Source: Oscillospiraceae bacterium (GTDB taxonomy: Bacteria; Bacillota; Clostridia; Oscillospirales; Oscillospiraceae). Taken from it: 61,259 bases of DNA. Position 1 is the stretch's first letter; every line of letters starts with the position of its first letter. A program made the position numbers and the translations under genes. The DNA lies in assembly GCA_015067975.1 (NCBI GenBank), contig SVLK01000007.1, forward strand, positions 1 to 61,259, given 5' to 3'. Shown in pieces: positions 1-61,259 of the stretch. Under the pieces are notes generated by a model, which worked only from the letters and a program-made list of their open reading frames with translations, was not told where the DNA came from and made no database searches.

Positions 1-126
1 TCACCCGTCCGCCACTAAACTCAAATTCACTTGGCCGAAGCCTTGATCCAAAGAGTTCCGTTCGACTTGCATGTGTTAAGCACGCCGCCAGCGTTCGTCC
101 TGAGCCAGGATCAAACTCTCAATAAA
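1..126 (-). rRNA. rrs: 16S ribosomal RNA, 5' end (partial)
   Basis: The reverse strand carries the universal 16S start region: the AGAGTTTGATCCTGGCTCAG primer site (100-119), the GAACGCTGGCGGCG block and ACATGCAAGTCGAACGG. The gene runs off the left edge, so only about 126 bases of the 5' domain are present. The mature end is placed just upstream of TTTATTG by analogy with other Firmicutes. The rest of the rRNA operon would lie outside the window to the left. Confidence 0.97.
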
Positions 127-331
127 TCGTATCTAAACAGCCGTAGCTGTCTAAATCTTTATCGAGCTATTTGTCATAGCTATCAAAACTTTTTATCCTT
201 ACGTCCTCCCGGTAATTGACTAAACCCGGTACTGACGCAAGCTTTTCAGTCGCACTTTTTTGTGCTCCCGTCTGGTGCTTTTCGTTTCGTTCATTGTTTA
301 ATTTACAAGGTACACGTCCCAATCGCGGAAC
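127..331 (-). other. rRNA operon leader
   Basis: This non-coding transcribed leader lies between promoter P2 and the mature 16S 5' end. It has several short complementary segments near 140-180, consistent with 16S processing stems. I see no protein-coding gene here. Confidence 0.6.
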
Positions 332-338
332 ATTACAG

Positions 339-367
339 ATGTTACCACATCTTGTTTCGCTTGTCAA
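339..367 (-). promoter_or_regulatory. rRNA promoter P2
   Basis: On the minus strand TTGACA (362-367) is followed after 17 bases by TAACAT (339-344). It is preceded by an A-rich AAAAAAGGTG stretch, like P1. It lies about 210 bases upstream of the 16S 5' end. Confidence 0.85.
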
Positions 368-432
368 CACCTTTTTTACAAAAGTTGTCGATTTTTTCGG
401 ACCCGCCGTCCGCTCTCGCAGACAGCTTTGTT

Positions 433-461
433 AGATTACCACGCTGACCTCCTTTTGTCAA
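433..461 (-). promoter_or_regulatory. rRNA promoter P1
   Basis: On the minus strand TTGACA (456-461) is followed after exactly 17 bases by TAATCT (433-438). The same AAAAAAGGTGTTGACA context recurs at P2, giving tandem rRNA promoters about 94 bases apart. Confidence 0.85.
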
Positions 462-489
462 CACCTTTTTTTAAGTTTTTTAACGTTAC

Positions 490-518
490 TTGACGACAGT
501 GGTATGATATACTATATA
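490..518 (+). promoter_or_regulatory. promoter for the membrane protein gene at 550
   Basis: TTGACG (490-495) is followed after 17 bases by TATATA (513-518). It points away from the divergent rRNA promoters, and the start codon is about 30 bases downstream. Confidence 0.55.
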
Positions 519-549
519 GTAATTAACTGAGAAACCGGAGCAGAAAATC

Positions 550-1311
550 ATGAGCAAATGCAAGTTACATCTATCTAAGATTTCAATGCTGCACTGCTGG
601 AAACTGGTGTTCCGTTCAGCGCTCTTTTTGGCTTTAGCAGTCATCTACATCTATGACCGCATTATTGCCCATCAGAGCGGTCAGACCTTCATGGCCTTTG
701 TCACGCATCCGTATCTTCTCGCTTTTGTATGGATCGTGTTCGCCGCAGAAATGCTTCTGCGTTTCTTCCCTTCCAAAATGGAGAGCATGGGCTGCCAGAA
801 AGTATTCGCATGTAACTATCAGCCCGTAGCACAGCCGCAGCCTCACCGCGATGATCGCGGCGCCACATGGGCGATTCTGGCGGCTTGGCTGGGACTCAAC
901 GGCGCGATTGCCGCACTGTACTTTACCCACATTATCGATAACGGCATTCTGATTCTGATTGCGCTGGCCTACTCGGTGTGTGACATGATCTGCATTTTGT
1001 TCTTCTGCCCGTTCCAAACATGGTTTTTGAAAAACAAATGCTGCGGTACCTGCCGCATTTACAACTGGGACTTCGCCATGATGTTTACCCCGTTGGTACT
1101 GATCCCCCACTTTTATACATGGTCGCTATTCAGCCTCGGTCTTGCACTGCTGCTCTACTGGGAGCTGGTGCACCTGCGTCATCCGGAGCGTTTTTATGAA
1201 GAATCCAACGCATCACTAAAATGCGCCAACTGCAAAGAACGCCTTTGTTCCCACAAAAAACAACTGCGTCAACTGCATCAAAAGCTGCGCAAGATGAACT
1301 TCATGAAGTAA
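550..1311 (+). CDS. conserved multi-pass membrane protein of unknown function
   Basis: A 253-residue protein with about six hydrophobic segments (roughly 18-38, 50-68, 96-116, 122-142, and two between 175 and 215). A Cys-rich loop (KCCGTC, near 160) and a C-terminal CANC...C group followed by a basic tail are candidate metal or redox sites. CCGGAG lies upstream of the ATG. The gene is followed after 14 bases by the alpha/beta hydrolase and is probably cotranscribed with it. I do not recognise a characterised family; the topology is predicted from hydrophobicity only. Confidence 0.8.
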   Translation: MSKCKLHLSKISMLHCWKLVFRSALFLALAVIYIYDRIIAHQSGQTFMAFVTHPYLLAFVWIVFAAEMLLRFFPSKMESMGCQKVFACNYQPVAQPQPHRDDRGATWAILAAWLGLNGAIAALYFTHIIDNGILILIALAYSVCDMICILFFCPFQTWFLKNKCCGTCRIYNWDFAMMFTPLVLIPHFYTWSLFSLGLALLLYWELVHLRHPERFYEESNASLKCANCKERLCSHKKQLRQLHQKLRKMNFMK

Positions 1312-1325
1312 GTCAGGAGGTCACC

Positions 1326-2069
1326 ATGGCTCACCAGCCTTTCACCCGTATTGTGCAGGACAGCGATACGGCCATTGTGTTTGTACACGGTATCGTCGGT
1401 ACTCCGGATCAGTTTTCTCATCTATTACCACTGGTTCCGGCCGATTGGTCTGTGGACAACCTAATCCTTCCCGGACACGGCGGCAGCGTAGCAGACTTTT
1501 CCCACAGTTCTATGGCGCAGTGGCGCAGCTATGTTTCCAAGCGAGTGGATGCTCTTTCCGCAACACATCGGCGCATTCTTTTGGTCGGCCACTCCATGGG
1601 CACACTCTTTTGTATCGATGAATCTCTGCGCTTACCCGAACAGGTCTGCGGTTTGTTTTTGATGGCTTCCCCGTTGCGCATCGGCCTGCATCTCTCCGCC
1701 ATCACCCAGGCACTACAAGTAGCCTTCGGAATAGAAGGGCGCACCGCGGCGCAGCGCGCAGCCAAGGCTGCCAGCAGCATTCATACCAGCTGGAAATTGT
1801 GGCAGTATCTTGGATGGATCCCACGGTATCTGGAGCTCTTTGCCGCTTCCAAAGCAGGACGCGCACAGATCACCCAAGTGCAAACTCCCTGTGTGGCCGT
1901 TCAGTCCCAGCACGACGAAATGGTTTCCCGCCGTTCCTGTCAGGCGCTTAGCGCCCTCCCTTCGCTGCAGCTGCACATTCTCCCTCATTCCCGGCATTTT
2001 TATTATCCTCCGGAGGATCTTCCTCTATTGCAACAGTACTTTCGTGATTTCTGCGCACAATATGAATAA
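1326..2069 (+). CDS. alpha/beta hydrolase (carboxylesterase/monoacylglycerol lipase-like)
   Basis: A 247-residue alpha/beta hydrolase. The oxyanion-side HG motif is at residues 21-22, the nucleophile elbow GHSMG has its serine near residue 90, an acidic residue lies in QHDEM (about 199) and a His in HSRHF (about 226), which completes a plausible catalytic triad. There is no signal peptide, so it should be cytoplasmic. The start at 1326 is fixed by AGGAGG seven bases upstream. It probably cleaves an ester or lipid substrate, but the substrate cannot be read from sequence. It shares a transcript with the preceding membrane protein. Confidence 0.88.
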   Translation: MAHQPFTRIVQDSDTAIVFVHGIVGTPDQFSHLLPLVPADWSVDNLILPGHGGSVADFSHSSMAQWRSYVSKRVDALSATHRRILLVGHSMGTLFCIDESLRLPEQVCGLFLMASPLRIGLHLSAITQALQVAFGIEGRTAAQRAAKAASSIHTSWKLWQYLGWIPRYLELFAASKAGRAQITQVQTPCVAVQSQHDEMVSRRSCQALSALPSLQLHILPHSRHFYYPPEDLPLLQQYFRDFCAQYE

Positions 2070-2107
2070 ACATCCACGCGTGGAATGCGTAGTTTTCGGT
2101 ATACAAA

Positions 2108-2140
2108 AAGAAGCTGTACGGCGTCGCCGTACAGCTTCTT
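2108..2140. terminator. bidirectional intrinsic terminator
   Basis: A perfect 15-bp inverted repeat with a 3-base loop is flanked by T-rich tracts on both strands. It sits between the convergent hydrolase gene and thiN and can serve both. Confidence 0.85.
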
Positions 2141-2141
2141 T

Positions 2142-2756
2142 TTATTCTTCGCAAATACCGATCAGCAGGCTGCCTTGTCCGACAGATATCTCGATTTCTT
2201 TACCCACGAAGTGGTTGCTGACACCCAGCGGGAAATCCGCGCTCAAAGTTGCGTTTTCCACCTCATACTGTCCGCCGCGGATGGTAACGTTCTTCGCATC
2301 CGCTCCCAGGCAGAACACAGAAAGGATTCCCTTCTTCCGTGCCGGAAGCGTCACGTTCGTATTACAGATGGCGGTATACACCTCGCCGTCACCGTACAGC
2401 CATCCTTGAGCGCCGCGATTGGCAAGGTACAGAAGCGATTGCAGATTGGCAACGGTGTGGTCGGTACGGCTGCCGCCCATACCGCCGTACATGTGAAACT
2501 CCCGATGCCCCAACGCCAGACCGCGCTTGATGGCCAGCATCATGTCGGTATCGTCTTTTTCTACCGGCACACGCTCCACATGGGGAAATTCCGGCACATT
2601 CTGCAGCGAGTCGAAGTCGCCCAGCAGCAGATTCGGCTGGATGCGGGCTTTCTGGCAAGCCAGCCAGCCGCCGTCCGCCGCAATTACATAGTCGTCCTCC
2701 GTCGGCAGCGTTCGCAAAGCGATAAACTCACCGGCGCCAAAGATATAACAAGCCAT
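2142..2756 (-). CDS. thiN: thiamine pyrophosphokinase
   Basis: A 204-residue enzyme that transfers pyrophosphate from ATP to thiamine, giving thiamine pyrophosphate. The N-terminal half holds the AADGGW and LLGDFDS motifs typical of the TPK catalytic domain, followed by GGMGGSRTDHT and a beta-rich thiamine-binding domain ending in the SNHFVG region. The start at 2756 is chosen because GGAGGG precedes it; longer in-frame starts run back toward the upstream gene without a good ribosome binding site. It lies 26 bases after the acyltransferase gene, so the two are probably cotranscribed. With ThiT nearby it fits a thiamine salvage strategy. Confidence 0.93.
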   Translation of the reverse strand: MACYIFGAGEFIALRTLPTEDDYVIAADGGWLACQKARIQPNLLLGDFDSLQNVPEFPHVERVPVEKDDTDMMLAIKRGLALGHREFHMYGGMGGSRTDHTVANLQSLLYLANRGAQGWLYGDGEVYTAICNTNVTLPARKKGILSVFCLGADAKNVTIRGGQYEVENATLSADFPLGVSNHFVGKEIEISVGQGSLLIGICEE

Positions 2757-2782
2757 ATGGCCCTCCGTCAGGTGTTCAGTAT

Positions 2783-4072
2783 TTAATAGGTAGCCGCCTT
2801 TTCGCGGGAGAAAGAAAAGTCTTCCCACGCGCCGCCGTTCAAGCGGTGGATCTCCTCCGTGGCAAGGAAGAACTTCTCTACCACGCGGTGAGCGGGATAG
2901 AACTCCACAAACTCGCCCTCATAGAACGTATAGAACCGGCTCACATCGGTGCACATGCCGTAGGTGGGCAGATCGCGGCTCTTGATGTGGAAAGAAAATG
3001 CCTCGCCGTCCTTGGTACCGGTGTAGGTCAATCCGGTGCGGTCCAGCCGCAGCGTACCGCGGCCCACGATCTGGGAAGTTGCCTGATTCTTCAGCAGTTC
3101 AAACTTAGGCAGCATGCCCAGCTCCACTTCTTCCTCCAGCGCAAAATCTTCCCGTTCCACCTCGCGGCGAATCATTTCGCGTTCCATTTGGAACCATGCC
3201 GTCTGCGTCTCGGGAATCACGCACGCTTCATTGAACGGCACCAATTCATATGTATCGCTCAGCGTAGCGCCGTTGCCGCAAGCCGTACAAAAAATGGTGT
3301 TGCCCTTCGTAGCCATCGTGTGCTGCTTGCCGCACTTGGGACACCAGAACAACAAATCTTCCAGATCCTCTGCGCCGTTCTCACCGATATCAAAGCGATG
3401 CTTGTGCACCTTGTTCCACGCATAGTCATCGTGATAGATGGCGCGGTTGATGGTCTCCTCGATTTCCTCTGCGGACAAACGCTGCAGGTCCTCCGGCGTG
3501 AAGAGCAAATCATACTCCACCTCCACATGGCCTAAGCGGTCGCGCAGATTGTACTTGGGACTGGTAAGATAGCCACCGCGGATAACGGAATAATACACCG
3601 GCACTTTATGGTGCTTAAGCAATTTACCCGTGCCGATGGCTACCGGTTGGTTAGCTCCGGAGATGGAACTCATGCCCTCGGGGAACAAGCACACACCGCC
3701 GCCGCTTTTGATGACGCGGCTGATCTCCTTGACAGTGTAGATGTCGGGCACGAAGTTCTTCTTGGGAATCACGCGCAGCAGACGGAACACCATTGCCAGA
3801 TGGGAGCGGTGGAACTCATTGTAGCCGGCCACATAGTTCATCTTCAGCGGCAGCAGCGGAATACCGGTAAAAATATAGTCCAGGCGCGAGGCATGGTTGC
3901 TGATAAAGAAGAACGGGCCTTCTACATTGCGAAAATCCGTTTTAAATGTGTAGTGGACGTTATACTTCTTGTACATGAACAGTTTCCACACCGTGCCGAG
4001 AATGCTGTAAATCGCATTGGGGCGGGCAATCTTGCGGGCGCGGATGGACTGGGCAACGGTCATCTTTTTCAT
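2783..4072 (-). CDS. lysophospholipid acyltransferase family protein with C-terminal zinc ribbon
   Basis: A 429-residue protein. Residues about 45-215 form a PlsC-type acyltransferase: the HX4D motif is H60-A-S-R-L-D65 and FPEGMSS is at 130-136. The family acylates lysophosphatidic acid or related glycerol-phosphate acceptors at the membrane. Unlike ordinary PlsC proteins (about 200-250 residues) it continues for about 190 residues, with a CPKC...CTAC zinc ribbon near 243-264 and an unrecognised C-terminal domain. The ATG at 4072 follows a GGGGGG stretch. It is upstream of thiN in the same transcription unit. Confidence 0.85.
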   Translation of the reverse strand: MKKMTVAQSIRARKIARPNAIYSILGTVWKLFMYKKYNVHYTFKTDFRNVEGPFFFISNHASRLDYIFTGIPLLPLKMNYVAGYNEFHRSHLAMVFRLLRVIPKKNFVPDIYTVKEISRVIKSGGGVCLFPEGMSSISGANQPVAIGTGKLLKHHKVPVYYSVIRGGYLTSPKYNLRDRLGHVEVEYDLLFTPEDLQRLSAEEIEETINRAIYHDDYAWNKVHKHRFDIGENGAEDLEDLLFWCPKCGKQHTMATKGNTIFCTACGNGATLSDTYELVPFNEACVIPETQTAWFQMEREMIRREVEREDFALEEEVELGMLPKFELLKNQATSQIVGRGTLRLDRTGLTYTGTKDGEAFSFHIKSRDLPTYGMCTDVSRFYTFYEGEFVEFYPAHRVVEKFFLATEEIHRLNGGAWEDFSFSREKAATY

Positions 4073-4153
4073 AAGTCCCCCCTGTCTTTCTTCCATAAAG
4101 TTAGATATCTTATATAGTAATATATCGTATCGAACAACTAATTGCAATAAAAA

Positions 4154-4184
4154 AGAGAAGCTTTTAGATCTTCAAAGCTTCTCT
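4154..4184 (-). terminator. intrinsic terminator
   Basis: An 11-bp stem (AGAGAAGCTTT and its complement) is followed on the minus strand by a run of six T. It would end any transcript coming from the tRNA/short ORF region and insulates the acyltransferase gene. Confidence 0.65.
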
Positions 4185-4191
4185 TTCTCTG

Positions 4192-4287
4192 CTATATTGC
4201 GTGAACATGCAAATGGTCTTCTATCTCCCGTCCATGAACGTGTTCGTGGTATTCCTCTACAACAATCTGTTCATAACACAATATCAC
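4192..4287 (-). CDS. possible 31-residue histidine-rich peptide
   Basis: A short frame starting at GTG (4287) encodes 31 residues. Six are His in alternating HxHxH-like groups (YHEHVHG and DHLHVHA), ending immediately before an intrinsic terminator. It lies between two terminators, so it is a self-contained stretch. The ribosome binding site is weak (AAGAG) and no family is recognised. It could equally be non-coding sequence or a small RNA. Confidence 0.2.
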   Translation of the reverse strand: MILCYEQIVVEEYHEHVHGREIEDHLHVHAI

Positions 4288-4307
4288 AAAGCTCTTTGCT
4301 AAAAGAA

Positions 4308-4334
4308 AAGACCCTCGGTAAAACCGAAGGTCTT
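4308..4334 (-). terminator. terminator of tRNA-Gln
   Basis: A 12-bp stem with a three-base loop starts directly at the tRNA 3' end and is followed by TCTTTTCTTTT on the minus strand. Confidence 0.8.
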
Positions 4335-4408
4335 TGGCAGCGGGAGAAGGATTCGAACCCTCACATACGGAGTCAGAGTCCGCTGTGCTACCATTACACA
4401 ATCCCGCT
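4335..4408 (-). tRNA. tRNA-Gln (anticodon CTG)
   Basis: The reverse strand folds as a complete cloverleaf. The acceptor stem is AGCGGGA/TCCCGCT, the anticodon stem GCGGA/TCCGT encloses CTCTGAC so the anticodon is CTG (codon CAG, glutamine), the T loop is TTCGAAT and CCA is encoded. It is single-copy here with its own terminator. Confidence 0.95.
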
Positions 4409-4528
4409 ATGTTCGCTGACGAACAAAATTTATTATACATATTTGGCGGCATTTGTCAACACCTAATTTCAGGAAATTGTGATTTTTTTGCAGGGCGCTC
4501 CGATCGCTCGGGGCGCCCTGTGGTTACA

Positions 4529-5092
4529 TCATTTTTCCGTTTTCAAATCTTCCGCGCGGAAGTATTTGCCCAAAGGTTTATTCAACAGCAAAACCAGCAC
4601 CAAGCAGATGATGATGCACGGCACCATGTAGGGTGCATTATAAAGGAAAGAGTAGAACCACTCGTTGGTCATGGTCATGCCAAAGTAGGTGTCCGGCATC
4701 CACTTGCCCCACACTACAGCGCCCACCACAAAGTGGGCCATAAAGCGCAGAAAGCCGCCCAGCAGTGTACCCTTCACCATGGCATTGGCCTTATCCTTCA
4801 GCAGTCCGGCGCCCAGTCCCAGCAGTGCATAGGCTACCAGATAATCGGCGATGATCGTCGTCCAGTCGATGGCCACCGGCCGGCCGAGGAAATATTGCAG
4901 AATGCCGTGAGCAAAACCTACCAGCGTGCCCCAACCCACACCGTAGCGGACGGAGAAGAGAATGATGGGCAGCATGGCCGCATCGATGGATCCGCCGTTG
5001 GGGAACTCGTACAGACGAATATACCCCAGAATCTGCGCGAAGGCCAGCAGCATCGCCGCCTCGCAAAGCATTTTGATCTTCTTGTGGTCCAT
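4529..5092 (-). CDS. thiT: energy-coupled thiamine transporter substrate-binding subunit ThiT
   Basis: A 187-residue integral membrane protein with about six hydrophobic helices. It matches the ThiT (YuaJ) S-component family of ECF transporters, including the N-terminal KMLCEAAMLLAFAQIL helix, the GGSIDAAMLPI stretch and the HGILQYFLG region. It binds thiamine and works with a shared ECF module (EcfA/A'/T) not present here. The start at 5092 is set by AAGGAGG. A TPP riboswitch and terminator directly upstream give independent support for the thiamine role. Confidence 0.95.
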   Translation of the reverse strand: MDHKKIKMLCEAAMLLAFAQILGYIRLYEFPNGGSIDAAMLPIILFSVRYGVGWGTLVGFAHGILQYFLGRPVAIDWTTIIADYLVAYALLGLGAGLLKDKANAMVKGTLLGGFLRFMAHFVVGAVVWGKWMPDTYFGMTMTNEWFYSFLYNAPYMVPCIIICLVLVLLLNKPLGKYFRAEDLKTEK

Positions 5093-5116
5093 TGATTTTA
5101 CCTCCTTAAACAAAAA

Positions 5117-5155
5117 GTACCACATGGCGAGCCATGCGGCGTCGCAATGCGGTAC
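5117..5155 (-). terminator. riboswitch expression-platform terminator
   Basis: A 9-bp stem (5117-5125 with 5147-5155) is followed by TTTTT on the minus strand just before the thiT ribosome binding site. A second GTACC copy at 5161-5165 can compete for the GGTAC arm, as expected of an antiterminator. Confidence 0.75.
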
Positions 5156-5167
5156 ACGAAGGTACTA

Positions 5168-5272
5168 TTCCCCTATAATCGCATTCCTACGCCGGCATTA
5201 CCCGGATCAGGTTCGAGGGACAGGACAGCGATATGTCTCATCTCAGCCGGCATGCGCCAGCGCCCCTTGGAT
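5168..5272 (-). promoter_or_regulatory. TPP riboswitch (THI element)
   Basis: The minus strand holds the conserved TPP aptamer blocks in order: GGGGCGC, GCTGAGA, CCCTCGAACCTGATC, GGGTAATGCCGGCGTAGG. It lies about 75 bases upstream of thiT with a terminator between, so TPP binding should terminate transcription and lower thiamine uptake. Confidence 0.96.
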
Positions 5273-5312
5273 TGTACTGTCAATATAGCACCGTCTTTCT
5301 CCCCTGTCAAGA

Positions 5313-5337
5313 GAAAAAACACCGCCCGCCGGCGGTG
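5313..5337 (-). terminator. cardiolipin synthase terminator
   Basis: A 7-bp GC-only stem (CACCGCC/GGCGGTG) with a CGCC loop is followed by six T on the minus strand, directly after the cls stop codon. Confidence 0.85.
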
Positions 5338-5343
5338 CTTTTC

Positions 5344-6897
5344 TTACATCCAGTTGGCAAAGGGGCGCAGCAGCGCACCGGCAACCTTACGGCGGAAGGG
5401 CCGCTTTTTCCACTGTTCCAGCTCCAGTTGATGGCTCTGTGCCATGATATGGTCCATATCCTCCAGCAGCTGTTCCACCATCGGCGCACCGTAGAGCAGT
5501 GCACCGCACTCGAAATGCAGCTGGAAGCTGCGATAGTCCATGTTCACCGTTCCCACAAAGGCTACTTCCCTGTCCGCCATTACCGACTTGCCGTGAAGCA
5601 AGCCCGGCTCATAGCGGTAGATCTTCACGCCGTGGCGCAGCAGCTCGTCAAAATAGCTCTCTGCCAGCAAATAGGCCATCTTGTGATCCGGAATCCCCGG
5701 CACCAGCAAGCGCACATCCACACCGCTGTCGCCGGCAAGACAAAGCGCGCGCATCATGGGCTCGTCAATGGCCAGATACGGCGTGGTGATGTACACCATA
5801 TGCCGCGCCATGGCGATCATCTGCAAAAACGCATCCTCCACAGGATTGACGGGATTATTGTCCGGTCCGTCTGCCACACACTGGCAAAAACCGGACGTAT
5901 CCGGCGCGGTACGGGGACGGTAGTAGTCATGCTCCCACTGCAGCGTGCCGCCCATACGCTCCCACATGTGGATAAACTGGCGCGTCAATCCCCACGCTCC
6001 CTGTCCGTCCAAACGGATGCCACAATCTTTCCAATGGCCGAAACGCACAATGCGGTTAGCATATTCGTCCGCCAGATTAACGCCGCCCGTATAAACCGTG
6101 TCTCCGTCCACGCAGGTGATTTTCCGGTGGTCGCGGTAATTGAAAAAAAGCCGGTTCACATACTGGTGCACCGGATTGAACAGCTGCAGCTCCACACCGG
6201 ACGTGCGCAGCACATCCATCTCCTGCCGCGACAGGCGCAGCATACTGCCAAAATCATCGAAAATCAACTTTACCTCCACGCCACTGCGCGCCTTTTGCTG
6301 CAGCACGCGGGAAATCTCGCCCCAGATCTCACCTTCGCTGACAATGTAGTACTCCATAAAGATGAAGTGTTCCGCTTCCTCCAAACACCGCAGCATATCC
6401 TCCAGATACGCTTCGCCCGAAGAGAAATACGTAGCATCGGTGTTGGCATACAGGCGGTAGCCGTGGCGGTCCAGCTGACTGGCCAGACGCCACCAGGCAG
6501 GCAGCTCCCGACGCAGTTTTTCTACACGACGGCGGGAATCCTGCTGCTGCATTTCCGTTTCCCGGGGAGGCGGCAGCTTTTTCAGCCCTAACCGCTTGTC
6601 AGGATGATTTCCATGCCATAGATAATAGAGCACGATGCCCGCCACCGGCAGCGACAGCACCAGAATGATCCAACCGGCCTTATAGGATACGCCGCCGCTG
6701 CGCTGGTAAATGCGCACAGCGCAAATGATCGCCGCCAGCTGCAGCAGCGCATACGCATACACCATTCGTTGATGCAGCACATGGGCCAGCAGCAGCACGA
6801 CCGCCACCTGCACTGCCAACAGCAGCGCCGTCAGCACCAGGCGCAGCATAGCCGCAATGTGCCGCTCCGCTCTTTGATGGAATTCCTGTTTTTTCAA
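5344..6897 (-). CDS. cls: cardiolipin synthase
   Basis: A 517-residue phospholipase D superfamily enzyme that condenses two phosphatidylglycerols into cardiolipin and glycerol. Hydrophobic helices are at about 17-40, 47-62 and 74-92 (PLDc_N). Two HKD motifs follow: H257-R-K259...D264 and H435-G-K437...D442, with the downstream TGG/GTVNMD segments expected for each. The start is TTG at 6897, preceded by AGGGGTG; no ATG is available nearby in frame. The gene has its own terminator and stands alone between the riboswitch and pncB. Confidence 0.95.
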   Translation of the reverse strand: MKKQEFHQRAERHIAAMLRLVLTALLLAVQVAVVLLLAHVLHQRMVYAYALLQLAAIICAVRIYQRSGGVSYKAGWIILVLSLPVAGIVLYYLWHGNHPDKRLGLKKLPPPRETEMQQQDSRRRVEKLRRELPAWWRLASQLDRHGYRLYANTDATYFSSGEAYLEDMLRCLEEAEHFIFMEYYIVSEGEIWGEISRVLQQKARSGVEVKLIFDDFGSMLRLSRQEMDVLRTSGVELQLFNPVHQYVNRLFFNYRDHRKITCVDGDTVYTGGVNLADEYANRIVRFGHWKDCGIRLDGQGAWGLTRQFIHMWERMGGTLQWEHDYYRPRTAPDTSGFCQCVADGPDNNPVNPVEDAFLQMIAMARHMVYITTPYLAIDEPMMRALCLAGDSGVDVRLLVPGIPDHKMAYLLAESYFDELLRHGVKIYRYEPGLLHGKSVMADREVAFVGTVNMDYRSFQLHFECGALLYGAPMVEQLLEDMDHIMAQSHQLELEQWKKRPFRRKVAGALLRPFANWM

Positions 6898-6922
6898 GCT
6901 GTCACCCCTTGGGAGAAAAATG

Positions 6923-6952
6923 GCAGGGCTCTCCCCATCGGGATAGCCCTGC
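6923..6952 (-). terminator. pncB terminator
   Basis: GCAGGGCT pairs with AGCCCTGC across a 14-base loop and is followed by CATTTTT on the minus strand, directly downstream of the pncB stop codon. Confidence 0.75.
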
Positions 6953-6957
6953 TGATT

Positions 6958-8406
6958 TTATCCGTTTTTACGCAGCAGATCCTGCTGAAGCTCCCACAGT
7001 TTGGGAGAAAGATCCACATAGTATTTGTGAGGATAGTCGAAACGCTTTACTTCGTCCCAAAGCGTATCCACCTGTTCCATACAGTAGGCGCGGATCTCCT
7101 GCAGCGAGGGACTCTGGTACACACACTTGCCGTTGAGGAAGATGGGCACCAGCAGCTCCTTAGCGCTGAAGTCGTACACCACTTTCTTCTTCCAAGTAGC
7201 GTAGGGATCGAAGATCTCCAGATCACCGCTGTCGTCCACCGTCTCGTCATACACCGTCATATAGTCGGCAATGGCCTTGCCGGTGTCGTTACCGTAGAAG
7301 CGCCACAGTTTCTTGAAGTGGGGCACAGTGATCTTCTCCACATTCTCGCTGACCTTGATCTTGGGAGTGATGCTGCCGTCATCATTTTCCACAGCCACCA
7401 GCTTATACACGCCGCCGAACACCGGTTCGCTCTTGGCGGTGATCAGTCGCTCACCGACGCCGAACAGGTCGATTTCCGCACCCTGCTGCAGCAGTTCCTG
7501 AATGAGGTACTCATCCAGAGAGTTGGAAACGGAGATCTGGCAATCGGTCCAGCCGGCTTCGTCCAGCATGGAACGGGCCTTCTTGCTCAGATACGCCATA
7601 TCGCCGGAGTCCAGACGGATGCCGCACTTGGTAATGCCCATGGGCTTGAGCACCTCGTTGAAGGCGCGGATCGCATTGGGCACACCGGACTTGAGCGTGT
7701 TATAGGTATCTACCAACAGCGTTGCGTTGTGGGGATAGGTTTCGCAGTAGGACTTGAACGCCTCATACTCCGTGTCATACATCTGCACCCATGCGTGCGC
7801 CATGGTACCGCCAGCAGGCACACCGAACAGCTGGTCGGAAATGGTGCAGGCCGTGCCGTGACAGCCGCCAATATAGGCAGCTCTGGCACCCACCATAGCA
7901 GCGTCGGCACCCTGTGCGCGGCGGGAACCGAATTCCAGCACCGTACGGCCCTTGGCAGCGCGCACCACGCGGTTGGCCTTGGTAGCAATGAGGCTCTGGT
8001 GGTTAACGGTCAGCAGTAAGAACGTCTCGATCAGCTGAGCTTCAATGGCAGGAGCGCGTACCACTACCATGGGTTCCTTGGGGAACACAGGCGTTCCTTC
8101 CGGCACGGCATAGATGTCACCGGTAAAGCGGAAGTTGGCCAGATACTCCAAAAACTCCTCACTGAACATATTTCTGCCGCGCAGGTAGTCAATATCCTCT
8201 TTGGAAAAATGCAGGTCTTCAATATATTCGATCAGCTGCTGCAGACCGGCCGCAATGGCAAAGCCGCCCTGATCGGGCACTCTTCTGAAAAACATGTCAA
8301 AATAGACCATACGGTCACGGTAACCGTGGTCAAAATAGCCGTTGCTCATGGTCAACTCATAAAAGTCGCAGAGCATGGTCATGTTCAGTTTATCCGTAAC
8401 TTTCAT
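6958..8406 (-). CDS. pncB: nicotinate phosphoribosyltransferase
   Basis: A 482-residue enzyme of the Preiss-Handler NAD salvage route that joins nicotinic acid to PRPP with ATP. The N-terminal DFYELTMSNGYF segment, the FGSRRAQG motif and the GIRLDSGDMAYLS phosphate-binding stretch are typical. The length suits the long Firmicutes form. It starts at 8406 with GAGGT upstream and has a consensus promoter. Its product would feed the NadD domain encoded near 17 kb, which converts nicotinate mononucleotide to deamido-NAD. Confidence 0.96.
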   Translation of the reverse strand: MKVTDKLNMTMLCDFYELTMSNGYFDHGYRDRMVYFDMFFRRVPDQGGFAIAAGLQQLIEYIEDLHFSKEDIDYLRGRNMFSEEFLEYLANFRFTGDIYAVPEGTPVFPKEPMVVVRAPAIEAQLIETFLLLTVNHQSLIATKANRVVRAAKGRTVLEFGSRRAQGADAAMVGARAAYIGGCHGTACTISDQLFGVPAGGTMAHAWVQMYDTEYEAFKSYCETYPHNATLLVDTYNTLKSGVPNAIRAFNEVLKPMGITKCGIRLDSGDMAYLSKKARSMLDEAGWTDCQISVSNSLDEYLIQELLQQGAEIDLFGVGERLITAKSEPVFGGVYKLVAVENDDGSITPKIKVSENVEKITVPHFKKLWRFYGNDTGKAIADYMTVYDETVDDSGDLEIFDPYATWKKKVVYDFSAKELLVPIFLNGKCVYQSPSLQEIRAYCMEQVDTLWDEVKRFDYPHKYYVDLSPKLWELQQDLLRKNG

Positions 8407-8450
8407 TCTCTATACCTCAAATAGTCAGAATGGGGGACACTGCTTGTCTT

Positions 8451-8479
8451 ATTATAGCGTGAATGTCCGGCAAACGCAA
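8451..8479 (-). promoter_or_regulatory. pncB promoter
   Basis: On the minus strand TTGCGT (8474-8479) is followed after 17 bases by TATAAT (8451-8456), 45 bases before the pncB start. Confidence 0.75.
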
Positions 8480-8512
8480 TCCATTTACAGCATTTTTGTT
8501 GACTTCTACACA

Positions 8513-9040
8513 TTACTGCTGTCTTGACACCTTCCCATTTGCCATTTTGATTCCTTCTTGGCACAGCAACCACTCTTTTCGCGGGATACCGCCTGCATAT
8601 CCGGTCAACGCGCCGTCACTTGCCACCACACGGTGACAGGGAACGATGATGCTGATGGGGTTCTTCCCTACGGCGCTGCCTACCGCCTGCGCCGAAAAGC
8701 GGCTAAGGCCGCGACGCTGCGCCAGCTGCGCTGCCAGCGTACCGTAGGTAGTGGTGGTACCATAGGGGATCTCCAGCAGCAGTTGCCACACCTCCTGCTG
8801 AAAGACAGTGCCTTGCGGCGCAAGAGGCAGCGGGGAGACAGGCGGCGCCTTACCGGCAAAATAGGCATCCAACCACTGCCGCGCAGATGCAAATACAGGT
8901 AAACCATCGCAACGCTGCCATACGTTTTCTCTGCCGCCGAAATATTTCTGCCCCTCCAGCCACAGGCCTGTCAGGGCCGCGCCATCGCTGCCCAAGGTCA
9001 ATTCGCCTATCGGGGAAGAATAGATTGTGCAGTAGTACAT
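8513..9040 (-). CDS. ogt: methylated-DNA--[protein]-cysteine S-methyltransferase
   Basis: A 175-residue suicidal DNA repair protein that takes the alkyl group from O6-alkylguanine onto its active-site Cys135 in the PCHRV motif. The preceding helix-turn-helix (PYGTTTTYGTLAAQL) and AVGSAVGKNP segments are canonical. The start at 9040 is preferred because GGAGAAGGG precedes it; an ATG six codons upstream at 9058 has no comparable site. It sits downstream of the CBS-domain gene and its terminator. Confidence 0.93.
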   Translation of the reverse strand: MYYCTIYSSPIGELTLGSDGAALTGLWLEGQKYFGGRENVWQRCDGLPVFASARQWLDAYFAGKAPPVSPLPLAPQGTVFQQEVWQLLLEIPYGTTTTYGTLAAQLAQRRGLSRFSAQAVGSAVGKNPISIIVPCHRVVASDGALTGYAGGIPRKEWLLCQEGIKMANGKVSRQQ

Positions 9041-9064
9041 CGTATATCCCTTCTCCATTAAGTC

Positions 9065-9093
9065 AAAAGCAGACTCCTCAGGAGTCTGCTTTT
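9065..9093. terminator. terminator overlapping the CBS gene stop
   Basis: A perfect 13-bp inverted repeat (AAAAGCAGACTCC and its complement) has a TCA loop that is itself the stop codon of the minus-strand CBS gene. The stem ends give four T on either strand. Confidence 0.75.
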
Positions 9094-9482
9094 GTAGCCA
9101 AATATTCCATATACCTCTTGCGGGTCAAAATACCGCACAGTGCACCTCTGTCATCCACAATGGGGACAAAGTTCTGATTCATCATAGCATCTTTCACAAC
9201 TTCGTCAGCCGCATCAATGCCCAACGCGGGGCAAAAGTCGCGGCGGATGATGCTGCCAATGCTGCGGCGTTCATGCGCTTTCAGATCCGTAGTGCCTGTG
9301 CTGAGAAGATGCCACAAAAAGTCGCCCTCCGTCACGCAGCCTATGTAGTGTCCGCCCTCATCCAGAACGGGCACGGCTGTGTATCCGTGTTTTTTGAACA
9401 CCTCCAGTCCTTGCCGGACGGTGCTGTCCTCACGGAGGTGTGCTGTCAGCACTTTGGGGATCATCCATTTTGCTATATTCAT
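9078..9482 (-). CDS. CBS-domain pair protein
   Basis: A 134-residue cytoplasmic protein made almost entirely of two tandem CBS repeats (about 8-60 and 78-130), each with the GYTAVPVLDEGGHYIG or NFVPIVDDRGALCGI core. Such stand-alone pairs bind adenine nucleotides (AMP, ATP, SAM) and act as sensors; the target of this one is unknown. A GGG-containing ribosome binding site precedes the ATG at 9482. It follows the CD1247-like gene by 26 bases, so cotranscription is likely. Confidence 0.88.
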   Translation of the reverse strand: MNIAKWMIPKVLTAHLREDSTVRQGLEVFKKHGYTAVPVLDEGGHYIGCVTEGDFLWHLLSTGTTDLKAHERRSIGSIIRRDFCPALGIDAADEVVKDAMMNQNFVPIVDDRGALCGILTRKRYMEYLATKADS

Positions 9483-9508
9483 CTTCTTACCCTACAGACA
9501 GACTTGGC

Positions 9509-9937
9509 TCAGTCGTCCTCTTCCTCGTCGTCTTCGTCAGAGGCCAGATCGGACAGGTCAAACTCCAGCTTTTCGCCGCAGTTGGGGCAGATGATCTCGC
9601 CGGCTTCCAGTTCATCCTCGTCAAACAGGATTTCCTCTTCGCAGACGGGGCAGGTGGTCTCGAACCACTCGCCATCCTCGTCATCCTCGTCGTCCTCATC
9701 TTCTTCATCGTCGATCAGCTCATACAGAACTTCTTCCACTTCGGACAGATCGTCGCTGACGGCGTCCAGACCCTCTTCCATATCGTACAGTTCCTCGTCG
9801 ATATCGGCGATCTTCTCGCACATATCATCCAGAACGTCGATGATGGCGGCAATCAGCTTGCCTTCCTTGGTATCGGTATCCAGTGCCAGGCCCTCGGCCA
9901 AACCCTTCAGATAAGCTACCTTCTCGGTCATTTCCAT
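9509..9937 (-). CDS. CD1247 N-terminal domain-containing acidic zinc-ribbon protein
   Basis: A 142-residue very acidic protein. Residues 1-75 match the CD1247 N-terminal helical domain (KVAYLKGLAEGLAL...KLIAAIIDVLDDM). A run of Asp/Glu (77-90) leads to a zinc ribbon with C96, C99, C117 and C120, and a second Asp/Glu run ends the protein. The family is restricted to Clostridia and its function is not established; the architecture suggests a nucleic-acid- or RNA-polymerase-associated factor, which is inference. AGGAGT precedes the ATG, and the gene follows efp by 43 bases. Confidence 0.88.
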   Translation of the reverse strand: MEMTEKVAYLKGLAEGLALDTDTKEGKLIAAIIDVLDDMCEKIADIDEELYDMEEGLDAVSDDLSEVEEVLYELIDDEEDEDDEDDEDGEWFETTCPVCEEEILFDEDELEAGEIICPNCGEKLEFDLSDLASDEDDEEEDD

Positions 9938-9980
9938 ATTCTTACTCCTTTCGCTGCGGTGCAGAATGTGAATTCGTTAC

Positions 9981-10547
9981 TTACTTAGCGCGGCCCAGAT
10001 ATTCGCCAGTACGGGTGTCGATGGTGATCTTGTCGCCGATGTTGATGAACAGAGGCACCTTCACCTCAGCGCCGGTCTCCACGGTGGCGGGCTTCAGGGT
10101 GTTGGTAGCGGTGTTGCCGGCCAGGCCCGGCTCAGTCTCGGTGACTTCCAGATCCATGAAGTTGGGGCACTCCAGACCAAACACGTTGCCCTTATAGCTC
10201 AGGGTCTTGCAGACGGTGTTCTCGGTAACGAAGCGGAAAGCATCGCCCAGAATGTCAGCGCCCAGAGGAACCATGTCGTAGGTCTCCTGATCCATGAAGT
10301 AGTACAGATCGCCATCGTTGTAGCTGTAAGCCATATCCTTACGCTCCACGAAAGCTTCCTCAAACTTGGCGGTGGGGTTGAAAGAAGTTTCGGTCACAGC
10401 ACCGGTCACCACGTTGCGCATCTTGGTGCGAACGAAAGCGGCGCCCTTGCCGGGCTTAACGTGCTGGAACTCGACGACCTGCATCACCTTGCCGTCCATC
10501 TCGAAAGTCTTACCGTTTCTGAAATCGCCAGCGGTAATAGTTGCCAT
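9981..10547 (-). CDS. efp: elongation factor P
   Basis: A 188-residue EF-P with the three beta-barrel domains in full. The loop [10 protein letters not shown] carries K34, the tip lysine that is modified in many bacteria and enters the peptidyl-transferase centre to relieve stalling at polyproline. The C-terminal [18 protein letters not shown] is canonical. GGGAGG precedes the start at 10547, and a consensus promoter lies about 80 bases upstream. It heads the efp-CD1247-CBS gene set. Confidence 0.97.
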
Positions 10548-10624
10548 AATATGATCCTCCCGTATAATGGGGAAATCACTTCGCGCTTTCCCCGAATTTA
10601 CAATAATGCTAAAACAGCTCTTTT

Positions 10625-10653
10625 ATTTTACATGATGTCCTGCCGTTTGGCAA
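10625..10653 (-). promoter_or_regulatory. efp promoter
   Basis: On the minus strand TTGCCA (10648-10653) is followed after 17 bases by TAAAAT (10625-10630). A leader hairpin with GGGGAAA/TTTCCCC arms follows before the efp ribosome binding site. Confidence 0.75.
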
Positions 10654-10695
10654 GTGTTTTACTTCACTTTTTCCCGCTGATGCAGGAAAAGTACA

Positions 10696-11769
10696 TTACA
10701 GGTGCACCAGTTCCTTGGGCAGTGTCATCAAATTTTCGCATCCGTCAGCGCGCAGCACCACCGTGTCCTCGATCCGCACGCCGAAACGCCCCGGCAGATA
10801 GATGCCCGGCTCCACGCTGATCACCGCGCCCTCCGGCAGCGGCTGGTCGTTAGATGGCGTGGCATTGGGGCGCTCATGCACCTCCAGTCCCAGACTATGG
10901 CCCAGACTGTGGCCAAAATAGGTGCCATAACCGGCTGCCTCGATGATATCGCGGGCGGCGGCATCCACTTCCCGTCCGGTCTTTCCGGCGCGGGCAGCAT
11001 CCAGTCCTGCCTGCTGCGCCTGCTGCACCACGGAATAGACATGCTGCATCTCTTCGCTCACCTCGCCCACGGCAACGGTGCGGGTCATATCGGAACAATA
11101 GCCGTGATACACACAGCCAAAATCAAAAGTAATAAAATCGCCTTCGCAAATGGCGCGGTCAGTGGGCACGGCATGAGGCATGCTGCTGTTGGGGCCGCTG
11201 GCCACGATGGTATCAAATGACATCTTCTCCGCACCGGCGCAGATGCACAGATACTGCAGCCGTGCAGCAATCTGTCGCTCCGTCATGCCCGGGTGCAGCT
11301 CACTCAGCAGCTGCGAAAAGGCCTTCTCGGCAATGCGCTGCGCCGCCTTCATGGCTGCGACCTCATCCTCATCCTTACTCTGGCGCAGCTGCTGCATCAG
11401 CGCCGTGGCGCCCTTCAGTTGGCAATGCAGCTTTGCCTCATAAGCACGGAAGTCCGACACCGTCATGTGGTCTTCTTCAAAACCGATCACCTTTGCGCCG
11501 CTCAGTTCCAAGGCTTCGTTGAGCCAGCTGATATACCCTTTTTGGCCGTCCACCAGGCCGATGGCGGCATTGTCGATGGCGTTTTCTGCTGCCTCGATAT
11601 AGCGCGAGTCGGTGAAAAAGAAGTTGCCCTGTTTCGTCACCAGCGCCACGCCACCCTCACTGTCAGAGGCGAAGCCTGTGGCGTAGAAGCGGTTGGCCGC
11701 ACCGGTCAGCAGCATACCGTCCAGTTGATATTCATCCAACAGCGATGCAATGGCAGCAAAACGGCTCAT
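10696..11769 (-). CDS. Xaa-Pro aminopeptidase (M24 family)
   Basis: A 357-residue metallopeptidase that removes N-terminal residues next to proline. An N-terminal creatinase-like domain (about 1-125) is followed by the pita-bread catalytic domain with the metal ligand segments FDFGCVYHGYCSDMTRT (two Asp), GHSLGH (His), SVEPGIY (Glu) and GVRIEDT (Glu). The start at 11769 has AAAGGAG upstream and overlaps the yqeG stop by four bases, indicating translational coupling. It could be assigned PepP or PepQ; substrate preference is not visible. Confidence 0.93.
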   Translation of the reverse strand: MSRFAAIASLLDEYQLDGMLLTGAANRFYATGFASDSEGGVALVTKQGNFFFTDSRYIEAAENAIDNAAIGLVDGQKGYISWLNEALELSGAKVIGFEEDHMTVSDFRAYEAKLHCQLKGATALMQQLRQSKDEDEVAAMKAAQRIAEKAFSQLLSELHPGMTERQIAARLQYLCICAGAEKMSFDTIVASGPNSSMPHAVPTDRAICEGDFITFDFGCVYHGYCSDMTRTVAVGEVSEEMQHVYSVVQQAQQAGLDAARAGKTGREVDAAARDIIEAAGYGTYFGHSLGHSLGLEVHERPNATPSNDQPLPEGAVISVEPGIYLPGRFGVRIEDTVVLRADGCENLMTLPKELVHL

Positions 11770-12269
11770 ATATAGTTCTCCTTTGTCATGGCTTTGAAAG
11801 GCGCTTGCAGCATGTGGAGAATGTGATTCCACGTGCCCACAGGACCGCCCAGCGGCTCTACCATCAGCGCGAGGATGTTGCTGCGCTTGGCGCCCAGTAC
11901 ATCGGTCAGCAGCTTATCACCCAGCATGGCGGTTTCCCGGTTGGTGACGCCGGCCTTTGCCATGGCTTCGCGGTAGCCACGCTTGGCAGGCTTCCCGGCA
12001 TGGCCCACATAGGTGATGCCCATATTCTTGCAGAACATCTCCACCCGCGCACTGCTGCGGTTATTGGAGAGGATCATCACCTCGATGCCGTGCTGCTGCA
12101 TCGCCTGCACCCAATCCAGCACCTTTTGGTCGGGGCGGGCCATGCTGCGGGGCGCGAGGGTATAATCCAGATCGCACAGCAGCAACCGGATCCCCCAGCT
12201 TTGCAGCATGGCAGGCGTGATATTCCAATAGGCGGCATACAGCCGGTCCGGCACAAGAGAAAGACTCAT
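11766..12269 (-). CDS. yqeG: YqeG-family HAD phosphatase
   Basis: A 167-residue HAD-superfamily IIIA phosphatase. It shows the nucleophile motif DLDYTL (near residue 35), the serine motif LSNN (near 70), a lysine in GKPAKRG and the acidic motif GDKLLTDV. YqeG relatives include the mitochondrial phosphatidylglycerophosphate phosphatase family, but the bacterial substrate is unproven. AAAGGAG precedes the start at 12269. It overlaps the downstream peptidase gene by four bases. Confidence 0.9.
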   Translation of the reverse strand: MSLSLVPDRLYAAYWNITPAMLQSWGIRLLLCDLDYTLAPRSMARPDQKVLDWVQAMQQHGIEVMILSNNRSSARVEMFCKNMGITYVGHAGKPAKRGYREAMAKAGVTNRETAMLGDKLLTDVLGAKRSNILALMVEPLGGPVGTWNHILHMLQAPFKAMTKENYI

Positions 12270-12344
12270 AGAGTGTCTCCTTTATACATAATCTTACGGT
12301 GTAGTGTACCATTGATTGGTTTCAAATACAAGGGGGTGAACTGC

Positions 12345-13121
12345 TTGCAGCTATATCTGGCCGCCACACCGGACCGTCTGGCGGCGGCACAGCGCTGTAC
12401 GTGCCGCATGGCACATGTGGCCTACCGCGTAGGGGCAGATGGACATCTCCACGGCACACCGCTGCCCACAGCGCTGCAAGGCGGCATGATGGTGCTGGGA
12501 GAAACGGAAGAATCCTGTTTTCATGCACCGGATACGCTGTGCCGCGAGATTTTGCGCAGCTGCCTGCGCCGCTGCTTTTCCGGCATCGTGTTGGATTTTC
12601 CGCTGAGTGTCGACAGGAAGCGGCTGACGTTTGCAAAGCAGCTGGAGCGTTGGGCTATGCAGTACCAACGCCGGCTCTATGTGCCGGAGAGTTATGCACC
12701 GTACCTGCCGCAGAGCAAAGTGCTGCTGTGCACAGCGCTCACCTCCGGACGGCTGCAGCAGCGGCTGGAGGAGGCAGCCGCGCAGTACACCCCGCAGCGT
12801 CTCGCGCTGGATCTGCAGCGGTTGGCCATGGATTTCCCGTTGCCCGCGCCCGACGGGCAGGGCACGCCGCTCTCCCCTGCCGAACTGCAGCGGCGCTGCC
12901 GTGGGCAGAACGTGTATTTCTCCGAAGATCTGTGCGCCCGCTACTTTACGCAGCAGCAAAACGGACACACCCACTTTGTCCTGTTTGACGACACTCACAC
13001 GCTGCGGCGAAAAATGGTGCTGGCGCAGCAGCTGGGCATCGGCGAAGCCTTCGTGATGCTGCCGGAGGTAGAGGATCTTCTGGAAGATCTCTTTGCAAAA
13101 AAGAAAGAAGGTGAACTGTGA
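12345..13121 (+). CDS. uncharacterised protein, TIM-barrel-like
   Basis: A 258-residue protein starting at TTG (12345) behind AGGGGGTG; the frame stays open upstream but no other start has a ribosome binding site. Alternating hydrophobic strands and helices (SGIVLDFPLS, RRLYVPESYA, RLALDLQRLAMDFPLP, THFVLFDDTHTLRRKMVLAQQLGIGEAFVM) resemble a barrel, and the last segment recalls the end of family-18-type glycosidase barrels. No catalytic DxxDxDxE motif is seen, so an enzymatic role is not claimed. There is no signal peptide. It is divergent from yqeG. Confidence 0.75.
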   Translation: MQLYLAATPDRLAAAQRCTCRMAHVAYRVGADGHLHGTPLPTALQGGMMVLGETEESCFHAPDTLCREILRSCLRRCFSGIVLDFPLSVDRKRLTFAKQLERWAMQYQRRLYVPESYAPYLPQSKVLLCTALTSGRLQQRLEEAAAQYTPQRLALDLQRLAMDFPLPAPDGQGTPLSPAELQRRCRGQNVYFSEDLCARYFTQQQNGHTHFVLFDDTHTLRRKMVLAQQLGIGEAFVMLPEVEDLLEDLFAKKKEGEL

Positions 13122-13135
13122 CAGTTCACCTTCTT
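13105..13135. terminator. bidirectional terminator overlapping a stop codon
   Basis: A perfect 14-bp inverted repeat (AAGAAGGTGAACTG) has the TGA stop codon of the plus-strand gene as its loop. It lies between that gene and the convergent rpsU gene. Confidence 0.8.
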
Positions 13136-13146
13136 GTTGAAACAGA

Positions 13147-13332
13147 TTAATAATATCTCTTGTTTCTATTCTTGCGGGCAGCCTCGGACTTCTTGCGGCG
13201 CTTGACGCTGGGGCTCTCATAGCACTCTCTGCGGCGCACCTCTGCCACGATGCCAGCCTTGGCGCAGCTTCTCTTAAAACGCTTCAGAGCGCTGTCCAGG
13301 GACTCGCCTTCCTTGACATGTACTTCGGACAT
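13147..13332 (-). CDS. rpsU: 30S ribosomal protein S21
   Basis: A 61-residue, very basic protein of the small ribosomal subunit. The opening [52 protein letters not shown] order is the S21 signature, and the Lys/Arg-rich tail is normal. GAGGG precedes the ATG at 13332. A near-perfect consensus promoter drives it alone, consistent with high expression. Confidence 0.97.
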
Positions 13333-13411
13333 CTATTTTCCCTCCCTCCGATATATCCGGCTCGATCCAGGATACTCTTTAAGAGTCATTGGACATGACT
13401 TAACAGACAGC

Positions 13412-13440
13412 ATTATATCGGCTCAACATAGGCTTGTCAA
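13412..13440 (-). promoter_or_regulatory. rpsU promoter
   Basis: On the minus strand TTGACA (13435-13440) is followed after 17 bases by TATAAT (13412-13417), a full consensus sigma-A-type promoter. Confidence 0.9.
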
Positions 13441-13466
13441 GCTATTTTTTTGCAAAATCGCAAAGA

Positions 13467-13501
13467 AAATACGGAGGGAAACAGCCTGTTTCCCTCCGTA
13501 T
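13467..13501 (-). terminator. leuS terminator
   Basis: A long stem (ATACGGAGGGAAACA with its complement, 13469-13501) is followed by TTTTC on the minus strand and lies 25 bases after the leuS stop. Confidence 0.8.
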
Positions 13502-13525
13502 GACATTGATTCGTTCTTCTCGCTT

Positions 13526-16036
13526 TTACTTGGCGGGCTTGACGATCAGGTTGACCAGCTTGTTCTTGACAAGGATGGTCTTCACAACGGACATGCCCTC
13601 GGTAGCCTTCTTCACCTTTTCCACGTCCATAGCGGCAGCCACAACAGTCTCCTGCTCACTGTCCACGGGGACGATGACAGTGCCCTTCAGCTTGCCGTTG
13701 ACCTGCACGGCCATCTCCACGTTGGCGTCCACGGTCTTGGACTCGTCGTAGACGGGCCAGTTCATCTGCATAGCCATCTTGCCGTACTTGGCGGCAAAGC
13801 CCAGCAGTTCCCACATTTCCTCCACCATGTGAGGTGCGAAGGGGCTGAGCATCAGCAGCAGCTGCTCCAGATCGCCACGGGTAGCGCCGTTGATATAGAA
13901 CTCGTTGACCATAGCCATCAAGGCAGCAATGGCGGTGTTCAGCTTCAGATCATCGATATCGGCGGTGACCTTCTTGATGGTCTTGTGGATGATGCTCTCG
14001 TTCTTGGCGCTGACGGTCATGTCGTCGGCAGCCTGATCCATCAGATTCCAGCAGCGATCCAGGAAGCGCTTGGAGCCCTTGACGGCATCGTCGGACCAGG
14101 CAGCGGTCTTTTCAAAGTCACCGATGAACATGATGTAAAGGCGCATGGTATCGGCACCGTAAGCCTTGATGACATCGTCGGGGTTGACCACATTGCCCAG
14201 AGACTTGGACATCTTCACAGCGGGGCGCTGAGCCTGAGAGCCGTACTTGGCGATCAAAGCTTCCTTCTCCTCCTCGGTGGCGGCAAAGCCAACGTAGTGG
14301 GGGTTCTTGCCCAGGATCATGCCGTGGCTGGTGCGCTTAGCATAGGGTTCCTTGGTGTGGACCACACCGATATCATACAGGAACTTATGCCAGAAACGGC
14401 TGTACAGCAGGTGCAGCGTGGTGTGCTCCATACCGCCGTTGTACCAATCCACGGGGCCCCAGTATTCCTCAGCCTCTTTGCTGACCAGTTCCTTGTCATT
14501 GTGGGGATCCATATAGCGCAGGAAATACCAGCTGGAACCGGCCCACTGAGGCATGGTGTCGGTCTCGCGCTTGGCAGGTGCACCGCAGCAGGGGCAGGTG
14601 GTATTGACCCAGTCGGTCATCTTGGCAATGGGGCTCTCGCCGTCATCGGTGGGCTCGTAGCTCTCCACCTGAGGCAGCACCAGAGGCAGCTGCTCCTCGG
14701 GAACGGGCACCCAACCGCACTTGTCGCACTTGACCAGAGGAATGGGCTCGCCCCAGTAGCGCTGGCGGGAGAATACCCAGTCACGCAGCTTGAAGTTCAC
14801 CTTCTCGCGGCCCCAGCCCTGCTCGATGGCATACTGCTTCATGGCAGGGATGGCCTCCTTGACGGTCATTCCGTTGAGGAAACCGGAGTTGACCATGATG
14901 GCGGTGTCGTCCTTGGCCACGAAAGCTTCTTTGGTGATATCGCCGCCGGAAACCACTTCCACGATGGGCAGACCGAACTTGGTGGCAAACTCCCAGTCGC
15001 GCTGGTCGTGGCCGGGCACGCCCATGACGATACCGGTACCGTAACCCATCAGCACGTAGTCGGATACGAACATAGGCACCACAGCGCCGGTGGCAGGGTT
15101 GGTAACCTCGATGCCTTGCAGCAGCACGCCGGTCTTATCCTTGTTCAGCTCGCCGCGCTCGAAATCGCTCTTGCGGGAAGCAGCATCCTGATAGGCCACC
15201 ACTTCGTCCCAGTTGGCGATCTTATCCTTCCACTTCAGCAGCAGAGGATGCTCGGGAGAGATAACGGTATAGGTCACGCCGAACAGCGTATCGGCACGGG
15301 TGGTATACACGGTGATCTCGTCCTCGGTATTGGTCTGGAAAGTAACTTCCGTACCGGTGGAGCGACCGATCCAGTTCTTCTGCTGCGTCTTCACGCGCTC
15401 GATGAAGTCCAGACCGTCCAGATCGTCGATGAGGCGATCGGCGTATTCAGTGATCTTCAGCATCCACTGGCTCTTTTCCTTGCGGATGACCTCGCTGCCG
15501 CAGCGCTCGCACACGCCTTCCACCACTTCTTCGTTGGCCAGCACGCACTTGCAGCTGGTACACCAGTTCACAGGCATGGTGGCCTTATAGGCCAGGCCCT
15601 TCTTATACAGCTGCAGGAAGATCCACTGGGTCCACTTGTAGTAGCTGGGGTCGGTGGTGTCCACCACGCGGTCCCAGTCAAAACCGTAACCCAGCATCTT
15701 CAGCTGACGGGTGAAGTTTTCCACGTTCTGCTTGGTAACGATGGAGGGATGGATGTGGTTCTTGATGGCGAAGTTCTCGGTGGGCAGACCGAAAGCGTCG
15801 AAGCCGATGGGGAACAGCACATTGTAGCCTTCCATGCGCTTTTTGCGCGAAACGATGTCAATGGCGGTGAAAGGACGGGGATGGCCCACATGCAGACCGG
15901 CTGCACTGGGATAGGGGAATTCGATCAGGCCATAGAACTTGGGACGGCTCTTGTCACCGGTAACGGCAGCATAGGGCTTGCTGACTTCCCAGTTGTCCTG
16001 CCATTTCTTTTCAATGGCCGCAAAATCGTACTTCAT
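13526..16036 (-). CDS. leuS: leucyl-tRNA synthetase
   Basis: An 836-residue class I aminoacyl-tRNA synthetase that charges tRNA-Leu. The HIGH motif appears as HVGH (49-52) and KMSKS near 604-608. A CP1 editing insertion, zinc-binding CTSCKC...CERC and CDKCG...CPCC clusters, and a C-terminal anticodon-binding/tail region fill the rest, matching the usual bacterial length. GGAG precedes the start at 16036. The T-box leader just upstream with a Leu specifier confirms identity. Confidence 0.97.
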   Translation of the reverse strand: MKYDFAAIEKKWQDNWEVSKPYAAVTGDKSRPKFYGLIEFPYPSAAGLHVGHPRPFTAIDIVSRKKRMEGYNVLFPIGFDAFGLPTENFAIKNHIHPSIVTKQNVENFTRQLKMLGYGFDWDRVVDTTDPSYYKWTQWIFLQLYKKGLAYKATMPVNWCTSCKCVLANEEVVEGVCERCGSEVIRKEKSQWMLKITEYADRLIDDLDGLDFIERVKTQQKNWIGRSTGTEVTFQTNTEDEITVYTTRADTLFGVTYTVISPEHPLLLKWKDKIANWDEVVAYQDAASRKSDFERGELNKDKTGVLLQGIEVTNPATGAVVPMFVSDYVLMGYGTGIVMGVPGHDQRDWEFATKFGLPIVEVVSGGDITKEAFVAKDDTAIMVNSGFLNGMTVKEAIPAMKQYAIEQGWGREKVNFKLRDWVFSRQRYWGEPIPLVKCDKCGWVPVPEEQLPLVLPQVESYEPTDDGESPIAKMTDWVNTTCPCCGAPAKRETDTMPQWAGSSWYFLRYMDPHNDKELVSKEAEEYWGPVDWYNGGMEHTTLHLLYSRFWHKFLYDIGVVHTKEPYAKRTSHGMILGKNPHYVGFAATEEEKEALIAKYGSQAQRPAVKMSKSLGNVVNPDDVIKAYGADTMRLYIMFIGDFEKTAAWSDDAVKGSKRFLDRCWNLMDQAADDMTVSAKNESIIHKTIKKVTADIDDLKLNTAIAALMAMVNEFYINGATRGDLEQLLLMLSPFAPHMVEEMWELLGFAAKYGKMAMQMNWPVYDESKTVDANVEMAVQVNGKLKGTVIVPVDSEQETVVAAAMDVEKVKKATEGMSVVKTILVKNKLVNLIVKPAK

Positions 16037-16079
16037 GGTGAATCTCCTTTATTTGTAAATGTATTATTGCAAACAAAAA

Positions 16080-16335
16080 CGCCCCTGACTCCTTTTCGGA
16101 GTCAGGGGCGATCAGATCGCGGTACCACCCTGATATGACCGTCGGTTACCCAAAACAGTCCTCAGTACCCACATGGGGCTTCGCCGTAACGGAGCGCACC
16201 GTCCTGCCCTACTGCTGCTTTCAAGCAGGAAACTCCGGGGCCAGTATCACCAAGTCCTCCACCGGCTCGCACCGACCGCCGGCTCTCTTGAGGCAGGAAA
16301 CTTCGCTTTTCTCCCCATCGCAGTTTTTCACATAC
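16080..16335 (-). promoter_or_regulatory. T-box leader of leuS
   Basis: The minus strand contains the T-box core AGGGTGGTACCGCG (16118-16131) followed by a 13-bp terminator (16080-16110) with a T5 tail. Upstream is a stem I with the GAGAGCCGG...GGTGCGAGCCGG apical part. A CTG triplet at 16242-16244 is the likely leucine specifier. Uncharged tRNA-Leu would favour antitermination and leuS expression. Confidence 0.95.
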
Positions 16336-16342
16336 GCAAATT

Positions 16343-16371
16343 ATTGTAATCAGTTTTCGCTGATTTGTCAA
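16343..16371 (-). promoter_or_regulatory. leuS promoter
   Basis: On the minus strand TTGACA (16366-16371) is followed after 17 bases by TACAAT (16343-16348), placing the transcript start just upstream of the T-box stem I. Confidence 0.8.
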
Positions 16372-16385
16372 ACCTTTTCTCTTCT

Positions 16386-16754
16386 TTATTCGTGCTCATC
16401 CACAACGCCGGCCAGATCCAGCGGCTTGCCGTCACGCCACAGGCGCTCCAGGCCGTAGAACTCACGAGCCTCGGCGGAGAACACATGGACGGCGATGCAG
16501 CCGTAGTCCAGCAGCACCCAAGTGCCGCCGCGATAACCTTCGCGGTGCAGTGCCTCTTCGCCGGCCTCCTCGTGCATTACCTTCTCCACGTTGTCTACCA
16601 GCGCATTGATCTGGGTGTTGGAAGAGCCGGTGGCGATGACAAAATAGTCGGCCAGCGTGGTCAAATCGCCGATCTCCAGCGCCTGCACTTCCTTCGCCTT
16701 CTTATCTGCCAGCGCGCGGGCGGCCAGCAGAGCCATTTCTTTTGCAGTTTTCAT
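16386..16754 (-). CDS. rsfS: ribosome silencing factor RsfS
   Basis: A 122-residue RsfS/Iojap protein that binds ribosomal protein L14 and blocks subunit joining in slow growth. The ALEIGDLTTLADYFVIATGSSNTQINAL segment and the WVLLDYGCIAVHVF...REFYGLERLW segment are diagnostic. The start at 16754 has AAGGAG upstream at good spacing. It lies 11 bases after the nadD-yqeK fusion and ends that operon. Confidence 0.96.
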   Translation of the reverse strand: MKTAKEMALLAARALADKKAKEVQALEIGDLTTLADYFVIATGSSNTQINALVDNVEKVMHEEAGEEALHREGYRGGTWVLLDYGCIAVHVFSAEAREFYGLERLWRDGKPLDLAGVVDEHE

Positions 16755-16765
16755 ATTCAATCTCC

Positions 16766-17956
16766 TTACTTTTGCTGCGCGCGCAGAAAATCTCTGGCCC
16801 GCAGCGTATCCTCATGGACCGGGTTGCCCCAGCCCTGCATTTCTTCCACTGTCATCTCCAGACCCAGCAGCAAGCCGCGGTCCAGATCTTCATATACCAC
16901 GCGGCGCAATTCCTCCACGCCGGGGAAATCGCGGGTCGGCTCAATATAATCGGCCAGATAGATCACCTTTTCCAACGTGGTCATGTCCGCCTTGCCGGTA
17001 GTATGCCAGCGGATGGCTTCATACACCGCGTCATTGACACCGAACACATGACGGGCAATCTCGGCACCGGTCAGCGCGTGCTGCAGCTTCAGCGCCCAGC
17101 GCTGCATGTCATCCAGCACCACACCGTAGCGCTCACACAGCTGCAACTGTTCGTCAATGTTCAGCTTCTTGGTGCAGTCGTGCAGCAGTGCCGCCGTGCG
17201 GGTGTCCTGCTCATCAGCACCATAGCGGCGGGCAAGACGCAGCGCCTCCTGCTCCGTACCCAGTACATGGGGCATGCGCTTTGGTTTGAGATAGCTCAGC
17301 GCCACGCAGCGCAGCTCTTCCTCGCTCAAGTGCTTCAAATCTGCCTTTGTGCCGTAGAGTCCGCAGCGCAGGATGTAGCCGTATACCGCCGGAGTCAGAA
17401 ACTCCTCACCCCCGCCACGAGGCAGCGCACTACGCACCTGTGTGCTGGATACCTCGATCACATGGGGGTTGCGCATGGTCACCACACGGGCGCCGTACTG
17501 CCGCTGCAGATACTCCTTCTGCGCTGCAAATTCCGCGTCCTCACCCTCTTCGGTGCGGCTGAATGCGCCGATATTGGCCAAGTTCATGATCACTTCCGGC
17601 TCATGCCATGTGTGCAGCGAAAGGAACATATCCGTGCCCATCAGCAGCCACAGCTCGTCGTCGGGATACTGCTCACGCAGCAACCGCAGCGTGTCGCTGG
17701 TATAGCTTTTCCCTTCCCGGCGCAGCTCGATGTCCAGCACGTCCGCCTTGCAGGCAAGATCTGCCGTGGCCAGCACCGTCATCTCCAGACGGTCCTGCGC
17801 CGAGGCACTGTCAGCGCTTAGAATCTTGTGGGGCGGCACGCTGGCAGGGATCAGCAGCACACGGTCCAAGCCCAGCTGCTGTGCCGCCGATTGCACCGCC
17901 GTCAGATGACCGCGGTGGATGGGGTTAAACGAGCCGCCGTAAATGCCGATTTTCAT
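16766..17956 (-). CDS. nadD-yqeK: fused nicotinate-nucleotide adenylyltransferase / YqeK HD-domain hydrolase
   Basis: A 396-residue fusion. Residues 1-195 are NadD, which adenylates nicotinate mononucleotide to deamido-NAD: GGSFNPIHRGH (8-18) binds the nucleotide and SSTQVRS (about 169-175) is the ISSTxxR motif. Residues about 205-396 are a YqeK-type HD domain (RRYGADEQDTRTAALLHDCTKKL, then a downstream H...D), a family known to hydrolyse diadenosine tetraphosphate. In many Firmicutes these are adjacent separate genes. The gene follows yhbY almost directly. Confidence 0.93.
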   Translation of the reverse strand: MKIGIYGGSFNPIHRGHLTAVQSAAQQLGLDRVLLIPASVPPHKILSADSASAQDRLEMTVLATADLACKADVLDIELRREGKSYTSDTLRLLREQYPDDELWLLMGTDMFLSLHTWHEPEVIMNLANIGAFSRTEEGEDAEFAAQKEYLQRQYGARVVTMRNPHVIEVSSTQVRSALPRGGGEEFLTPAVYGYILRCGLYGTKADLKHLSEEELRCVALSYLKPKRMPHVLGTEQEALRLARRYGADEQDTRTAALLHDCTKKLNIDEQLQLCERYGVVLDDMQRWALKLQHALTGAEIARHVFGVNDAVYEAIRWHTTGKADMTTLEKVIYLADYIEPTRDFPGVEELRRVVYEDLDRGLLLGLEMTVEEMQGWGNPVHEDTLRARDFLRAQQK

Positions 17957-17957
17957 C

Positions 17958-18281
17958 TCAGATACTCTTTTTCTTGTCGCGCACCAACTCGATCTTGCGC
18001 TTGGCCTTATCGTGCTGCATGCGGTAGAGCACGAACTTACTGCCGATCACCTGCACCACTTCGCTGCGGGTGGGAATCTTCAGCTCCTCGGCGGCCTCCC
18101 GGGCCGTATACATGGAGTTTTCCAGCACGCGACCCTTCACCAGCTCGCGGGCCTCCAGCGCATCGTCCACCTGCTTGATCAGGTTCTCGCTGATGCCGTC
18201 CTTACCAATGTGGATAATGGTATCTTCCGTTGCTGCGATGCCGCGCAGCTGCGCTCTTTGCTTACTTGTCAGTTCCATCAT
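17958..18281 (-). CDS. yhbY: YhbY-family RNA-binding protein (CRM domain)
   Basis: A 107-residue single CRM-domain protein associated with the pre-50S ribosome. MELTSKQRAQLRGIA opens the domain and GKDGISENLIKQVDDALEARELVKGRV carries the GxxG-like RNA-binding loop. Two adjacent ATGs (18281, 18278) follow the rdgB stop by two bases; the first has better spacing to GAGA. It is tightly packed between rdgB and nadD-yqeK. Confidence 0.93.
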   Translation of the reverse strand: MMELTSKQRAQLRGIAATEDTIIHIGKDGISENLIKQVDDALEARELVKGRVLENSMYTAREAAEELKIPTRSEVVQVIGSKFVLYRMQHDKAKRKIELVRDKKKSI

Positions 18282-18283
18282 TC

Positions 18284-18874
18284 TCAATTCTCTTTCAAAT
18301 ATTCTCTCAGTTTCACCGCGAATGCACGCAGTGCCACGCCGCGGTGGGAAATTTCGTTCTTTTCATCGGCCGTCAGTTGGGAAAAAGTCTTGCGCAGCTG
18401 GGGCACAAAGAAGATGGGGTCATAGCCAAAGCCGCCCTCGCCGGCCGGAGCGTAGGCGATGGTGCCAAAGCAGTCACCCTCGGCCTGCAGCACGTCCCCG
18501 TTGGGGAAGCAGCAGACGATATCGGTGTGGAAATGAGCAGCACGGTTGGTTGCACCGCGCAGATTCTCCAGCAGCAGGCGGTAGCGTGCCTCATCGCTGT
18601 CCAATCCGCCGTAACGGGCGGAATACACGCCGGGAGCGCCGTTCAGCCAGTCCACGCACAGACCGGAGTCATCGGCGATGGCGGGCAGGCCGCTGGCTTC
18701 CATGACGGCTTTGGCCTTGAGCATGGAGTTCTCAGCAAAGGTGGTGCCGGTTTCTTCCACATCCACATTAATACCCAGTTCAGACTGCAGGACAACTTCC
18801 ACGCCCAGATCAGCCAGAATCTTCTGCATTTCCTTCAGTTTTCCCTTGTTCTGGGATGCCAGTACCAGTTTCAT
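18284..18874 (-). CDS. rdgB: XTP/dITP diphosphatase
   Basis: A 196-residue RdgB/HAM1 enzyme that removes non-canonical purine nucleoside triphosphates (ITP, dITP, XTP) from the pool. The N-terminal SQNKGKLKEM, the catalytic FAENSMLKAKA...AIADDSGLCVDWLNGAPGVYSARY and GFGYDPIFF motifs are all present. The start at 18874 has GGGAGG upstream. It follows rph by 17 bases, the common Firmicutes rph-rdgB arrangement. Confidence 0.96.
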   Translation of the reverse strand: MKLVLASQNKGKLKEMQKILADLGVEVVLQSELGINVDVEETGTTFAENSMLKAKAVMEASGLPAIADDSGLCVDWLNGAPGVYSARYGGLDSDEARYRLLLENLRGATNRAAHFHTDIVCCFPNGDVLQAEGDCFGTIAYAPAGEGGFGYDPIFFVPQLRKTFSQLTADEKNEISHRGVALRAFAVKLREYLKEN

Positions 18875-18891
18875 TCTCTCAAACCTCCCAC

Positions 18892-19617
18892 TCAGCGAAA
18901 CAAATCGCCCAGAATCTCTTTTTCCTTGCGGATCAGCTCGCGGTTGCCCTTGGCGCACAGCTCCAGCAGTTCCTGCTGCTCGCGGGCAGTGAAGGCGCGG
19001 CCTTCGCCGGTGCCCTGCAGCTCGATGATCTCACCCAGCTCGTTCATGACGCAGTTAAGATCCACCTGTGCGCGGCTGTCCTCACTGTACTGCAGGTCCA
19101 GCAGCGCCTCGTCATCCACGATACCGGCAGAGATACCGGCCACATAGTGTTTGATGGGGGTACGGCCCAGCCAGCCCTCCTCCACCAAACGGCGGCAGGC
19201 CAGCGCCATGGCGATAAAACCGCCGGTGACCGAGGCGGTACGGGTACCGCCGTCGCCCTGCAGCACATCGCAGTCGATGGTGATGGTGCGCTCGCCCAGC
19301 AGCTCCATATCGATGGCAGCACGCAGGCTCCGGCCAATCAAACGCTGGATCTCGGCGCTGCGGCCGGACAGCTTCAGCTTGTCCACATCGCGGCGGCTGC
19401 GCTGGCGGTTGGCACGGGGCAGCATGGAGTACTCCGCCGTGACCCAGCCGCAGCCGGGCTTCACATGGGGCGGTACACGATCTTCTACCGAGGCATTGCA
19501 CAGCACCACGGTGTCGCCGCAGCGGATCAGCACGCTGCCCTCGGCAAACTTGATAAAATCGGTGGTAATGCTTACTTCACGAAGTTCATTGAATTTTCTT
19601 CCGTCAGCTCTGTTCAT
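18892..19617 (-). CDS. rph: ribonuclease PH
   Basis: A 241-residue 3'-5' phosphorolytic exoribonuclease that trims tRNA precursors. NRADGRKFNELR opens the protein, and GWVTAEYSMLPRANRQRSRRD and TIDCDVLQGDGGTRTASVTG are the RNA- and phosphate-binding signatures. The start at 19617 has AAAGGAG upstream. Its 5' flank is occupied by the four-hairpin repeat (19646-19805), so translation or transcript stability of rph could be influenced by it. Confidence 0.96.
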   Translation of the reverse strand: MNRADGRKFNELREVSITTDFIKFAEGSVLIRCGDTVVLCNASVEDRVPPHVKPGCGWVTAEYSMLPRANRQRSRRDVDKLKLSGRSAEIQRLIGRSLRAAIDMELLGERTITIDCDVLQGDGGTRTASVTGGFIAMALACRRLVEEGWLGRTPIKHYVAGISAGIVDDEALLDLQYSEDSRAQVDLNCVMNELGEIIELQGTGEGRAFTAREQQELLELCAKGNRELIRKEKEILGDLFR

Positions 19618-19645
19618 AGCACAAGTCTCCTTTTCATTGCATAGC

Positions 19646-19805
19646 AATCTCACAGAGTTCGCCGTGCAAACGGCGAAGAAAATCGAATTCATTTTTTCTA
19701 CCGACATGTGCGGGAGAAAAAATACTTCTCAGCTTGCAAACGTGCGAGCACAGCGAGTGCGCTGCAGCAAGCTGCATTTTTGCTGAAAAACGGTGTTTTT
19801 CAGCA
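19646..19805 (-). repeat. four-hairpin intergenic element, copy 1
   Basis: Read on the minus strand, four hairpins follow one another between the ftsY stop and rph. A is an 11-bp stem, 19781-19805. B is CAGCTTG/CAAGCTG, 19730-19774. C is a T6-to-A6 closed stem with a CACATGT loop, 19692-19722. D is TTCGCCG/CGGCGAA, 19658-19677. The segments between and inside the stems match the second copy at 55395-55553 closely, while stem bases differ in compensated pairs. Confidence 0.85.
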
Positions 19806-19811
19806 GGGGCG

Positions 19812-20681
19812 TTAAATCATCGCCTCAAGGAATTCCTGTGCGCTGAAAGGCTGCAGGTCATCGATACCCTCGCCCAGACCCACAAACTTCACCGGCACCT
19901 GCAGTTCCTGCGCAATGGCGATAACGATGCCGCCCTTGGCAGTGCCGTCCAGCTTGGTGAGGATGATACCGGTCAAGCCGGCAGTCTCCTTGAACTGGCG
20001 GGCCTGAATGAGGCCGTTCTGGCCGGTGGTGGCGTCCAGCACCAACAGCGTCTCCTTATCGGCATTGGGTGCTTCGCGCTCGATGATCTTGCGCATCTTA
20101 GCCAGTTCATTCATCAGATTCTGCTTATTATGCAGGCGTCCGGCCGTATCGCACAGCACCACATCGGTGCCTCTCGCCTTGGCGGCCTGCAGACCGTCGA
20201 ACAGCACGGCACCGGGATCGGCGCCCTCGTGCTGGCGCACGATGTCCACACCGGCGCGGCCTGCCCAGATCTCCAGCTGGTCGGCAGCGGCAGCGCGGAA
20301 GGTATCTCCGGCGCAAAAGAGCACCTTTTTACCCTCGTTCTTCAGCCGGTTGCCCAACTTGCCGATGGAGGTGGTCTTGCCCACGCCGTTAACACCGATG
20401 ATCAGCGCCACGCTGGGCTTGGTGTGCAGCTGCAAAGCGGTATCACCCACGTTCAGCTTTTCAGCCAGAATATCGCGCAGCGCCTGCTTCACCTGCTCGG
20501 CGCCCAGCAACTTATCGGTATAGGCGCGCTTACGCAGCTGTTCCACCGCGTCCACGGCCACTTCCATGCCCACATCGGCAAGGATCAGGTTTTCTTCCAG
20601 CTGCTCGTAAAACTCCTCGCCCAGTTCCTCGAAGGACATAGGGGCAAACCATGCTTTTTTGAATTTACTAAAGAGTCCCAT
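19812..20681 (-). CDS. ftsY: signal recognition particle receptor FtsY
   Basis: A 289-residue SRP GTPase that docks ribosome-SRP complexes at the membrane. A short amphipathic N-terminus ([12 protein letters not shown]) leads into the N domain. The G domain shows [14 protein letters not shown] (G1), DTFRAAA (G2), DTAGR (G3), [10 protein letters not shown] (G4) and the closing [13 protein letters not shown]. It lacks the long acidic A domain, as usual in Firmicutes. AGGAGG precedes 20681, and it follows smc by 14 bases. Confidence 0.97.
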
Positions 20682-20695
20682 CACGGTTCCTCCTG

Positions 20696-23600
20696 TCAAT
20701 TTTTGATCTTCAGTTCCTTGGCCATATCGTTGAGATTGATGGTCAGGATCCGGCTGACACCGCGCTCCTGCATGGTGACGCCGTAGAGCACATCCGCTTC
20801 TTCCATGGTGCCGCGGCGGTGGGTAATGACGATAAACTGGGTCTTACCGGCAATGCGGCGCATGTAGCGGGCATAGCGCACCACATTGGCCTCGTCCAGC
20901 GCCGCCTCGATCTCGTCCATGACGCAGAAAGGCGTGGGGTGTACTTTCAAAATGGCAAAATAGAGGGCGATGGCCACGAAAGCCTTTTCGCCGCCGGAGA
21001 GCAGCGTGATGGTCTTGAGCTGTTTTCCGGGGGGCTGCACCTTGATCTCGATGCCGCAGCCGAGAATATCATTCTCGTCCTCCAGCTCCAGGCGGGCCTG
21101 ACCGCCGCCGAACAGCTCCAAAAATGTCTCCTGGAAGCTCTCGTTGAGCAGTTTGAACTGCTCGGCGAAGATCTCCGTCATCTGTGCGGTGATCTGGTCG
21201 ATGATGCCGTTCAGCTCCTCCTTGGCCTTTTCCACGTCGGTACGCTGCTCGGAGAGATAGGTATAGCGGCTGTTGACGCGATCAAACTCGTTGATAGCGC
21301 CAATGTTGGGTGTACCCAAGCCCTTGATCTCGCGGTTCAGCTCGGCAATGCGGCGCGTGGCTTTAGGCACACTCTCCAGTTCCATGCGCTGCTCCATGGC
21401 GTCGCTGTGGCTCAGCTCATAGCGCTCCCACAGCTTATCGAGGATGGCTTTCTCCTCCAATGCGCCGGCGCTGAGCTTCTGCTCCAGGCGGCCCACTTCC
21501 CGCTCGGTGTGCAGCAGTTCGTCGTTGCACTCCTGAATCTTCTGATTCTGTGCGGTGCGCTGGGCCTCCAGCGCCATTTTCGCCTCGCCCAAAGCGCGCA
21601 GCTGCTCGCGCAGCGATTCGCTTCTAGCGCGCAGACCGGCCAGTTCGCTCTGGCGCTGTGCCATTTCCGAGCGTGCCGCTTCGTTGTCGCGGCGGAAGCT
21701 CTCGGCCAGCTCTTCGCGGCTGCGGCTGTCGGCCAGCATGTCCGCTTGCAGTGCCTTGAGATCCTCACCGTTCTTCACAGAGGCATCCCGCTCTGCCTGC
21801 AGCGCCGCCTTCTGCTCGCGCTTTTCGGCAATGGCAGCACTCAGCCGGTCGGTTTCGGCCTGCAGATTGCTCTGTCCGGCCTGCTGCGCCTCGGCTTCAG
21901 CCTGCAGCGCTGCTGCCGCCTGCTCGTGGGCGGCGATCTTCTCCTGCGCCGCTTTCATCTTCTGCGCATCGGCAGCGGTACGGGCGGCGAGATTCTCCAG
22001 TTCCTGCTCCATAGCCTCGCAGCTGAGGGACAGGTTCTCGGTCAAAATATCGTAATGATTCTGCTTACCCTCCAGCATCAGCACATCGTCCTCTGCCTTG
22101 CGCTGCTGCTCGCGGGCCACATCCAGCTCGTACTGTGCTTTCTGCAGCTCCCGCTCCAGCTCGCCGGCACGCGCGGCAGCCTCGCTCAGCTGGGCGCGCA
22201 GGATTTCCTGCTGGGCGCGCATATGCTTCAGCTCATTGGCACGGGACAGGATATTGGTGCTGCGGTTGACGCTGCCGCCGGTCATACTGCCGCCGCGGTT
22301 GATCACCTGACCGTCCAGCGTGACAATGCGGAAGCGGTTTTGATATTTACGGGCGATGGCAATGCCGCAGTCCAGATCCTCCACCACTACGGTGCGGCCC
22401 AGCAGATTGCGGAAAATGCCCTCGTACTTCTTCTCATAGCGGATCAGCTCCGAGGCGATGCCCACAAAGCCGTACTCATCGTCCACACCCTTTTCCCGCA
22501 GTTCTTCACCGCGGATGGTGGTCAGCGGCAGGAAGGTGGCACGGCCTCCATCGCGCTGCTTCAGATAAACCATGGCGCTCTTGGCGTCCTCTTCCCGATC
22601 CACCACGATGTTCTGCAAGCCGCCGCCCAGCGCTGTTTCCACAGCTACGGTATAGCGCTCTTCCATGGTCAGCAGGCTGGCCACAGGACCGTGGATGCCG
22701 CGCAGTGCATTCTTTTGCGCCGATTGCATCACCGTCTTGACAGCCTTGGAGAAACCCTCATACTCCTTCTCCATCGCGCTGTACATGTGGATCTTGCTGC
22801 TGAGATTATTCTCCTCCATGGTCAGCTGCAGCTTCTTCTGGGCAGCTTCCTCCGCGCGGCGGCGGCGACCGTCCATCTTCAGACTGTGACCGGAGATGAT
22901 ATTGCTGACCGCCTGCGCCTCTTCCCGGGCGGCATTCAGTGCTTTGCGGTTTTCCTTGGATTCTTTCTCGCTCCCGGCCAGTTTTTCACGGGCCGCAGCC
23001 AGTTCGCTCTCCACTGCGGTACGGCGCTCCGCCACTTCGCGGACGGAGGCATTCAGCGCAGACAGCTCCGCCTTTGTGTCGGCGGCAGCGGCGATCTCCA
23101 GCGCCTGCTTGGCACGCAGCACTTCCGATTCGCGCTCCACGCTGCCGGCGTTCTCGGCGATGGTGCGCATCTCCTGCAGCAGGGCATCCACTTCCCCATC
23201 CAGCTGACGGGTCCTATCGTCGATCTCGGCAACACGCTGCGCTGCAGCATCGATCTGGCTTTGCAGATTCTCGGTACGCTGCTGGCTATCGGCCATCTCG
23301 CGATCCAGTCGCTGCAGAGATTCGGCATTGTGCTCCATGCCGGTTTTCAGCACAGCGATAGCGGAGTCCAGCTCGGCGCTTTGGCTTTCCAGTCCACTCA
23401 GCTGTTCGCGCAGTGCCTCGGCGTCCAGATCCTTTTGGCGCACCTGCTCGCCGCACTGCTCGGCAGCGGCGTACACAGCATCCAGCGCGGCCTGCGCCCG
23501 ATCCTTATCCTCCTGCGCCGTCTTGAAATCGCTCTGCAGTTTGAAAGAGGCGGTTTTGATATTCTGCAGCTGCTCCAGCCACACACTGATCTCCAACACG

Positions 23601-24268
23601 CGCAGTTCATCGCGCAAAATCAGGTATTTCTTAGCCGTTTCTGCCTGTGCGCGCAGCGGCTCCACCTGCAGCTCCAGCTCAGCGATCTTATCGTTGATAC
23701 GCACCAGATTCTCCTCGGTGCGCGCCAGCTTGCGCTCGGACTCCTCCTTGCGGTGGCGGAACTTGGAAATACCCGCCGCCTCTTCAAAGATCTCGCGGCG
23801 CTCACCGCTCTTAACGGACAAAATCTCGTCGATCTTACCCTGACCGATGATGGAATAACCCTCACGGCCCATGCCGGTATCCATGAACAGTTCATTCACG
23901 TCCTTGAGGCGCACGGACTGCTTATTGATGTAATATTCCGACTCACCGCTGCGGTAATAGCGGCGGGTCACTGCCACTTCCGCCTCGTCGCGGTTGAAGA
24001 TATGTTCGGTATTGTCGATCACCAGCGTGACCTGGGCAAAGCCCATCTGGTTGCGCTTTTCGGTACCACCGAAAATCACGTCCTCCATCTTGGCGCCGCG
24101 GAGCTGGCGGCTGTTCTGCTCGCCCATGACCCAGCGGATGGCATCGGAGATGTTGGACTTACCGCTGCCGTTGGGGCCAACGATGGCGGTAATATCTTCG
24201 CCGAAATTCAGGACTGTCTTCTCAGGAAAGCTTTTGAATCCCTGAATTTCCACAGATTTCAGGTACAT
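20696..24268 (-). CDS. smc: chromosome segregation protein SMC
   Basis: A 1190-residue condensin ATPase. The N-terminal head has Walker A GPNGSGKSN (32-40) and the QNSRQLRGAKMEDVIFGGT loop. Two long coiled coils flank a hinge (about 500-660, GSMTGGS). The C-terminal head has the signature LSGGEKAFVAIAL and Walker B FCVMDEIEAALDEANV. GAGGTG precedes the ATG, with a consensus promoter 40 bases upstream. The smc-ftsY order is conserved in Firmicutes; ScpA and ScpB are not in the window. Confidence 0.98.
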   Translation of the reverse strand: MYLKSVEIQGFKSFPEKTVLNFGEDITAIVGPNGSGKSNISDAIRWVMGEQNSRQLRGAKMEDVIFGGTEKRNQMGFAQVTLVIDNTEHIFNRDEAEVAVTRRYYRSGESEYYINKQSVRLKDVNELFMDTGMGREGYSIIGQGKIDEILSVKSGERREIFEEAAGISKFRHRKEESERKLARTEENLVRINDKIAELELQVEPLRAQAETAKKYLILRDELRVLEISVWLEQLQNIKTASFKLQSDFKTAQEDKDRAQAALDAVYAAAEQCGEQVRQKDLDAEALREQLSGLESQSAELDSAIAVLKTGMEHNAESLQRLDREMADSQQRTENLQSQIDAAAQRVAEIDDRTRQLDGEVDALLQEMRTIAENAGSVERESEVLRAKQALEIAAAADTKAELSALNASVREVAERRTAVESELAAAREKLAGSEKESKENRKALNAAREEAQAVSNIISGHSLKMDGRRRRAEEAAQKKLQLTMEENNLSSKIHMYSAMEKEYEGFSKAVKTVMQSAQKNALRGIHGPVASLLTMEERYTVAVETALGGGLQNIVVDREEDAKSAMVYLKQRDGGRATFLPLTTIRGEELREKGVDDEYGFVGIASELIRYEKKYEGIFRNLLGRTVVVEDLDCGIAIARKYQNRFRIVTLDGQVINRGGSMTGGSVNRSTNILSRANELKHMRAQQEILRAQLSEAAARAGELERELQKAQYELDVAREQQRKAEDDVLMLEGKQNHYDILTENLSLSCEAMEQELENLAARTAADAQKMKAAQEKIAAHEQAAAALQAEAEAQQAGQSNLQAETDRLSAAIAEKREQKAALQAERDASVKNGEDLKALQADMLADSRSREELAESFRRDNEAARSEMAQRQSELAGLRARSESLREQLRALGEAKMALEAQRTAQNQKIQECNDELLHTEREVGRLEQKLSAGALEEKAILDKLWERYELSHSDAMEQRMELESVPKATRRIAELNREIKGLGTPNIGAINEFDRVNSRYTYLSEQRTDVEKAKEELNGIIDQITAQMTEIFAEQFKLLNESFQETFLELFGGGQARLELEDENDILGCGIEIKVQPPGKQLKTITLLSGGEKAFVAIALYFAILKVHPTPFCVMDEIEAALDEANVVRYARYMRRIAGKTQFIVITHRRGTMEEADVLYGVTMQERGVSRILTINLNDMAKELKIKN

Positions 24269-24307
24269 AGATACACCTCGCTCATTATTGCATACTATAA
24301 CTAATTT

Positions 24308-24336
24308 AGTATATCAGCCAAAGTGTGGTTTTTCAA
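24308..24336 (-). promoter_or_regulatory. smc-ftsY promoter
   Basis: On the minus strand TTGAAA (24331-24336) is followed after 17 bases by TATACT (24308-24313), 39 bases before the smc start. Confidence 0.75.
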
Positions 24337-24337
24337 G

Positions 24338-24367
24338 AAAAAAGAACGCCATCAGGCGTTCTTTTTT
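24338..24367 (-). terminator. terminator of the ClpP/TepA-like gene
   Basis: A perfect 13-bp stem (AAAAAAGAACGCC with its complement) is followed by TTTTTTC on the minus strand and overlaps the stop codon of the upstream gene. Confidence 0.85.
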
Positions 24368-25061
24368 ACGCGTTGTCTCCGTCGATCATATCATAGAGCG
24401 CCTGCAGTGCATCGCTGAACGTGCCCACCTGATCCATCAGCCCGATCTCCACCGCCTGTTCACCGTAGACGATGCTGCCCACGTCGTTGGACATATCGCC
24501 GCTGTGGAGCATCAGTTCCCGGAATTTGTCCGCGCTGACATGGGAATGGGACGATACAAAACGGATGATCCGCTCCTGAATGCGGTCAAAATAGTGGTAG
24601 GTCTGGGGTGCGGCGATCATGGTGCCGGACATGCGCACCGGATGGATGGTCATGGACGCCGATGGGGCGATGAACGTCCTGCGCCCCGACACCGCCAGCG
24701 GAATACCGATGGAGTGTCCGCCGCCCAGCACCAGTGTGACGGTGGGTGTGGTCATACCGGCGATCATCTCGGCGATGCCGAGGCCGGCTTCAATATCGCC
24801 GCCCATGGTGTTGAGCAGCAAAATGAGTCCGTCCGCCTCCTCCGATTCCTCCAGTGCGGCCAGCATGGGTAAAATGTGTTCATATTTCGTGGTTTTACAG
24901 TTATTCGGTGCCAGCGTATGACCCTCCACCTGTCCGATGATGGTCAGGCAGTGAATGGTGCCGTGGCTGTTTTTGACCACCGATGTGCCCATCTCTACCA
25001 ACTGCTGCTGCGGTGTATCCTGCCCTTCCGGCGTTTCCTGCGACATGTTTTTCTTTTTCAT
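24366..25061 (-). CDS. ClpP-fold serine protease, TepA/YmfB-like
   Basis: A 231-residue cytoplasmic protein of the ClpP/crotonase fold. The catalytic serine is in GGGHSIG (S117) and the His in MTIHPV (H140). NTMGGDIEAGLGIAEMI forms the oxyanion-side GG region. The YmfB/TepA subgroup, known as translocation-enhancing protein, occurs in Clostridia and bacilli outside the ClpXP system; its in vivo substrate is uncertain. AAGGAGGGG precedes the start at 25061. It is a single-gene unit. Confidence 0.88.
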   Translation of the reverse strand: MKKKNMSQETPEGQDTPQQQLVEMGTSVVKNSHGTIHCLTIIGQVEGHTLAPNNCKTTKYEHILPMLAALEESEEADGLILLLNTMGGDIEAGLGIAEMIAGMTTPTVTLVLGGGHSIGIPLAVSGRRTFIAPSASMTIHPVRMSGTMIAAPQTYHYFDRIQERIIRFVSSHSHVSADKFRELMLHSGDMSNDVGSIVYGEQAVEIGLMDQVGTFSDALQALYDMIDGDNA

Positions 25062-25116
25062 TTTTTGCCCCTCCTTATCTGTGGATAAGTTGTGCAGATA
25101 AAGAGAAAACATGCAC

Positions 25117-25145
25117 TTGTGATGTACATTTTCCTGCGTTATAAT
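25117..25145 (+). promoter_or_regulatory. promoter for the LURP-one-like gene
   Basis: TTGTGA (25117-25122) is followed after 17 bases by TATAAT (25140-25145), 22 bases before the start codon at 25167. Confidence 0.7.
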
Positions 25146-25166
25146 AAAGAAAAGGAGGTGCGCGAT

Positions 25167-25637
25167 ATGAAGCTTTGGTTTAAGCAGCGGTTTTTCAGTT
25201 GGTTTGACAGCTACGACATTTACGATGAAAACGGCAACACGGTTTTCACCGTGGAAGGTCAGTTGGCATGGGGTCACCGTCTGCACATTCTCAACGCCAA
25301 GGGCGAGCATATTGCCACGGTGCAGCAGCGCGTACTGACGTTCCTGCCCAAGTTTGAATTCTATCTGGGCGAGCAGATGGTCGGTACACTGTGCAAGGAG
25401 TTTACCCTCTTCAAACCCGTGTTCTCTCTGGACTGCAACGGCTGGTATGTGGAGGGTGATTTCTTCGAGTGGGATTACTCCATTATGGACGCACAGGGCG
25501 GCGAAGTGGCGCGCATCAGTAAGCAGCTGTTCCAGTGGACGGATACATACAGCATCGATGTGGCCAACGGTATGGACGGCTTGATGGCGCTGATGATCGT
25601 GCTGGCCATCGATGCCGAGAAGTGCTCGCGGGATTAA
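25167..25637 (+). CDS. LURP-one-related (YxjI-type) protein
   Basis: A 156-residue protein of the LURP-one/DUF567 (tubby-like) beta-barrel family. Repeated strands such as YDIYDENGNTVFTVEG, LHILNAKGEHIATVQQ and DYSIMDAQGGEVARI show the characteristic pattern of short hairpins, and a C-terminal hydrophobic helix (MDGLMALMIVLAID) would plug the barrel. Function in bacteria is unknown. AAAGGAGG precedes the ATG. The next gene starts 13 bases after the stop. Confidence 0.85.
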   Translation: MKLWFKQRFFSWFDSYDIYDENGNTVFTVEGQLAWGHRLHILNAKGEHIATVQQRVLTFLPKFEFYLGEQMVGTLCKEFTLFKPVFSLDCNGWYVEGDFFEWDYSIMDAQGGEVARISKQLFQWTDTYSIDVANGMDGLMALMIVLAIDAEKCSRD

Positions 25638-25650
25638 GAGGAGAAAGACA

Positions 25651-25953
25651 ATGAATTGGAAAAATCTATTGGGCGTAGGACGCAGCGAACTGCTCTCTTC
25701 CGGTGTGGAGACCACCGGCAAAATTGAATCGGTCAAACTGCAGCGCTGGCTGAAGGTGAAGGATAGCCCCATCAACATCGGCAACAGCGCCGCCACCTAT
25801 CCCGCCATCATCACCGTCAGCTACGAGGTGGATGGCCAAACGTACCGCGCGCAGTTGTGGTGCAGCGCACGGCGGTATCATCCGGCAGAGGGGTTACACA
25901 TTGCCGTCCGGTACGATCCGGCGCACCCCGAACACTGCGCAGCAAAATTCTGA
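25651..25953 (+). CDS. small DUF3592-like protein
   Basis: A 100-residue protein with the pattern GKIESV...YPAIITVSYEVDGQTYRAQ...GLHIAVRYDPAHPEHC. This matches the extracellular or cytosolic beta domain of DUF3592 proteins, though the usual flanking transmembrane helices are missing. AGAGGAG precedes the ATG. It forms an operon with the LURP-one-like gene and ends before a strong terminator. The role is unknown. Confidence 0.75.
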   Translation: MNWKNLLGVGRSELLSSGVETTGKIESVKLQRWLKVKDSPINIGNSAATYPAIITVSYEVDGQTYRAQLWCSARRYHPAEGLHIAVRYDPAHPEHCAAKF

Positions 25954-25962
25954 TATTATTAA

Positions 25963-25998
25963 AAAAAGCGGTTGGAACGAAAGTTCCAACCGCTTTTT
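25963..25998. terminator. bidirectional intrinsic terminator
   Basis: A perfect 16-bp stem (AAAAAGCGGTTGGAAC and its complement) with a GAAA loop separates two convergent units and is T-rich on both sides. Confidence 0.9.
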
Positions 25999-26008
25999 CT
26001 ATGCTTAT

Positions 26009-27400
26009 TTATGCTTCGTAGATGGCTTTGCAGCCCAGATAGGTCATATAGCAGTCCAGCTTGCTGACCGTTTCGAAAGGCGCGTGCATGCTCAGCACCG
26101 GCACACCGGCGTCCAGCGTGGCGATATTGCGGTTGGCCATGTACTGGGCCACCGTACCGCCGCCGCCGGCATCCACCTTGCCCAGCTCGGCAATCTGCCA
26201 GATGACACCGGCATCGTCCAGCACGCGGCGGACAAAGGCCACCGTTTCCGCGCCGGCATCGGAGGCGCCGCTCTTGCCGCGGGCACCGGTATACTTGCAA
26301 AGGCCGATACCGTAGTTGATACGGGCGGAGTTGCGCTTTTCATAGACCTCGGCAAAGTTGGGGTCATAAGCGGCCGTCACGTCGGCGGACAGGCAGAAAG
26401 AGTTTTCATAGCACTCGCGCAGCAGCACGTTCTGGCTGTCGCACAGGTCATGGATGAAGGTATCGAAGGCGGCGGACTGCATACCCGTGACGCCCATGGA
26501 ACCAATTTCTTCCTTATCGGCCAACATGCACACGGCGGTGTGCTCCGGCACGTCGATATCGAAGATGGCCTGCAGACCTGCATAGCCGCACACACGGTCA
26601 TCATGGCCGTAGGCGCCGATCATGCTGGCATCCAGACCGATGTCAGTGGACATGGCGGCAGGCACGGCTTCCAGCTCGGCGGAGGCGAAATCGTCCTCGA
26701 TGATGCCGTACTTCTCATGCAGTTTTTCCAGCACGTGGAGCTTTACGCGCTCGCTCTCGCCGCTCTCCCCTACCGGCTCACTGCCCAGCAGGATGTTCAG
26801 GCTCTCACCGGGGATGGCCTCGCCCAGCGGCTTCTTGCTCTGCTCCGCGCCCAGATGGGGCAGTAGGTCATTGATGACAAACTTGGGCTCGTCTCCCTCG
26901 CCCAGCGCCACATGTACCACCGTGCCGTCTCGCAGCGCCACAACGCCGCGCAGCTCCAGCGGAATGGTGACCCACTGGTACTTGCGGATGCCGCCGTAAT
27001 AATGGGTCTTGAAATAGGCAAGTTCACTGTCCTCATAGAGGGGGGTGGGCTTCATGTCCAGACGCGGTGCATCGATATGGGCGGCCACAATGTGCGCGCC
27101 CTCGCTGAGGCTCTTCTTACCGATGACGGCCAGCATCACGCTCTTGCCGCGGTTGACAGTATAGACCTTGTCGCCGGCTTTCAGTTCCATGCCGCGGCGG
27201 TAGGGCACAAAGCCACGTTCCTCGGCCAACTGCATGGTACGCAGCGCGCACTCGCGCTCCGTCTTGCCGCTGTCAAGAAAATCGCGGTACAGACGGCAGT
27301 AGGCCTCCATGGCGGCCTTATCCTGCTCGGAGATCACATCATAGCCGTTCTTTGCCTTGGCAAACAGCTTTTCCTTACGCTCTTTCATTACTTCGCTCAT
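26009..27400 (-). CDS. M18 family aminopeptidase
   Basis: A 463-residue cytosolic dinuclear zinc peptidase that releases N-terminal acidic or other residues. Ligand segments AAHIDAPRLD (His, Asp), DKEEIGSMG (Glu) and the late PVLSMHAPFETVSKLD (His) are in the expected order, with a tetrahedral-assembly insertion between. The start at 27400 has AGGAGG upstream and overlaps the tsaC-coaE stop by four bases, so translation is coupled to it. Confidence 0.94.
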   Translation of the reverse strand: MSEVMKERKEKLFAKAKNGYDVISEQDKAAMEAYCRLYRDFLDSGKTERECALRTMQLAEERGFVPYRRGMELKAGDKVYTVNRGKSVMLAVIGKKSLSEGAHIVAAHIDAPRLDMKPTPLYEDSELAYFKTHYYGGIRKYQWVTIPLELRGVVALRDGTVVHVALGEGDEPKFVINDLLPHLGAEQSKKPLGEAIPGESLNILLGSEPVGESGESERVKLHVLEKLHEKYGIIEDDFASAELEAVPAAMSTDIGLDASMIGAYGHDDRVCGYAGLQAIFDIDVPEHTAVCMLADKEEIGSMGVTGMQSAAFDTFIHDLCDSQNVLLRECYENSFCLSADVTAAYDPNFAEVYEKRNSARINYGIGLCKYTGARGKSGASDAGAETVAFVRRVLDDAGVIWQIAELGKVDAGGGGTVAQYMANRNIATLDAGVPVLSMHAPFETVSKLDCYMTYLGCKAIYEA

Positions 27401-29019
27401 TTGGTTGTTTCCTCCTCGATCAAACGGGTGAAAAACTGCAGCGCCTGCTGCTCAAACGCGGCGGGACTGTCCGCCGTGTTCTCCAGCACATCGGTGCAGC
27501 TGCGGTGATAAAAGGCTTCGTCTTTCTGTGCGGCAATGCGCATGCGGGCATACTCTTCCGAAATGCCGTCGCGCGCCATGATGCGCTTCACGCGCACCTC
27601 GGACGGGGCGGTAATGCCCACGGTACGGCAGCACAGGCTGCTCATGCCGCTTTCGATCAGGTTAATGGCATCAAAGCCCACCAGATCATGCCCCATGGCA
27701 CGGCGTGCCGCCTCCGGCACCAAGTGGGCATAGACGATGGCGTTGAGCCGGTCCATGGCGGCAGGATTCCGGAACACTACAGCCCCCAGCTTCTGCCGGT
27801 CCAGCGTGCCGTCGGGCAAAAACACATCGCCGAACGCTTCTGTAATAGCACGGCGCATAGGCGCGTCACTGCGCAGCATCTCGTGATACAGGGCATCGCA
27901 GTCGAGAATATAGCCGCCCAACTGCTCCAAGGCGCGCAGCGCACTGGTCTTGCCGGCACCGGTGCCGCCGGTGAGGCCGATCATCAGCCCGCTGCCGGCA
28001 TCCACGGTGTGGAAGCCGGCAGCTTTTTTCAGCCGGTTGCTCACCGCCAGACCCAGACCCGTTTCATCAGGGCACTGGGCGAAAATTTGGGTCACATCCG
28101 TAGCATCAAAAGTGCGCAGCGCATCAAACACAGCGCGGGAATGGGCCGCTTTATCCTCGGCAGGGCCGAGGCAGCGCACCTCATGGCCGGCATAGAGGGG
28201 TGCGAACTCGTCAAAGCAGATGACACCGGACGAAGGCGTCAGCTGCCCAAGAATATAAGCGGCGCTGCGCTGGGGCGAGCCGGTGACCACAGTGACCGGC
28301 GCTTTGGGGGCATAGTGGCGATACTTCATGCCGGGAGCGCGGGGTTTCTCCCCCTCACCCAGCTTTTCGCGCACGGCGCGATCCACCTGCACCTCGCCCA
28401 GTACCTCTTCCAGCGCTTCCAGCGGCAATCCGCCGGGGCGCAGCAATCGCGGCGGCGTAACGGTCAAGTCAATAATCGTAGACTCCACGCCCACACGGCA
28501 CGCACCGCCATCCACGATGGCATCGATGCGGCCGGACATGTCCTCGATCATATGCGCTGCCGTGGTGGGGCTGGGGCGGCCGGATAGGTTTCCGCTGGGT
28601 GCGGCGATGGGCACATCGGCCGCGGCGATGATCGCCAGCGTCACCGCATGGGCTGGACAGCGGACACCTACCGTATCCAGTCCGCCGGTGGTACGCAGCG
28701 GCACGACGGGTTTACGGCGCAGAATCATGGTCAGCGGACCGGGCCAGAAACGCTCGGCCAGCGTATAGGCCACTTTCGGCACGTCCTCACAGTACCGCGT
28801 CAGCCAATCGGCCGAAGGAACATGAAGAATCAGCGGGTTATCCTGCGGGCGGCCTTTGGCCTCGAAAATGCGGCGCACCGCATCCTCATTCAAGCCGTCA
28901 GCACCCAGTCCGTAGACCGTTTCGGTGGGAATGCCCACCAAGCCGCCGCGAGAAAGGATCGCGGCGGCTTCAGCAATAGCAGTATGTTCTTTTTCCGGAT
29001 GAAATATCCTTGTTTCCAC
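27397..29019 (-). CDS. tsaC-coaE: threonylcarbamoyl-AMP synthase fused to dephospho-CoA kinase
   Basis: A 540-residue fusion. Residues 1-205 are the YrdC/Sua5 catalytic domain (GGLVGIPTETVYGLG, KGRPQDNPL, APSGNLSG), which makes threonylcarbamoyl-AMP for the t6A modification of tRNA. Residues 206-345 are the Sua5 C-terminal domain. Residues 346-540 are CoaE, with P-loop GGTGAGKT and the DCDALYHEM, RNPAAMDRLN and VIDxIxL-like segments; it performs the last step of CoA synthesis. The GTG start at 29019 has GAGG at good spacing. No stop or frameshift separates the parts. Confidence 0.92.
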   Translation of the reverse strand: METRIFHPEKEHTAIAEAAAILSRGGLVGIPTETVYGLGADGLNEDAVRRIFEAKGRPQDNPLILHVPSADWLTRYCEDVPKVAYTLAERFWPGPLTMILRRKPVVPLRTTGGLDTVGVRCPAHAVTLAIIAAADVPIAAPSGNLSGRPSPTTAAHMIEDMSGRIDAIVDGGACRVGVESTIIDLTVTPPRLLRPGGLPLEALEEVLGEVQVDRAVREKLGEGEKPRAPGMKYRHYAPKAPVTVVTGSPQRSAAYILGQLTPSSGVICFDEFAPLYAGHEVRCLGPAEDKAAHSRAVFDALRTFDATDVTQIFAQCPDETGLGLAVSNRLKKAAGFHTVDAGSGLMIGLTGGTGAGKTSALRALEQLGGYILDCDALYHEMLRSDAPMRRAITEAFGDVFLPDGTLDRQKLGAVVFRNPAAMDRLNAIVYAHLVPEAARRAMGHDLVGFDAINLIESGMSSLCCRTVGITAPSEVRVKRIMARDGISEEYARMRIAAQKDEAFYHRSCTDVLENTADSPAAFEQQALQFFTRLIEEETTK

Positions 29020-29053
29020 GATGTATGCCTCGAAATGTGAATCTTTTGTATGA

Positions 29054-29695
29054 TCAGAGGCCCAGATCTTCACCGATCAGCACGACCTTGATCTTGCCGG
29101 CGGGACGGCACAGGCGGGTCTCCACCATGTAGCAGCAGCAACTCTCGCTGCCCGTGCAGTCAGCGCACAGACCGTTGGCATTGCAGGGCGTCTTGGCGGT
29201 GGGGAAGCGCTGCACCACAGCAGGCGCGGTATAATTGCGGACCTGGGCATAGGCCTCATCCATGTCCTTGACCACCTTGTTCATGCCGGCCACAACGATC
29301 ACGCTCTTGGGGCCAAAGCACATAGCGGCCACGCGGTTGCCGTTGCCGTCGATGTTGAACAGCTCACCGGTCTGGGTGATGGCGTTGGAGCTGGTAAGGA
29401 AGGTATCGCAGGTGAGACCGGCGCGCATGATGGCGACGCGCTCGGGCATATCCTTGGCGGTGTCACGATCCAGCACCTTCTGGCCGCGCTGGGCGAGCAG
29501 CTGCTTGATGCCCAGCTCATCCACCGTCAGCGTGCCGCCCCAGGAGACCACGTCTTCCTCAGGGATCAGTTCCAGCACTTTGGCCACGGCTTCTTCGCGG
29601 GTAGAGCAGTAATACGCATCAAAATGGCGCTTTTTCAGATTCTCGGCCACCACGGGACCGGCTTTGTCATAACGAATCTTTCTGGGCTGCAGCAT
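29054..29695 (-). CDS. LUD-domain (lactate utilisation LutC-like) protein
   Basis: A 213-residue LUD-fold protein. DVVSWGGTLTVDELGI, LTSSNAITQTGELFNIDGNGNRVA and GPKSVIVVAGMNKVV match the family. A Cys-rich tail (CNANGLCADC...CCCYM) may bind an iron-sulfur cluster or metal. Stand-alone LUD proteins are common in Clostridia, without the LutAB partners, and their role is not settled. AAAGGAG precedes 29695. It follows prfA by 14 bases. Confidence 0.88.
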   Translation of the reverse strand: MLQPRKIRYDKAGPVVAENLKKRHFDAYYCSTREEAVAKVLELIPEEDVVSWGGTLTVDELGIKQLLAQRGQKVLDRDTAKDMPERVAIMRAGLTCDTFLTSSNAITQTGELFNIDGNGNRVAAMCFGPKSVIVVAGMNKVVKDMDEAYAQVRNYTAPAVVQRFPTAKTPCNANGLCADCTGSESCCCYMVETRLCRPAGKIKVVLIGEDLGL

Positions 29696-29709
29696 AGTTC
29701 TTTCTCCTT

Positions 29710-30774
29710 TCATTCTCCCTCCTGCAACCGGCGGGCCTGATCGGCCACGGTCAGTGCATCCACGAGGGCATCCAAGTCGCCGTTGATCACGGCAGCAATG
29801 TTGAAGTTCTTACTATCACCCGTCAGCCGGTGGTCGGTGACCCGGTTCTGCGGGAAATTGTACGTGCGGATCTTGCCGCTGCGGTCACCCGTGCCCACCT
29901 GCGAGCGGCGGGTCTGGGCGATGGCGGCATTCTGCTTCTCCTGCTCGGCTTCATAGAGCTTGGTACGCAGGATCTTCATGGCGCGGTCGCGGTTTTTATG
30001 CTGACTGCGCTCATCCTGACACTCCACCACCGTGCCGGTTGGCAGGTGTGTGATGCGGATGGCGGATTCCGTTTTATTGACGTGCTGTCCGCCGGCACCG
30101 GAAGAGCGGAACGTATCGATCTGCAGATCCTTGGGGTCGATGGAAAACTCCACCTCCTCCGCCTCGGGCATGACGGCGACCGTGGCAGCCGAGGTCTGGA
30201 TGCGGCCGGAGGACTCCGTTTCCGGCACACGCTGCACGCGGTGGGTACCGGCCTCGAACTTCAGCCGGGAATAGGCGCCATCCCCCTCGATGGTCAGGCT
30301 GACTTCCTTGATGCCGCCCAGCTCCGTTTCGTTGCAGCTGGCAATCTCCAGCTGCCAGCCGCGGCGCTCGGCGTACATGGTATACATACGCAGCAGGTCG
30401 GCTGCAAACAGCGCGCCTTCTTCCCCGCCTACGCCGCTGCGGATTTCCAGCACCACACCCTTATCATCGTTGGGGTCGCGGGGCAGCAGCAATACTTTCA
30501 GCTCTTCCTGCAGACGCTCACGGTCCTCTTTGGCCTGCTGCAGCTCCTCCTGCGCCAGCTGACGCATCTCCGCGTCGCTCAACAGTTCCAGTGCATCGGC
30601 AATGCGTGTCTCGGCATCGCAATAGGCGCGGTAGGCGGCCACCACAGGTGTCAGTTCTTTCTGCTCACGGCTGAGGCTGCGCAGCTTATCCCGGTCGCCG
30701 TAGATAGCGGGATCGCCCAGCGCAGTTTCCACTTCCTGCAGACGCTGCTCGATTTGTTTGAGTTTATCCAGCAT
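29710..30774 (-). CDS. prfA: peptide chain release factor 1
   Basis: A 354-residue class I release factor that reads UAA and UAG. The PxT-type anticodon tripeptide region lies in [20 protein letters not shown], and the catalytic GGQ loop is [15 protein letters not shown] (near 225). Length is typical. AGGAG precedes the start. A prmC (release factor methyltransferase) gene, often adjacent, is absent here; the neighbour upstream is a flavodoxin gene. Confidence 0.97.
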
Positions 30775-30783
30775 GGAAACTCC

Positions 30784-31269
30784 TTATCTGCCCAAAAATG
30801 CTTTGGCTTCCTGCACGAACTTATCGCGCCAGAACTCATAGCCCACTTCACCCACACGCAGGGAATGGGCAAACAGATGGGGTGCGGCAGTATACTGATC
30901 CATCTGGTCGTATACCTCTTCATAATGGTGATCACTGTCGCGGGTGATGACATAAGCCACGCGCTTAGGCTCCAGTCCACGGCGCTTCAAAAAGGCGCGG
31001 ATCACGCTGGAGCAGCGGCCGGCCCACACGGGAGTGCCGATGACCACCAGACGGTATTCCTCCAGCGGTTTCTCCGTTTCAAAATGCTGCAGAGGACGGG
31101 TGGAGTGGCGCATTGCCTCCATGCCGGAGCGCAGAAATCCGCGCCAGCCGCGGCGATCCTGTCCGTCGGTGATCTCCACCAGTTCGGCGTCCAGCGCCGC
31201 GGCGATCTCCTCCATGGCACGGCGGGTCTTACCGGTGCGGGAATAATAAATGCATAATACGTCGCTCAT
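30784..31269 (-). CDS. flavodoxin-like protein
   Basis: A 161-residue flavodoxin fold. The FMN phosphate-binding loop is YYSRTGKTRRA (9-19), followed by VVIGTPVWAGRCSSVIRAFL for the ring-binding region. It could be an electron carrier or a flavodoxin-domain oxidoreductase. AGGAGG precedes the ATG. It is the second gene after the ABC-F ATPase in a packed run. Confidence 0.88.
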   Translation of the reverse strand: MSDVLCIYYSRTGKTRRAMEEIAAALDAELVEITDGQDRRGWRGFLRSGMEAMRHSTRPLQHFETEKPLEEYRLVVIGTPVWAGRCSSVIRAFLKRRGLEPKRVAYVITRDSDHHYEEVYDQMDQYTAAPHLFAHSLRVGEVGYEFWRDKFVQEAKAFLGR

Positions 31270-31279
31270 ATGCTTCCTC

Positions 31280-33175
31280 CTATTCTTCCAGCTGCAGGCT
31301 CAGCTCCTCCCAGCGGCTCATTTCTTCCATCAGCCGCTGCTCGGTTGCCTGCTTCTGGGCATATACTTCGTTCAGTTTTCCGGCGTCGCACGCCACTTCC
31401 TCCATCAGCGCGTCCAGTCGGGCACACTCGGCCTCCAGCTTGGAGATGCCGGTTTCACAGATGGTCAGCTGGCGGCGCAGCGCCTGCTTTTCGCGGTTGC
31501 CGCGCTGGGGGCGGGTATCGCCCTTCTTCTCCGCCTTGGGGGCGGGTACGGCGCGGCGCTTTTCCTCAGCCTTCACCGCTTTATATTCGGCAAAGCCCAT
31601 GGGATAGTCGGTGATCGTACCATCCGCCAATTCCCAGATACGGGTGGCGAAACGGTTGATGAAATAGCGGTCGTGGGACACGAACAGCAGCGCGCCATCA
31701 TAGGCCTCCACCGCCTCCTCGATCCACTCCCGCGAGGCGATATCCAAATGGTTGGTAGGCTCGTCCAACACCAGGAAGTTGATCTCCTCGTCCATCAGCA
31801 TGCAAAGCCGCAGACGGCTCAGCTCGCCGCCGGAGAGCACCGACACGCTTTTGAACACGTCCTCGCCCTGAAACTGGTAGGCCGCCAGACGGTTGCGGGC
31901 GCTTTGGGCGGACATGTTCTTCTTGGCGTAGAGCATGGTGTCCACCAGATTGCGCTCCGGGTGGTCGAAATGAATGATCTGAGGCAAATAGGCACTGCGG
32001 ATGGCGGGGCCAGTACGAATCATGCCGCGATCCACGCTCTCTTGCTGCATGATCATGTTCAGCAGCGTGGTTTTACCCGTACCGTTATCGCCGATAAAGG
32101 CGATACGCTCGCCGCCGGTGACCCGCAGGTAGATATCGGAAAAGAGGGTTCTCTCATCAAAGGATTTGCTGATGCCCTTGATCTGCAGCACCTCGTCGCC
32201 CTTGAACTCGCGGCTGGCAAAGCGCGCGTCCATCTTCTTGGCTTTGGTGGGTTTGGACGTGGTACGCATACGCTCAATGCGCCGCTCCATACTGATGGCA
32301 CGGCGGTATGTCTTGTCCAAACCCTTGAAGGCGAACATACGCAGCTGCTCGGCCGCCGCCTCCAACTGCTCGATCTTGGCCTCCTGCTTCAGGTACTGCT
32401 TCATCTGCTCCTGATAGCGGCGCTCTTTCTCGATGGCATAGAAGCTGTAGTTACCGCTGTAGAACTCGGCCTTGCCGTCCAGCACCTCGATGACACGGGT
32501 GACGGTACGGTCGAGGAAATAGCGGTCATGGGAGATAGTGACCACGGTGCCGTGGAATTTGTTGAGGTACTCCTCCAGCCACTCGGTGGCCTGCAGATCC
32601 AGATGGTTGGTGGGCTCATCCAGCAGCAGGATATCCGTATCCTCCAAAATGAGGCGGCCCAGATTCACCCGGGTCTTTTCGCCGCCGGACAGCTGGTCGA
32701 AAAGCCGCGTGCGCATCTCAGCATCGATGCTAAGGCCGTTGGCCACCTTATTGACCGCCGTATCCGTGTCGTAGCCGCCCAAACCCTCAAACCGGGCGGT
32801 CAGTTCGCCGTAGCGGCGCAGGATCTGCTCGTCGCTCTCGCCGTTGGCCATGCGCTCTGTCAGCGCATCCATCTCGTCTTTCAGGCGGTGCATCCGCGCA
32901 AAGGCAGACTGCAGCACGTCCTCCACCGTATAGCCGGCAGGATACACGGGGATCTGGGAGATCAGTCCTACACGGCGTCCGGAGGCGATGACCACATCGC
33001 CCTCGTCATAGTCCAGTTCGCCGGTGAGGATGCGGAACAGCGTGGTCTTGCCCGCACCGTTCTTGCCCAGCAGACCTACACGCTCACCGGTGTCGATCTG
33101 GAACGTCAAACCGTCTAATATTTTCTTTTCCAGATCAAAGGACTTGACCAGTCCCGATACGCTGATGTCGATCAT
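31280..33175 (-). CDS. ABC-F family ATP-binding protein
   Basis: A 631-residue soluble protein with two ABC ATPase domains and no membrane helices. Walker A motifs are GKNGAGKTT (about 37-45) and GDNGTGKTT (about 347-355). Signatures are LSGGEKTRVNLG and LSGGELSRLRL, with Walker B LLLDEPTNHLD and LVLDEPTNHLD. An arginine/lysine-rich linker (about 250-320) and a C-terminal coiled coil complete the ABC-F plan. Such proteins act on the ribosome; this one looks like the YdiF/Uup group. It overlaps the murF stop by four bases. Confidence 0.93.
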   Translation of the reverse strand: MIDISVSGLVKSFDLEKKILDGLTFQIDTGERVGLLGKNGAGKTTLFRILTGELDYDEGDVVIASGRRVGLISQIPVYPAGYTVEDVLQSAFARMHRLKDEMDALTERMANGESDEQILRRYGELTARFEGLGGYDTDTAVNKVANGLSIDAEMRTRLFDQLSGGEKTRVNLGRLILEDTDILLLDEPTNHLDLQATEWLEEYLNKFHGTVVTISHDRYFLDRTVTRVIEVLDGKAEFYSGNYSFYAIEKERRYQEQMKQYLKQEAKIEQLEAAAEQLRMFAFKGLDKTYRRAISMERRIERMRTTSKPTKAKKMDARFASREFKGDEVLQIKGISKSFDERTLFSDIYLRVTGGERIAFIGDNGTGKTTLLNMIMQQESVDRGMIRTGPAIRSAYLPQIIHFDHPERNLVDTMLYAKKNMSAQSARNRLAAYQFQGEDVFKSVSVLSGGELSRLRLCMLMDEEINFLVLDEPTNHLDIASREWIEEAVEAYDGALLFVSHDRYFINRFATRIWELADGTITDYPMGFAEYKAVKAEEKRRAVPAPKAEKKGDTRPQRGNREKQALRRQLTICETGISKLEAECARLDALMEEVACDAGKLNEVYAQKQATEQRLMEEMSRWEELSLQLEE

Positions 33176-34533
33176 TGATAGGTTTCTTCCAGTTCTTTCG
33201 CAATTTTCTCAAATCCCATGGAATGGGACGCTTTCACCAGCACGGTGGTGCCGGGAATAAACAGATCACGGATCACAGGCATTGCCTCTTCGATGGTGAG
33301 GAAGTGCTGCGCCTTTGCACCGGCCGTTGCGGCAATATCCGCCGATTTGGGGCCGATGGCCACCACGGCATCCACCGGCAGCTGCGCTGCCAGTGCACCC
33401 ACTTCGCGGTGGGCAGGCACACTCACCTCGCCCAGCTCGCCCATGTCACCCAGCACGGCCACCTTATGGCCGGCCGTGCCGCTGAGGATCTGCAGAGCCG
33501 AGCACATGGCCTGCGGGTTGGCGTTATAGCAGTCATCCACCAGCAAACGTTCCTCGCGCAGCTTCACGCGGCGCATGCGGCTGCCGGTGGTAAGATAATT
33601 GGCAACACCGGCCACGATCTCCGCCTCGCTCATGCCCAGTTCTTCGGCAATGGCGGTAGCCATGGAAACGGAGTAGATCATATACCGGCCGGGAGATGGC
33701 ACAGACAGGCGGTAGCTCTGCTTTTTAGTGGTGACGGTGCAGTCCATACCGTCCATACCGCGCTCGACGATGTCGCTGACGCGGACGTCGCAATACTCGC
33801 TCTCACCGCACAGCACCGTTTTGAAAGGCAGCTCCAGCGTGCGCAGCAGCGCATCATCGCCATTGAGCACGGCCAGGCCGCCCGGCTGCAGATCTTCAAA
33901 GATCTCGCTCTTGGCTTTCAGCACGCCGAGGCGGGAGTTATCCATATTCTCGATATGGGCATCACCGATATTGGTCAGCACCGCCACGGTGGGGCGCACT
34001 GCCATCCCCAGATAGCGCAGATCGCCGTAGGTATCGATGCCCGTTTCAATGACGGCAGCCTCATGGTGCTGCTCCAGCTGCAGCAGCGTCAGGGGCGTGC
34101 CGATCTCGTTATTGAGGTTACCAAAGGTCTTCAGTGTGGAAAAATGCTCGGAGAGCACGGCGGCGATCATCTGCTTGGTGGTGGTCTTACCGGCGCTGCC
34201 ACTGATCTGCACCACAGGGATGTCGAACAGGCCGCGATACCACGCCGACAGGGCGCGCAGCGCCAGTTTGGTGTCCTCTACCTGCACGTAGAACTTGCCC
34301 TCTTCCATGGTTTCGGGCACGCGGGAGCAAAGGCAGCCCACCGCGCCCTGGGCAAATGCCTGCGAGAGATAATTATGGCCGTCAAACCGCTCGCCCACCA
34401 ACGGGATAAACAGCTGACCCTCCGCGTTCTTGCGGCTGTCGGTGGTGACGCCGTCAAAGCCGTCGGCACTGCCGCGCTGCAGCAGCGTACCGTCCACAGC
34501 ACGGCACAGGTCATTGAGCGTACAGTGCATCAT
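33172..34533 (-). CDS. murF: UDP-N-acetylmuramoyl-tripeptide--D-alanyl-D-alanine ligase
   Basis: A 453-residue Mur ligase that adds D-Ala-D-Ala to the UDP-MurNAc tripeptide. The N-terminal domain carries VTTDSRKNAEGQLFIPLVGERFDGH, the ATP loop is SGSAGKTTTK (the usual Asn is Ala), TFGNLNNEIGTPLTLL and VDDCYNANPQAM are substrate motifs. Two ATGs (34533, 34530) overlap the ddl stop; GCGGAG is upstream. It takes the dipeptide made by the neighbouring Ddl. Confidence 0.95.
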   Translation of the reverse strand: MMHCTLNDLCRAVDGTLLQRGSADGFDGVTTDSRKNAEGQLFIPLVGERFDGHNYLSQAFAQGAVGCLCSRVPETMEEGKFYVQVEDTKLALRALSAWYRGLFDIPVVQISGSAGKTTTKQMIAAVLSEHFSTLKTFGNLNNEIGTPLTLLQLEQHHEAAVIETGIDTYGDLRYLGMAVRPTVAVLTNIGDAHIENMDNSRLGVLKAKSEIFEDLQPGGLAVLNGDDALLRTLELPFKTVLCGESEYCDVRVSDIVERGMDGMDCTVTTKKQSYRLSVPSPGRYMIYSVSMATAIAEELGMSEAEIVAGVANYLTTGSRMRRVKLREERLLVDDCYNANPQAMCSALQILSGTAGHKVAVLGDMGELGEVSVPAHREVGALAAQLPVDAVVAIGPKSADIAATAGAKAQHFLTIEEAMPVIRDLFIPGTTVLVKASHSMGFEKIAKELEETYQ

Positions 34534-35591
34534 TTGTGCTCCGCCTTTCTCACTTTCATGGACTCCAGCACGATGGTCTCGCACAGGTCGGGATAGGACA
34601 TACCCACCGCCGCAGCTTCCTGCGGGAACAGGCTGGTGGGCGTCATGCCGGGCAGGGTATTGACTTCCAGACACCAGGGCTTGCCCTCAGCGTCCAGCAA
34701 AAAGTCAGTGCGGGAATAGACACTCAGACCCAGTGCGCGGTGGAGCTTCAGGGCCATCTCGCCCATCTCATGCCACACGCTCTCTTCGATCTGGGCGGGG
34801 CACACCTCGGTAACAAACTCGGACTGGTACTTGGCCTCGTAGTCAAAATAGGCGTTCTTGGGAATGATCTCCACGGCGGGGAGATAGCGGTCACCCAGCA
34901 CGCCCACCGTCAGCTCACGGCCGGTGATCTTCTTCTCCACGATCACATGGTTGCCGTAGGCGAGGATGCTGTGCAGCGCCTTTTCCAGCTGCTCCTTGGT
35001 ATCGGGCAGTTCCACGCCGATGGAGCTGCCGCCGTTAACGATCTTCACAGCGCAGGGCACTTCCAGCTCCTGCACCAGACGGGGAATATCCGCCTCGGTA
35101 TACACCACATCGCGCCAGGGGGCATTGCGGATGCCCTCGGCATCCAGATAGCGCTTGGTGATGGCCTTATCCATGGCCATGCCGCTGCTCAGATAGCCCG
35201 AGCCGGTATAGGGCACACCCAGCAGATCCAGCGTAGCCTGCATACGGCCATCCTCACCGCAGGAGCCGTGGAGCGCCAGAAACACCACATCGGCCATGGC
35301 GCACACCGTCAGCACGTCCTTGCCCAGCATGGAATCGCTCTGATCCTTACGGCTGCGGCGCACGGCGGCCAGATCCGGCTCGGTGCTCTCCACGCGCACG
35401 TCACTGCACAGCCCGTCGGGAGCATCAAATACCTCTTCCAGCGTACCGGTATAATTCTCCAGGCCAAGGAACATATCCACCAGGATCGCCTGATGGCCCT
35501 TTTCGCGCAGTGCGCGGCACACGCCGGTACCGGTCACCAGTGCCACGTTACGTTCCGTACTCAATCCGCCGGCCAAAACAACGATTTTCAT
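34530..35591 (-). CDS. ddl: D-alanine--D-alanine ligase
   Basis: A 353-residue ATP-grasp enzyme that makes the D-Ala-D-Ala dipeptide for peptidoglycan. Motifs include LAGGLSTERNVAL, LHGSCGEDGRMQATLDLLGVPYTGSGYLSSGMAMDK, the PCAVKIVNGGSSIGV loop, and EVNTLPGMTPTSLFPQ. AGGTG and two adjacent ATGs (35594, 35591) mark the start; the second is better spaced. The terminal-residue specificity cannot be assigned with certainty from the KxY-type position alone. Confidence 0.95.
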   Translation of the reverse strand: MKIVVLAGGLSTERNVALVTGTGVCRALREKGHQAILVDMFLGLENYTGTLEEVFDAPDGLCSDVRVESTEPDLAAVRRSRKDQSDSMLGKDVLTVCAMADVVFLALHGSCGEDGRMQATLDLLGVPYTGSGYLSSGMAMDKAITKRYLDAEGIRNAPWRDVVYTEADIPRLVQELEVPCAVKIVNGGSSIGVELPDTKEQLEKALHSILAYGNHVIVEKKITGRELTVGVLGDRYLPAVEIIPKNAYFDYEAKYQSEFVTEVCPAQIEESVWHEMGEMALKLHRALGLSVYSRTDFLLDAEGKPWCLEVNTLPGMTPTSLFPQEAAAVGMSYPDLCETIVLESMKVRKAEHK

Positions 35592-35663
35592 CATACACCT
35601 CACGATCTCCCACCGCAGTAAAAGGCGGGACAACCAATATTTTACCTATTTTATCAGCATATA

Positions 35664-35692
35664 AGTATATCACAAGGTACAGCGGATTACAA
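35664..35692 (-). promoter_or_regulatory. ddl-murF promoter
   Basis: On the minus strand TTGTAA (35687-35692) is followed after 17 bases by TATACT (35664-35669). Confidence 0.7.
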
Positions 35693-35714
35693 CAAATTCC
35701 TGCCCGCTGCAGGG

Positions 35715-35750
35715 CAAAAAAATACCCCGCACCGACATCCGGCGCGGGAT
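35715..35750 (-). terminator. rodA terminator
   Basis: A GC-rich stem (ATCCCGC with GCGGGGT, extended by CCG/CGG) is followed by ATTTTTTT on the minus strand, directly after the rodA stop codon. Confidence 0.85.
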
Positions 35751-35758
35751 AAAAAGAC

Positions 35759-36919
35759 TTAGGTTTTGCGCAGCCATTCCGGCAGCGTGCGGCCGCGGAT
35801 ACTGCTGACGATACCCATGGCCATGAAGATGGTGAGAATGGACGAGCCGCCATAGCTGAAAAACGGCAGCGTCAAACCAATCACAGGCATGACAAACAGG
35901 CACATGCCGATATTGGCCACGGACTGGAAAATCAGCGTAGCAGCGATGCCCACGCAGATATAGGCCTCCATACGACTTTGGGCTTTGGCGGCCGTGGTAA
36001 GGCAGCGAATAATGATGGACGACAGCAGCAGTACTACCAGCAAGCAGCCCAGCATGCCCAGCTCCTCACCGATGGCGGAGAAGATGAAGTCGGTATGACG
36101 GAAAGGCAAGCTCCAGCTGAATTCGCTCTGGGTCTGGGTACCGTTGAAGAGTCCCTGTCCCATCAGCTTGCCGCCGCCCAGCGTCAGCAGACTTCTGGTC
36201 TGGTGCCAGCCTACACCGCGGGGGTCATAGCTGTGATCGAAAAGCACAATGAAACGCTGCACGATATGTTCGGGCAGCTTATCCTCCTGCCACAGGATGA
36301 AAAAGGTAAATCCGCCGCCCAAAATCGCGATGACGAACCAGCGCAGTGCCACACCGGCGGCAAAGGCCATGCACGCAAAAACAAAGGCGTACACCAGCGT
36401 ACTGCCCATATCCGAGGAGATCACGTAGTAAAGACCGGCGATCAGCAACAGATGACCGGCCAATTGCATCACAGGGCCGGTAGATTTCAGATTTTTCTCT
36501 TCTTTCAAATACACCAGCTGCCGCGCCAGCAGCACAATGAACGTCAGCTTCACGATCTCCGCCGGCTGAATGTTCACCGGAACACCGGGGATATCTATCC
36601 ACGCCAGATTACCGTTGACCTCCAGACCCAGCGGCGTTTTCAGCAGCAGGATAAAAGCGAGATTGAAGCCCAGCACCCATTTCCATTTCTTAGCCAGCAG
36701 TGTGATATCCAACTGCGAAATGAAAAAGTACAGTACAATGCCCATCAGCGCCGCAACACTCTGTACCACCACATGGCGGATGGAGTCACTGCCGTCCATA
36801 TAGTTGGTAGCGCTGGCGATCATCACGATACCGAAGGTGGTGGCGGCGCAGCAAAACGCCAGCAGCACCAAATCGGCCTGCCGGATCATATCCGAGATGA
36901 ATCCTGAACGTCGGAACAT
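35759..36919 (-). CDS. rodA: SEDS peptidoglycan glycosyltransferase, RodA type
   Basis: A 386-residue membrane protein with about ten hydrophobic helices. SEDS signatures are visible: GNLAWIDIPGVPVNIQPAEIVKLTFIVLLA, SSDMGSTLVYAFVF, QGLFNGTQTQSEFSWSLPFRHTDFIFSAIGEELG and the closing PVIGLTLPFFSYGGSS. The family polymerises lipid II with a class B PBP; RodA is preferred over FtsW because of the short N-terminus and the TDFIFSAIGEE form, but FtsW/SpoVE cannot be excluded. GAGG precedes the start. Confidence 0.9.
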   Translation of the reverse strand: MFRRSGFISDMIRQADLVLLAFCCAATTFGIVMIASATNYMDGSDSIRHVVVQSVAALMGIVLYFFISQLDITLLAKKWKWVLGFNLAFILLLKTPLGLEVNGNLAWIDIPGVPVNIQPAEIVKLTFIVLLARQLVYLKEEKNLKSTGPVMQLAGHLLLIAGLYYVISSDMGSTLVYAFVFACMAFAAGVALRWFVIAILGGGFTFFILWQEDKLPEHIVQRFIVLFDHSYDPRGVGWHQTRSLLTLGGGKLMGQGLFNGTQTQSEFSWSLPFRHTDFIFSAIGEELGMLGCLLVVLLLSSIIIRCLTTAAKAQSRMEAYICVGIAATLIFQSVANIGMCLFVMPVIGLTLPFFSYGGSSILTIFMAMGIVSSIRGRTLPEWLRKT

Positions 36920-36955
36920 GTAATGTGCCTCTTTCTCTGCATTTTACTTCTTTAT

Positions 36956-36984
36956 AGTTTACCACAGGAAGTTTTCCCTGTAAA
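36956..36984 (-). promoter_or_regulatory. rodA promoter
   Basis: On the minus strand TTTACA (36979-36984) is followed after 17 bases by TAAACT (36956-36961), 36 bases before the rodA start. Confidence 0.7.
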
Positions 36985-36998
36985 CCTGCCAACCACTC

Positions 36999-37027
36999 TT
37001 TTCTTTTCCCGCGCCGCGTGTTATAAT
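36999..37027 (+). promoter_or_regulatory. tsaE-tsaB promoter (weak -35)
   Basis: A perfect TATAAT (37022-37027) lies 43 bases upstream of the TTG start; the -35 (TTTTCT, 36999-37004, 17-base spacing) is poor. Confidence 0.5.
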
Positions 37028-37070
37028 ATATTGAAATTTGCATCATTCACAGGAAAAGAGGTGTCGCCCT

Positions 37071-37496
37071 TTGGAATACTTGTCCCACAGCGTGGAAGAA
37101 ACGGAGGCCATCGGAGAAGCGCTGGCCAAGCTGCTCTCTGCAGGCAGCGTAGTGGCCTATCGCGGAACACTGGGCATGGGAAAGACCGCCTTTACCCGTG
37201 GGCTCGCCCGGGGACTGGGCTGCCGGGGGCGCGTCACCAGTCCTACCTTCACCATTGTTAACGAATACCGCGGCAGTGTGCCGCTGTTCCACTTCGACAT
37301 GTACCGGTTGGAAGATGAAGAAGCACTCTTCGACATCGGCTGGGAGGACTATCTCACCCGCGGCGGTATCTGCGCCGTGGAGTGGAGCGAAAATGTGGAG
37401 AGCGCTCTGCCGGAGAACACCGTATATGTGACCATCGCGCGCCACGCACAGCACGACGACTGGCGCATCATCACCGTGGAAGGAGTAGAGGCATGA
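37071..37496 (+). CDS. tsaE: tRNA threonylcarbamoyladenosine biosynthesis ATPase TsaE
   Basis: A 141-residue P-loop protein needed for t6A37 formation together with TsaB and TsaD. Walker A is RGTLGMGKTAFTRGLARGLG and TSPTFTIVNEY, HFDMYRLEDEEALFDIGWEDYL and GICAVEWSE are the family signatures. The start is TTG at 37071 with GAGGTG upstream; there is no suitable ATG. It overlaps tsaB by four bases. Confidence 0.94.
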   Translation: MEYLSHSVEETEAIGEALAKLLSAGSVVAYRGTLGMGKTAFTRGLARGLGCRGRVTSPTFTIVNEYRGSVPLFHFDMYRLEDEEALFDIGWEDYLTRGGICAVEWSENVESALPENTVYVTIARHAQHDDWRIITVEGVEA

Positions 37497-38206
37497 AAAT
37501 CCTTGCTTTGGAAACCTCGGCCAAAAGCGTGTCTGCCGCCGTGGTGGAAAACGGTGTGCCGCTTTGCAGCACCTACCAGAATACCGGTCTGACCCACAGC
37601 CGCACGCTGATGCTGCTGGTAGACGGCATGCTGCGTGCCGCCGGTCTGACGCTGGATGACATGGGACTGATTGCTGTGGCTCACGGCCCCGGCTCGTTTA
37701 CGGGACTGCGCATCGGCGTATCTGCTGCCAAGGGCTTGGCATGGGCCAAAGAGCTGCCCTGCTGCGGCATCTCCACGCTGCTGGCCATGGCACAGAACCT
37801 GCGCCACACCAACGCCACCATTGTGTGTGCGATGGACGCACGGCGCAATCAGGTCTACAACGCTGTGTTCCGCGCCGAAAACGGAAATCTGCAGCGTCTG
37901 TGCGACGACCGGGCCATCGGACTTGCCGAGCTGGCCGAAGAGCTGAAAAATGACGAATCGGAAAAAATAATCGTTGGAGACGGCGCCAATCTGTGCTATC
38001 ATTATTTGCAGCAATCCGGCATCGCCTGCCGTCTTGCACCGCCGGAGCTGCAGATGCAAAACGCCGTAGGCGTGGCACTGTGCGCCGAAGCGGCTGCCGC
38101 AGCCGGTGAAACGGTATCGGCACACCAGCTCTCCCCCGTTTACCTGCGACTGAGTCAGGCAGAGCGGGAACGACTGGCCAAGGGACTGAAAATCACTGTA
38201 GATTGA
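37493..38206 (+). CDS. tsaB: tRNA threonylcarbamoyladenosine biosynthesis protein TsaB
   Basis: A 237-residue ASKHA-fold protein that forms the TsaB-TsaD heterodimer. ILALETSAKSVSAAVV opens the fold and AHGPGSFTGLRIGVSAAKGLAWA is the signature; MDARRNQVYNAVF follows. AAGGAG precedes the ATG at 37493. TsaD is not in the window; the TsaC activity is supplied by the fused gene at 27397-29019. Confidence 0.95.
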   Translation: MKILALETSAKSVSAAVVENGVPLCSTYQNTGLTHSRTLMLLVDGMLRAAGLTLDDMGLIAVAHGPGSFTGLRIGVSAAKGLAWAKELPCCGISTLLAMAQNLRHTNATIVCAMDARRNQVYNAVFRAENGNLQRLCDDRAIGLAELAEELKNDESEKIIVGDGANLCYHYLQQSGIACRLAPPELQMQNAVGVALCAEAAAAAGETVSAHQLSPVYLRLSQAERERLAKGLKITVD

Positions 38207-38236
38207 ACAAATCAAAAAAATATAAGGAGAATCGCC

Positions 38237-38872
38237 ATGTTTAACGAGAAAGTACACGTAATGGACCATCCTCTGGTAGCACACAAGCTGACCATTATGC
38301 GTGACAAGAACACCAGCGTTAAGGATTTCCGTGAGCTGGTCAGCGAGATCGGCATGCTGATCACCTACGAGGCCACCCGCGACCTGCCCCTGACCGACAA
38401 GGAAATCGAGACCCCCATCTGCAAGACCACCGTACCTACGCTGGCCGGCAAGAAGTTCGCCGTTGTGCCCATTCTGCGCGCAGGTCTGGGTCTGGTGGAC
38501 GGCGTGCTGCGCATGGTGCCCTCCGCCCGTGTGGGCCACATCGGCATGTTCCGCGATGAGGAGACGCTGCAGCCTCACGTCTATTTTGCCAAGATGCCCA
38601 CCGATATCGCCGAGCGCGACATCATTATCGTCGACCCCATGCTGGCTACCGGCGGCAGCGCCGTGGCCGCCATCGACGAAATGAAGAAGCGCGGCTGCAA
38701 GCACGTCAAGCTGATGGTGCTGGTCGCTGCTCCCGAAGGCATCAAAGCCGTGCAGGATGCCCACAGTGATGTGCACATCTACTGCGGCGCTGTGGACGAA
38801 GGCCTGAACGAGCGCGGCTACATCGTGCCCGGTCTGGGCGATGCCGGCGACCGTATTTTTGGCACAAAGTAA
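38237..38872 (+). CDS. upp: uracil phosphoribosyltransferase
   Basis: A 211-residue salvage enzyme converting uracil and PRPP to UMP. The [37 protein letters not shown] segment, the PRPP loop [14 protein letters not shown] and the C-terminal [26 protein letters not shown] are canonical. AAGGAG precedes the ATG, 30 bases after tsaB. A strong terminator follows. It would use uracil derived from nucleosides, possibly imported by the BMP-type transporter downstream. Confidence 0.97.
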
Positions 38873-38878
38873 CCGTCG

Positions 38879-38910
38879 CAGCGGCAGGAAATCCATATTT
38901 CCTGCCGCTG
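38879..38910 (+). terminator. upp terminator
   Basis: A perfect 14-bp stem (CAGCGGCAGGAAAT and its complement) with a CCAT loop follows upp; only three T follow, so termination may be partial. Confidence 0.65.
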
Positions 38911-38944
38911 TTTGCAACTTATCTACACAAGTGAGGGTGGAACT

Positions 38945-39433
38945 ATGAAACACACACTGGAATATATCCTGCTGACCCAGTCGCCGGCACTGTTCCTGTT
39001 TGCCGTGGCACTGCTGCTGTACTTCCTCTTCCAGCGCAAGACGAAGAAGTTCCGCGCGGCACTGGCGCTGATCGTATCCATTGTCTCTCTGGCAGGCGGT
39101 ATCGCGCTGTACTATCTGGGTATGTTGAACGAGCATTTTACCATCCACGATTTCTGGCAGATCCGCGTGCCCGGCTGGATCGGTCTGGGACTGTCCGCGG
39201 CACTGATGGTAGTGATCCTCTATCGCTCTGCCGCCAAGGCCATCCGCACACGCCGCGCCCAAAAACTGGCCACCAAGGCAGAACAGCAGCGCATCCGCGA
39301 GCTGGAGGATGCCAAGCAGGCCGCCTACGAATCCGGACGCGCCGATGCGCTGGCACAGGAAACGGTGATCGAAACCGTCAGCGAAGCCGTGGATACAACA
39401 CCGGAGGAAGAAAACGCTGCTCCGGCAGAATGA
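38945..39433 (+). CDS. small membrane protein with C-terminal coiled coil
   Basis: A 162-residue protein with three hydrophobic segments (about 12-31, 38-58 and 78-95) and a long charged helix (about 96-140, RRAQKLATKAEQQRIRELEDAKQAAYESGRADA) ending in an acidic tail. GGTGG precedes the ATG at 38945. I do not recognise a family. Its position after upp could reflect read-through of the weak terminator. Confidence 0.7.
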   Translation: MKHTLEYILLTQSPALFLFAVALLLYFLFQRKTKKFRAALALIVSIVSLAGGIALYYLGMLNEHFTIHDFWQIRVPGWIGLGLSAALMVVILYRSAAKAIRTRRAQKLATKAEQQRIRELEDAKQAAYESGRADALAQETVIETVSEAVDTTPEEENAAPAE

Positions 39434-39437
39434 CAAG

Positions 39438-39468
39438 AAAAAACGCTGTGCTGAGCACAGCGTTTTTT
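39438..39468. terminator. bidirectional intrinsic terminator
   Basis: AAAAAACGCTGTGC pairs with its complement across a TGA loop, with T-runs on both sides, between the convergent membrane protein and regulator genes. Confidence 0.85.
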
Positions 39469-39471
39469 TAT

Positions 39472-40092
39472 TTACTCTTCGCTCTCTTCCTCTTTATTGG
39501 CATCGATATACGAGTAGAGCGTGTATTTGGAGATTCCAAAATACTTGGACACTTTCCCGCCGGATTTGGTCACCAAGAAGGCGCCGTGCTGATCCAAAAA
39601 CTGGATGGCGCGGATCTTATCCTCCTTATTCATCATGGACACCGGCTTGCCTACCAGCGCCACGGACTGCTCGATCAGTTCTTCCAGCACATCGGTGATA
39701 TTGGTGCTCTCCTGTGCCTTCTCCTCCTGCTCATGGACCTCCAGCAGTTCGTTCACATCGTGCTGGAGCATCATCAGCCCGGTCACATCGTGGTTGATGG
39801 TGACCAGCGCCGCGATCTTCCCCTTGGCGGAATAAATCGGCTGCGCGGTGGTGCGGATGATCTTTCCGTCCGGTTCCCACACAATATGGCACTCGCCCAG
39901 CTTGTCCTGCGGCGGCAGAGATAACGTGTCGCCTTCCTGATAACCGGACAGGTGACCGTTTTCAATGTGTACCAGGGTCTGCTGCGTTTCTTTGGTGTGT
40001 ACCTCGCCGATCAGCACCTCGCATTGGGCGCCGAACTGTGCCACGATGCCCGCGGCAACCTGTTTTAATACGTCCAGCTTACTGCTTTCCAC
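39472..40092 (-). CDS. YheO-like PAS/HTH transcriptional regulator
   Basis: A 206-residue regulator. Residues about 8-120 are a YheO-like PAS sensor domain (IVAQFGAQCEVLIGEV, LVTINHDVTGLMMLQHDV), and the C-terminal DQHGAFLVTKSGGKVSKYFGISKYTLYSYI is the HTH domain of this family. The start is GTG at 40092 with AGGAGG upstream. It diverges from the nucleoside transporter operon across a 360-base gap and may control it; that link is inference. Confidence 0.9.
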   Translation of the reverse strand: MESSKLDVLKQVAAGIVAQFGAQCEVLIGEVHTKETQQTLVHIENGHLSGYQEGDTLSLPPQDKLGECHIVWEPDGKIIRTTAQPIYSAKGKIAALVTINHDVTGLMMLQHDVNELLEVHEQEEKAQESTNITDVLEELIEQSVALVGKPVSMMNKEDKIRAIQFLDQHGAFLVTKSGGKVSKYFGISKYTLYSYIDANKEEESEE

Positions 40093-40347
40093 AGTGCACC
40101 TCCTGTTGCCATTCTCTCTTTACATTTATAGTAATACCATCATACCATATCCGCCGCCAAAATCAACCATTTTTTCTAAAAATTTTTTTGTTGGTAATAA
40201 ATTTCATAAGCGCATTTTTTCTTTTAGGAAGGGCGGTTTTTCGACGCTTTCAGGCTGCATTTTATCGATACATTAATCCAAAAATTTCCGCTATCTGGCG
40301 CTCATTTTGGCACTTTGGCCGAAAGTTGACTTTCTTCGCGTTTGTCC
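40093..40347. other. AT-rich intergenic region upstream of the BMP operon
   Basis: This stretch contains long A/T runs (40165-40230) and several imperfect inverted repeats but no gene. The regulator gene's promoter should lie at its left end. The plus-strand promoter and leader hairpin follow at 40348-40429. Confidence 0.5.
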
Positions 40348-40376
40348 TTGCACCGCTCCTTTTTTTCATGTATAAT
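40348..40376 (+). promoter_or_regulatory. BMP transporter promoter
   Basis: TTGCAC (40348-40353) is followed after 17 bases by TATAAT (40371-40376). Transcription should begin near 40383. Confidence 0.85.
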
Positions 40377-40387
40377 CCCCTTGTTAA

Positions 40388-40429
40388 ATGGGAGGTAATT
40401 CCGGCACATGCCGTATGGCCGGATCCCAT
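40388..40429 (+). promoter_or_regulatory. bulged hairpin at the 5' end of the BMP mRNA
   Basis: ATGGGA (40388-40393) pairs with TCCCAT (40424-40429), a six-base bulge GGTAAT follows on the 5' side, then TCCGGC pairs with GCCGGA and CAT with ATG around a GCCGT loop. It starts within about five bases of the predicted transcript start and ends 22 bases before the start codon. It could stabilise the mRNA or sense a ligand; no known riboswitch class is recognised. Confidence 0.55.
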
Positions 40430-40451
40430 CATTTTTGAGGAGGAATTTTGT

Positions 40452-41657
40452 ATGAAAAAGCTGCTTGCTCTCATTCTGTCCCTCGTTATGGTTCTGTCTC
40501 TGGTTGCCTGCGGCGCCAAGGACGATGCCGGTAAGGACGACAAGGACGACACCAACACCATCAAAGTGGGTCTGATCTGCATCGGCGACGAGAATGACCA
40601 GGGCTATACCTACAACTTCATGCGCGGTAAGGAAGCCGCCGATGCCAAGCTGAAGGCTGAGGGCATCAACGTGGATTGGATCATCAAGTACAACCTGATT
40701 GAAGGCGACCCCGTGGCTGTTGCCAACGAGGAACTGGCCGAGGAAGGCTGCGAGATCATCTTCAATAACTCTTACGGCCACGAAGCCGCTGCTCTGCCCG
40801 TGGCTGCCGACTATCCCGAGATCGAGTTCGTCTGCATGACCGGCGACCAGGCCTGGGCTGACGATCTGGCCAACACCCACAACGCTTTCGCCAACATCTA
40901 CGAGGGCCGTTACGTGGCCGGCGTTGTTGCCGGTATGAAGCTGCAGGAAATGATCGACAAGGGCGAGATCACCGCTGACCAGGCCGTTATCGGCTACGTG
41001 GGCGCTTACTCCTTCGCTGAGGTCGTCTCCGGTTACACCGCTTACTATCTGGGCGCCAAGAGCGTTTGCCCCAGTGTCACCATGAAGGTGCAGTACGTGA
41101 ACTCCTGGTCCGACGCCACCGCCGAGGCCAACGCCGCTGCCGCTCTGTGCGACCAGGGCTGCGTGCTGATCTCCCAGCACTCCGACAACACCACCCCCGC
41201 TACCACCGCTCAGTCCAAGGGCGCTTTCCACACCGGCTATAACAACGATATGTCCGATGTTGCTCCCGAGGCTTCCATCATCGGCACCCGCATCGACTGG
41301 ACCAACTACTTCGTCCACGCCATCAAGTGCGTTGTCGAGGGCAAGGAGCTGGAGCAGGATTGGTGCAACGGTATGGCTGAGGGCGAAGTCGTGATGACCG
41401 AGCTGAACACCGCCATCGCCGCTGAGGACACTGCCGCCAAGATGGAGTCCGTCATGGATTCCATCAAGGATGGCAGCCTGAAGGTCTTCGATACCACCAC
41501 CTTCACCGTGGGCGGTCAGGCTGTTACCACCTACACCGGTGCCTGGGGTATGAACGGTGCTGAGGCCATTGCTGACGGCGCTTATGCCGAGTCCAGCCTG
41601 CGCAGCGCTCCCTACTTCGACCTGCGCATTGACGGCATCACCGAGCTGAACGCTTAA
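40452..41657 (+). CDS. BMP-family nucleoside-type ABC transporter substrate-binding lipoprotein
   Basis: A 401-residue lipoprotein: basic-hydrophobic signal peptide with lipobox LVAC (lipidated C20), then an Asp/Lys linker and the BMP (PnrA-like) bilobed domain (VGLICIGDENDQGYTYNF, EIIFNNSYGHEAAALPVAADYP, KVGYVGAY-like GYVGAYSFAEVV). The family binds nucleosides or purines outside the membrane. GGAGG precedes the ATG. Codons are strongly biased, suggesting high expression. A terminator after it separates it from the membrane components, which would give excess binding protein. Confidence 0.95.
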   Translation: MKKLLALILSLVMVLSLVACGAKDDAGKDDKDDTNTIKVGLICIGDENDQGYTYNFMRGKEAADAKLKAEGINVDWIIKYNLIEGDPVAVANEELAEEGCEIIFNNSYGHEAAALPVAADYPEIEFVCMTGDQAWADDLANTHNAFANIYEGRYVAGVVAGMKLQEMIDKGEITADQAVIGYVGAYSFAEVVSGYTAYYLGAKSVCPSVTMKVQYVNSWSDATAEANAAAALCDQGCVLISQHSDNTTPATTAQSKGAFHTGYNNDMSDVAPEASIIGTRIDWTNYFVHAIKCVVEGKELEQDWCNGMAEGEVVMTELNTAIAAEDTAAKMESVMDSIKDGSLKVFDTTTFTVGGQAVTTYTGAWGMNGAEAIADGAYAESSLRSAPYFDLRIDGITELNA

Positions 41658-41677
41658 TCGTTTCGCTGACAATTTGC

Positions 41678-41709
41678 AAGAGGACTGCCACTGGCAGTCC
41701 TCTTCTTTT
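41678..41709 (+). terminator. intercistronic terminator after the binding protein
   Basis: A stem of AAGAGGACTGCC with GGCAGTCCTCTT is followed by CTTTTT. It would end most transcripts after the lipoprotein gene, with read-through or a second promoter near 41740-41780 serving the transporter genes. Confidence 0.85.
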
Positions 41710-41829
41710 TGTGCGTTTTTTCACCACAAAATTCCCCCTTCGCTCTTGTGTTGGGGGGTAAGTTTTGTTATTCTAAAGTATATGGCATTTTTCCCCTTTT
41801 GATTAAGCAGCAGAAAGGATGACGAGCCT

Positions 41830-43362
41830 TTGGAAAACGTTCATGCAATTGAGTTGCGCCACATCACCAAACGCTTCGGACAGGTGGTGGCCAACGACAG
41901 CATCGACCTGGTGCTCAACCGCGGCGAGATCCTCTCCCTTCTGGGTGAGAACGGCAGCGGCAAGACCACGCTGATGAACATGCTCTCGGGCATTTACTAT
42001 CCCGATGAAGGTGAGATTCTGGTGGGCGGCGAAAGCGTATCCATCACCTCCCCCAAGGATGCCTTCCGCTACGGAATCGGCATGATCCATCAGCACTTCA
42101 AGCTGGTGGACGTGTTCACCGCCGCGGAAAACATCGTGTTGGGTCTGGATGAGGGCGGACGGCTGGACATGAAGCAGATCAATGCCAAGGTCAAGGCTAT
42201 CTGCGACAAGTACGGCTTTGACATTGACCCCACCCAGAAGATCTACGATATGTCCGTTTCCCAGAAGCAGACGGTGGAGATCATCAAGGTACTCTACCGC
42301 GGCGCCGACATCCTCATTTTGGATGAGCCCACTGCCGTGCTGACGCCGCAGGAGACGCAGAACCTGTTCTCCGTGCTGCGCAACATGCGCGATGACGGCA
42401 AGGCCATCGTCATCATCACCCACAAGCTCCACGAAGTGATGGAGCTGTCGGACAAGGTGGCCGTGCTGCGCAAGGGCAAATATATCGGTACGGTCAACAC
42501 CGCCGAGACCGATCCGCAGGCACTGACGGAAATGATGGTGGGTCACGCAGTAACGCTGAACATCGACCGTCCCACCTACGACGATCCTCAGCCCCGTCTG
42601 CACCTGAGCGGTGTGACCTGCTACGACGCCGAGGGCGTCAAGCGGCTGGATAACGTGTCTTTCACCGCCGTGGGCGGCGAGATCCTCGGCATCGCCGGTG
42701 TGGCCGGTTCCGGTCAGCGTGAGCTGCTGGAGTGTATCGCCGGTCTGCAGCATGTGTCCGGCGGCACCATTCTCTACACGCCTGAGGGCATGGACGCCAC
42801 CGATCTGGTGGGTAAGACGCCGCTGGAAATCCGCCGCGCCGGTGTGGCCATGGCTTTCGTGCCGGAGGACCGGCTGGGCATGGGTCTGGTGGGCTCTATG
42901 GGTATGACCGGCAACATGATGCTGCGCTCGTGGCAGAATGGCAAGGGTCTGCTCGTCAACCGCAAGGCACCTCACGATCTGGCCGATCAGGTGTGGCACG
43001 ATCTGCAGGTGGTCACCCCCAACACCGAGTTCCCCGTGCGCCGTATGTCCGGCGGTAACGTGCAGAAGGTGCTGGTGGGCCGCGAAATCGCCAGCGCTCC
43101 CTCCGTGCTGATGACGGCCTACGCGGTGCGCGGTCTGGACATCAACACCTCCTACACCATTTACAATCTGCTGACCGAGCAGAAGATGAAGGGCGTGGCC
43201 GTGGTATATGTGGGCGAAGATCTGGACGTGCTGCTGGAGCTGTGCGACCGCATCCTCGTACTGTGCGGTGGTCAGGTCAGCGGCATCGTGGATGCGCGCA
43301 ACACCACCAAGGAAGAAGTAGGTCTGCTGATGACCCGCGTGGGCGGAAAGGAGGCGGAATGA
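41830..43362 (+). CDS. nucleoside-type ABC transporter ATP-binding protein (double ABC)
   Basis: A 510-residue protein with two ABC domains in tandem, as in sugar and nucleoside importers. Domain 1 has Walker A GENGSGKTT, signature MSVSQKQTVEIIK and Walker B ILILDEPTAVLT. Domain 2 is the usual degenerate copy: GVAGSGQRELLE in place of Walker A, signature MSGGNVQKVL and VLMTAYAVRGLDIN in place of a full Walker B. The start is TTG at 41830, with AGGATGACGAG upstream at a rather long distance. It is followed after one base by the first permease. Confidence 0.94.
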   Translation: MENVHAIELRHITKRFGQVVANDSIDLVLNRGEILSLLGENGSGKTTLMNMLSGIYYPDEGEILVGGESVSITSPKDAFRYGIGMIHQHFKLVDVFTAAENIVLGLDEGGRLDMKQINAKVKAICDKYGFDIDPTQKIYDMSVSQKQTVEIIKVLYRGADILILDEPTAVLTPQETQNLFSVLRNMRDDGKAIVIITHKLHEVMELSDKVAVLRKGKYIGTVNTAETDPQALTEMMVGHAVTLNIDRPTYDDPQPRLHLSGVTCYDAEGVKRLDNVSFTAVGGEILGIAGVAGSGQRELLECIAGLQHVSGGTILYTPEGMDATDLVGKTPLEIRRAGVAMAFVPEDRLGMGLVGSMGMTGNMMLRSWQNGKGLLVNRKAPHDLADQVWHDLQVVTPNTEFPVRRMSGGNVQKVLVGREIASAPSVLMTAYAVRGLDINTSYTIYNLLTEQKMKGVAVVYVGEDLDVLLELCDRILVLCGGQVSGIVDARNTTKEEVGLLMTRVGGKEAE

Positions 43363-43363
43363 G

Positions 43364-44449
43364 ATGAACAAACAACATGAACCGCTGATCCGTCTGGCCA
43401 AACGCGACGGTATGAGCGCCAAAAAGGTGTGGGCGATCCGTCTGAGCAGCTTTCTGGTGGCCATTCTCATGGGCGCACTGATCTTCCTACTCATGGGCAA
43501 CAATCCGATCTCCGCTTACGGCGCCATTCTCACCGGCTCGCTGGGCAAAAAGACTGCCATCCGCCAGACAGTGAAAATCGCCGTTCCCCTGCTGGGTACA
43601 GCACTGGCCATTGCCCCGTGCTTCAAGATGCGCTTTTGGAACATCGGCGCCGAGGGCCAGATCACGGCAGGCGCCATGGCCGCTTCCTATTTTGCCCTCT
43701 TTTGGGTAGACAAGATCCCCGGCCCTATGCTGCTGGTGGTGATGGGTCTGGCCGGTGCGCTGGCCGGTGCACTGTGGGCACTGATCCCCGCTTTCTTCCG
43801 CGCCAAATGGGGCACCAACGAAACGCTCTTTACACTGATGATGAACTATATCATCATCGGTATCGTCCGCTGGCTGAAGGGCGGTCCGTGGGAAGGCCGT
43901 CCCGGCTCCCAGATCATCCCCAACTTTGACAAAGCAGCCGTGCTGCCCAAGGTGTTCGGCGTACACTGCGGCTGGATCATCGTACTGATGCTGGTGGTAC
44001 TCATCTATGTCTACATGAACTACACCAAACACGGCTACGAGATCTCCGTCATCGGCGACTCGGTGAACACCGCACGCTATGCCGGTATGAACGTGGGCCG
44101 CATCATGATGCGCACCATGTGCCTGTCCGGCGGCATCTGCGGTCTGGTGGGCTTTATGGTGGCCTCCGGCGCCAACATGACCCTCTCCGACACGGTGGCA
44201 GCCGGTGCCGGCTTCACCGCCATCACCGTGGCGTGGCTGGCGCAGCTCAATCCCTTTGCCATGATCGTCATCTCGCTGCTGCTGGGCGTGCTGCAAAAGG
44301 GCGCCGACACGCTGCAGACCCGTATGGCCGTTCCCACCTCCATCTCTGACATCATTACCGGTATTTTCCTGTTCTGCATGCTGGGATGCGAGTTCTTCAT
44401 CAACTACAAGATCATTTTCCGCAGCAAGCATAAGGAGGTGTCTCAATGA
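43364..44449 (+). CDS. nucleoside-type ABC transporter permease 1
   Basis: A 361-residue permease of the BPD_transp_2 family with about nine to ten helices. The GNNPISAYGAILTGSLG, FWNIGAEGQITAGAMAASYFALFW and YEISVIGDSVNTARYAGMNVGRIMM segments are typical of the first nucleoside permease. AAAGGAGG precedes the ATG. It overlaps the second permease by four bases. Confidence 0.94.
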   Translation: MNKQHEPLIRLAKRDGMSAKKVWAIRLSSFLVAILMGALIFLLMGNNPISAYGAILTGSLGKKTAIRQTVKIAVPLLGTALAIAPCFKMRFWNIGAEGQITAGAMAASYFALFWVDKIPGPMLLVVMGLAGALAGALWALIPAFFRAKWGTNETLFTLMMNYIIIGIVRWLKGGPWEGRPGSQIIPNFDKAAVLPKVFGVHCGWIIVLMLVVLIYVYMNYTKHGYEISVIGDSVNTARYAGMNVGRIMMRTMCLSGGICGLVGFMVASGANMTLSDTVAAGAGFTAITVAWLAQLNPFAMIVISLLLGVLQKGADTLQTRMAVPTSISDIITGIFLFCMLGCEFFINYKIIFRSKHKEVSQ

Positions 44450-45438
44450 GCGGTTTCTTCCCCGCCTTTCTGGCTTTGATCGTGGCCGCCATTCAGAACG
44501 GCACACCTCTCCTGTTCGGCACCATGGGCGAGATTTTGACGGAGAAATCCGGCAACCTCAATCTGGGTGTGGAAGGTATCATGTTCATGGGCGGCGCACT
44601 GGGTTTGGCCGGTGTGTTTTACTATGAAAAGTCCGCCGCCAATCCCAGCGGTGTGTTGGCTGTGGTCATCGCGCTGCTGTGCGCCTTCCTTGCCGGCGCG
44701 CTGGCTTCGCTGATTTTCAGCTTTTTGACCATCTCTCTGCGCGCCAACCAGAACGTGACCGGTCTTGCCCTGTCTATCTTTGGCACCGGCGTCGGCCAGT
44801 TCATCGGCGAATACATGCGCGTGCGCGAGGGCGGCTATATCGCCATCAGCAACGCGCTCAAGGGCGTGTTCCAGAACTCCCCCTTCCCCGCTGCCATGCA
44901 GCAGCTGCCTGTGGTGGGTCCCGTCCTCTTTGGCAGCAGCATTTTCTTCTACATCAGTCTGGCGCTGGCCATCGGCATGTATTTCTTCCTGAACCGCAGC
45001 CGCAAGGGTCTTTATCTGCGCAGCGTAGGTGAAAGTCCTGCCACAGCCGATGCCGCCGGCATCAACGTGATCCGCTACAAGTATGTGGCCACCGTCATCG
45101 GCGGCGGCATCAGCGCCATCGGCGGCATGGTGTATATCATGACCATCGCCGGCTGTGTGTGGAATCACGAAGGCTTGTCCGGTGTGGGCTGGCTGGCTGT
45201 GGCACTGGTCATCTTCTGCATGTGGCGTCCCCTCAATGCCATCTGGGGCAGCGTGCTGTTCGGCGCGCTGATGATCCTGTACCTGCGCCTGACCATCCCC
45301 TTCCTCCCCACGCAGCTGTATAAGATCCTGCCCTACGTGGTGACGGTACTGGTGCTGATCGTATCGAGCCTGCGCAACAAGAAGGAGAATCAGCCCCCCG
45401 CATCGCTGGGTCTGTCCTACTTCCGCGAAGAGCGCTGA
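44446..45438 (+). CDS. nucleoside-type ABC transporter permease 2
   Basis: A 330-residue permease with about eight to nine helices. TPLLFGTMGEILTEKSGNLNLGVEGIMFMGG and LRSVGESPATADAAGINVIRYKYVATVIGGGISAIGG are hallmarks of the second subunit of BMP-type importers. AAGGAGG precedes the ATG within the end of the first permease gene. It ends the operon before a strong terminator. Confidence 0.94.
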   Translation: MSGFFPAFLALIVAAIQNGTPLLFGTMGEILTEKSGNLNLGVEGIMFMGGALGLAGVFYYEKSAANPSGVLAVVIALLCAFLAGALASLIFSFLTISLRANQNVTGLALSIFGTGVGQFIGEYMRVREGGYIAISNALKGVFQNSPFPAAMQQLPVVGPVLFGSSIFFYISLALAIGMYFFLNRSRKGLYLRSVGESPATADAAGINVIRYKYVATVIGGGISAIGGMVYIMTIAGCVWNHEGLSGVGWLAVALVIFCMWRPLNAIWGSVLFGALMILYLRLTIPFLPTQLYKILPYVVTVLVLIVSSLRNKKENQPPASLGLSYFREER

Positions 45439-45447
45439 GAATTGCAT

Positions 45448-45479
45448 AAAAAAGAAGTCCCTTCCGGGACTTCTTTTTT
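45448..45479 (+). terminator. BMP operon terminator
   Basis: AAAAAAGAAGTCCC pairs with its complement across a TTCC loop and is followed by a T-run. It also faces the end of the convergent LRR gene. Confidence 0.9.
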
Positions 45480-45511
45480 TATTGCTTTTGTTGTGATATT
45501 GAATCTTACGC

Positions 45512-46588
45512 TCAGTTTTTTCGTGCTTTGTCGCAATACGGAGTAGAGAGGAAGCCTTTCGTCTGAAGCTTTTGCACCATAGGATCAAGTATTCTTCGCC
45601 ATACATGCTTAAACGCTATTACATGCCCAAATTGCTTAACAAGTTTAGGACTTATCGCATAGTAAATTCGGATAAACAATCTACCACACCAAGTTATGGC
45701 CAAAACATTATCTCGGAACCGTCGGAGTACCCAAACTTCAGGACAGTCATATGAGCCATATACCGCCGTTGCAATATAACATCCGTCATCTTGTTTTGGC
45801 ACAGGTTCTCTCACTGACAAGCATTTTGCGACATTACTATTTTTTGCTTTCCATTCTTTTGATGCATTGATTTTTTTAACAGATTCTTTATAATCCCATG
45901 TATCGCCAAAAGCATTAAAACTAATATCAGTTACGCTATCAGGAATAGTAATTGTTAGATTTTTGCAATGAAAGGCACTCGCGCAAATCGTTGTTACAGA
46001 AGGCGGAATAATTACATCGGTCAAAGGACAGTTCTCAAATGCATTATCACCTATCCACGTAACTCCATACGGTATGTCAACCTCACTTAACCCACTATCC
46101 GCGAATGTATACATCTCGATTTTTTTTAGATTCTTCGGTAATATAATTTTTTTCAGCTTCTTGCAATTTTGAAAAGCACCATCACCAATTTGTTTAATAC
46201 TATCTGGTAGGTCAACCGTTTCCAAATTTTCGCAGCAAAAAAATGCCTTGTCTCCGATTTCCACTACACCGTCAGGGATTATTACCCTTATTAATCCATA
46301 ACACGAAGAAAATGCATTATTTCCAATTCTTATAATGCCATCAGGAATGGTAACATCAATTGAAGCCCCTGTATATTTTGTTAACTCACCTGCACGAATA
46401 GTAAAGTCAGAGCTATTGGAGGAAACATTTGTAGCAGATTCCTTATTACTGCTCGCTACATTGTAACTGTTTATAGCTTTCTCAACAATATATGGCTTAC
46501 CACAATGCGGGCAGATTTCCGTCTCTCTTGAATTTTCAACTTCAAGCTTAGCTCCGCAGCTTGGACATTTAGCATACATTAATTCCAT
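45512..46588 (-). CDS. zinc-ribbon / leucine-rich repeat (LRR_5) / CFI-box protein
   Basis: A 358-residue protein. The N-terminal ribbon is CPSCGAKL...CPHCGK (residues about 8-35). Residues 65-235 hold about seven BspA-like LRR_5 repeats of the form IPDGVxxIGDxAFxxCxxLxxVxLP. The C-terminal part begins CYIATAVYGSYDCPEVWVLRRFRDN, the CFI-box-CTERM signature. There is no signal peptide. GAGAGG precedes the ATG at 46588. The gene is visibly AT-rich with AAT/ATA/TTT codons unlike its neighbours, which suggests recent acquisition. Confidence 0.88.
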   Translation of the reverse strand: MELMYAKCPSCGAKLEVENSRETEICPHCGKPYIVEKAINSYNVASSNKESATNVSSNSSDFTIRAGELTKYTGASIDVTIPDGIIRIGNNAFSSCYGLIRVIIPDGVVEIGDKAFFCCENLETVDLPDSIKQIGDGAFQNCKKLKKIILPKNLKKIEMYTFADSGLSEVDIPYGVTWIGDNAFENCPLTDVIIPPSVTTICASAFHCKNLTITIPDSVTDISFNAFGDTWDYKESVKKINASKEWKAKNSNVAKCLSVREPVPKQDDGCYIATAVYGSYDCPEVWVLRRFRDNVLAITWCGRLFIRIYYAISPKLVKQFGHVIAFKHVWRRILDPMVQKLQTKGFLSTPYCDKARKN

Positions 46589-46653
46589 ATTTTTCCTCTC
46601 ATTAGTCAACAATTATGAGTGATCTGCCCGATGAAACTTCTTTTTTATTGCTT

Positions 46654-47592
46654 TTATTCTTCGCCGAACAGGCACTTGGACAGCTTCAGGAAGATATCGT
46701 CGCGGTACTTGATCATCTCCTCGTCGCGGCCATTGGAGTAATCATAGAAACCGGCGCCGTTCTTTACGCCCAGCTTATTCTCATCGATACACTGCTGGAT
46801 CAAACCAAAGGGCTCCTTGGCATCGCACAGGTCGGGCCAGGTGTACTTGGAGATATTATAATGGATATCCAGACCGCCCAGATCGCAGGTCTCGAAAGGA
46901 CCGAAGCAGGCATAGCGGAAACCCAGTGCGTACTTCATCACATCATCGATGGCTTCGGGAGTGGCGATGCCCTGCTCCACGATATGCATGCTCTCACGCA
47001 AAATCGCCTGCTGCAACCGGTTGAGCACGAAACTGGGGGCGTCCTTGATGACCACGGGGCGCTTTTTCAGCGTCAGTGCCACCTGACGCACCACTTCGGC
47101 CGTCTCTTCGGTGGTCTTCTCACCGCGGATGATCTCAATCAGAGGAATGATATGGGGCGGGTTCATCCAGTGCATACCGGCAAAACGCTCGGGACACTTC
47201 ACGGCCTCGGCGATCTTGGTGATGCTCAGGCCGGAGGTGTTGGAGCACAAGATGGCATCGTCTGCCACCACGTCACACAGCTGACGGTAGAAAGTATGCT
47301 TCACATCCAGCTTTTCCAGAATGGCTTCCACCAGAAAATCGGTATCGCTGAGGTCGGTCAGCTCGCCGGTGAAGGCGATATGGCTCAGCAGTTCCTGCGA
47401 CTGCTCCGCCGTCAGGTTACCGGCATCCACTTCTGCCTGCTGGTTGATCTGGATCCAGCGCTGCGCCTTCTCCAGGGCGGCGGGGAACAGATCGTAGAGT
47501 TTCACATCGTAGCCGAACTTGGCAAAGGCCTGCGCCATGGAAGAGCCCATGGTACCGGCACCGGCAATGGCAATTTTCTTGATCTCACGCAT
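46654..47592 (-). CDS. 3-hydroxyacyl-CoA dehydrogenase family protein
   Basis: A 312-residue NAD-dependent dehydrogenase. The Rossmann loop is AIAGAGTMGSSMA, catalytic SNTSGLSITKIA, GMHWMNPPHIIPLIEII (catalytic His) and the C-terminal domain FVLNRLQQAILRESMHIVEQG. It could act on 3-hydroxybutyryl-CoA or another 3-hydroxy acid; the HWMNPPHIIPL form differs from the strict HFFNPA of butyrate-pathway Hbd. GGAGG precedes 47592. It follows the DUF362 gene by 14 bases, suggesting a redox partnership. Confidence 0.9.
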   Translation of the reverse strand: MREIKKIAIAGAGTMGSSMAQAFAKFGYDVKLYDLFPAALEKAQRWIQINQQAEVDAGNLTAEQSQELLSHIAFTGELTDLSDTDFLVEAILEKLDVKHTFYRQLCDVVADDAILCSNTSGLSITKIAEAVKCPERFAGMHWMNPPHIIPLIEIIRGEKTTEETAEVVRQVALTLKKRPVVIKDAPSFVLNRLQQAILRESMHIVEQGIATPEAIDDVMKYALGFRYACFGPFETCDLGGLDIHYNISKYTWPDLCDAKEPFGLIQQCIDENKLGVKNGAGFYDYSNGRDEEMIKYRDDIFLKLSKCLFGEE

Positions 47593-47606
47593 ACTTTTCT
47601 CCTCCG

Positions 47607-48722
47607 TCAAATCTTAATGAGTTCGTACTCTCTTGTACCGATGCCCAGCTTTTCACCGTGCTCCAGCGCGCTCATCCAGCAGGTATCGGGGTGCATGTGC
47701 AGGAAGTGGTCCTGTTCGTCATGATGTTCGTGGCAGCCGCACTCACACGCAGCGGTGCCGGGAATGGGCGTCTGGGCGTTCACCGCGTCCACACAGGCCA
47801 TATCCAGCGCCACAGGGTCGAAGGAGGCGAACATACCCACGTTGGGGATGATGGCCGCATCGTTCTCACTATGGCAGTCGCAGTTGGGAGAAACATCGAT
47901 GACCAGTGCAATATGGAAACAGGGGCGTCCGTCCACCACCGCCTTGGTATACTCGGCGATCTTGCGGTTGAGCACCACGGTGCTCTCGTCCCAGCCGACA
48001 ACGATGGCGTCCTGCGAGCAAAGAGCAATGCAGCGGCCGCAGCCAACACACTTATTATGGTCGATGGATGCCTTTCTATCAGTGATCGAAATGGCATCAT
48101 GGGCGCAGATCTTGGTACATACGCCGCAGCCAACACACTTTTTCTGCTTCACACTGGGCTTGCCGGCATTGTGCTGCTCCATCTTACCGGCGCGGGAACC
48201 GCAGCCCATGCCGATATTCTTCAGCGCGCCGCCGAAGCCGGCCTGCTCATGGCCCTTCACATGACTGAGGGAGATGAATACATCGGCGTCCATGATAGCG
48301 CGGCCGATTTTGGCCTCTTTCACATATTCGCCGCCTTCCACCGGCACATAAGCCTCGTCCGAGCCCTTCAGACCATCGGCAATGATCACCTGACAGCCGG
48401 TGGACAAGGGGAAGAAACCGTTGAGGTAAGCGCTGTCCAGATGGTCCAGCGCGTTCTTGCGGCCGCCTACATACAGCGTGTTGCAGTCGGTCAGGAAAGG
48501 CTTGCCGCCACGTTCTTTGACGAAATCCGCCACGGCCTTGGCCCAGTTGGGACGCAAAAACGCCAGATTGCCCGGCTCACCAAAGTGCATCTTGATGGCC
48601 ACAAACTTCTTGTCAAAATCAATCTCACCCATGCCGGCGGTCTTCATCAAACGCGTCAGCTTCTGAGGCAGATTTTCGCGGTGGTTGGTACGCATATCAG
48701 CAAAATAAACTTTTGATGCCAT
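47607..48722 (-). CDS. DUF362 protein with two 4Fe-4S clusters
   Basis: A 371-residue DUF362 protein. The N-terminal domain (AIKMHFGEPGNLAFLRP, LTDCNTLYVGGRKNALDHL, SLSHVKGHEQAGFGGALKNIGMGC) is followed by two ferredoxin motifs, CVGCGVCTKICAHD and CVGCGRCIALCSQD (about 200-245), and a His/Cys-rich tail. It is presumably an oxygen-sensitive redox protein; substrates of the family are unknown. The start at 48722 is nine bases after GGAG; two further ATG codons lie just upstream. Confidence 0.88.
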   Translation of the reverse strand: MASKVYFADMRTNHRENLPQKLTRLMKTAGMGEIDFDKKFVAIKMHFGEPGNLAFLRPNWAKAVADFVKERGGKPFLTDCNTLYVGGRKNALDHLDSAYLNGFFPLSTGCQVIIADGLKGSDEAYVPVEGGEYVKEAKIGRAIMDADVFISLSHVKGHEQAGFGGALKNIGMGCGSRAGKMEQHNAGKPSVKQKKCVGCGVCTKICAHDAISITDRKASIDHNKCVGCGRCIALCSQDAIVVGWDESTVVLNRKIAEYTKAVVDGRPCFHIALVIDVSPNCDCHSENDAAIIPNVGMFASFDPVALDMACVDAVNAQTPIPGTAACECGCHEHHDEQDHFLHMHPDTCWMSALEHGEKLGIGTREYELIKI

Positions 48723-48813
48723 AGTCATACGCTCCTTATAGGAAATCATAAATCAAGTGTATCATAATCTTCCGCTTTATGCTACAATATTTTTTAAGAA
48801 AGGAGGTGCAGCC

Positions 48814-49698
48814 ATGGCTGTTTTGACCCATACCATCACTGAGATGCAGTCCGGCTGCACCGTGCGTGACCTGTTGACGCAGCACTGGGGCGTTTCCACC
48901 TCGCTGCGCAAGGCGCTGCGTCAGCGCGAGGGAGCTATTTTATGCAACGGTCTGCCGGTGCGAATGAATGCCGTGCTGCGCGATGGCGACATCGTACAGG
49001 TGGATGTATCCGATCCTGTCGATGCAGAATCCCCTATTGTGCCGGTGGATTTCCCTTTATCCGTTTTATGGGAGGACGAGCACCTGCTGGCGGTAGACAA
49101 GCCGGCAGGCATCACCGTCCACGGCGCGGCGCTGACGGAGGAAGCTGTCACCGTGGTGGGCGCTGCCGCCCACTATTTAGGCAGCACGGCCGTGCATGTA
49201 GTGAACCGGCTGGATCGCGGCACTTCCGGCGTGATGCTGATCGCCAAAAACGGCTACATGCACCACCGCTGCATGGAACTTTTGCACACGCAGGCGCTCT
49301 ATCGGGAATACCGCGCCGTATGTGACGGCGTGCCTGCTCCGCGCTGCGGCATCATTGATGCGCCCATTGCGCGGGACACTTCTTCCCTGCTGCGCCGCTG
49401 CGTGGCGGAAGATGGGCAGCGGGCAGTGACAAAATACGAGGTGCTGCAAACCGGCAGTGGCCGCGCGTTGGTGCGGCTTTTGCCGCAGACGGGGCGTACC
49501 CACCAGCTGCGCGTGCACATGGCCCACATCGGATGCCCTCTGAGCGGTGACTGGCTGTATGGCGTGGAGAACCGCGATTTGATCGCGCGGCCTGCACTGC
49601 ACTCGTATTCACTGCACTTCACCCATCCTCTGCATGGTGAAGCGCTGGACATCACCGCACCGTTACCGGAGGACATGGCGCGATTACTTTATAAATAA
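48814..49698 (+). CDS. RluA-family pseudouridine synthase
   Basis: A 294-residue enzyme isomerising uridine in 23S rRNA or tRNA. An S4-like RNA-binding domain (about 15-75) precedes the catalytic domain with VNRLDRGTSGVMLIAK (the Asp in RLD is the nucleophile) and LVRLLPQTGRTHQLRVHMAHIGCPLSGDWLYG. Which uridine it modifies (RluD-, RluC- or YlyB-like) cannot be told. AAAGGAGG precedes the ATG. It ends at a perfect bidirectional terminator. Confidence 0.93.
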   Translation: MAVLTHTITEMQSGCTVRDLLTQHWGVSTSLRKALRQREGAILCNGLPVRMNAVLRDGDIVQVDVSDPVDAESPIVPVDFPLSVLWEDEHLLAVDKPAGITVHGAALTEEAVTVVGAAAHYLGSTAVHVVNRLDRGTSGVMLIAKNGYMHHRCMELLHTQALYREYRAVCDGVPAPRCGIIDAPIARDTSSLLRRCVAEDGQRAVTKYEVLQTGSGRALVRLLPQTGRTHQLRVHMAHIGCPLSGDWLYGVENRDLIARPALHSYSLHFTHPLHGEALDITAPLPEDMARLLYK

Positions 49699-49729
49699 AC
49701 CCCACACCTCAGGTGTGGGGTTTATTTAT
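49691..49729. terminator. palindromic bidirectional terminator
   Basis: A 19-bp perfect inverted repeat (AAATAAACCCCACACCT core) with a one-base centre spans the stop codons of the convergent RluA and XRE genes. Confidence 0.85.
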
Positions 49730-49940
49730 AAGATTTCGTTTCATCACTCAGGCCAATCAAATAATCCGCCGACAGGTCATAATAGCGACAAAGCCTGATC
49801 AAATCATCTATTTTCAGTTCTGCCCGACCGGATTCAATATGGTTATATCCCTGCTGTGATTTGTTCAGGATCTTTCCAATCTGCGCCTGTGTCAAGTCCT
49901 TATCTTCCCGAACATGCCGAAGTCTTGTGCGGTAATCCAC
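49722..49940 (-). CDS. small XRE-family transcriptional regulator
   Basis: A 72-residue single-domain HTH_3 repressor: LRHVREDKDLTQAQIGKILNKSQQGYNHIESGRAELKIDDLIRLCRYYDLSADYLIGLSD. The start is GTG at 49940 with GGGGGG upstream; an ATG further upstream has no ribosome binding site and lies beyond the promoter. It is divergent from a two-gene unit, and two identical-format palindromes in the shared promoter (49972-49990 and 49997-50015) are its probable operators. Confidence 0.88.
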   Translation of the reverse strand: MDYRTRLRHVREDKDLTQAQIGKILNKSQQGYNHIESGRAELKIDDLIRLCRYYDLSADYLIGLSDETKSYK

Positions 49941-49968
49941 AGCTGCACCCCCCTTTTGGGCAAAGAAT

Positions 49969-49996
49969 AGCATACTCATAGTTTGAGTATTGACAA
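49969..49996 (-). promoter_or_regulatory. XRE gene promoter
   Basis: On the minus strand TTGTCA (49991-49996) is followed after 16 bases by TATGCT (49969-49974). It shares its -35 region with the divergent promoter. Confidence 0.6.
49972..49990. promoter_or_regulatory. operator 1 of the XRE regulator
   Basis: The palindrome ATACTCA-N5-TGAGTAT overlaps the -10 of the XRE promoter and ends at the -35 of the divergent promoter. It has the same half-site and spacing as operator 2, centre-to-centre 25 bp. Confidence 0.7.
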
Positions 49997-50018
49997 TTAC
50001 TCAAAGATTGAGTAATAT
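49990..50018 (+). promoter_or_regulatory. promoter of the two-gene unit at 50046
   Basis: TTGACA (49990-49995) is followed after 17 bases by TAATAT (50013-50018). Operator 2 fills the spacer, the classic place for repression. Confidence 0.75.
49997..50015. promoter_or_regulatory. operator 2 of the XRE regulator
   Basis: The palindrome TTACTCA-N5-TGAGTAA lies between the -35 and -10 of the rightward promoter. Together with operator 1 it gives the consensus WTACTCA-N5-TGAGTAW. Confidence 0.7.
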
Positions 50019-50045
50019 TGATTTATTCATGAAAGGAGTGTTTTT

Positions 50046-50687
50046 ATGTCCAACTATACTCTTGCAGCAATTGAATCCGGGCTGATTACCGCACGCTATA
50101 AAAAGGAGATGTGTTTCTGGGATCAGGCGGCCGACGCATTTCGAGACGTACTGGATCTGGCCAGCAAAGCCATGGACGAGCTGGATAAGTTTAGCGATGA
50201 AGAAAAATCGGCAATCTTTAAAGCTTTTGACGAATCCGTTCACAGTATTGCTTTCTCTTATTATGTAGACGATGAGTATGCTACAGCAATCGATCTTTTG
50301 GAACGCGGTGAACCCGATTTGCTGAAAAGCAAGGTGCTCCTTGCATTGTGCTGTTGGAAAATTGGAAGAAATTTGGATGATGCTTCACAGAGAAAACACT
50401 ATTTAAGCAAAGCATTTTCTTTGGCGGAAGATGCGCTTCGCCATCAGGAAGACGCCCTCTGGCAAGAAGATCCTGACTCTATGGATACCGCTTTAATGGT
50501 TACAGGTTATTTGTTTCTCGCCGATGCGTATCGACTTGGTGCAAGCGGCACAAAGGATCTGGAGAAATCACTGGAAACCATCGAGCACGCTTTGCTCCAT
50601 GTGGAAGATGAAGATCAGAAAAGCAGCTTATTGCAGGTAAAATCAAGATATCACCGCGGCTTCTTCGGCGGTCTGGAATTCCGCTGA
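50046..50687 (+). CDS. TPR-like helical protein of unknown function
   Basis: A 213-residue, mostly helical cytosolic protein. Repeating pairs such as MCFWDQAADAFRDVLDLASKAMDEL, YYVDDEYATAIDLLERGEP and RKHYLSKAFSLAEDALRHQEDAL resemble TPR helices, ending in DLEKSLETIEHALLHVEDED. No enzyme motif is seen. AAAGGAG precedes the ATG. It is the first gene of the XRE-controlled unit and is followed after ten bases by a small Cys-rich gene. Confidence 0.72.
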   Translation: MSNYTLAAIESGLITARYKKEMCFWDQAADAFRDVLDLASKAMDELDKFSDEEKSAIFKAFDESVHSIAFSYYVDDEYATAIDLLERGEPDLLKSKVLLALCCWKIGRNLDDASQRKHYLSKAFSLAEDALRHQEDALWQEDPDSMDTALMVTGYLFLADAYRLGASGTKDLEKSLETIEHALLHVEDEDQKSSLLQVKSRYHRGFFGGLEFR

Positions 50688-50697
50688 GGAGACACAT

Positions 50698-50895
50698 ATG
50701 GCAAAAAAAGACTATATGGGACGCTGTGGGGCTTGTATCCACTGTGACTTGTCCAGCGGATATACCTCTTGCTACTCCACCTCGTTCAAGTGCACGCGGA
50801 ATAACTATACGGTGAAAGCCGACGAGAAAAGCTGCAGCCGTTTTGAACAAGCATCAGGCCGCAACAACGAAATTATCGCTAAATATGACAAGTAA
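50698..50895 (+). CDS. small Cys-rich protein
   Basis: A 65-residue protein with five spaced Cys (CGACIHC...SCY...KCT...SCSRFE), a probable zinc-binding knuckle (MGRCGACIHCDL...KSCSRFE). Similar small modules occur as orphan zinc proteins in Clostridia, but no function is assigned. GAGGAG precedes the ATG. It shares the XRE-controlled transcript with the TPR-like gene and ends at a terminator. Confidence 0.72.
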   Translation: MAKKDYMGRCGACIHCDLSSGYTSCYSTSFKCTRNNYTVKADEKSCSRFEQASGRNNEIIAKYDK

Positions 50896-50899
50896 AAAA

Positions 50900-50935
50900 G
50901 GACGCAGGTCTGTTGTAAGATCTGCGTCCTCTTTT
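50900..50935 (+). terminator. terminator of the XRE-controlled unit
   Basis: GGACGCAGGTCT pairs with AGATCTGCGTCC (one G-U) across a six-base loop, followed by TCTTTTTC. Confidence 0.88.
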
Positions 50936-50937
50936 TC

Positions 50938-50966
50938 TTTACGAACGCTTTGGGGCGTGGTATACT
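50938..50966 (+). promoter_or_regulatory. ksgA promoter
   Basis: TTTACG (50938-50943) is followed after 17 bases by TATACT (50961-50966), 27 bases before the ksgA start. Confidence 0.65.
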
Positions 50967-50993
50967 GTGGAAAAAATGACGAAGGAGTTCGGT

Positions 50994-51857
50994 ATGGATC
51001 TTTGCAACCGACATGATATTCAAGCGCTGCTGAGCCGACACGGCTTTCATTTCTCCAAGGCGCTGGGACAGAACTTTCTCATCGACGGCAGCGTGCCGCT
51101 GCGCATCGCCGAAGGGTGCGGCGCAGACAGCACCGCCGGTGTTTTGGAGATCGGTCCGGGCATCGGTCCGCTGACCCAGCAGTTGGCACAGCGCGCCGCC
51201 AAGGTGGTCAGCGTGGAGCTGGACCGTCGGCTCTATCCCGTACTGGGTGAGACTATGGCCGCGTTCGACAACTTCACGCTGGTGGAGGGTGACATCATGA
51301 AATGCGATCTCCACGCGCTGGTGGAGGAACATTTCGGCGGTTTGCGGCCCATTTTGTGCGCCAATCTTCCTTACAACATCACCACACCGCTGCTGACGCG
51401 GGTGGTGGAGAGCGGCTTATTTGACTCCGTCACGGTGCTGATCCAGAAAGAGGTGGCGCAGCGCATCTGCGCCAAACCCGGCACAGCAGATTACGGCGCG
51501 TTCTCGCTCTTGATGCAGTACTACACCGAGCCGCAGATGCTCTTCACCGTACCCAACACCTGTTTCCTGCCTGCACCCAAGGTAACTTCTGCGGTGATCC
51601 ACTGCCCCACGCGCCACGAGCCGCCGGTACAGGTGAAATCCGAATCCTCGCTGTGGCGGGCAGTGAAAGCCGGCTTTGCCCAGCGGCGCAAAACACTGGT
51701 AAACTCTCTGCAGTCCGGCTATCCACTGCCTAAGGAAGTGCTCTCCGCTGCCATCGAACGCTGCGGTCTTGCCGCCGATGTACGCGGTGAAAAGCTGAGC
51801 CTTGCCGACTACGCACGCCTCGCCGATGCATTGGATGAGGCACTGGCTGCCAGATAA
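50994..51857 (+). CDS. rsmA: 16S rRNA (adenine1518/1519-N6)-dimethyltransferase
   Basis: A 287-residue KsgA/RsmA enzyme that dimethylates two adjacent adenosines near the 16S 3' end. SAM-binding VLEIGPGIGPLTQQLA, VVSVELDRRLYPVL, and the catalytic NLPYNITTPLL motif (NLPY) are clear, with a C-terminal RNA-binding domain (KAGFAQRRKTLVNSL). GAAGGAG precedes the ATG at 50994. It is monocistronic with its own promoter and terminator. Confidence 0.96.
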   Translation: MDLCNRHDIQALLSRHGFHFSKALGQNFLIDGSVPLRIAEGCGADSTAGVLEIGPGIGPLTQQLAQRAAKVVSVELDRRLYPVLGETMAAFDNFTLVEGDIMKCDLHALVEEHFGGLRPILCANLPYNITTPLLTRVVESGLFDSVTVLIQKEVAQRICAKPGTADYGAFSLLMQYYTEPQMLFTVPNTCFLPAPKVTSAVIHCPTRHEPPVQVKSESSLWRAVKAGFAQRRKTLVNSLQSGYPLPKEVLSAAIERCGLAADVRGEKLSLADYARLADALDEALAAR

Positions 51858-51863
51858 AACATG

Positions 51864-51891
51864 AAACCGGAGTGGATATCCACTCCGGTTT
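51864..51891. terminator. bidirectional terminator
   Basis: AAACCGGAGTGG pairs with its complement across ATAT, between the convergent rsmA and FliB-like genes. Confidence 0.85.
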
Positions 51892-51893
51892 TC

Positions 51894-52886
51894 TTATTCA
51901 TGGATTGCTTTTTGTAACCCCGCGGCGCTCCATCTTCCGCTGCGGCGGCAGAGGGCGCGGTGGAGGAATTCCTGATTCTCCGCGTTGTGCTCGATTTCCT
52001 TGCTGTACAGGCGGATCACCTCGGCCGCCCGCTCTTTCGTGGTACAGCCGCGGCACAGGCGGCGCAGCACCAGCGCGTGGAATACGGCGTATTTCGCCCA
52101 CGGCAGCGCACGTCCGTCATACACGCCGCGCAGGAAGAAGCGGAATACATCGTACACCAGCACCTTTTCCAAAAGCGGCGCTATGTCCTCTTCTGCCAGC
52201 GATTCAGCGTTGGTTTGGCACAAAAGTTCCCGCCATTGTGGCGTCAAAACCTCCAGAGACCGGAGTTTTTTCAAGTACGCAGGCAGGATCTTCTCCTGCG
52301 GACAGACCTCTTCCTCCTCTCCGTCCACCTCCTGCGCCAGCTGCAGTAAACGTGTCATGCGCTCGTTGATGGGCAGCGCAGGATCCTGCAGCATGTCCAG
52401 CGCCGAGGTGCGGGCGCGGTACAGTTGGAAAAAGAGGGACGCGTCGATATCCGTATAGGCGATGGGATCGTCCGTTTCCTCGGTAACAAAAGTCACCTTT
52501 TCCCCGCGCAGCAGGTACGTCTCGATCCACGCAGGGCAGGATAAGCCCGGCATGATCTCCCGCCGTGCACCGTAATCCGCCACGAAGCGGGGGTGCAGGC
52601 GGCAGGTACGGCACAGCGCGCCCTCGCCGTACATGGCATAGAGGTCGCAGAGATTGTGCTCGTTGAGCAGCACGCAGCGGCCATTGCTGTGCCGCTTGAG
52701 CTGCGTTTCTCCGTCCACAGTCACGAGGGACTGCTGCAGCCGCTTGCCCATGGCATCCTCCATGGCGCGAAAACGGTCGGCACTCACATCGTCCACCACG
52801 ATCTCCCAGCCAGCACAGCAGGTGTCGGGGCAGGCGGACGCCATGCAGCAGAATTCTCTGTCCCACACCGGTTTTGTGACCAGCAT
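51894..52886 (-). CDS. FliB-like (flagellin lysine-N-methylase family) protein
   Basis: A 330-residue Cys-rich protein. The N-terminal MASACPDTCCAGWEIVVDD, CVLLNEHNLCDLYAMYGEGALCRTCRLHPRF and LSCPAW motifs match the FliB/YkgJ-type iron-sulfur region annotated as flagellin lysine N-methylase. There are no flagellin or other flagellar genes in the window, so the name may not reflect function. GAGGAGG precedes the start at 52886; a long open frame upstream has no start signal. It diverges from nrdD. Confidence 0.85.
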   Translation of the reverse strand: MLVTKPVWDREFCCMASACPDTCCAGWEIVVDDVSADRFRAMEDAMGKRLQQSLVTVDGETQLKRHSNGRCVLLNEHNLCDLYAMYGEGALCRTCRLHPRFVADYGARREIMPGLSCPAWIETYLLRGEKVTFVTEETDDPIAYTDIDASLFFQLYRARTSALDMLQDPALPINERMTRLLQLAQEVDGEEEEVCPQEKILPAYLKKLRSLEVLTPQWRELLCQTNAESLAEEDIAPLLEKVLVYDVFRFFLRGVYDGRALPWAKYAVFHALVLRRLCRGCTTKERAAEVIRLYSKEIEHNAENQEFLHRALCRRSGRWSAAGLQKAIHE

Positions 52887-52987
52887 CCGCTCGCCTCCTC
52901 TGCTTTTTTCTATATGATACGCGCCGCGAGCGGAATTGGCAAGTGTTTTTCCGCCACCACATCTTGTGGGTGCCGCCCCGCTGCTTC

Positions 52988-53003
52988 CCACAATATCTTG
53001 TGT
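52988..53003. promoter_or_regulatory. NrdR-like box, distal
   Basis: The 16-mer CCACAATATCTTGTGT is close to the NrdR consensus (ACACwAtATaTwGtGT). It lies 225 bases upstream of nrdD. A weaker CCACATCTTGTGG palindrome is at 52957-52969. Confidence 0.6.
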
Positions 53004-53073
53004 TTGTTTTTCGTCATATTACACAAAAAGAGCTTCGAAATTTTGGCAGTGCTTTTTGCCCTATATAGGGTAT

Positions 53074-53101
53074 TTGCGCTTGCTATACCACAAGATATAG
53101 T
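53074..53101 (+). promoter_or_regulatory. nrdD promoter
   Basis: TTGCGC (53074-53079) is followed after 16 bases by TATAGT (53096-53101). The proximal NrdR-like box covers the -10. Confidence 0.6.
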
Positions 53102-53103
53102 GT
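53088..53103. promoter_or_regulatory. NrdR-like box, proximal
   Basis: The 16-mer CCACAAGATATAGTGT matches the NrdR box and overlaps the nrdD -10, so a repressor bound here would block transcription. It is exactly 100 bases from the distal box. Confidence 0.7.
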
Positions 53104-53212
53104 ATTATTGTTAATACTCGCAATCAAACCGACCCTTGCTGCGGCGTGGGTATTGCATAGAGAAAGCTATCACAGTAAAGAGAGAAAAAGTAACGAAAAG
53201 GAGACGAAACGC

Positions 53213-55390
53213 ATGAAAATCATTAAGAGAAATGGCTCAGAAGTCATTTTTGACATTACCAAGATCATCATGGCCATCTCCAAGGCCAACGATACCGTAG
53301 AGGAAGCTGACCGCATGACACCGGTGCAGATCCAGCGCATCGCCCAGAGCGTGGAGCTGCAGTGCCAGAAGATGAACCGTGCACCCACTGTGGAGGAGAT
53401 TCAGGATATGGTGGAGCACCACATCATGGCCCACGGTGCGTTCGAGGTGGCCAAGAGCTACATCACCTACCGCTACACCCGCTCTCTGGTGCGTAAGTCC
53501 AACACCACCGATGACAAAATCCTCTCCCTCATCGAGTGCAACAACGAGGAGGCCAAGCAGGAGAACAGCAACAAGAACCCCGTGGTCAACTCCACCCAGC
53601 GCGACTATATGGCCGGCGAGGTCAGCCGCGACATCACCAACCGCATTTTGCTTCCCAAGGAGATCGTGGACGCCCACAACGAGGGCATCATCCATTTCCA
53701 CGACACCGATTACTATGCTCAGCACATGCACAACTGCGATCTGGTGAATCTGGAGGACATGCTGCAAAACGGCACCGTCATCACCGGTACGCTGATTGAG
53801 AAGCCCCACAGCTTCGCTACCGCCTGCAACATCGCCACTCAGATCGTGGCACAGGTAGCCTCCAACCAGTACGGCGGTCAGTCTATCTCCCTGACCCATC
53901 TGGCACCTTTCGTAGAGGTGAGCCGTCAGAAGATCCGTTCCAGCGTCCGCGAGGAGTTCGATGCCATCGGCATGGCCGCCACCGACGAGCAGGTCAACGC
54001 CATTGCCGAAAAGCGGCTGCGCGAGGAGATCCGCCGCGGTGTGCAGACCATCCAGTATCAGGTGGTCACGCTGCTGACCACTAACGGTCAGGCTCCCTTC
54101 GTCACCGTATTCATGTATCTGGGCGAGGCCAGAAGCGAGCAGGAGCGGGACGATCTGGCACTGATCATCGAAGAAGTACTTCTGCAGCGCTATCAGGGCG
54201 TAAAGAACGAAAAGGGCGTGTGGGTCACCCCCGCCTTCCCCAAGCTGATCTACGTGCTGGAAGAGGACAACGTCCGCGAAGGCACCAAGTACTGGAATCT
54301 CACCAAGCTGGCTGCCAAGTGCACTGCCAAGCGCATGGTGCCCGACTACATCAGCGAAAAGAAGATGCTGGAGCTGAAGGTGGACAAGAACGGCGAAGGC
54401 CACTGCTACACCTGCATGGGCTGCCGCAGCTTCCTGACTCCCTATGTGGATCCCGAAACCAATCAGCCCAAGTACTACGGCCGCTTCAATCAGGGTGTGG
54501 TCACGATTAACCTGCCGGACGTGGCGCTTTCTTCCGGCGGCAATATTGAAAAGTTCTGGCGCATTCTGGAGGAACGTCTGGAGCTGTGCCACCGGGCACT
54601 GCTGTGCCGTCATGAGCGCCTGAAGGGTACACTCAGCGACGCCGCCCCCATCCTGTGGCAGTACGGTGCCTGCGCCCGCCTGAAGAAGGGTGAGCCCATC
54701 GACAAGCTGCTCTACGGCGGTTACTCCACCATCTCGCTGGGCTATGCCGGCCTCTACGAGTGCGTGAAGTACATGACCGGCAAGTCCCACACCGATCCCT
54801 CCGCCACACCCTTCGCGCTGGAGATCATGGACAAGCTGAACGCTGCCTGCCGTAAGTGGAAGGCAGCCCACAACATCGACTTCAGCCTGTACGGTACGCC
54901 GCTGGAGTCCACTACCTACAAGTTCGCCAAGTGCCTGCAAAAGCGCTTCGGCATCGTGGAGGGCATCACCGACAAGGGTTATATTACCAACTCCTACCAC
55001 GTCCACGTCACCGAGCCCATCGATGCGTTCCGTAAGCTGGAGTTCGAGGCACAGTTCCAGCACCTGTCCCCCGGCGGTGCCATCAGCTATGTGGAGGTGC
55101 CGGACATGCAGAACAATCTGGACGCGGTGCTCAGCGTGATGCAGTTTATCTATGACCACATCATCTATGCCGAGCTGAACACCAAGAGTGACTACTGCCA
55201 GTGCTGCGGCTGGGACGGTGAGATCGAAATCGTGGAAGAGGACGGTAAACTGATCTGGAAGTGCCCCCAGTGCGGCAACACCGATCAGGACAAGATGAAT
55301 GTGGCGCGCCGTACCTGCGGCTACATCGGCACTCAGTATTGGAATCAGGGTCGTACGCAGGAGATTCAGGACCGCGTGCTGCACCTGTAA
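53213..55390 (+). CDS. nrdD: anaerobic ribonucleoside-triphosphate reductase
   Basis: A 725-residue class III reductase that makes dNTPs without oxygen. An ATP-cone (3-90, MKIIKRNGSEVIFDITKI) gives allosteric control. The catalytic domain has NPVVNSTQRDYMAGEVSRD, HNCDLVNLEDML and the thiyl-site CYTCMGCRSFL, a zinc site (CQCC...CPQC) and the glycyl radical motif RRTCGYIG with Gly703. AAAAGGAG precedes the ATG. NrdG, 224 bases downstream, activates it. Confidence 0.97.
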   Translation: MKIIKRNGSEVIFDITKIIMAISKANDTVEEADRMTPVQIQRIAQSVELQCQKMNRAPTVEEIQDMVEHHIMAHGAFEVAKSYITYRYTRSLVRKSNTTDDKILSLIECNNEEAKQENSNKNPVVNSTQRDYMAGEVSRDITNRILLPKEIVDAHNEGIIHFHDTDYYAQHMHNCDLVNLEDMLQNGTVITGTLIEKPHSFATACNIATQIVAQVASNQYGGQSISLTHLAPFVEVSRQKIRSSVREEFDAIGMAATDEQVNAIAEKRLREEIRRGVQTIQYQVVTLLTTNGQAPFVTVFMYLGEARSEQERDDLALIIEEVLLQRYQGVKNEKGVWVTPAFPKLIYVLEEDNVREGTKYWNLTKLAAKCTAKRMVPDYISEKKMLELKVDKNGEGHCYTCMGCRSFLTPYVDPETNQPKYYGRFNQGVVTINLPDVALSSGGNIEKFWRILEERLELCHRALLCRHERLKGTLSDAAPILWQYGACARLKKGEPIDKLLYGGYSTISLGYAGLYECVKYMTGKSHTDPSATPFALEIMDKLNAACRKWKAAHNIDFSLYGTPLESTTYKFAKCLQKRFGIVEGITDKGYITNSYHVHVTEPIDAFRKLEFEAQFQHLSPGGAISYVEVPDMQNNLDAVLSVMQFIYDHIIYAELNTKSDYCQCCGWDGEIEIVEEDGKLIWKCPQCGNTDQDKMNVARRTCGYIGTQYWNQGRTQEIQDRVLHL

Positions 55391-55394
55391 AATA

Positions 55395-55553
55395 CTTCAA
55401 TCAAAATCTTGCGATTTTGATTGAGTTTACAGAGCGCTGCAGCGCACTCGCTTTACTCGCACGTTTGCGCTCTGAGAAGTATTTTTTGTGACGCACATGT
55501 CGTCGCAAAAAATGAATTTAACTCTATTCGCGTCTTTCGGCGCGAAGTCTGTG
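55395..55553 (+). repeat. four-hairpin intergenic element, copy 2
   Basis: Between nrdD and nrdG there are four hairpins in sense orientation. A is 12 bp with TTGC loop, 55397-55424. B is CAGAGCG/CGCTCTG, 55430-55474. C is T6-GTGACG/CGTCGC-A6 with CACATGT loop, 55482-55512. D is TTCGCGTC/GGCGCGAA, 55527-55546. Linkers GAGAAGTA and AATGAATT and the loop CTGCAGCGCACTCGCT match copy 1. Confidence 0.85.
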
Positions 55554-55569
55554 ACACATAAAACCTAAA

Positions 55570-55599
55570 GGGGCGGGCCGCTGCCCGCCCCTTCTTTTT
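55570..55599 (+). terminator. intrinsic terminator between nrdD and nrdG
   Basis: GGGGCGGGC pairs with GCCCGCCCC across CGCT and is followed by TTCTTTTT. It lies directly before the nrdG ribosome binding site, so nrdG depends on read-through. Confidence 0.88.
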
Positions 55600-55614
55600 C
55601 AAAGGAGACACACC

Positions 55615-56148
55615 ATGCACTACGGAGAACTGAAAAAATGCGATATTGCCAACGGCACCGGCGTGCGTGTGACGCTGTTCGTCTCCGGCTGCACCAACCG
55701 CTGTGAGGGCTGCTTTCAGCCCCAGACGTGGGATTTCTGCTATGGACGCCCCTTTACCGCCGAGACTGAGGCGGAGATTTTTGCCGAGCTGGACAAGTCC
55801 TATGTAGACGGTTTGACGGTATTGGGCGGCGAGCCCTTTGAGCCGAAAAATCAGCCCACACTGGCAGCGCTGCTGCAGCGGGTGAAGGAGCGTTACCCCA
55901 CCAAGACGGTATGGTGCTTCACCGGTTTCCGGCTCCACGATGAGCTGCTGCAAGAGGGCAGCTATCCCCGCACGGCGCACACTGACGAGATGCTCTCGTG
56001 CATCGACATGCTGGTGGACGGACGGTTCATGCAAGAGCTGAAAGACATCTCGCTGCAGTTCCGCGGCAGCCGCAACCAGCGCATCATCGACATGAACAAA
56101 AGTCGCCAAACCGGCGAAATCGTCATCTGGGAACAACTGAGAAGATGA
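55615..56148 (+). CDS. nrdG: anaerobic ribonucleotide reductase activating protein
   Basis: A 177-residue radical-SAM enzyme that forms the glycyl radical on NrdD. The CX3CX2C iron-sulfur site is C26-TNR-C30-EG-C33, followed by LGGEPFEPKNQPTL and MLSCIDMLVDGRF. Length is normal. AAAGGAG precedes the ATG. It is separated from nrdD by the four-hairpin element and a strong terminator, an unusual barrier within this pair. Confidence 0.96.
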   Translation: MHYGELKKCDIANGTGVRVTLFVSGCTNRCEGCFQPQTWDFCYGRPFTAETEAEIFAELDKSYVDGLTVLGGEPFEPKNQPTLAALLQRVKERYPTKTVWCFTGFRLHDELLQEGSYPRTAHTDEMLSCIDMLVDGRFMQELKDISLQFRGSRNQRIIDMNKSRQTGEIVIWEQLRR

Positions 56149-56178
56149 GAAATCCCCCGTTTTTTCGGGGGATTTCTC
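56147..56178 (+). terminator. nrdG terminator
   Basis: GAGAAATCCCCCG pairs with its complement across TTTTTT and is followed by CTTTT. Confidence 0.85.
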
Positions 56179-56278
56179 CTTTTGCATCGAAATCGACTCT
56201 TGCATTTTTTGCCAGACCGAATATAATTATTGCAGATATTAACCACACTAATAATTACCATAGCTAATGAGGTAGCCT

Positions 56279-57172
56279 ATGTCTGTGAAGCTGGAACTGT
56301 ATAAAGTATTCAAGGAAGTGGCCGAGGCAGGCAACATTACCGCCGCGGCACAGGCACTGTTCATCTCCCAATCGGCGGTGAGTCAGTCCATCAAGCAGCT
56401 GGAGTCAGAGCTGCACACACGCCTGTTTGCCCGTAACTCCCGCGGCGTCACGCTGACCGGTGAGGGGCGGATGCTGTATGAGTATGTACGCAGCGCCATG
56501 GGCTTGCTGGAGACCGGCGAGGCCAAACTGTCCCAGACCCGGGAACTGCAGATGGGGCAGCTGACCATTGGTGCCAGCGACACGGTGACCGGCCAGTTTT
56601 TACTGCCGTACCTCGACAGTTTCCACCGTCAATATCCCGCCATCAACATCCAGATCGTCAGCGGACGCAGCCACAAGGTGCTGGGGATGCTGCAATCGGG
56701 CAAGGTGGACATCGCCTTTGCCAGTACACCGCAGGAGTCCGCCTCGCTGGAGCTGCACAGCTGCTTTGCCACTCATTCTGTGTTTGTGGCGGCAGCAAAC
56801 TATCCCTGCGACTTTGAGCATATCTACACGCTGCAGGAGATCGCCGATTTCCCGCTGATTCTGCTGGAACGCAAAGCCTCCTCACGCCTGTATCTGGAAA
56901 AATTCTTTTTGCACAACGGGCTGCACCTCCATCCCGAGATTGAACTGGGTGCCCGCAGTTTGCTGGTGGATCTGGCGCGCATCGGTTTCGGCGTGGCCGG
57001 GGTGACCCGGGAATTTGTGCAGCAGGAGCTGGAGAGCGGCGTGCTGCGGGAGCTGAAAACCAGTTTCTTCATTCCACCGCGCAGCGTCGATATGTGCGTG
57101 CTGCGGGATGTACCGCTGACCGCTGCGGCGCAGCGTTTCTTTGACTACGTAAAAGACAATCCCCACAAATAA
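56279..57172 (+). CDS. LysR-family transcriptional regulator
   Basis: A 297-residue LTTR. The winged HTH is FKEVAEAGNITAAAQALFISQSAVSQSIKQLESELHTRLFARNSRGVTLTGEG, followed by the effector domain with LTIGASDTVTGQFLLPYLDSF, and a closing FFDYVKDN. The effector and target genes are unknown; it is not divergent from an obvious partner and sits alone between two terminators. GAGG precedes the ATG. Confidence 0.94.
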   Translation: MSVKLELYKVFKEVAEAGNITAAAQALFISQSAVSQSIKQLESELHTRLFARNSRGVTLTGEGRMLYEYVRSAMGLLETGEAKLSQTRELQMGQLTIGASDTVTGQFLLPYLDSFHRQYPAINIQIVSGRSHKVLGMLQSGKVDIAFASTPQESASLELHSCFATHSVFVAAANYPCDFEHIYTLQEIADFPLILLERKASSRLYLEKFFLHNGLHLHPEIELGARSLLVDLARIGFGVAGVTREFVQQELESGVLRELKTSFFIPPRSVDMCVLRDVPLTAAAQRFFDYVKDNPHK

Positions 57173-57181
57173 AGACTGTCA

Positions 57182-57219
57182 AAAGGCAGAGTTCGCAAGC
57201 TTGCGAACTCTGCCTTTTT
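57182..57219 (+). terminator. LysR gene terminator
   Basis: A perfect 18-bp palindrome (AAAGGCAGAGTTCGCAAG and its complement) is followed by TTG; the T-run is inside the stem end. Confidence 0.82.
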
Positions 57220-57265
57220 GTTTGATCAAGCAATCATTAAGATTACATTAATTTCCCGGATGACA

Positions 57266-57294
57266 TTGACATAACGCCTTCTTTTTCGTAAAAT
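57266..57294 (+). promoter_or_regulatory. promoter of the YtvI-like gene
   Basis: TTGACA (57266-57271) is followed after 17 bases by TAAAAT (57289-57294), 30 bases before the start codon. Confidence 0.8.
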
Positions 57295-57324
57295 CTTAGC
57301 AGGACACAAAGGAGGCTCGACAGC

Positions 57325-58398
57325 ATGGCAATTGAGAAGTACAAGAAGTTTTTGATCACATTTGCATACTTCGCCGTGATCACCGCAGCAGTTTTCGTGG
57401 TGGTTCGGTACGGTTTGCCTATGCTCTCGCCCTTTGTGATCGGCGCGGTGGTGGCCTATCTGCTGCGTCAGCCCATCCGCTTCCTTGCCCGTAAGCTGTC
57501 CATCTCCCACAAAACAATAGCCATCTGCGTAGTGCTGCTGTTCTATGCCACCATCGGCACTTTGATTTCCCTGCTGGGTGTCAAGGCAGTTTCGTGGATC
57601 ACGGCGTTCATCAGCCGCCTGCCGGATCTGTACCAGTCCCATGCCATTCCCTTCTTTTCCGATGTGATGAACCGGTTGGAAGTCCTGATGGCCGACTTTG
57701 ATCCGGCTGTGCTGAATGCCCTCAGCGATCTGGGAAGCAGAGCACTGCAATCGGTGGGTCAAATGCTCTCCAACCTGTCTGTCACAGTGGTAGGCATGGC
57801 TTCCGGTGCCGCCACTTCCCTGCCCGGACTGGTCATCAAGGTGATTTTGATCATCATCTCCTCTTTCTTCTTGTCCATTGACTATGAGCTGATCAAAGCC
57901 TTTATCCTGCGGCAGCTGAGTGAAAAAACACAGGTACTTCTCTACGAAATCAAAAACTATGTGGCCGGTACGCTGTGGGTCTGCATCCGCTCCTATGCTA
58001 TCATCATGTCCATCACATGCGTAGAGCTGGCTATTGGCTTGTCCATTATCAAGATCAAAGGTGCGGTACTGGTCGCGCTGCTGATCTCCATCTTCGATAT
58101 CCTGCCGGTGCTGGGTACCGGCGGCATTATGATCCCGTGGACGGCGCTCTCACTGGTGCGGGGCGACTTCCGTCTGGCGCTGGGACTGGCCATCATCTAT
58201 ATCGCTATCACCGTGATCCGCAACATCATCGAACCTAAAATCGTAGGCGGCCAGTTGGGTCTGCACCCCATCGTGACGCTCGCCAGTATGTTTGCCGGTG
58301 TGCAGCTGCTGGGCGTGATCGGTCTGTTCGGTTTCCCCATCGGGCTTTCCCTGCTGTGCCATCTGAACAAACGCGGTGTAATCAGTATTCTCAAATAA
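57325..58398 (+). CDS. AI-2E/YtvI-family transporter
   Basis: A 357-residue membrane protein with about seven to eight helices in the AI-2E family layout. IIEPKIVGGQLGLHPIVTLASMFAGVQLLGVIGLFGFPI near the C-terminus is the family signature. The FISRLPDLYQSHAIPF ectodomain-like segment is typical of the clostridial YtvI group, often annotated as a sporulation integral membrane protein. It may export a small molecule or act as an ion antiporter; specificity is unknown. AAAGGAGG precedes the ATG. Confidence 0.9.
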   Translation: MAIEKYKKFLITFAYFAVITAAVFVVVRYGLPMLSPFVIGAVVAYLLRQPIRFLARKLSISHKTIAICVVLLFYATIGTLISLLGVKAVSWITAFISRLPDLYQSHAIPFFSDVMNRLEVLMADFDPAVLNALSDLGSRALQSVGQMLSNLSVTVVGMASGAATSLPGLVIKVILIIISSFFLSIDYELIKAFILRQLSEKTQVLLYEIKNYVAGTLWVCIRSYAIIMSITCVELAIGLSIIKIKGAVLVALLISIFDILPVLGTGGIMIPWTALSLVRGDFRLALGLAIIYIAITVIRNIIEPKIVGGQLGLHPIVTLASMFAGVQLLGVIGLFGFPIGLSLLCHLNKRGVISILK

Positions 58399-58410
58399 CT
58401 CCATACATAG

Positions 58411-58440
58411 AAAAGCGCGGCTCTTACGAGCCGCGCTTTT
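58411..58440. terminator. bidirectional terminator
   Basis: AAAAGCGCGGCTC pairs with its complement across TTAC, between the convergent YtvI-like gene and glnA. Confidence 0.88.
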
Positions 58441-58446
58441 GTGCGC

Positions 58447-59868
58447 TTACAGGTTGAAATACTTCTCGAACTCAGCGGGATGAGGGATCTTGGACAGCTC
58501 CAGACAGTCCTTACGCTTGAGGGCGATGAAATTCTTGATGAGGTGTTCGGGGAACACACCGCCGGCAGTCAGGAAGTCGTGGTCAGCTTCCAGTGCATCC
58601 AGCGCGTCTTCCAGACGGGTGGGCAGCGAAGACAGCTTGGCCTTCTCTTCTTCCGGCAGGTTGTACAGGTTCATATCGTAGGGACCCCAACCGTTGGCAT
58701 GGGGATCGATCTGATTCTTGATGCCGTCCAGACCGGCCATCAGGAGCGCTGCATAGCACAGATAGGGGTTGCAGGTAGCATCGGGGTTACGGATCTCAAA
58801 GCGGCGCAGCTTGGGGCTCTTGGCATAAGCGGGGATGCGGATCACGGCACTGCGGTTGGATGTAGCGTAACCCACGGTGACAGGGGCCTCAAAGCCGGGC
58901 ACCAGACGCTTGAAGGAGTTGGTGCTGGGGTTGGTGATGGCACACAGCGCGGCAATGTGCTTCAGCAATCCGCCCATGAACCAGTGGGCTTCCTTGCTCA
59001 GGTGGGAATAACCGTTATCGTCGGAGAACACCGGCTCGCCGTCCTTCAGCAGCAGCATATGCACGTGCATGCCGTTGCCGGCCTCGCCGTACACAGGCTT
59101 GGGCATAAAGGTAGCCACCTTACCGTACTTCAGCGCGGTATTGTGGATCACGTACTTGATCAGCATGGTGGCATCAGCCATCTTGCTCATCTGACCCAAC
59201 ATAGGCTCGATCTCGAACTGGCCGGCAGCACCTACCTCGGGATGGTGGTACTTGATGGCAACACCCATCTTCTCCAGCTCCAGACACATCTCGCTACGAC
59301 ACTCGTAGGAGCGGTCAAAGGGCTTGGCCATATGGTAATGCTTCTGGTGAGGTACCACGACGCCCTTACCCTGATTGGCGCTGTTCCAGTAGGCCTGCTC
59401 GGTGTCCACGCTAACGCCGATGGCATCGGGCTGCACGGACCAGCCCACCTGGTCAAACAGATGGAACTCAAACTCCGGCAGGATCAGCATGGTATCGGCG
59501 ATGCCGCAGTCCTTCATGTACTGCTCGGCAGCCAGCACGATGTTGCGGGGATACTGATCCAAAGGACGGTTCTCGGGATAGTCAATGATCATGGCGTTAC
59601 CGGTGATGGACAGCGTGTTGACCTCGCAGTAAGGATCGATCACAGCGGTATCCAGATCGGGAATAAAGACCATGTCGCTCTTCTCCACCACAGCATAGCC
59701 ATAGTTGGAAGCGTCAAAGCCGATACCGTTGGTCATGGTATCTTCCGTAAACTGGGAAGCGGGAATGGTCACATGGCGGAACTGACCGTTGATGTCCACG
59801 ATCTTGAAGTCCACCATCTTGATGTCCTGCTCCTGAATCATCTTGATAATGTCTGCTGCAGTGCGCAT
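58447..59868 (-). CDS. glnA: type I glutamine synthetase
   Basis: A 473-residue enzyme making glutamine from glutamate, ammonia and ATP. Motifs include VDFKIVDINGQFRHVTIP, the GEAGNGMHVHMLLLKDG latch region, KRLVPGFEAPVTVGYATSNRSAVIRIP and RRFEIRNPDATCNPYLCYAALLMAGLDGI. A Tyr is present at the position of the adenylylation loop (NLYNLPEEE), which looks like the GSI-beta form. The start at 59868 has CGGGAGG upstream. Glutamine from it could supply ammonia donors such as the GMP synthase system next door. Confidence 0.96.
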   Translation of the reverse strand: MRTAADIIKMIQEQDIKMVDFKIVDINGQFRHVTIPASQFTEDTMTNGIGFDASNYGYAVVEKSDMVFIPDLDTAVIDPYCEVNTLSITGNAMIIDYPENRPLDQYPRNIVLAAEQYMKDCGIADTMLILPEFEFHLFDQVGWSVQPDAIGVSVDTEQAYWNSANQGKGVVVPHQKHYHMAKPFDRSYECRSEMCLELEKMGVAIKYHHPEVGAAGQFEIEPMLGQMSKMADATMLIKYVIHNTALKYGKVATFMPKPVYGEAGNGMHVHMLLLKDGEPVFSDDNGYSHLSKEAHWFMGGLLKHIAALCAITNPSTNSFKRLVPGFEAPVTVGYATSNRSAVIRIPAYAKSPKLRRFEIRNPDATCNPYLCYAALLMAGLDGIKNQIDPHANGWGPYDMNLYNLPEEEKAKLSSLPTRLEDALDALEADHDFLTAGGVFPEHLIKNFIALKRKDCLELSKIPHPAEFEKYFNL

Positions 59869-59921
59869 GGGTGTTACCTCCCGACATAAATTGGCATGAT
59901 CTGCCTTAAATTCCACAGTAA

Positions 59922-59950
59922 AGAATACGCCTGTTTTTTTCTTTTTTCAA
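59922..59950 (-). promoter_or_regulatory. glnA promoter
   Basis: On the minus strand TTGAAA (59945-59950) is followed after 17 bases by TATTCT (59922-59927). Confidence 0.75.
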
Positions 59951-60073
59951 TGCTTTCTTTTGAATGTGTTTTCATTTTTTCTGCACTCAGAAATAAGGAT
60001 AGCTTATACAGCGTTTTGCTGTTTTTATCTTGCGCATCAGGCGCAGAAAAGTACGTCCGAAAGCAAAAAAAAT

Positions 60074-60103
60074 CTTGCGTTACACGAGTGAGCAGCGTTA
60101 TAA
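60074..60103 (+). promoter_or_regulatory. guaA promoter
   Basis: TTGCGT (60074-60079) is followed after 18 bases by TATAAT (60098-60103). The rest of the 292-base gap (59869-60160) holds only A/T-rich sequence and two small hairpins (60007-60021 and 60030-60047). Confidence 0.7.
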
Positions 60104-60160
60104 TATAGCGTAATCTTTTTACAAATGCTTCTGCTTCGGCAGTTAAATGGAGGAATTCGT

Positions 60161-61162
60161 ATGGCAAACAATATCCGTCCCGAAACCATGGAACGCATCA
60201 CTACGCCGGAACTGGCAAAAGCTTTTATCGACGAGCAGGTTGCCGCTGTGCGTGCACAGGTGGGCGACAAAAAGGTGCTTCTGGCGCTGTCCGGCGGTGT
60301 GGACTCTTCCGTCGTTGCCGCGCTGCTGATCAAGGCCATCGGCAAGCAGCTGGTTTGCGTGCATGTGAACCACGGTTTGATGCGCAAGAACGAATCCGAA
60401 GGCGTGATCAAGACGTTCAAAGAGGGTCTGGATGCCAACCTGATCTATGTGGACGCTACCGACCACTTCCTGGGTCTGTTGGCCGGCGTTGCCGATCCCG
60501 AGCGCAAGCGCAAGATCATCGGCAAGGAATTCATCACTGTATTCGCAGACGAGGCCCGCAAGCTGGAGGGCATCTCCTTCCTGGCACAGGGTACCATTTA
60601 TCCCGACATTCTGGAGTCCATCAAGGCTGCCGAGGGCAAGAAGGCTGTCAAGTCCCACCACAACGTGGGCGGTCTGCCCGAGGACCTGCAGTTCGAGCTG
60701 GTGGAACCCATCAAGCTGCTCTTTAAGGACGAAGTCCGCGTGGTGGGCGAGGCACTGGGTCTGCCCCACAGCATGGTGTACCGTCAGCCCTTCCCCGGTC
60801 CCGGTCTGGGCGTGCGCTGCCTGGGCGCCATTACCCGCGACCGTCTACACGCTCTGCGTGAAGCCGACGCTATTTTGCGCGAGGAGTTCGATAACTGCGG
60901 CCTGAGCGAGAAGGTGTGGCAGTACTTCATCGCCGTGCCCGACATCAAGAGCGTGGGCGTGAAGGACGAGAGCCGTTACGAGGGCTGGCCCGCCATCATC
61001 CGCGCCATCAACACCAAGGACGCCATGACCGCTACCATCGAGGAGATCCCCTACGAGATCCTGCACAAGATCACCTATCGCATCACCCATGAGGTGGAGG
61101 GCATCAACCGCGTTCTGATGGATCTGACGCCCAAGCCCATCGGCACCATCGAGTGGGAATGA
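60161..61162 (+). CDS. guaA: GMP synthase ATP-pyrophosphatase subunit (no glutaminase domain)
   Basis: A 333-residue protein with the ATP pyrophosphatase domain (P-loop SGGVDSS, 44-50) and the C-terminal dimerisation domain (LRHPFPGPGLGVR-like QPFPGPGLGVRCLG and ending GTIEWE) of GMP synthase, which aminates XMP to GMP. The class I glutamine amidotransferase domain (about 190 residues) that normally precedes it is absent, and the frame upstream closes just before the ATG, which has TGGAGG. It resembles the two-subunit archaeal arrangement; the glutaminase partner is not in the window. Confidence 0.92.
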   Translation: MANNIRPETMERITTPELAKAFIDEQVAAVRAQVGDKKVLLALSGGVDSSVVAALLIKAIGKQLVCVHVNHGLMRKNESEGVIKTFKEGLDANLIYVDATDHFLGLLAGVADPERKRKIIGKEFITVFADEARKLEGISFLAQGTIYPDILESIKAAEGKKAVKSHHNVGGLPEDLQFELVEPIKLLFKDEVRVVGEALGLPHSMVYRQPFPGPGLGVRCLGAITRDRLHALREADAILREEFDNCGLSEKVWQYFIAVPDIKSVGVKDESRYEGWPAIIRAINTKDAMTATIEEIPYEILHKITYRITHEVEGINRVLMDLTPKPIGTIEWE

Positions 61163-61172
61163 CCCACGGAAT

Positions 61173-61203
61173 CCGAAAAAGCCTTGATATATAAGGGTTT
61201 TTC
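61173..61203 (+). terminator. guaA terminator (imperfect)
   Basis: AAAAAGCCTT pairs with AAGGGTTTTT with one mismatch and is followed by TTTTTC. A second small CTAGC/GCTAG hairpin with a T-rich loop is at 61241-61256. Confidence 0.5.
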
Positions 61204-61259
61204 GCCTCTCCAAAGTCGTCCCGCGGACAAATTGAGGACACTAGCTTTTTTGCTAGAAT

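Follow-up and report, generated by a model that had tools for sequence, protein, structure and literature searches.

Compensated stem changes in a dispersed, probably mobile palindromic repeat of Vescimonas and other Oscillospirales

The window analyzed here, a stretch of 61,259 bp on contig SVLK01000007.1 of a Vescimonas species, carries at two intergenic sites an element of four consecutive hairpins (A to D) whose stems differ between the copies and stay paired. Is this pairing kept in a transcript or in the DNA itself? A preliminary description of the locus had proposed either a conserved RNA fold or a structured palindromic repeat. Copy 1 (positions 19648 to 19806, minus strand, ends approximate) comprises hairpins A to D and the 3' end CTCTGTGAGA, and copy 2 (55396 to 55558, plus strand, 3' end approximate) has the same layout. 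The flanking genes are those that we take, from their translated sequences, to be ftsY and rph for copy 1, which is in sense to both, and nrdD and nrdG for copy 2.

On the minus strand, hairpin A of copy 1 (19781 to 19805) has an 11-bp stem, TGCTGAAAAAC/GTTTTTCAGCA, and begins 6 nt past the ftsY stop codon (19812 to 19814). Hairpin B (19730 to 19774) has an 8-bp covarying stem, CAGCTTGC/GCAAGCTG, enclosing a conserved loop with the motif GCGCACTCGCTNNNCTCGCAC (19742 to 19762). With up to 3 mismatches allowed, this motif had 6 matches in the same genome, five exact and one with 1 mismatch; the reversed pattern, used as a control, had 1. Hairpin C (19691 to 19723) has a 13-pair stem with one mismatch and the loop CACATGT, while hairpin D (19658 to 19677) reads directly as TTCGCCG/CGGCGAA. 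In copy 2, on the plus strand, hairpin A (55396 to 55425; TTCAATCAAAATC/GATTTTGATTGAG) begins 5 nt past the nrdD stop codon (55388 to 55390) and is followed by hairpin B (55430 to 55474; CAGAGCGC/GCGCTCTG), hairpin C (55481 to 55513; ATTTTTTGTGACG/CGTCGCAAAAAAT), and hairpin D (55527 to 55546; TTCGCG(TC)../..CGCGAA by direct reading). A G+C-rich, terminator-like hairpin lies downstream of this copy at 55568 to 55593. An inverted-repeat search paired 19650 to 19768 with 55436 to 55554 over 119 nt (79%). Direct reading placed both copies and all four hairpins where the preliminary description had them; the identical runs that it quoted are correct, as are its three compensated pairs in stem B (CAGCTTG/CAAGCTG in copy 1 and CAGAGCG/CGCTCTG in copy 2).

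As RNA, the stretches with hairpins B, C, and D folded with z scores of -2.98 (2/200 shuffles as good) and -3.13 (0/200). As DNA, hairpins A to C of both copies gave z scores of -5.56 to -6.56 on both strands, with 0/200 shuffles as good in each case. Among five copies from the window's own genome, double changes were found at 10 of the 21 pairs of stems B and C, which none of 500 shuffles equaled; the measure of further pair types was not unusual (162/500 shuffles). When 85 distinct rows from five congeners were used, double changes appeared at 17/21 pairs (333 cells; 0/500 shuffles), bearing out the claim that stem changes in this element are compensated. In these rows 93.4% of the cells of stems B and C held a standard pair, and slid controls dropped to 35 to 49%. 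The sequence of hairpin A is highly variable, yet its stem score was at least 8 in 179/190 copies, compared to 26/570 shuffles; many of its arms have a common consensus, TTTCG-NNN-AAAA. Two mismatches are frequent among 144 distinct copies: T-C or C-T at pair 4 of stem B (55 copies) and A-C at pair 11 of stem C (89 copies). Types of stem B recur at several loci and in several genomes (62 types among 153 copies, counting orthologues), for which we favor exchange between copies as the explanation.

To follow the element beyond the window, we built a covariance model of hairpins B and C from the five own copies. The search with such a model suggested in the preliminary description did find further copies, both in the window's own genome and across the Oscillospirales. 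The own genome, which is 84% complete, holds 7, the two window copies among them; another, on contig C13, has additional DNA inside the C loop. Matches were detected in 34 of 60 genomes, the own genome included, with 1 to 68 matches each: 30/32 genomes of the genus, 3/5 from other genera of the family, and 1/23 from the rest of the order. Two near-complete congeners had 68 (G018) and 7 (G008) copies. An order-wide survey, in which at most 10 candidates per genome were scored and copy numbers are therefore lower bounds, gave matches in 49/394 genomes and 22/167 genera. RNase P loci totaling 80,967 bases had no model match. In a plasmid collection, the V. fastidiosa record NZ_AP023416.1 (860,917 bases) contained the query at 100% identity and at least 40 places resembling the repeat; nothing is annotated at the best match. 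In the copies of V. fastidiosa examined, the B loop contains one further hairpin, again with variable but paired arms. A strict single-pattern scan of a contig collection, which may lack records close to the window, returned 2 records. A phage origin was rejected: there were 4 partial matches in unannotated fecal phage records and, with one strict pattern, 0 in viral contigs.

The working set amounted to 192 copies, orthologues included, with enough flank in 182 for the analysis of neighboring genes, in 190 for the hairpin A stem, and in 189 for flanking direct repeats. It includes 62 of the 68 copies of G018 (L122 is among those not counted), and 91 of the 103 further copies listed in congeners were read. 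These are dispersed, short, non-coding copies, as in MITEs. Some carry other DNA. A second short repeat (CGCATAAGTTCG..CCAAATC..GATTTGGG..CACTTA, with variants) is nested in B or C loops at L219, L231, L242, L253, and L357, hinting at loop-targeting insertion, and a different insert, roughly 60 nt long (CCAGCC...CCCTTGGGGTGCG, with variants), is nested in C or D loops in several species (L030, L199, L204, L260, L263, and L272).

Orthologous sites with and without the element were both found, which is a further MITE trait. Among 30 rph loci of the genus, the model matched only at the window's own locus; the 29 other congeners are without copy 1, and ftsY lies directly upstream of rph in 28 of them, with another reading frame in between in G012. 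The spacer of G014 is one that lacks the element. That of G028 also lacks copy 1 and holds 13 bases, CTGCTGAAAAACA, equal to the 5' arm of copy 1 hairpin A, either as a deletion scar or as the ancestral target; the L190 site is ambiguous in the same way. In 22 genomes the nrdD-nrdG spacer contains the element three times (the own genome, G010, and G025), a remnant with only hairpin A and the 3' end once (G019), and neither in 18; G023 has one further model match at this locus, but outside the spacer. For six more copies, filled sites could be aligned with empty or deleted ones. Internal deletions occur at several sites (the G019 nrdD locus, G007, and G018). In congeners, scattered copies of the repeat number up to tens per genome, and orthologous sites lack it.

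Some copies bear direct marks of insertion. Flanking direct repeats of 21 to 48 bp (median, 31), located 1 to 11 nt from hairpin A, were detected in 47/189 copies at a cut-off score of 15; for mismatched flank pairs, the 99% point was 10 and the maximum was 13. These 47 copies are referred to as the TSD class; in 41 of them the duplicated sequence forms a hairpin (stem, ≥7), in most cases a terminator-like one. The class is bracketed by a complete terminator-like hairpin on each side, the two being copies of one another, and insertion at stem-loops was found in this class only. At the L101, L070, and L102 flanks in G018, the two copies of the duplicated terminator are not identical, some of their differences being paired changes, and both seem to remain hairpins. 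The class typically starts with GAG.CTGTC(N)AAAAA and ends with TTTTTGACACGCTG (also given as TTTTTTGACACGCTG); several copies in other genera carry CAGCGTGTCGA and TTTTTTGACAGTCTG. Terminal inverted repeats, imperfect and judged by eye, are present in the TSD class and in several copies from other genera and are not evident in the window copies. TSD-class copies are mostly between convergent genes (28/46); in codirectional spacers 12 were in sense and 5 in antisense (P = 0.14), and 1/41 started near a stop codon.

By the same direct-repeat test, 142/189 copies, including both window copies, have no duplication. This class, which makes up 100/147 copies when orthologues are collapsed, has the same core and shows internal deletions. 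Its members mostly start no more than 10 nt past a stop codon, in sense orientation: with neighboring genes called by a home-made codon score rather than from annotation, sense copies outnumbered antisense copies 56 to 14 in codirectional spacers (P = 4e-7), and hairpin A started -2 to 10 nt from the stop codon in 50 of the 77 copies with a scored upstream gene.

What could move such an element? IS1272, of the IS1182 family, is described as targeting terminator hairpins (PMC4923244). It is reported to recognize the stem-loop and to insert without duplication, the hairpin being deleted or replaced (PMC5678879, PMC4923244), and the model in PMC5678879 has a branch predicted to duplicate the entire stem-loop. 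The TSD class fits that branch. Its target is likewise a terminator-like hairpin, and IS1182-type loci of congeners that abut palindromes have similar ends; unlike IS1272, the repeat has no transposase gene, and its whole target hairpin is duplicated in 41/47 copies, whereas the cited passages report no duplication for IS1272. In congeners, PF05598 matches were found in 5/32 genomes of the genus; G018, with its 68 copies, and the own genome had none. At 4 of 6 transposase-domain loci the end CAG..(T/C)GTCAAA.AAC stood beside a palindrome, a short similarity, assessed visually, to the ends of the repeat. Of four proteins compared with the NCBIfam IS1182 cut-off, two passed, one matched below it, and one, probably translated in a wrong reading frame, had no match. 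The IS1202 family, for which long duplications are described in the cited part of PMC10132070, was set aside, as the ends and proteins of the congener insertion sequences fit IS1182.

Together, the ends and targets suggest that the TSD class is probably mobilized by IS1182-type transposases. Counting against this, the 32 genomes of the genus yielded no autonomous partner, in the sense of an element carrying both a transposase and identical ends. The six transposase loci (61,925 bases) had no match to the B-C model, and a search for an autonomous copy in G018 by the 3' end pattern gave 32 matches, of which the two without a core were an internally deleted copy and a remnant.

We estimate at roughly 70% the probability that the element is a short, non-coding, mobile MITE-like repeat of about 160 to 270 bp, made of consecutive DNA palindromes A to D, with its TSD class moved by IS1182-type transposases. 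An IS1182-family transposase would recognize target stem-loops and join the TSD-class element at the foot of the hairpin, and repair after joining would duplicate the whole target hairpin. Hairpin A may represent the left terminal repeat of the element followed by its inverted copy. The stems would be kept palindromic at the DNA level if hairpins are needed in cis for movement, with one arm templating the correction of the other or with conversion between copies replacing both arms. Arm correction or conversion of this kind would yield compensated changes without any RNA function. If the proposal is right, IS1182-type transposition would gain naturally occurring cases, in tens of copies, of its proposed branch that duplicates the stem-loop, and in gut commensals this branch could be traced by comparing strains.

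A different account is that hairpins A to D form in mRNA, as cis-acting elements of 3' ends and operon spacers that control stability, processing, or read-through, with selection acting on the RNA. The strong covariation (17/21 pairs of stems B and C doubly changed), the sense orientation of copies without duplications behind the upstream gene (56 versus 14; P = 4e-7), and the start of hairpin A between -2 and 10 nt from the stop codon in 50/77 copies would all suit it. However, pairing that is kept in a sense RNA should tolerate G-T and not A-C. Among distinct copies we counted 33 G-T and 46 A-C mismatches in the stems (P = 0.18 against equality), leaving out pair 11 of stem C with its 89 A-C. 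Per hairpin, the G-T and A-C counts were 6 and 14 in A, 10 and 16 in B, 16 and 15 in C, and 1 and 1 in D. As a control we used RNase P RNA, of which 22 full-length sequences were obtained from 30 loci and 20 were kept, 2 at contig edges being dropped. Among departures from the commonest Watson-Crick pair, these 20 congeners showed 55 G-T versus 9 A-C, and over all cells 221 G-T and 9 A-C; the structure had been predicted from this alignment itself, which favors G-U. A tRNA control (9 tRNAs; 1 G-T, 0 A-C) was too small. Since G-T does not exceed A-C in the element, unlike in RNase P RNA, the compensation is better explained at the DNA level.

The comparison of orthologous copies points in the same direction. 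Stepwise compensation through G-U predicts intermediates, while simultaneous replacement of both arms needs none. In 41 pairs of orthologous copies from 20 loci, stem B had 221 pairs the same, 84 doubly changed, 1 wobble, and 26 broken. The corresponding numbers in the 41 pairs were 412, 68, 10, and 63 for stem C and 344, 92, 59, and 243 for hairpin A, which is often misaligned when its arms differ, so that the argument rests on stem B. The orthologue pairs were chosen by hand among flank-matched pairs and are not independent; one-flank matches were mostly left out, as was L230, where a nested insert displaces hairpin A. Unpaired sites of the element were 78% identical between orthologous copies and the upstream flanks 85%. 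Replacement of both arms could be by conversion from another copy, by reinsertion, or by hairpin-templated correction. An RNA function is possible but disfavored, and we regard it as unlikely: G-T is not in excess (33 versus 46, against 55 versus 9 in RNase P RNA), the two DNA strands fold about equally, the arms of stem B change together, and insertion sites differ among species. On the same grounds, the RNA-fold half of the preliminary description is not upheld. Its other half, a structured palindromic repeat, stands, with many copies, compensated stems, and no named RNA family that fits.

We also considered a repeat like REP or BIME whose mover would be a Y1 (HUH) transposase, an enzyme binding hairpins in single-stranded form. 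In REP/BIME and RAYT systems, as in the present repeat, palindromes lie behind genes and stems have conserved mismatches, a likeness by description. Hairpins with conserved mismatches (pair 4 of stem B in 55/144 copies, pair 11 of stem C in 89/144), the 142/189 copies without visible duplication, and the location behind genes all speak for this idea. Nevertheless, Y1 transposases were found in only 12/32 genomes of the genus and not in G007, G019, G025, and G029, which have 14 to 22 copies each (some of these genomes are incomplete). The 17 Y1 loci contained 0 model matches, and no linked Y1 gene with the repeat nearby was seen. The 47 copies with long duplications differ from REP/BIME, as such duplications are unlike the Y1 (HUH) mechanism. 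We therefore consider a Y1-driven origin improbable. Still less probable is that hairpin A took its 5' arm from the target DNA, the 3' arm being a templated inverted copy made at insertion, for although CTGCTGAAAAACA in the G028 ftsY-rph spacer matches the copy 1 arm and the element-free sites of G010 and G019 read TCTCGCGGAAA|GAGG and AACTGCGGAAA|GAGG against TTTCGTGGAAAA...GAGG in the filled site of G025, the same spacers can be scars of internal deletions, as seen elsewhere (G019 nrdD, G007, and G018), and many A arms are common to one consensus (TTTCG-NNN-AAAA).

Returning to the mobile DNA repeat, we put forward one extension, tentatively and as doubtful. These may be mobile palindromes whose stems are rewritten as matched arm pairs, both arms together, by hairpin-templated copying or by conversion, about as fast as their surroundings or faster; a single genome would then harbor tens of hairpins that share a structure but not a sequence, many of them immediately past stop codons, and they would spread by recognizing structure rather than sequence, duplicating whole terminators. 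For intergenic RNA candidates in general, covariation alone is no proof of RNA, as compensated change is strong here without an excess of G-T, and comparing G-T with A-C mismatches provides a cheap test for other candidates.

Known families were compared with the repeat. Rfam at gathering scores detected T-box, rRNA, tRNA, and TPP sequences elsewhere in the window and nothing on the element, and for six loci at E values up to 5 there were only weak matches, far below the gathering scores of the families. This agrees with the earlier statement that no named family fits. That description had also named a match to a repeat family of pure DNA type as one outcome that would speak against it; in kind, such a repeat is what we found, and a named family for it was not. 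Among the matches listed for open-access literature on terminator-targeting or IS1182 MITEs, Vescimonas or Faecalibacterium repeats, and neighboring subjects, no description of the repeat family was found. Neither window copy is an intrinsic terminator, taken as a G+C stem with a T run directly after it and oriented like the upstream gene. For copy 1 there was no minus-strand site in 19500 to 19950 (one weak site on the plus strand); for copy 2 the terminator-like site on the plus strand is downstream of the element, and hairpin A scores on the opposite strand only.

We know of no sequence relation between the repeat and the pneumococcal BOX, RUP, and SPRITE elements. The likeness is one of description: both are modular, folded, dispersed, and intergenic, partly near gene 3' ends, and duplicated terminators, as in the TSD class, are not mentioned in the cited part of PMC3049150. 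With bacterial MITEs, as characterized in the cited part of PMC10969869, the repeat shares small size, lack of coding capacity, dispersal, and strong folding, and in some copies imperfect terminal repeats and target duplications. It differs from them, as portrayed there, in its consecutive separate hairpins, in stems that are very variable but paired, and in the many copies directly behind stop codons.

Some minor observations concern RNA genes. The RNase P RNA genes L343 (G014) and L342 (G021) have about 168 and 88 extra bases, respectively, at one hairpin loop, and in G010 there is, besides the first, a diverged match to RNase P RNA (L350). On the minus strand of the window, a T-box leader lies at 16101 to 16330 and a TPP riboswitch at 5167 to 5277. 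The motif TTGTCAACACCT followed by A/T-rich DNA occurs three times near the rRNA and tRNA genes of the window (361 to 397, 455 to 491, and 4453 to 4489).
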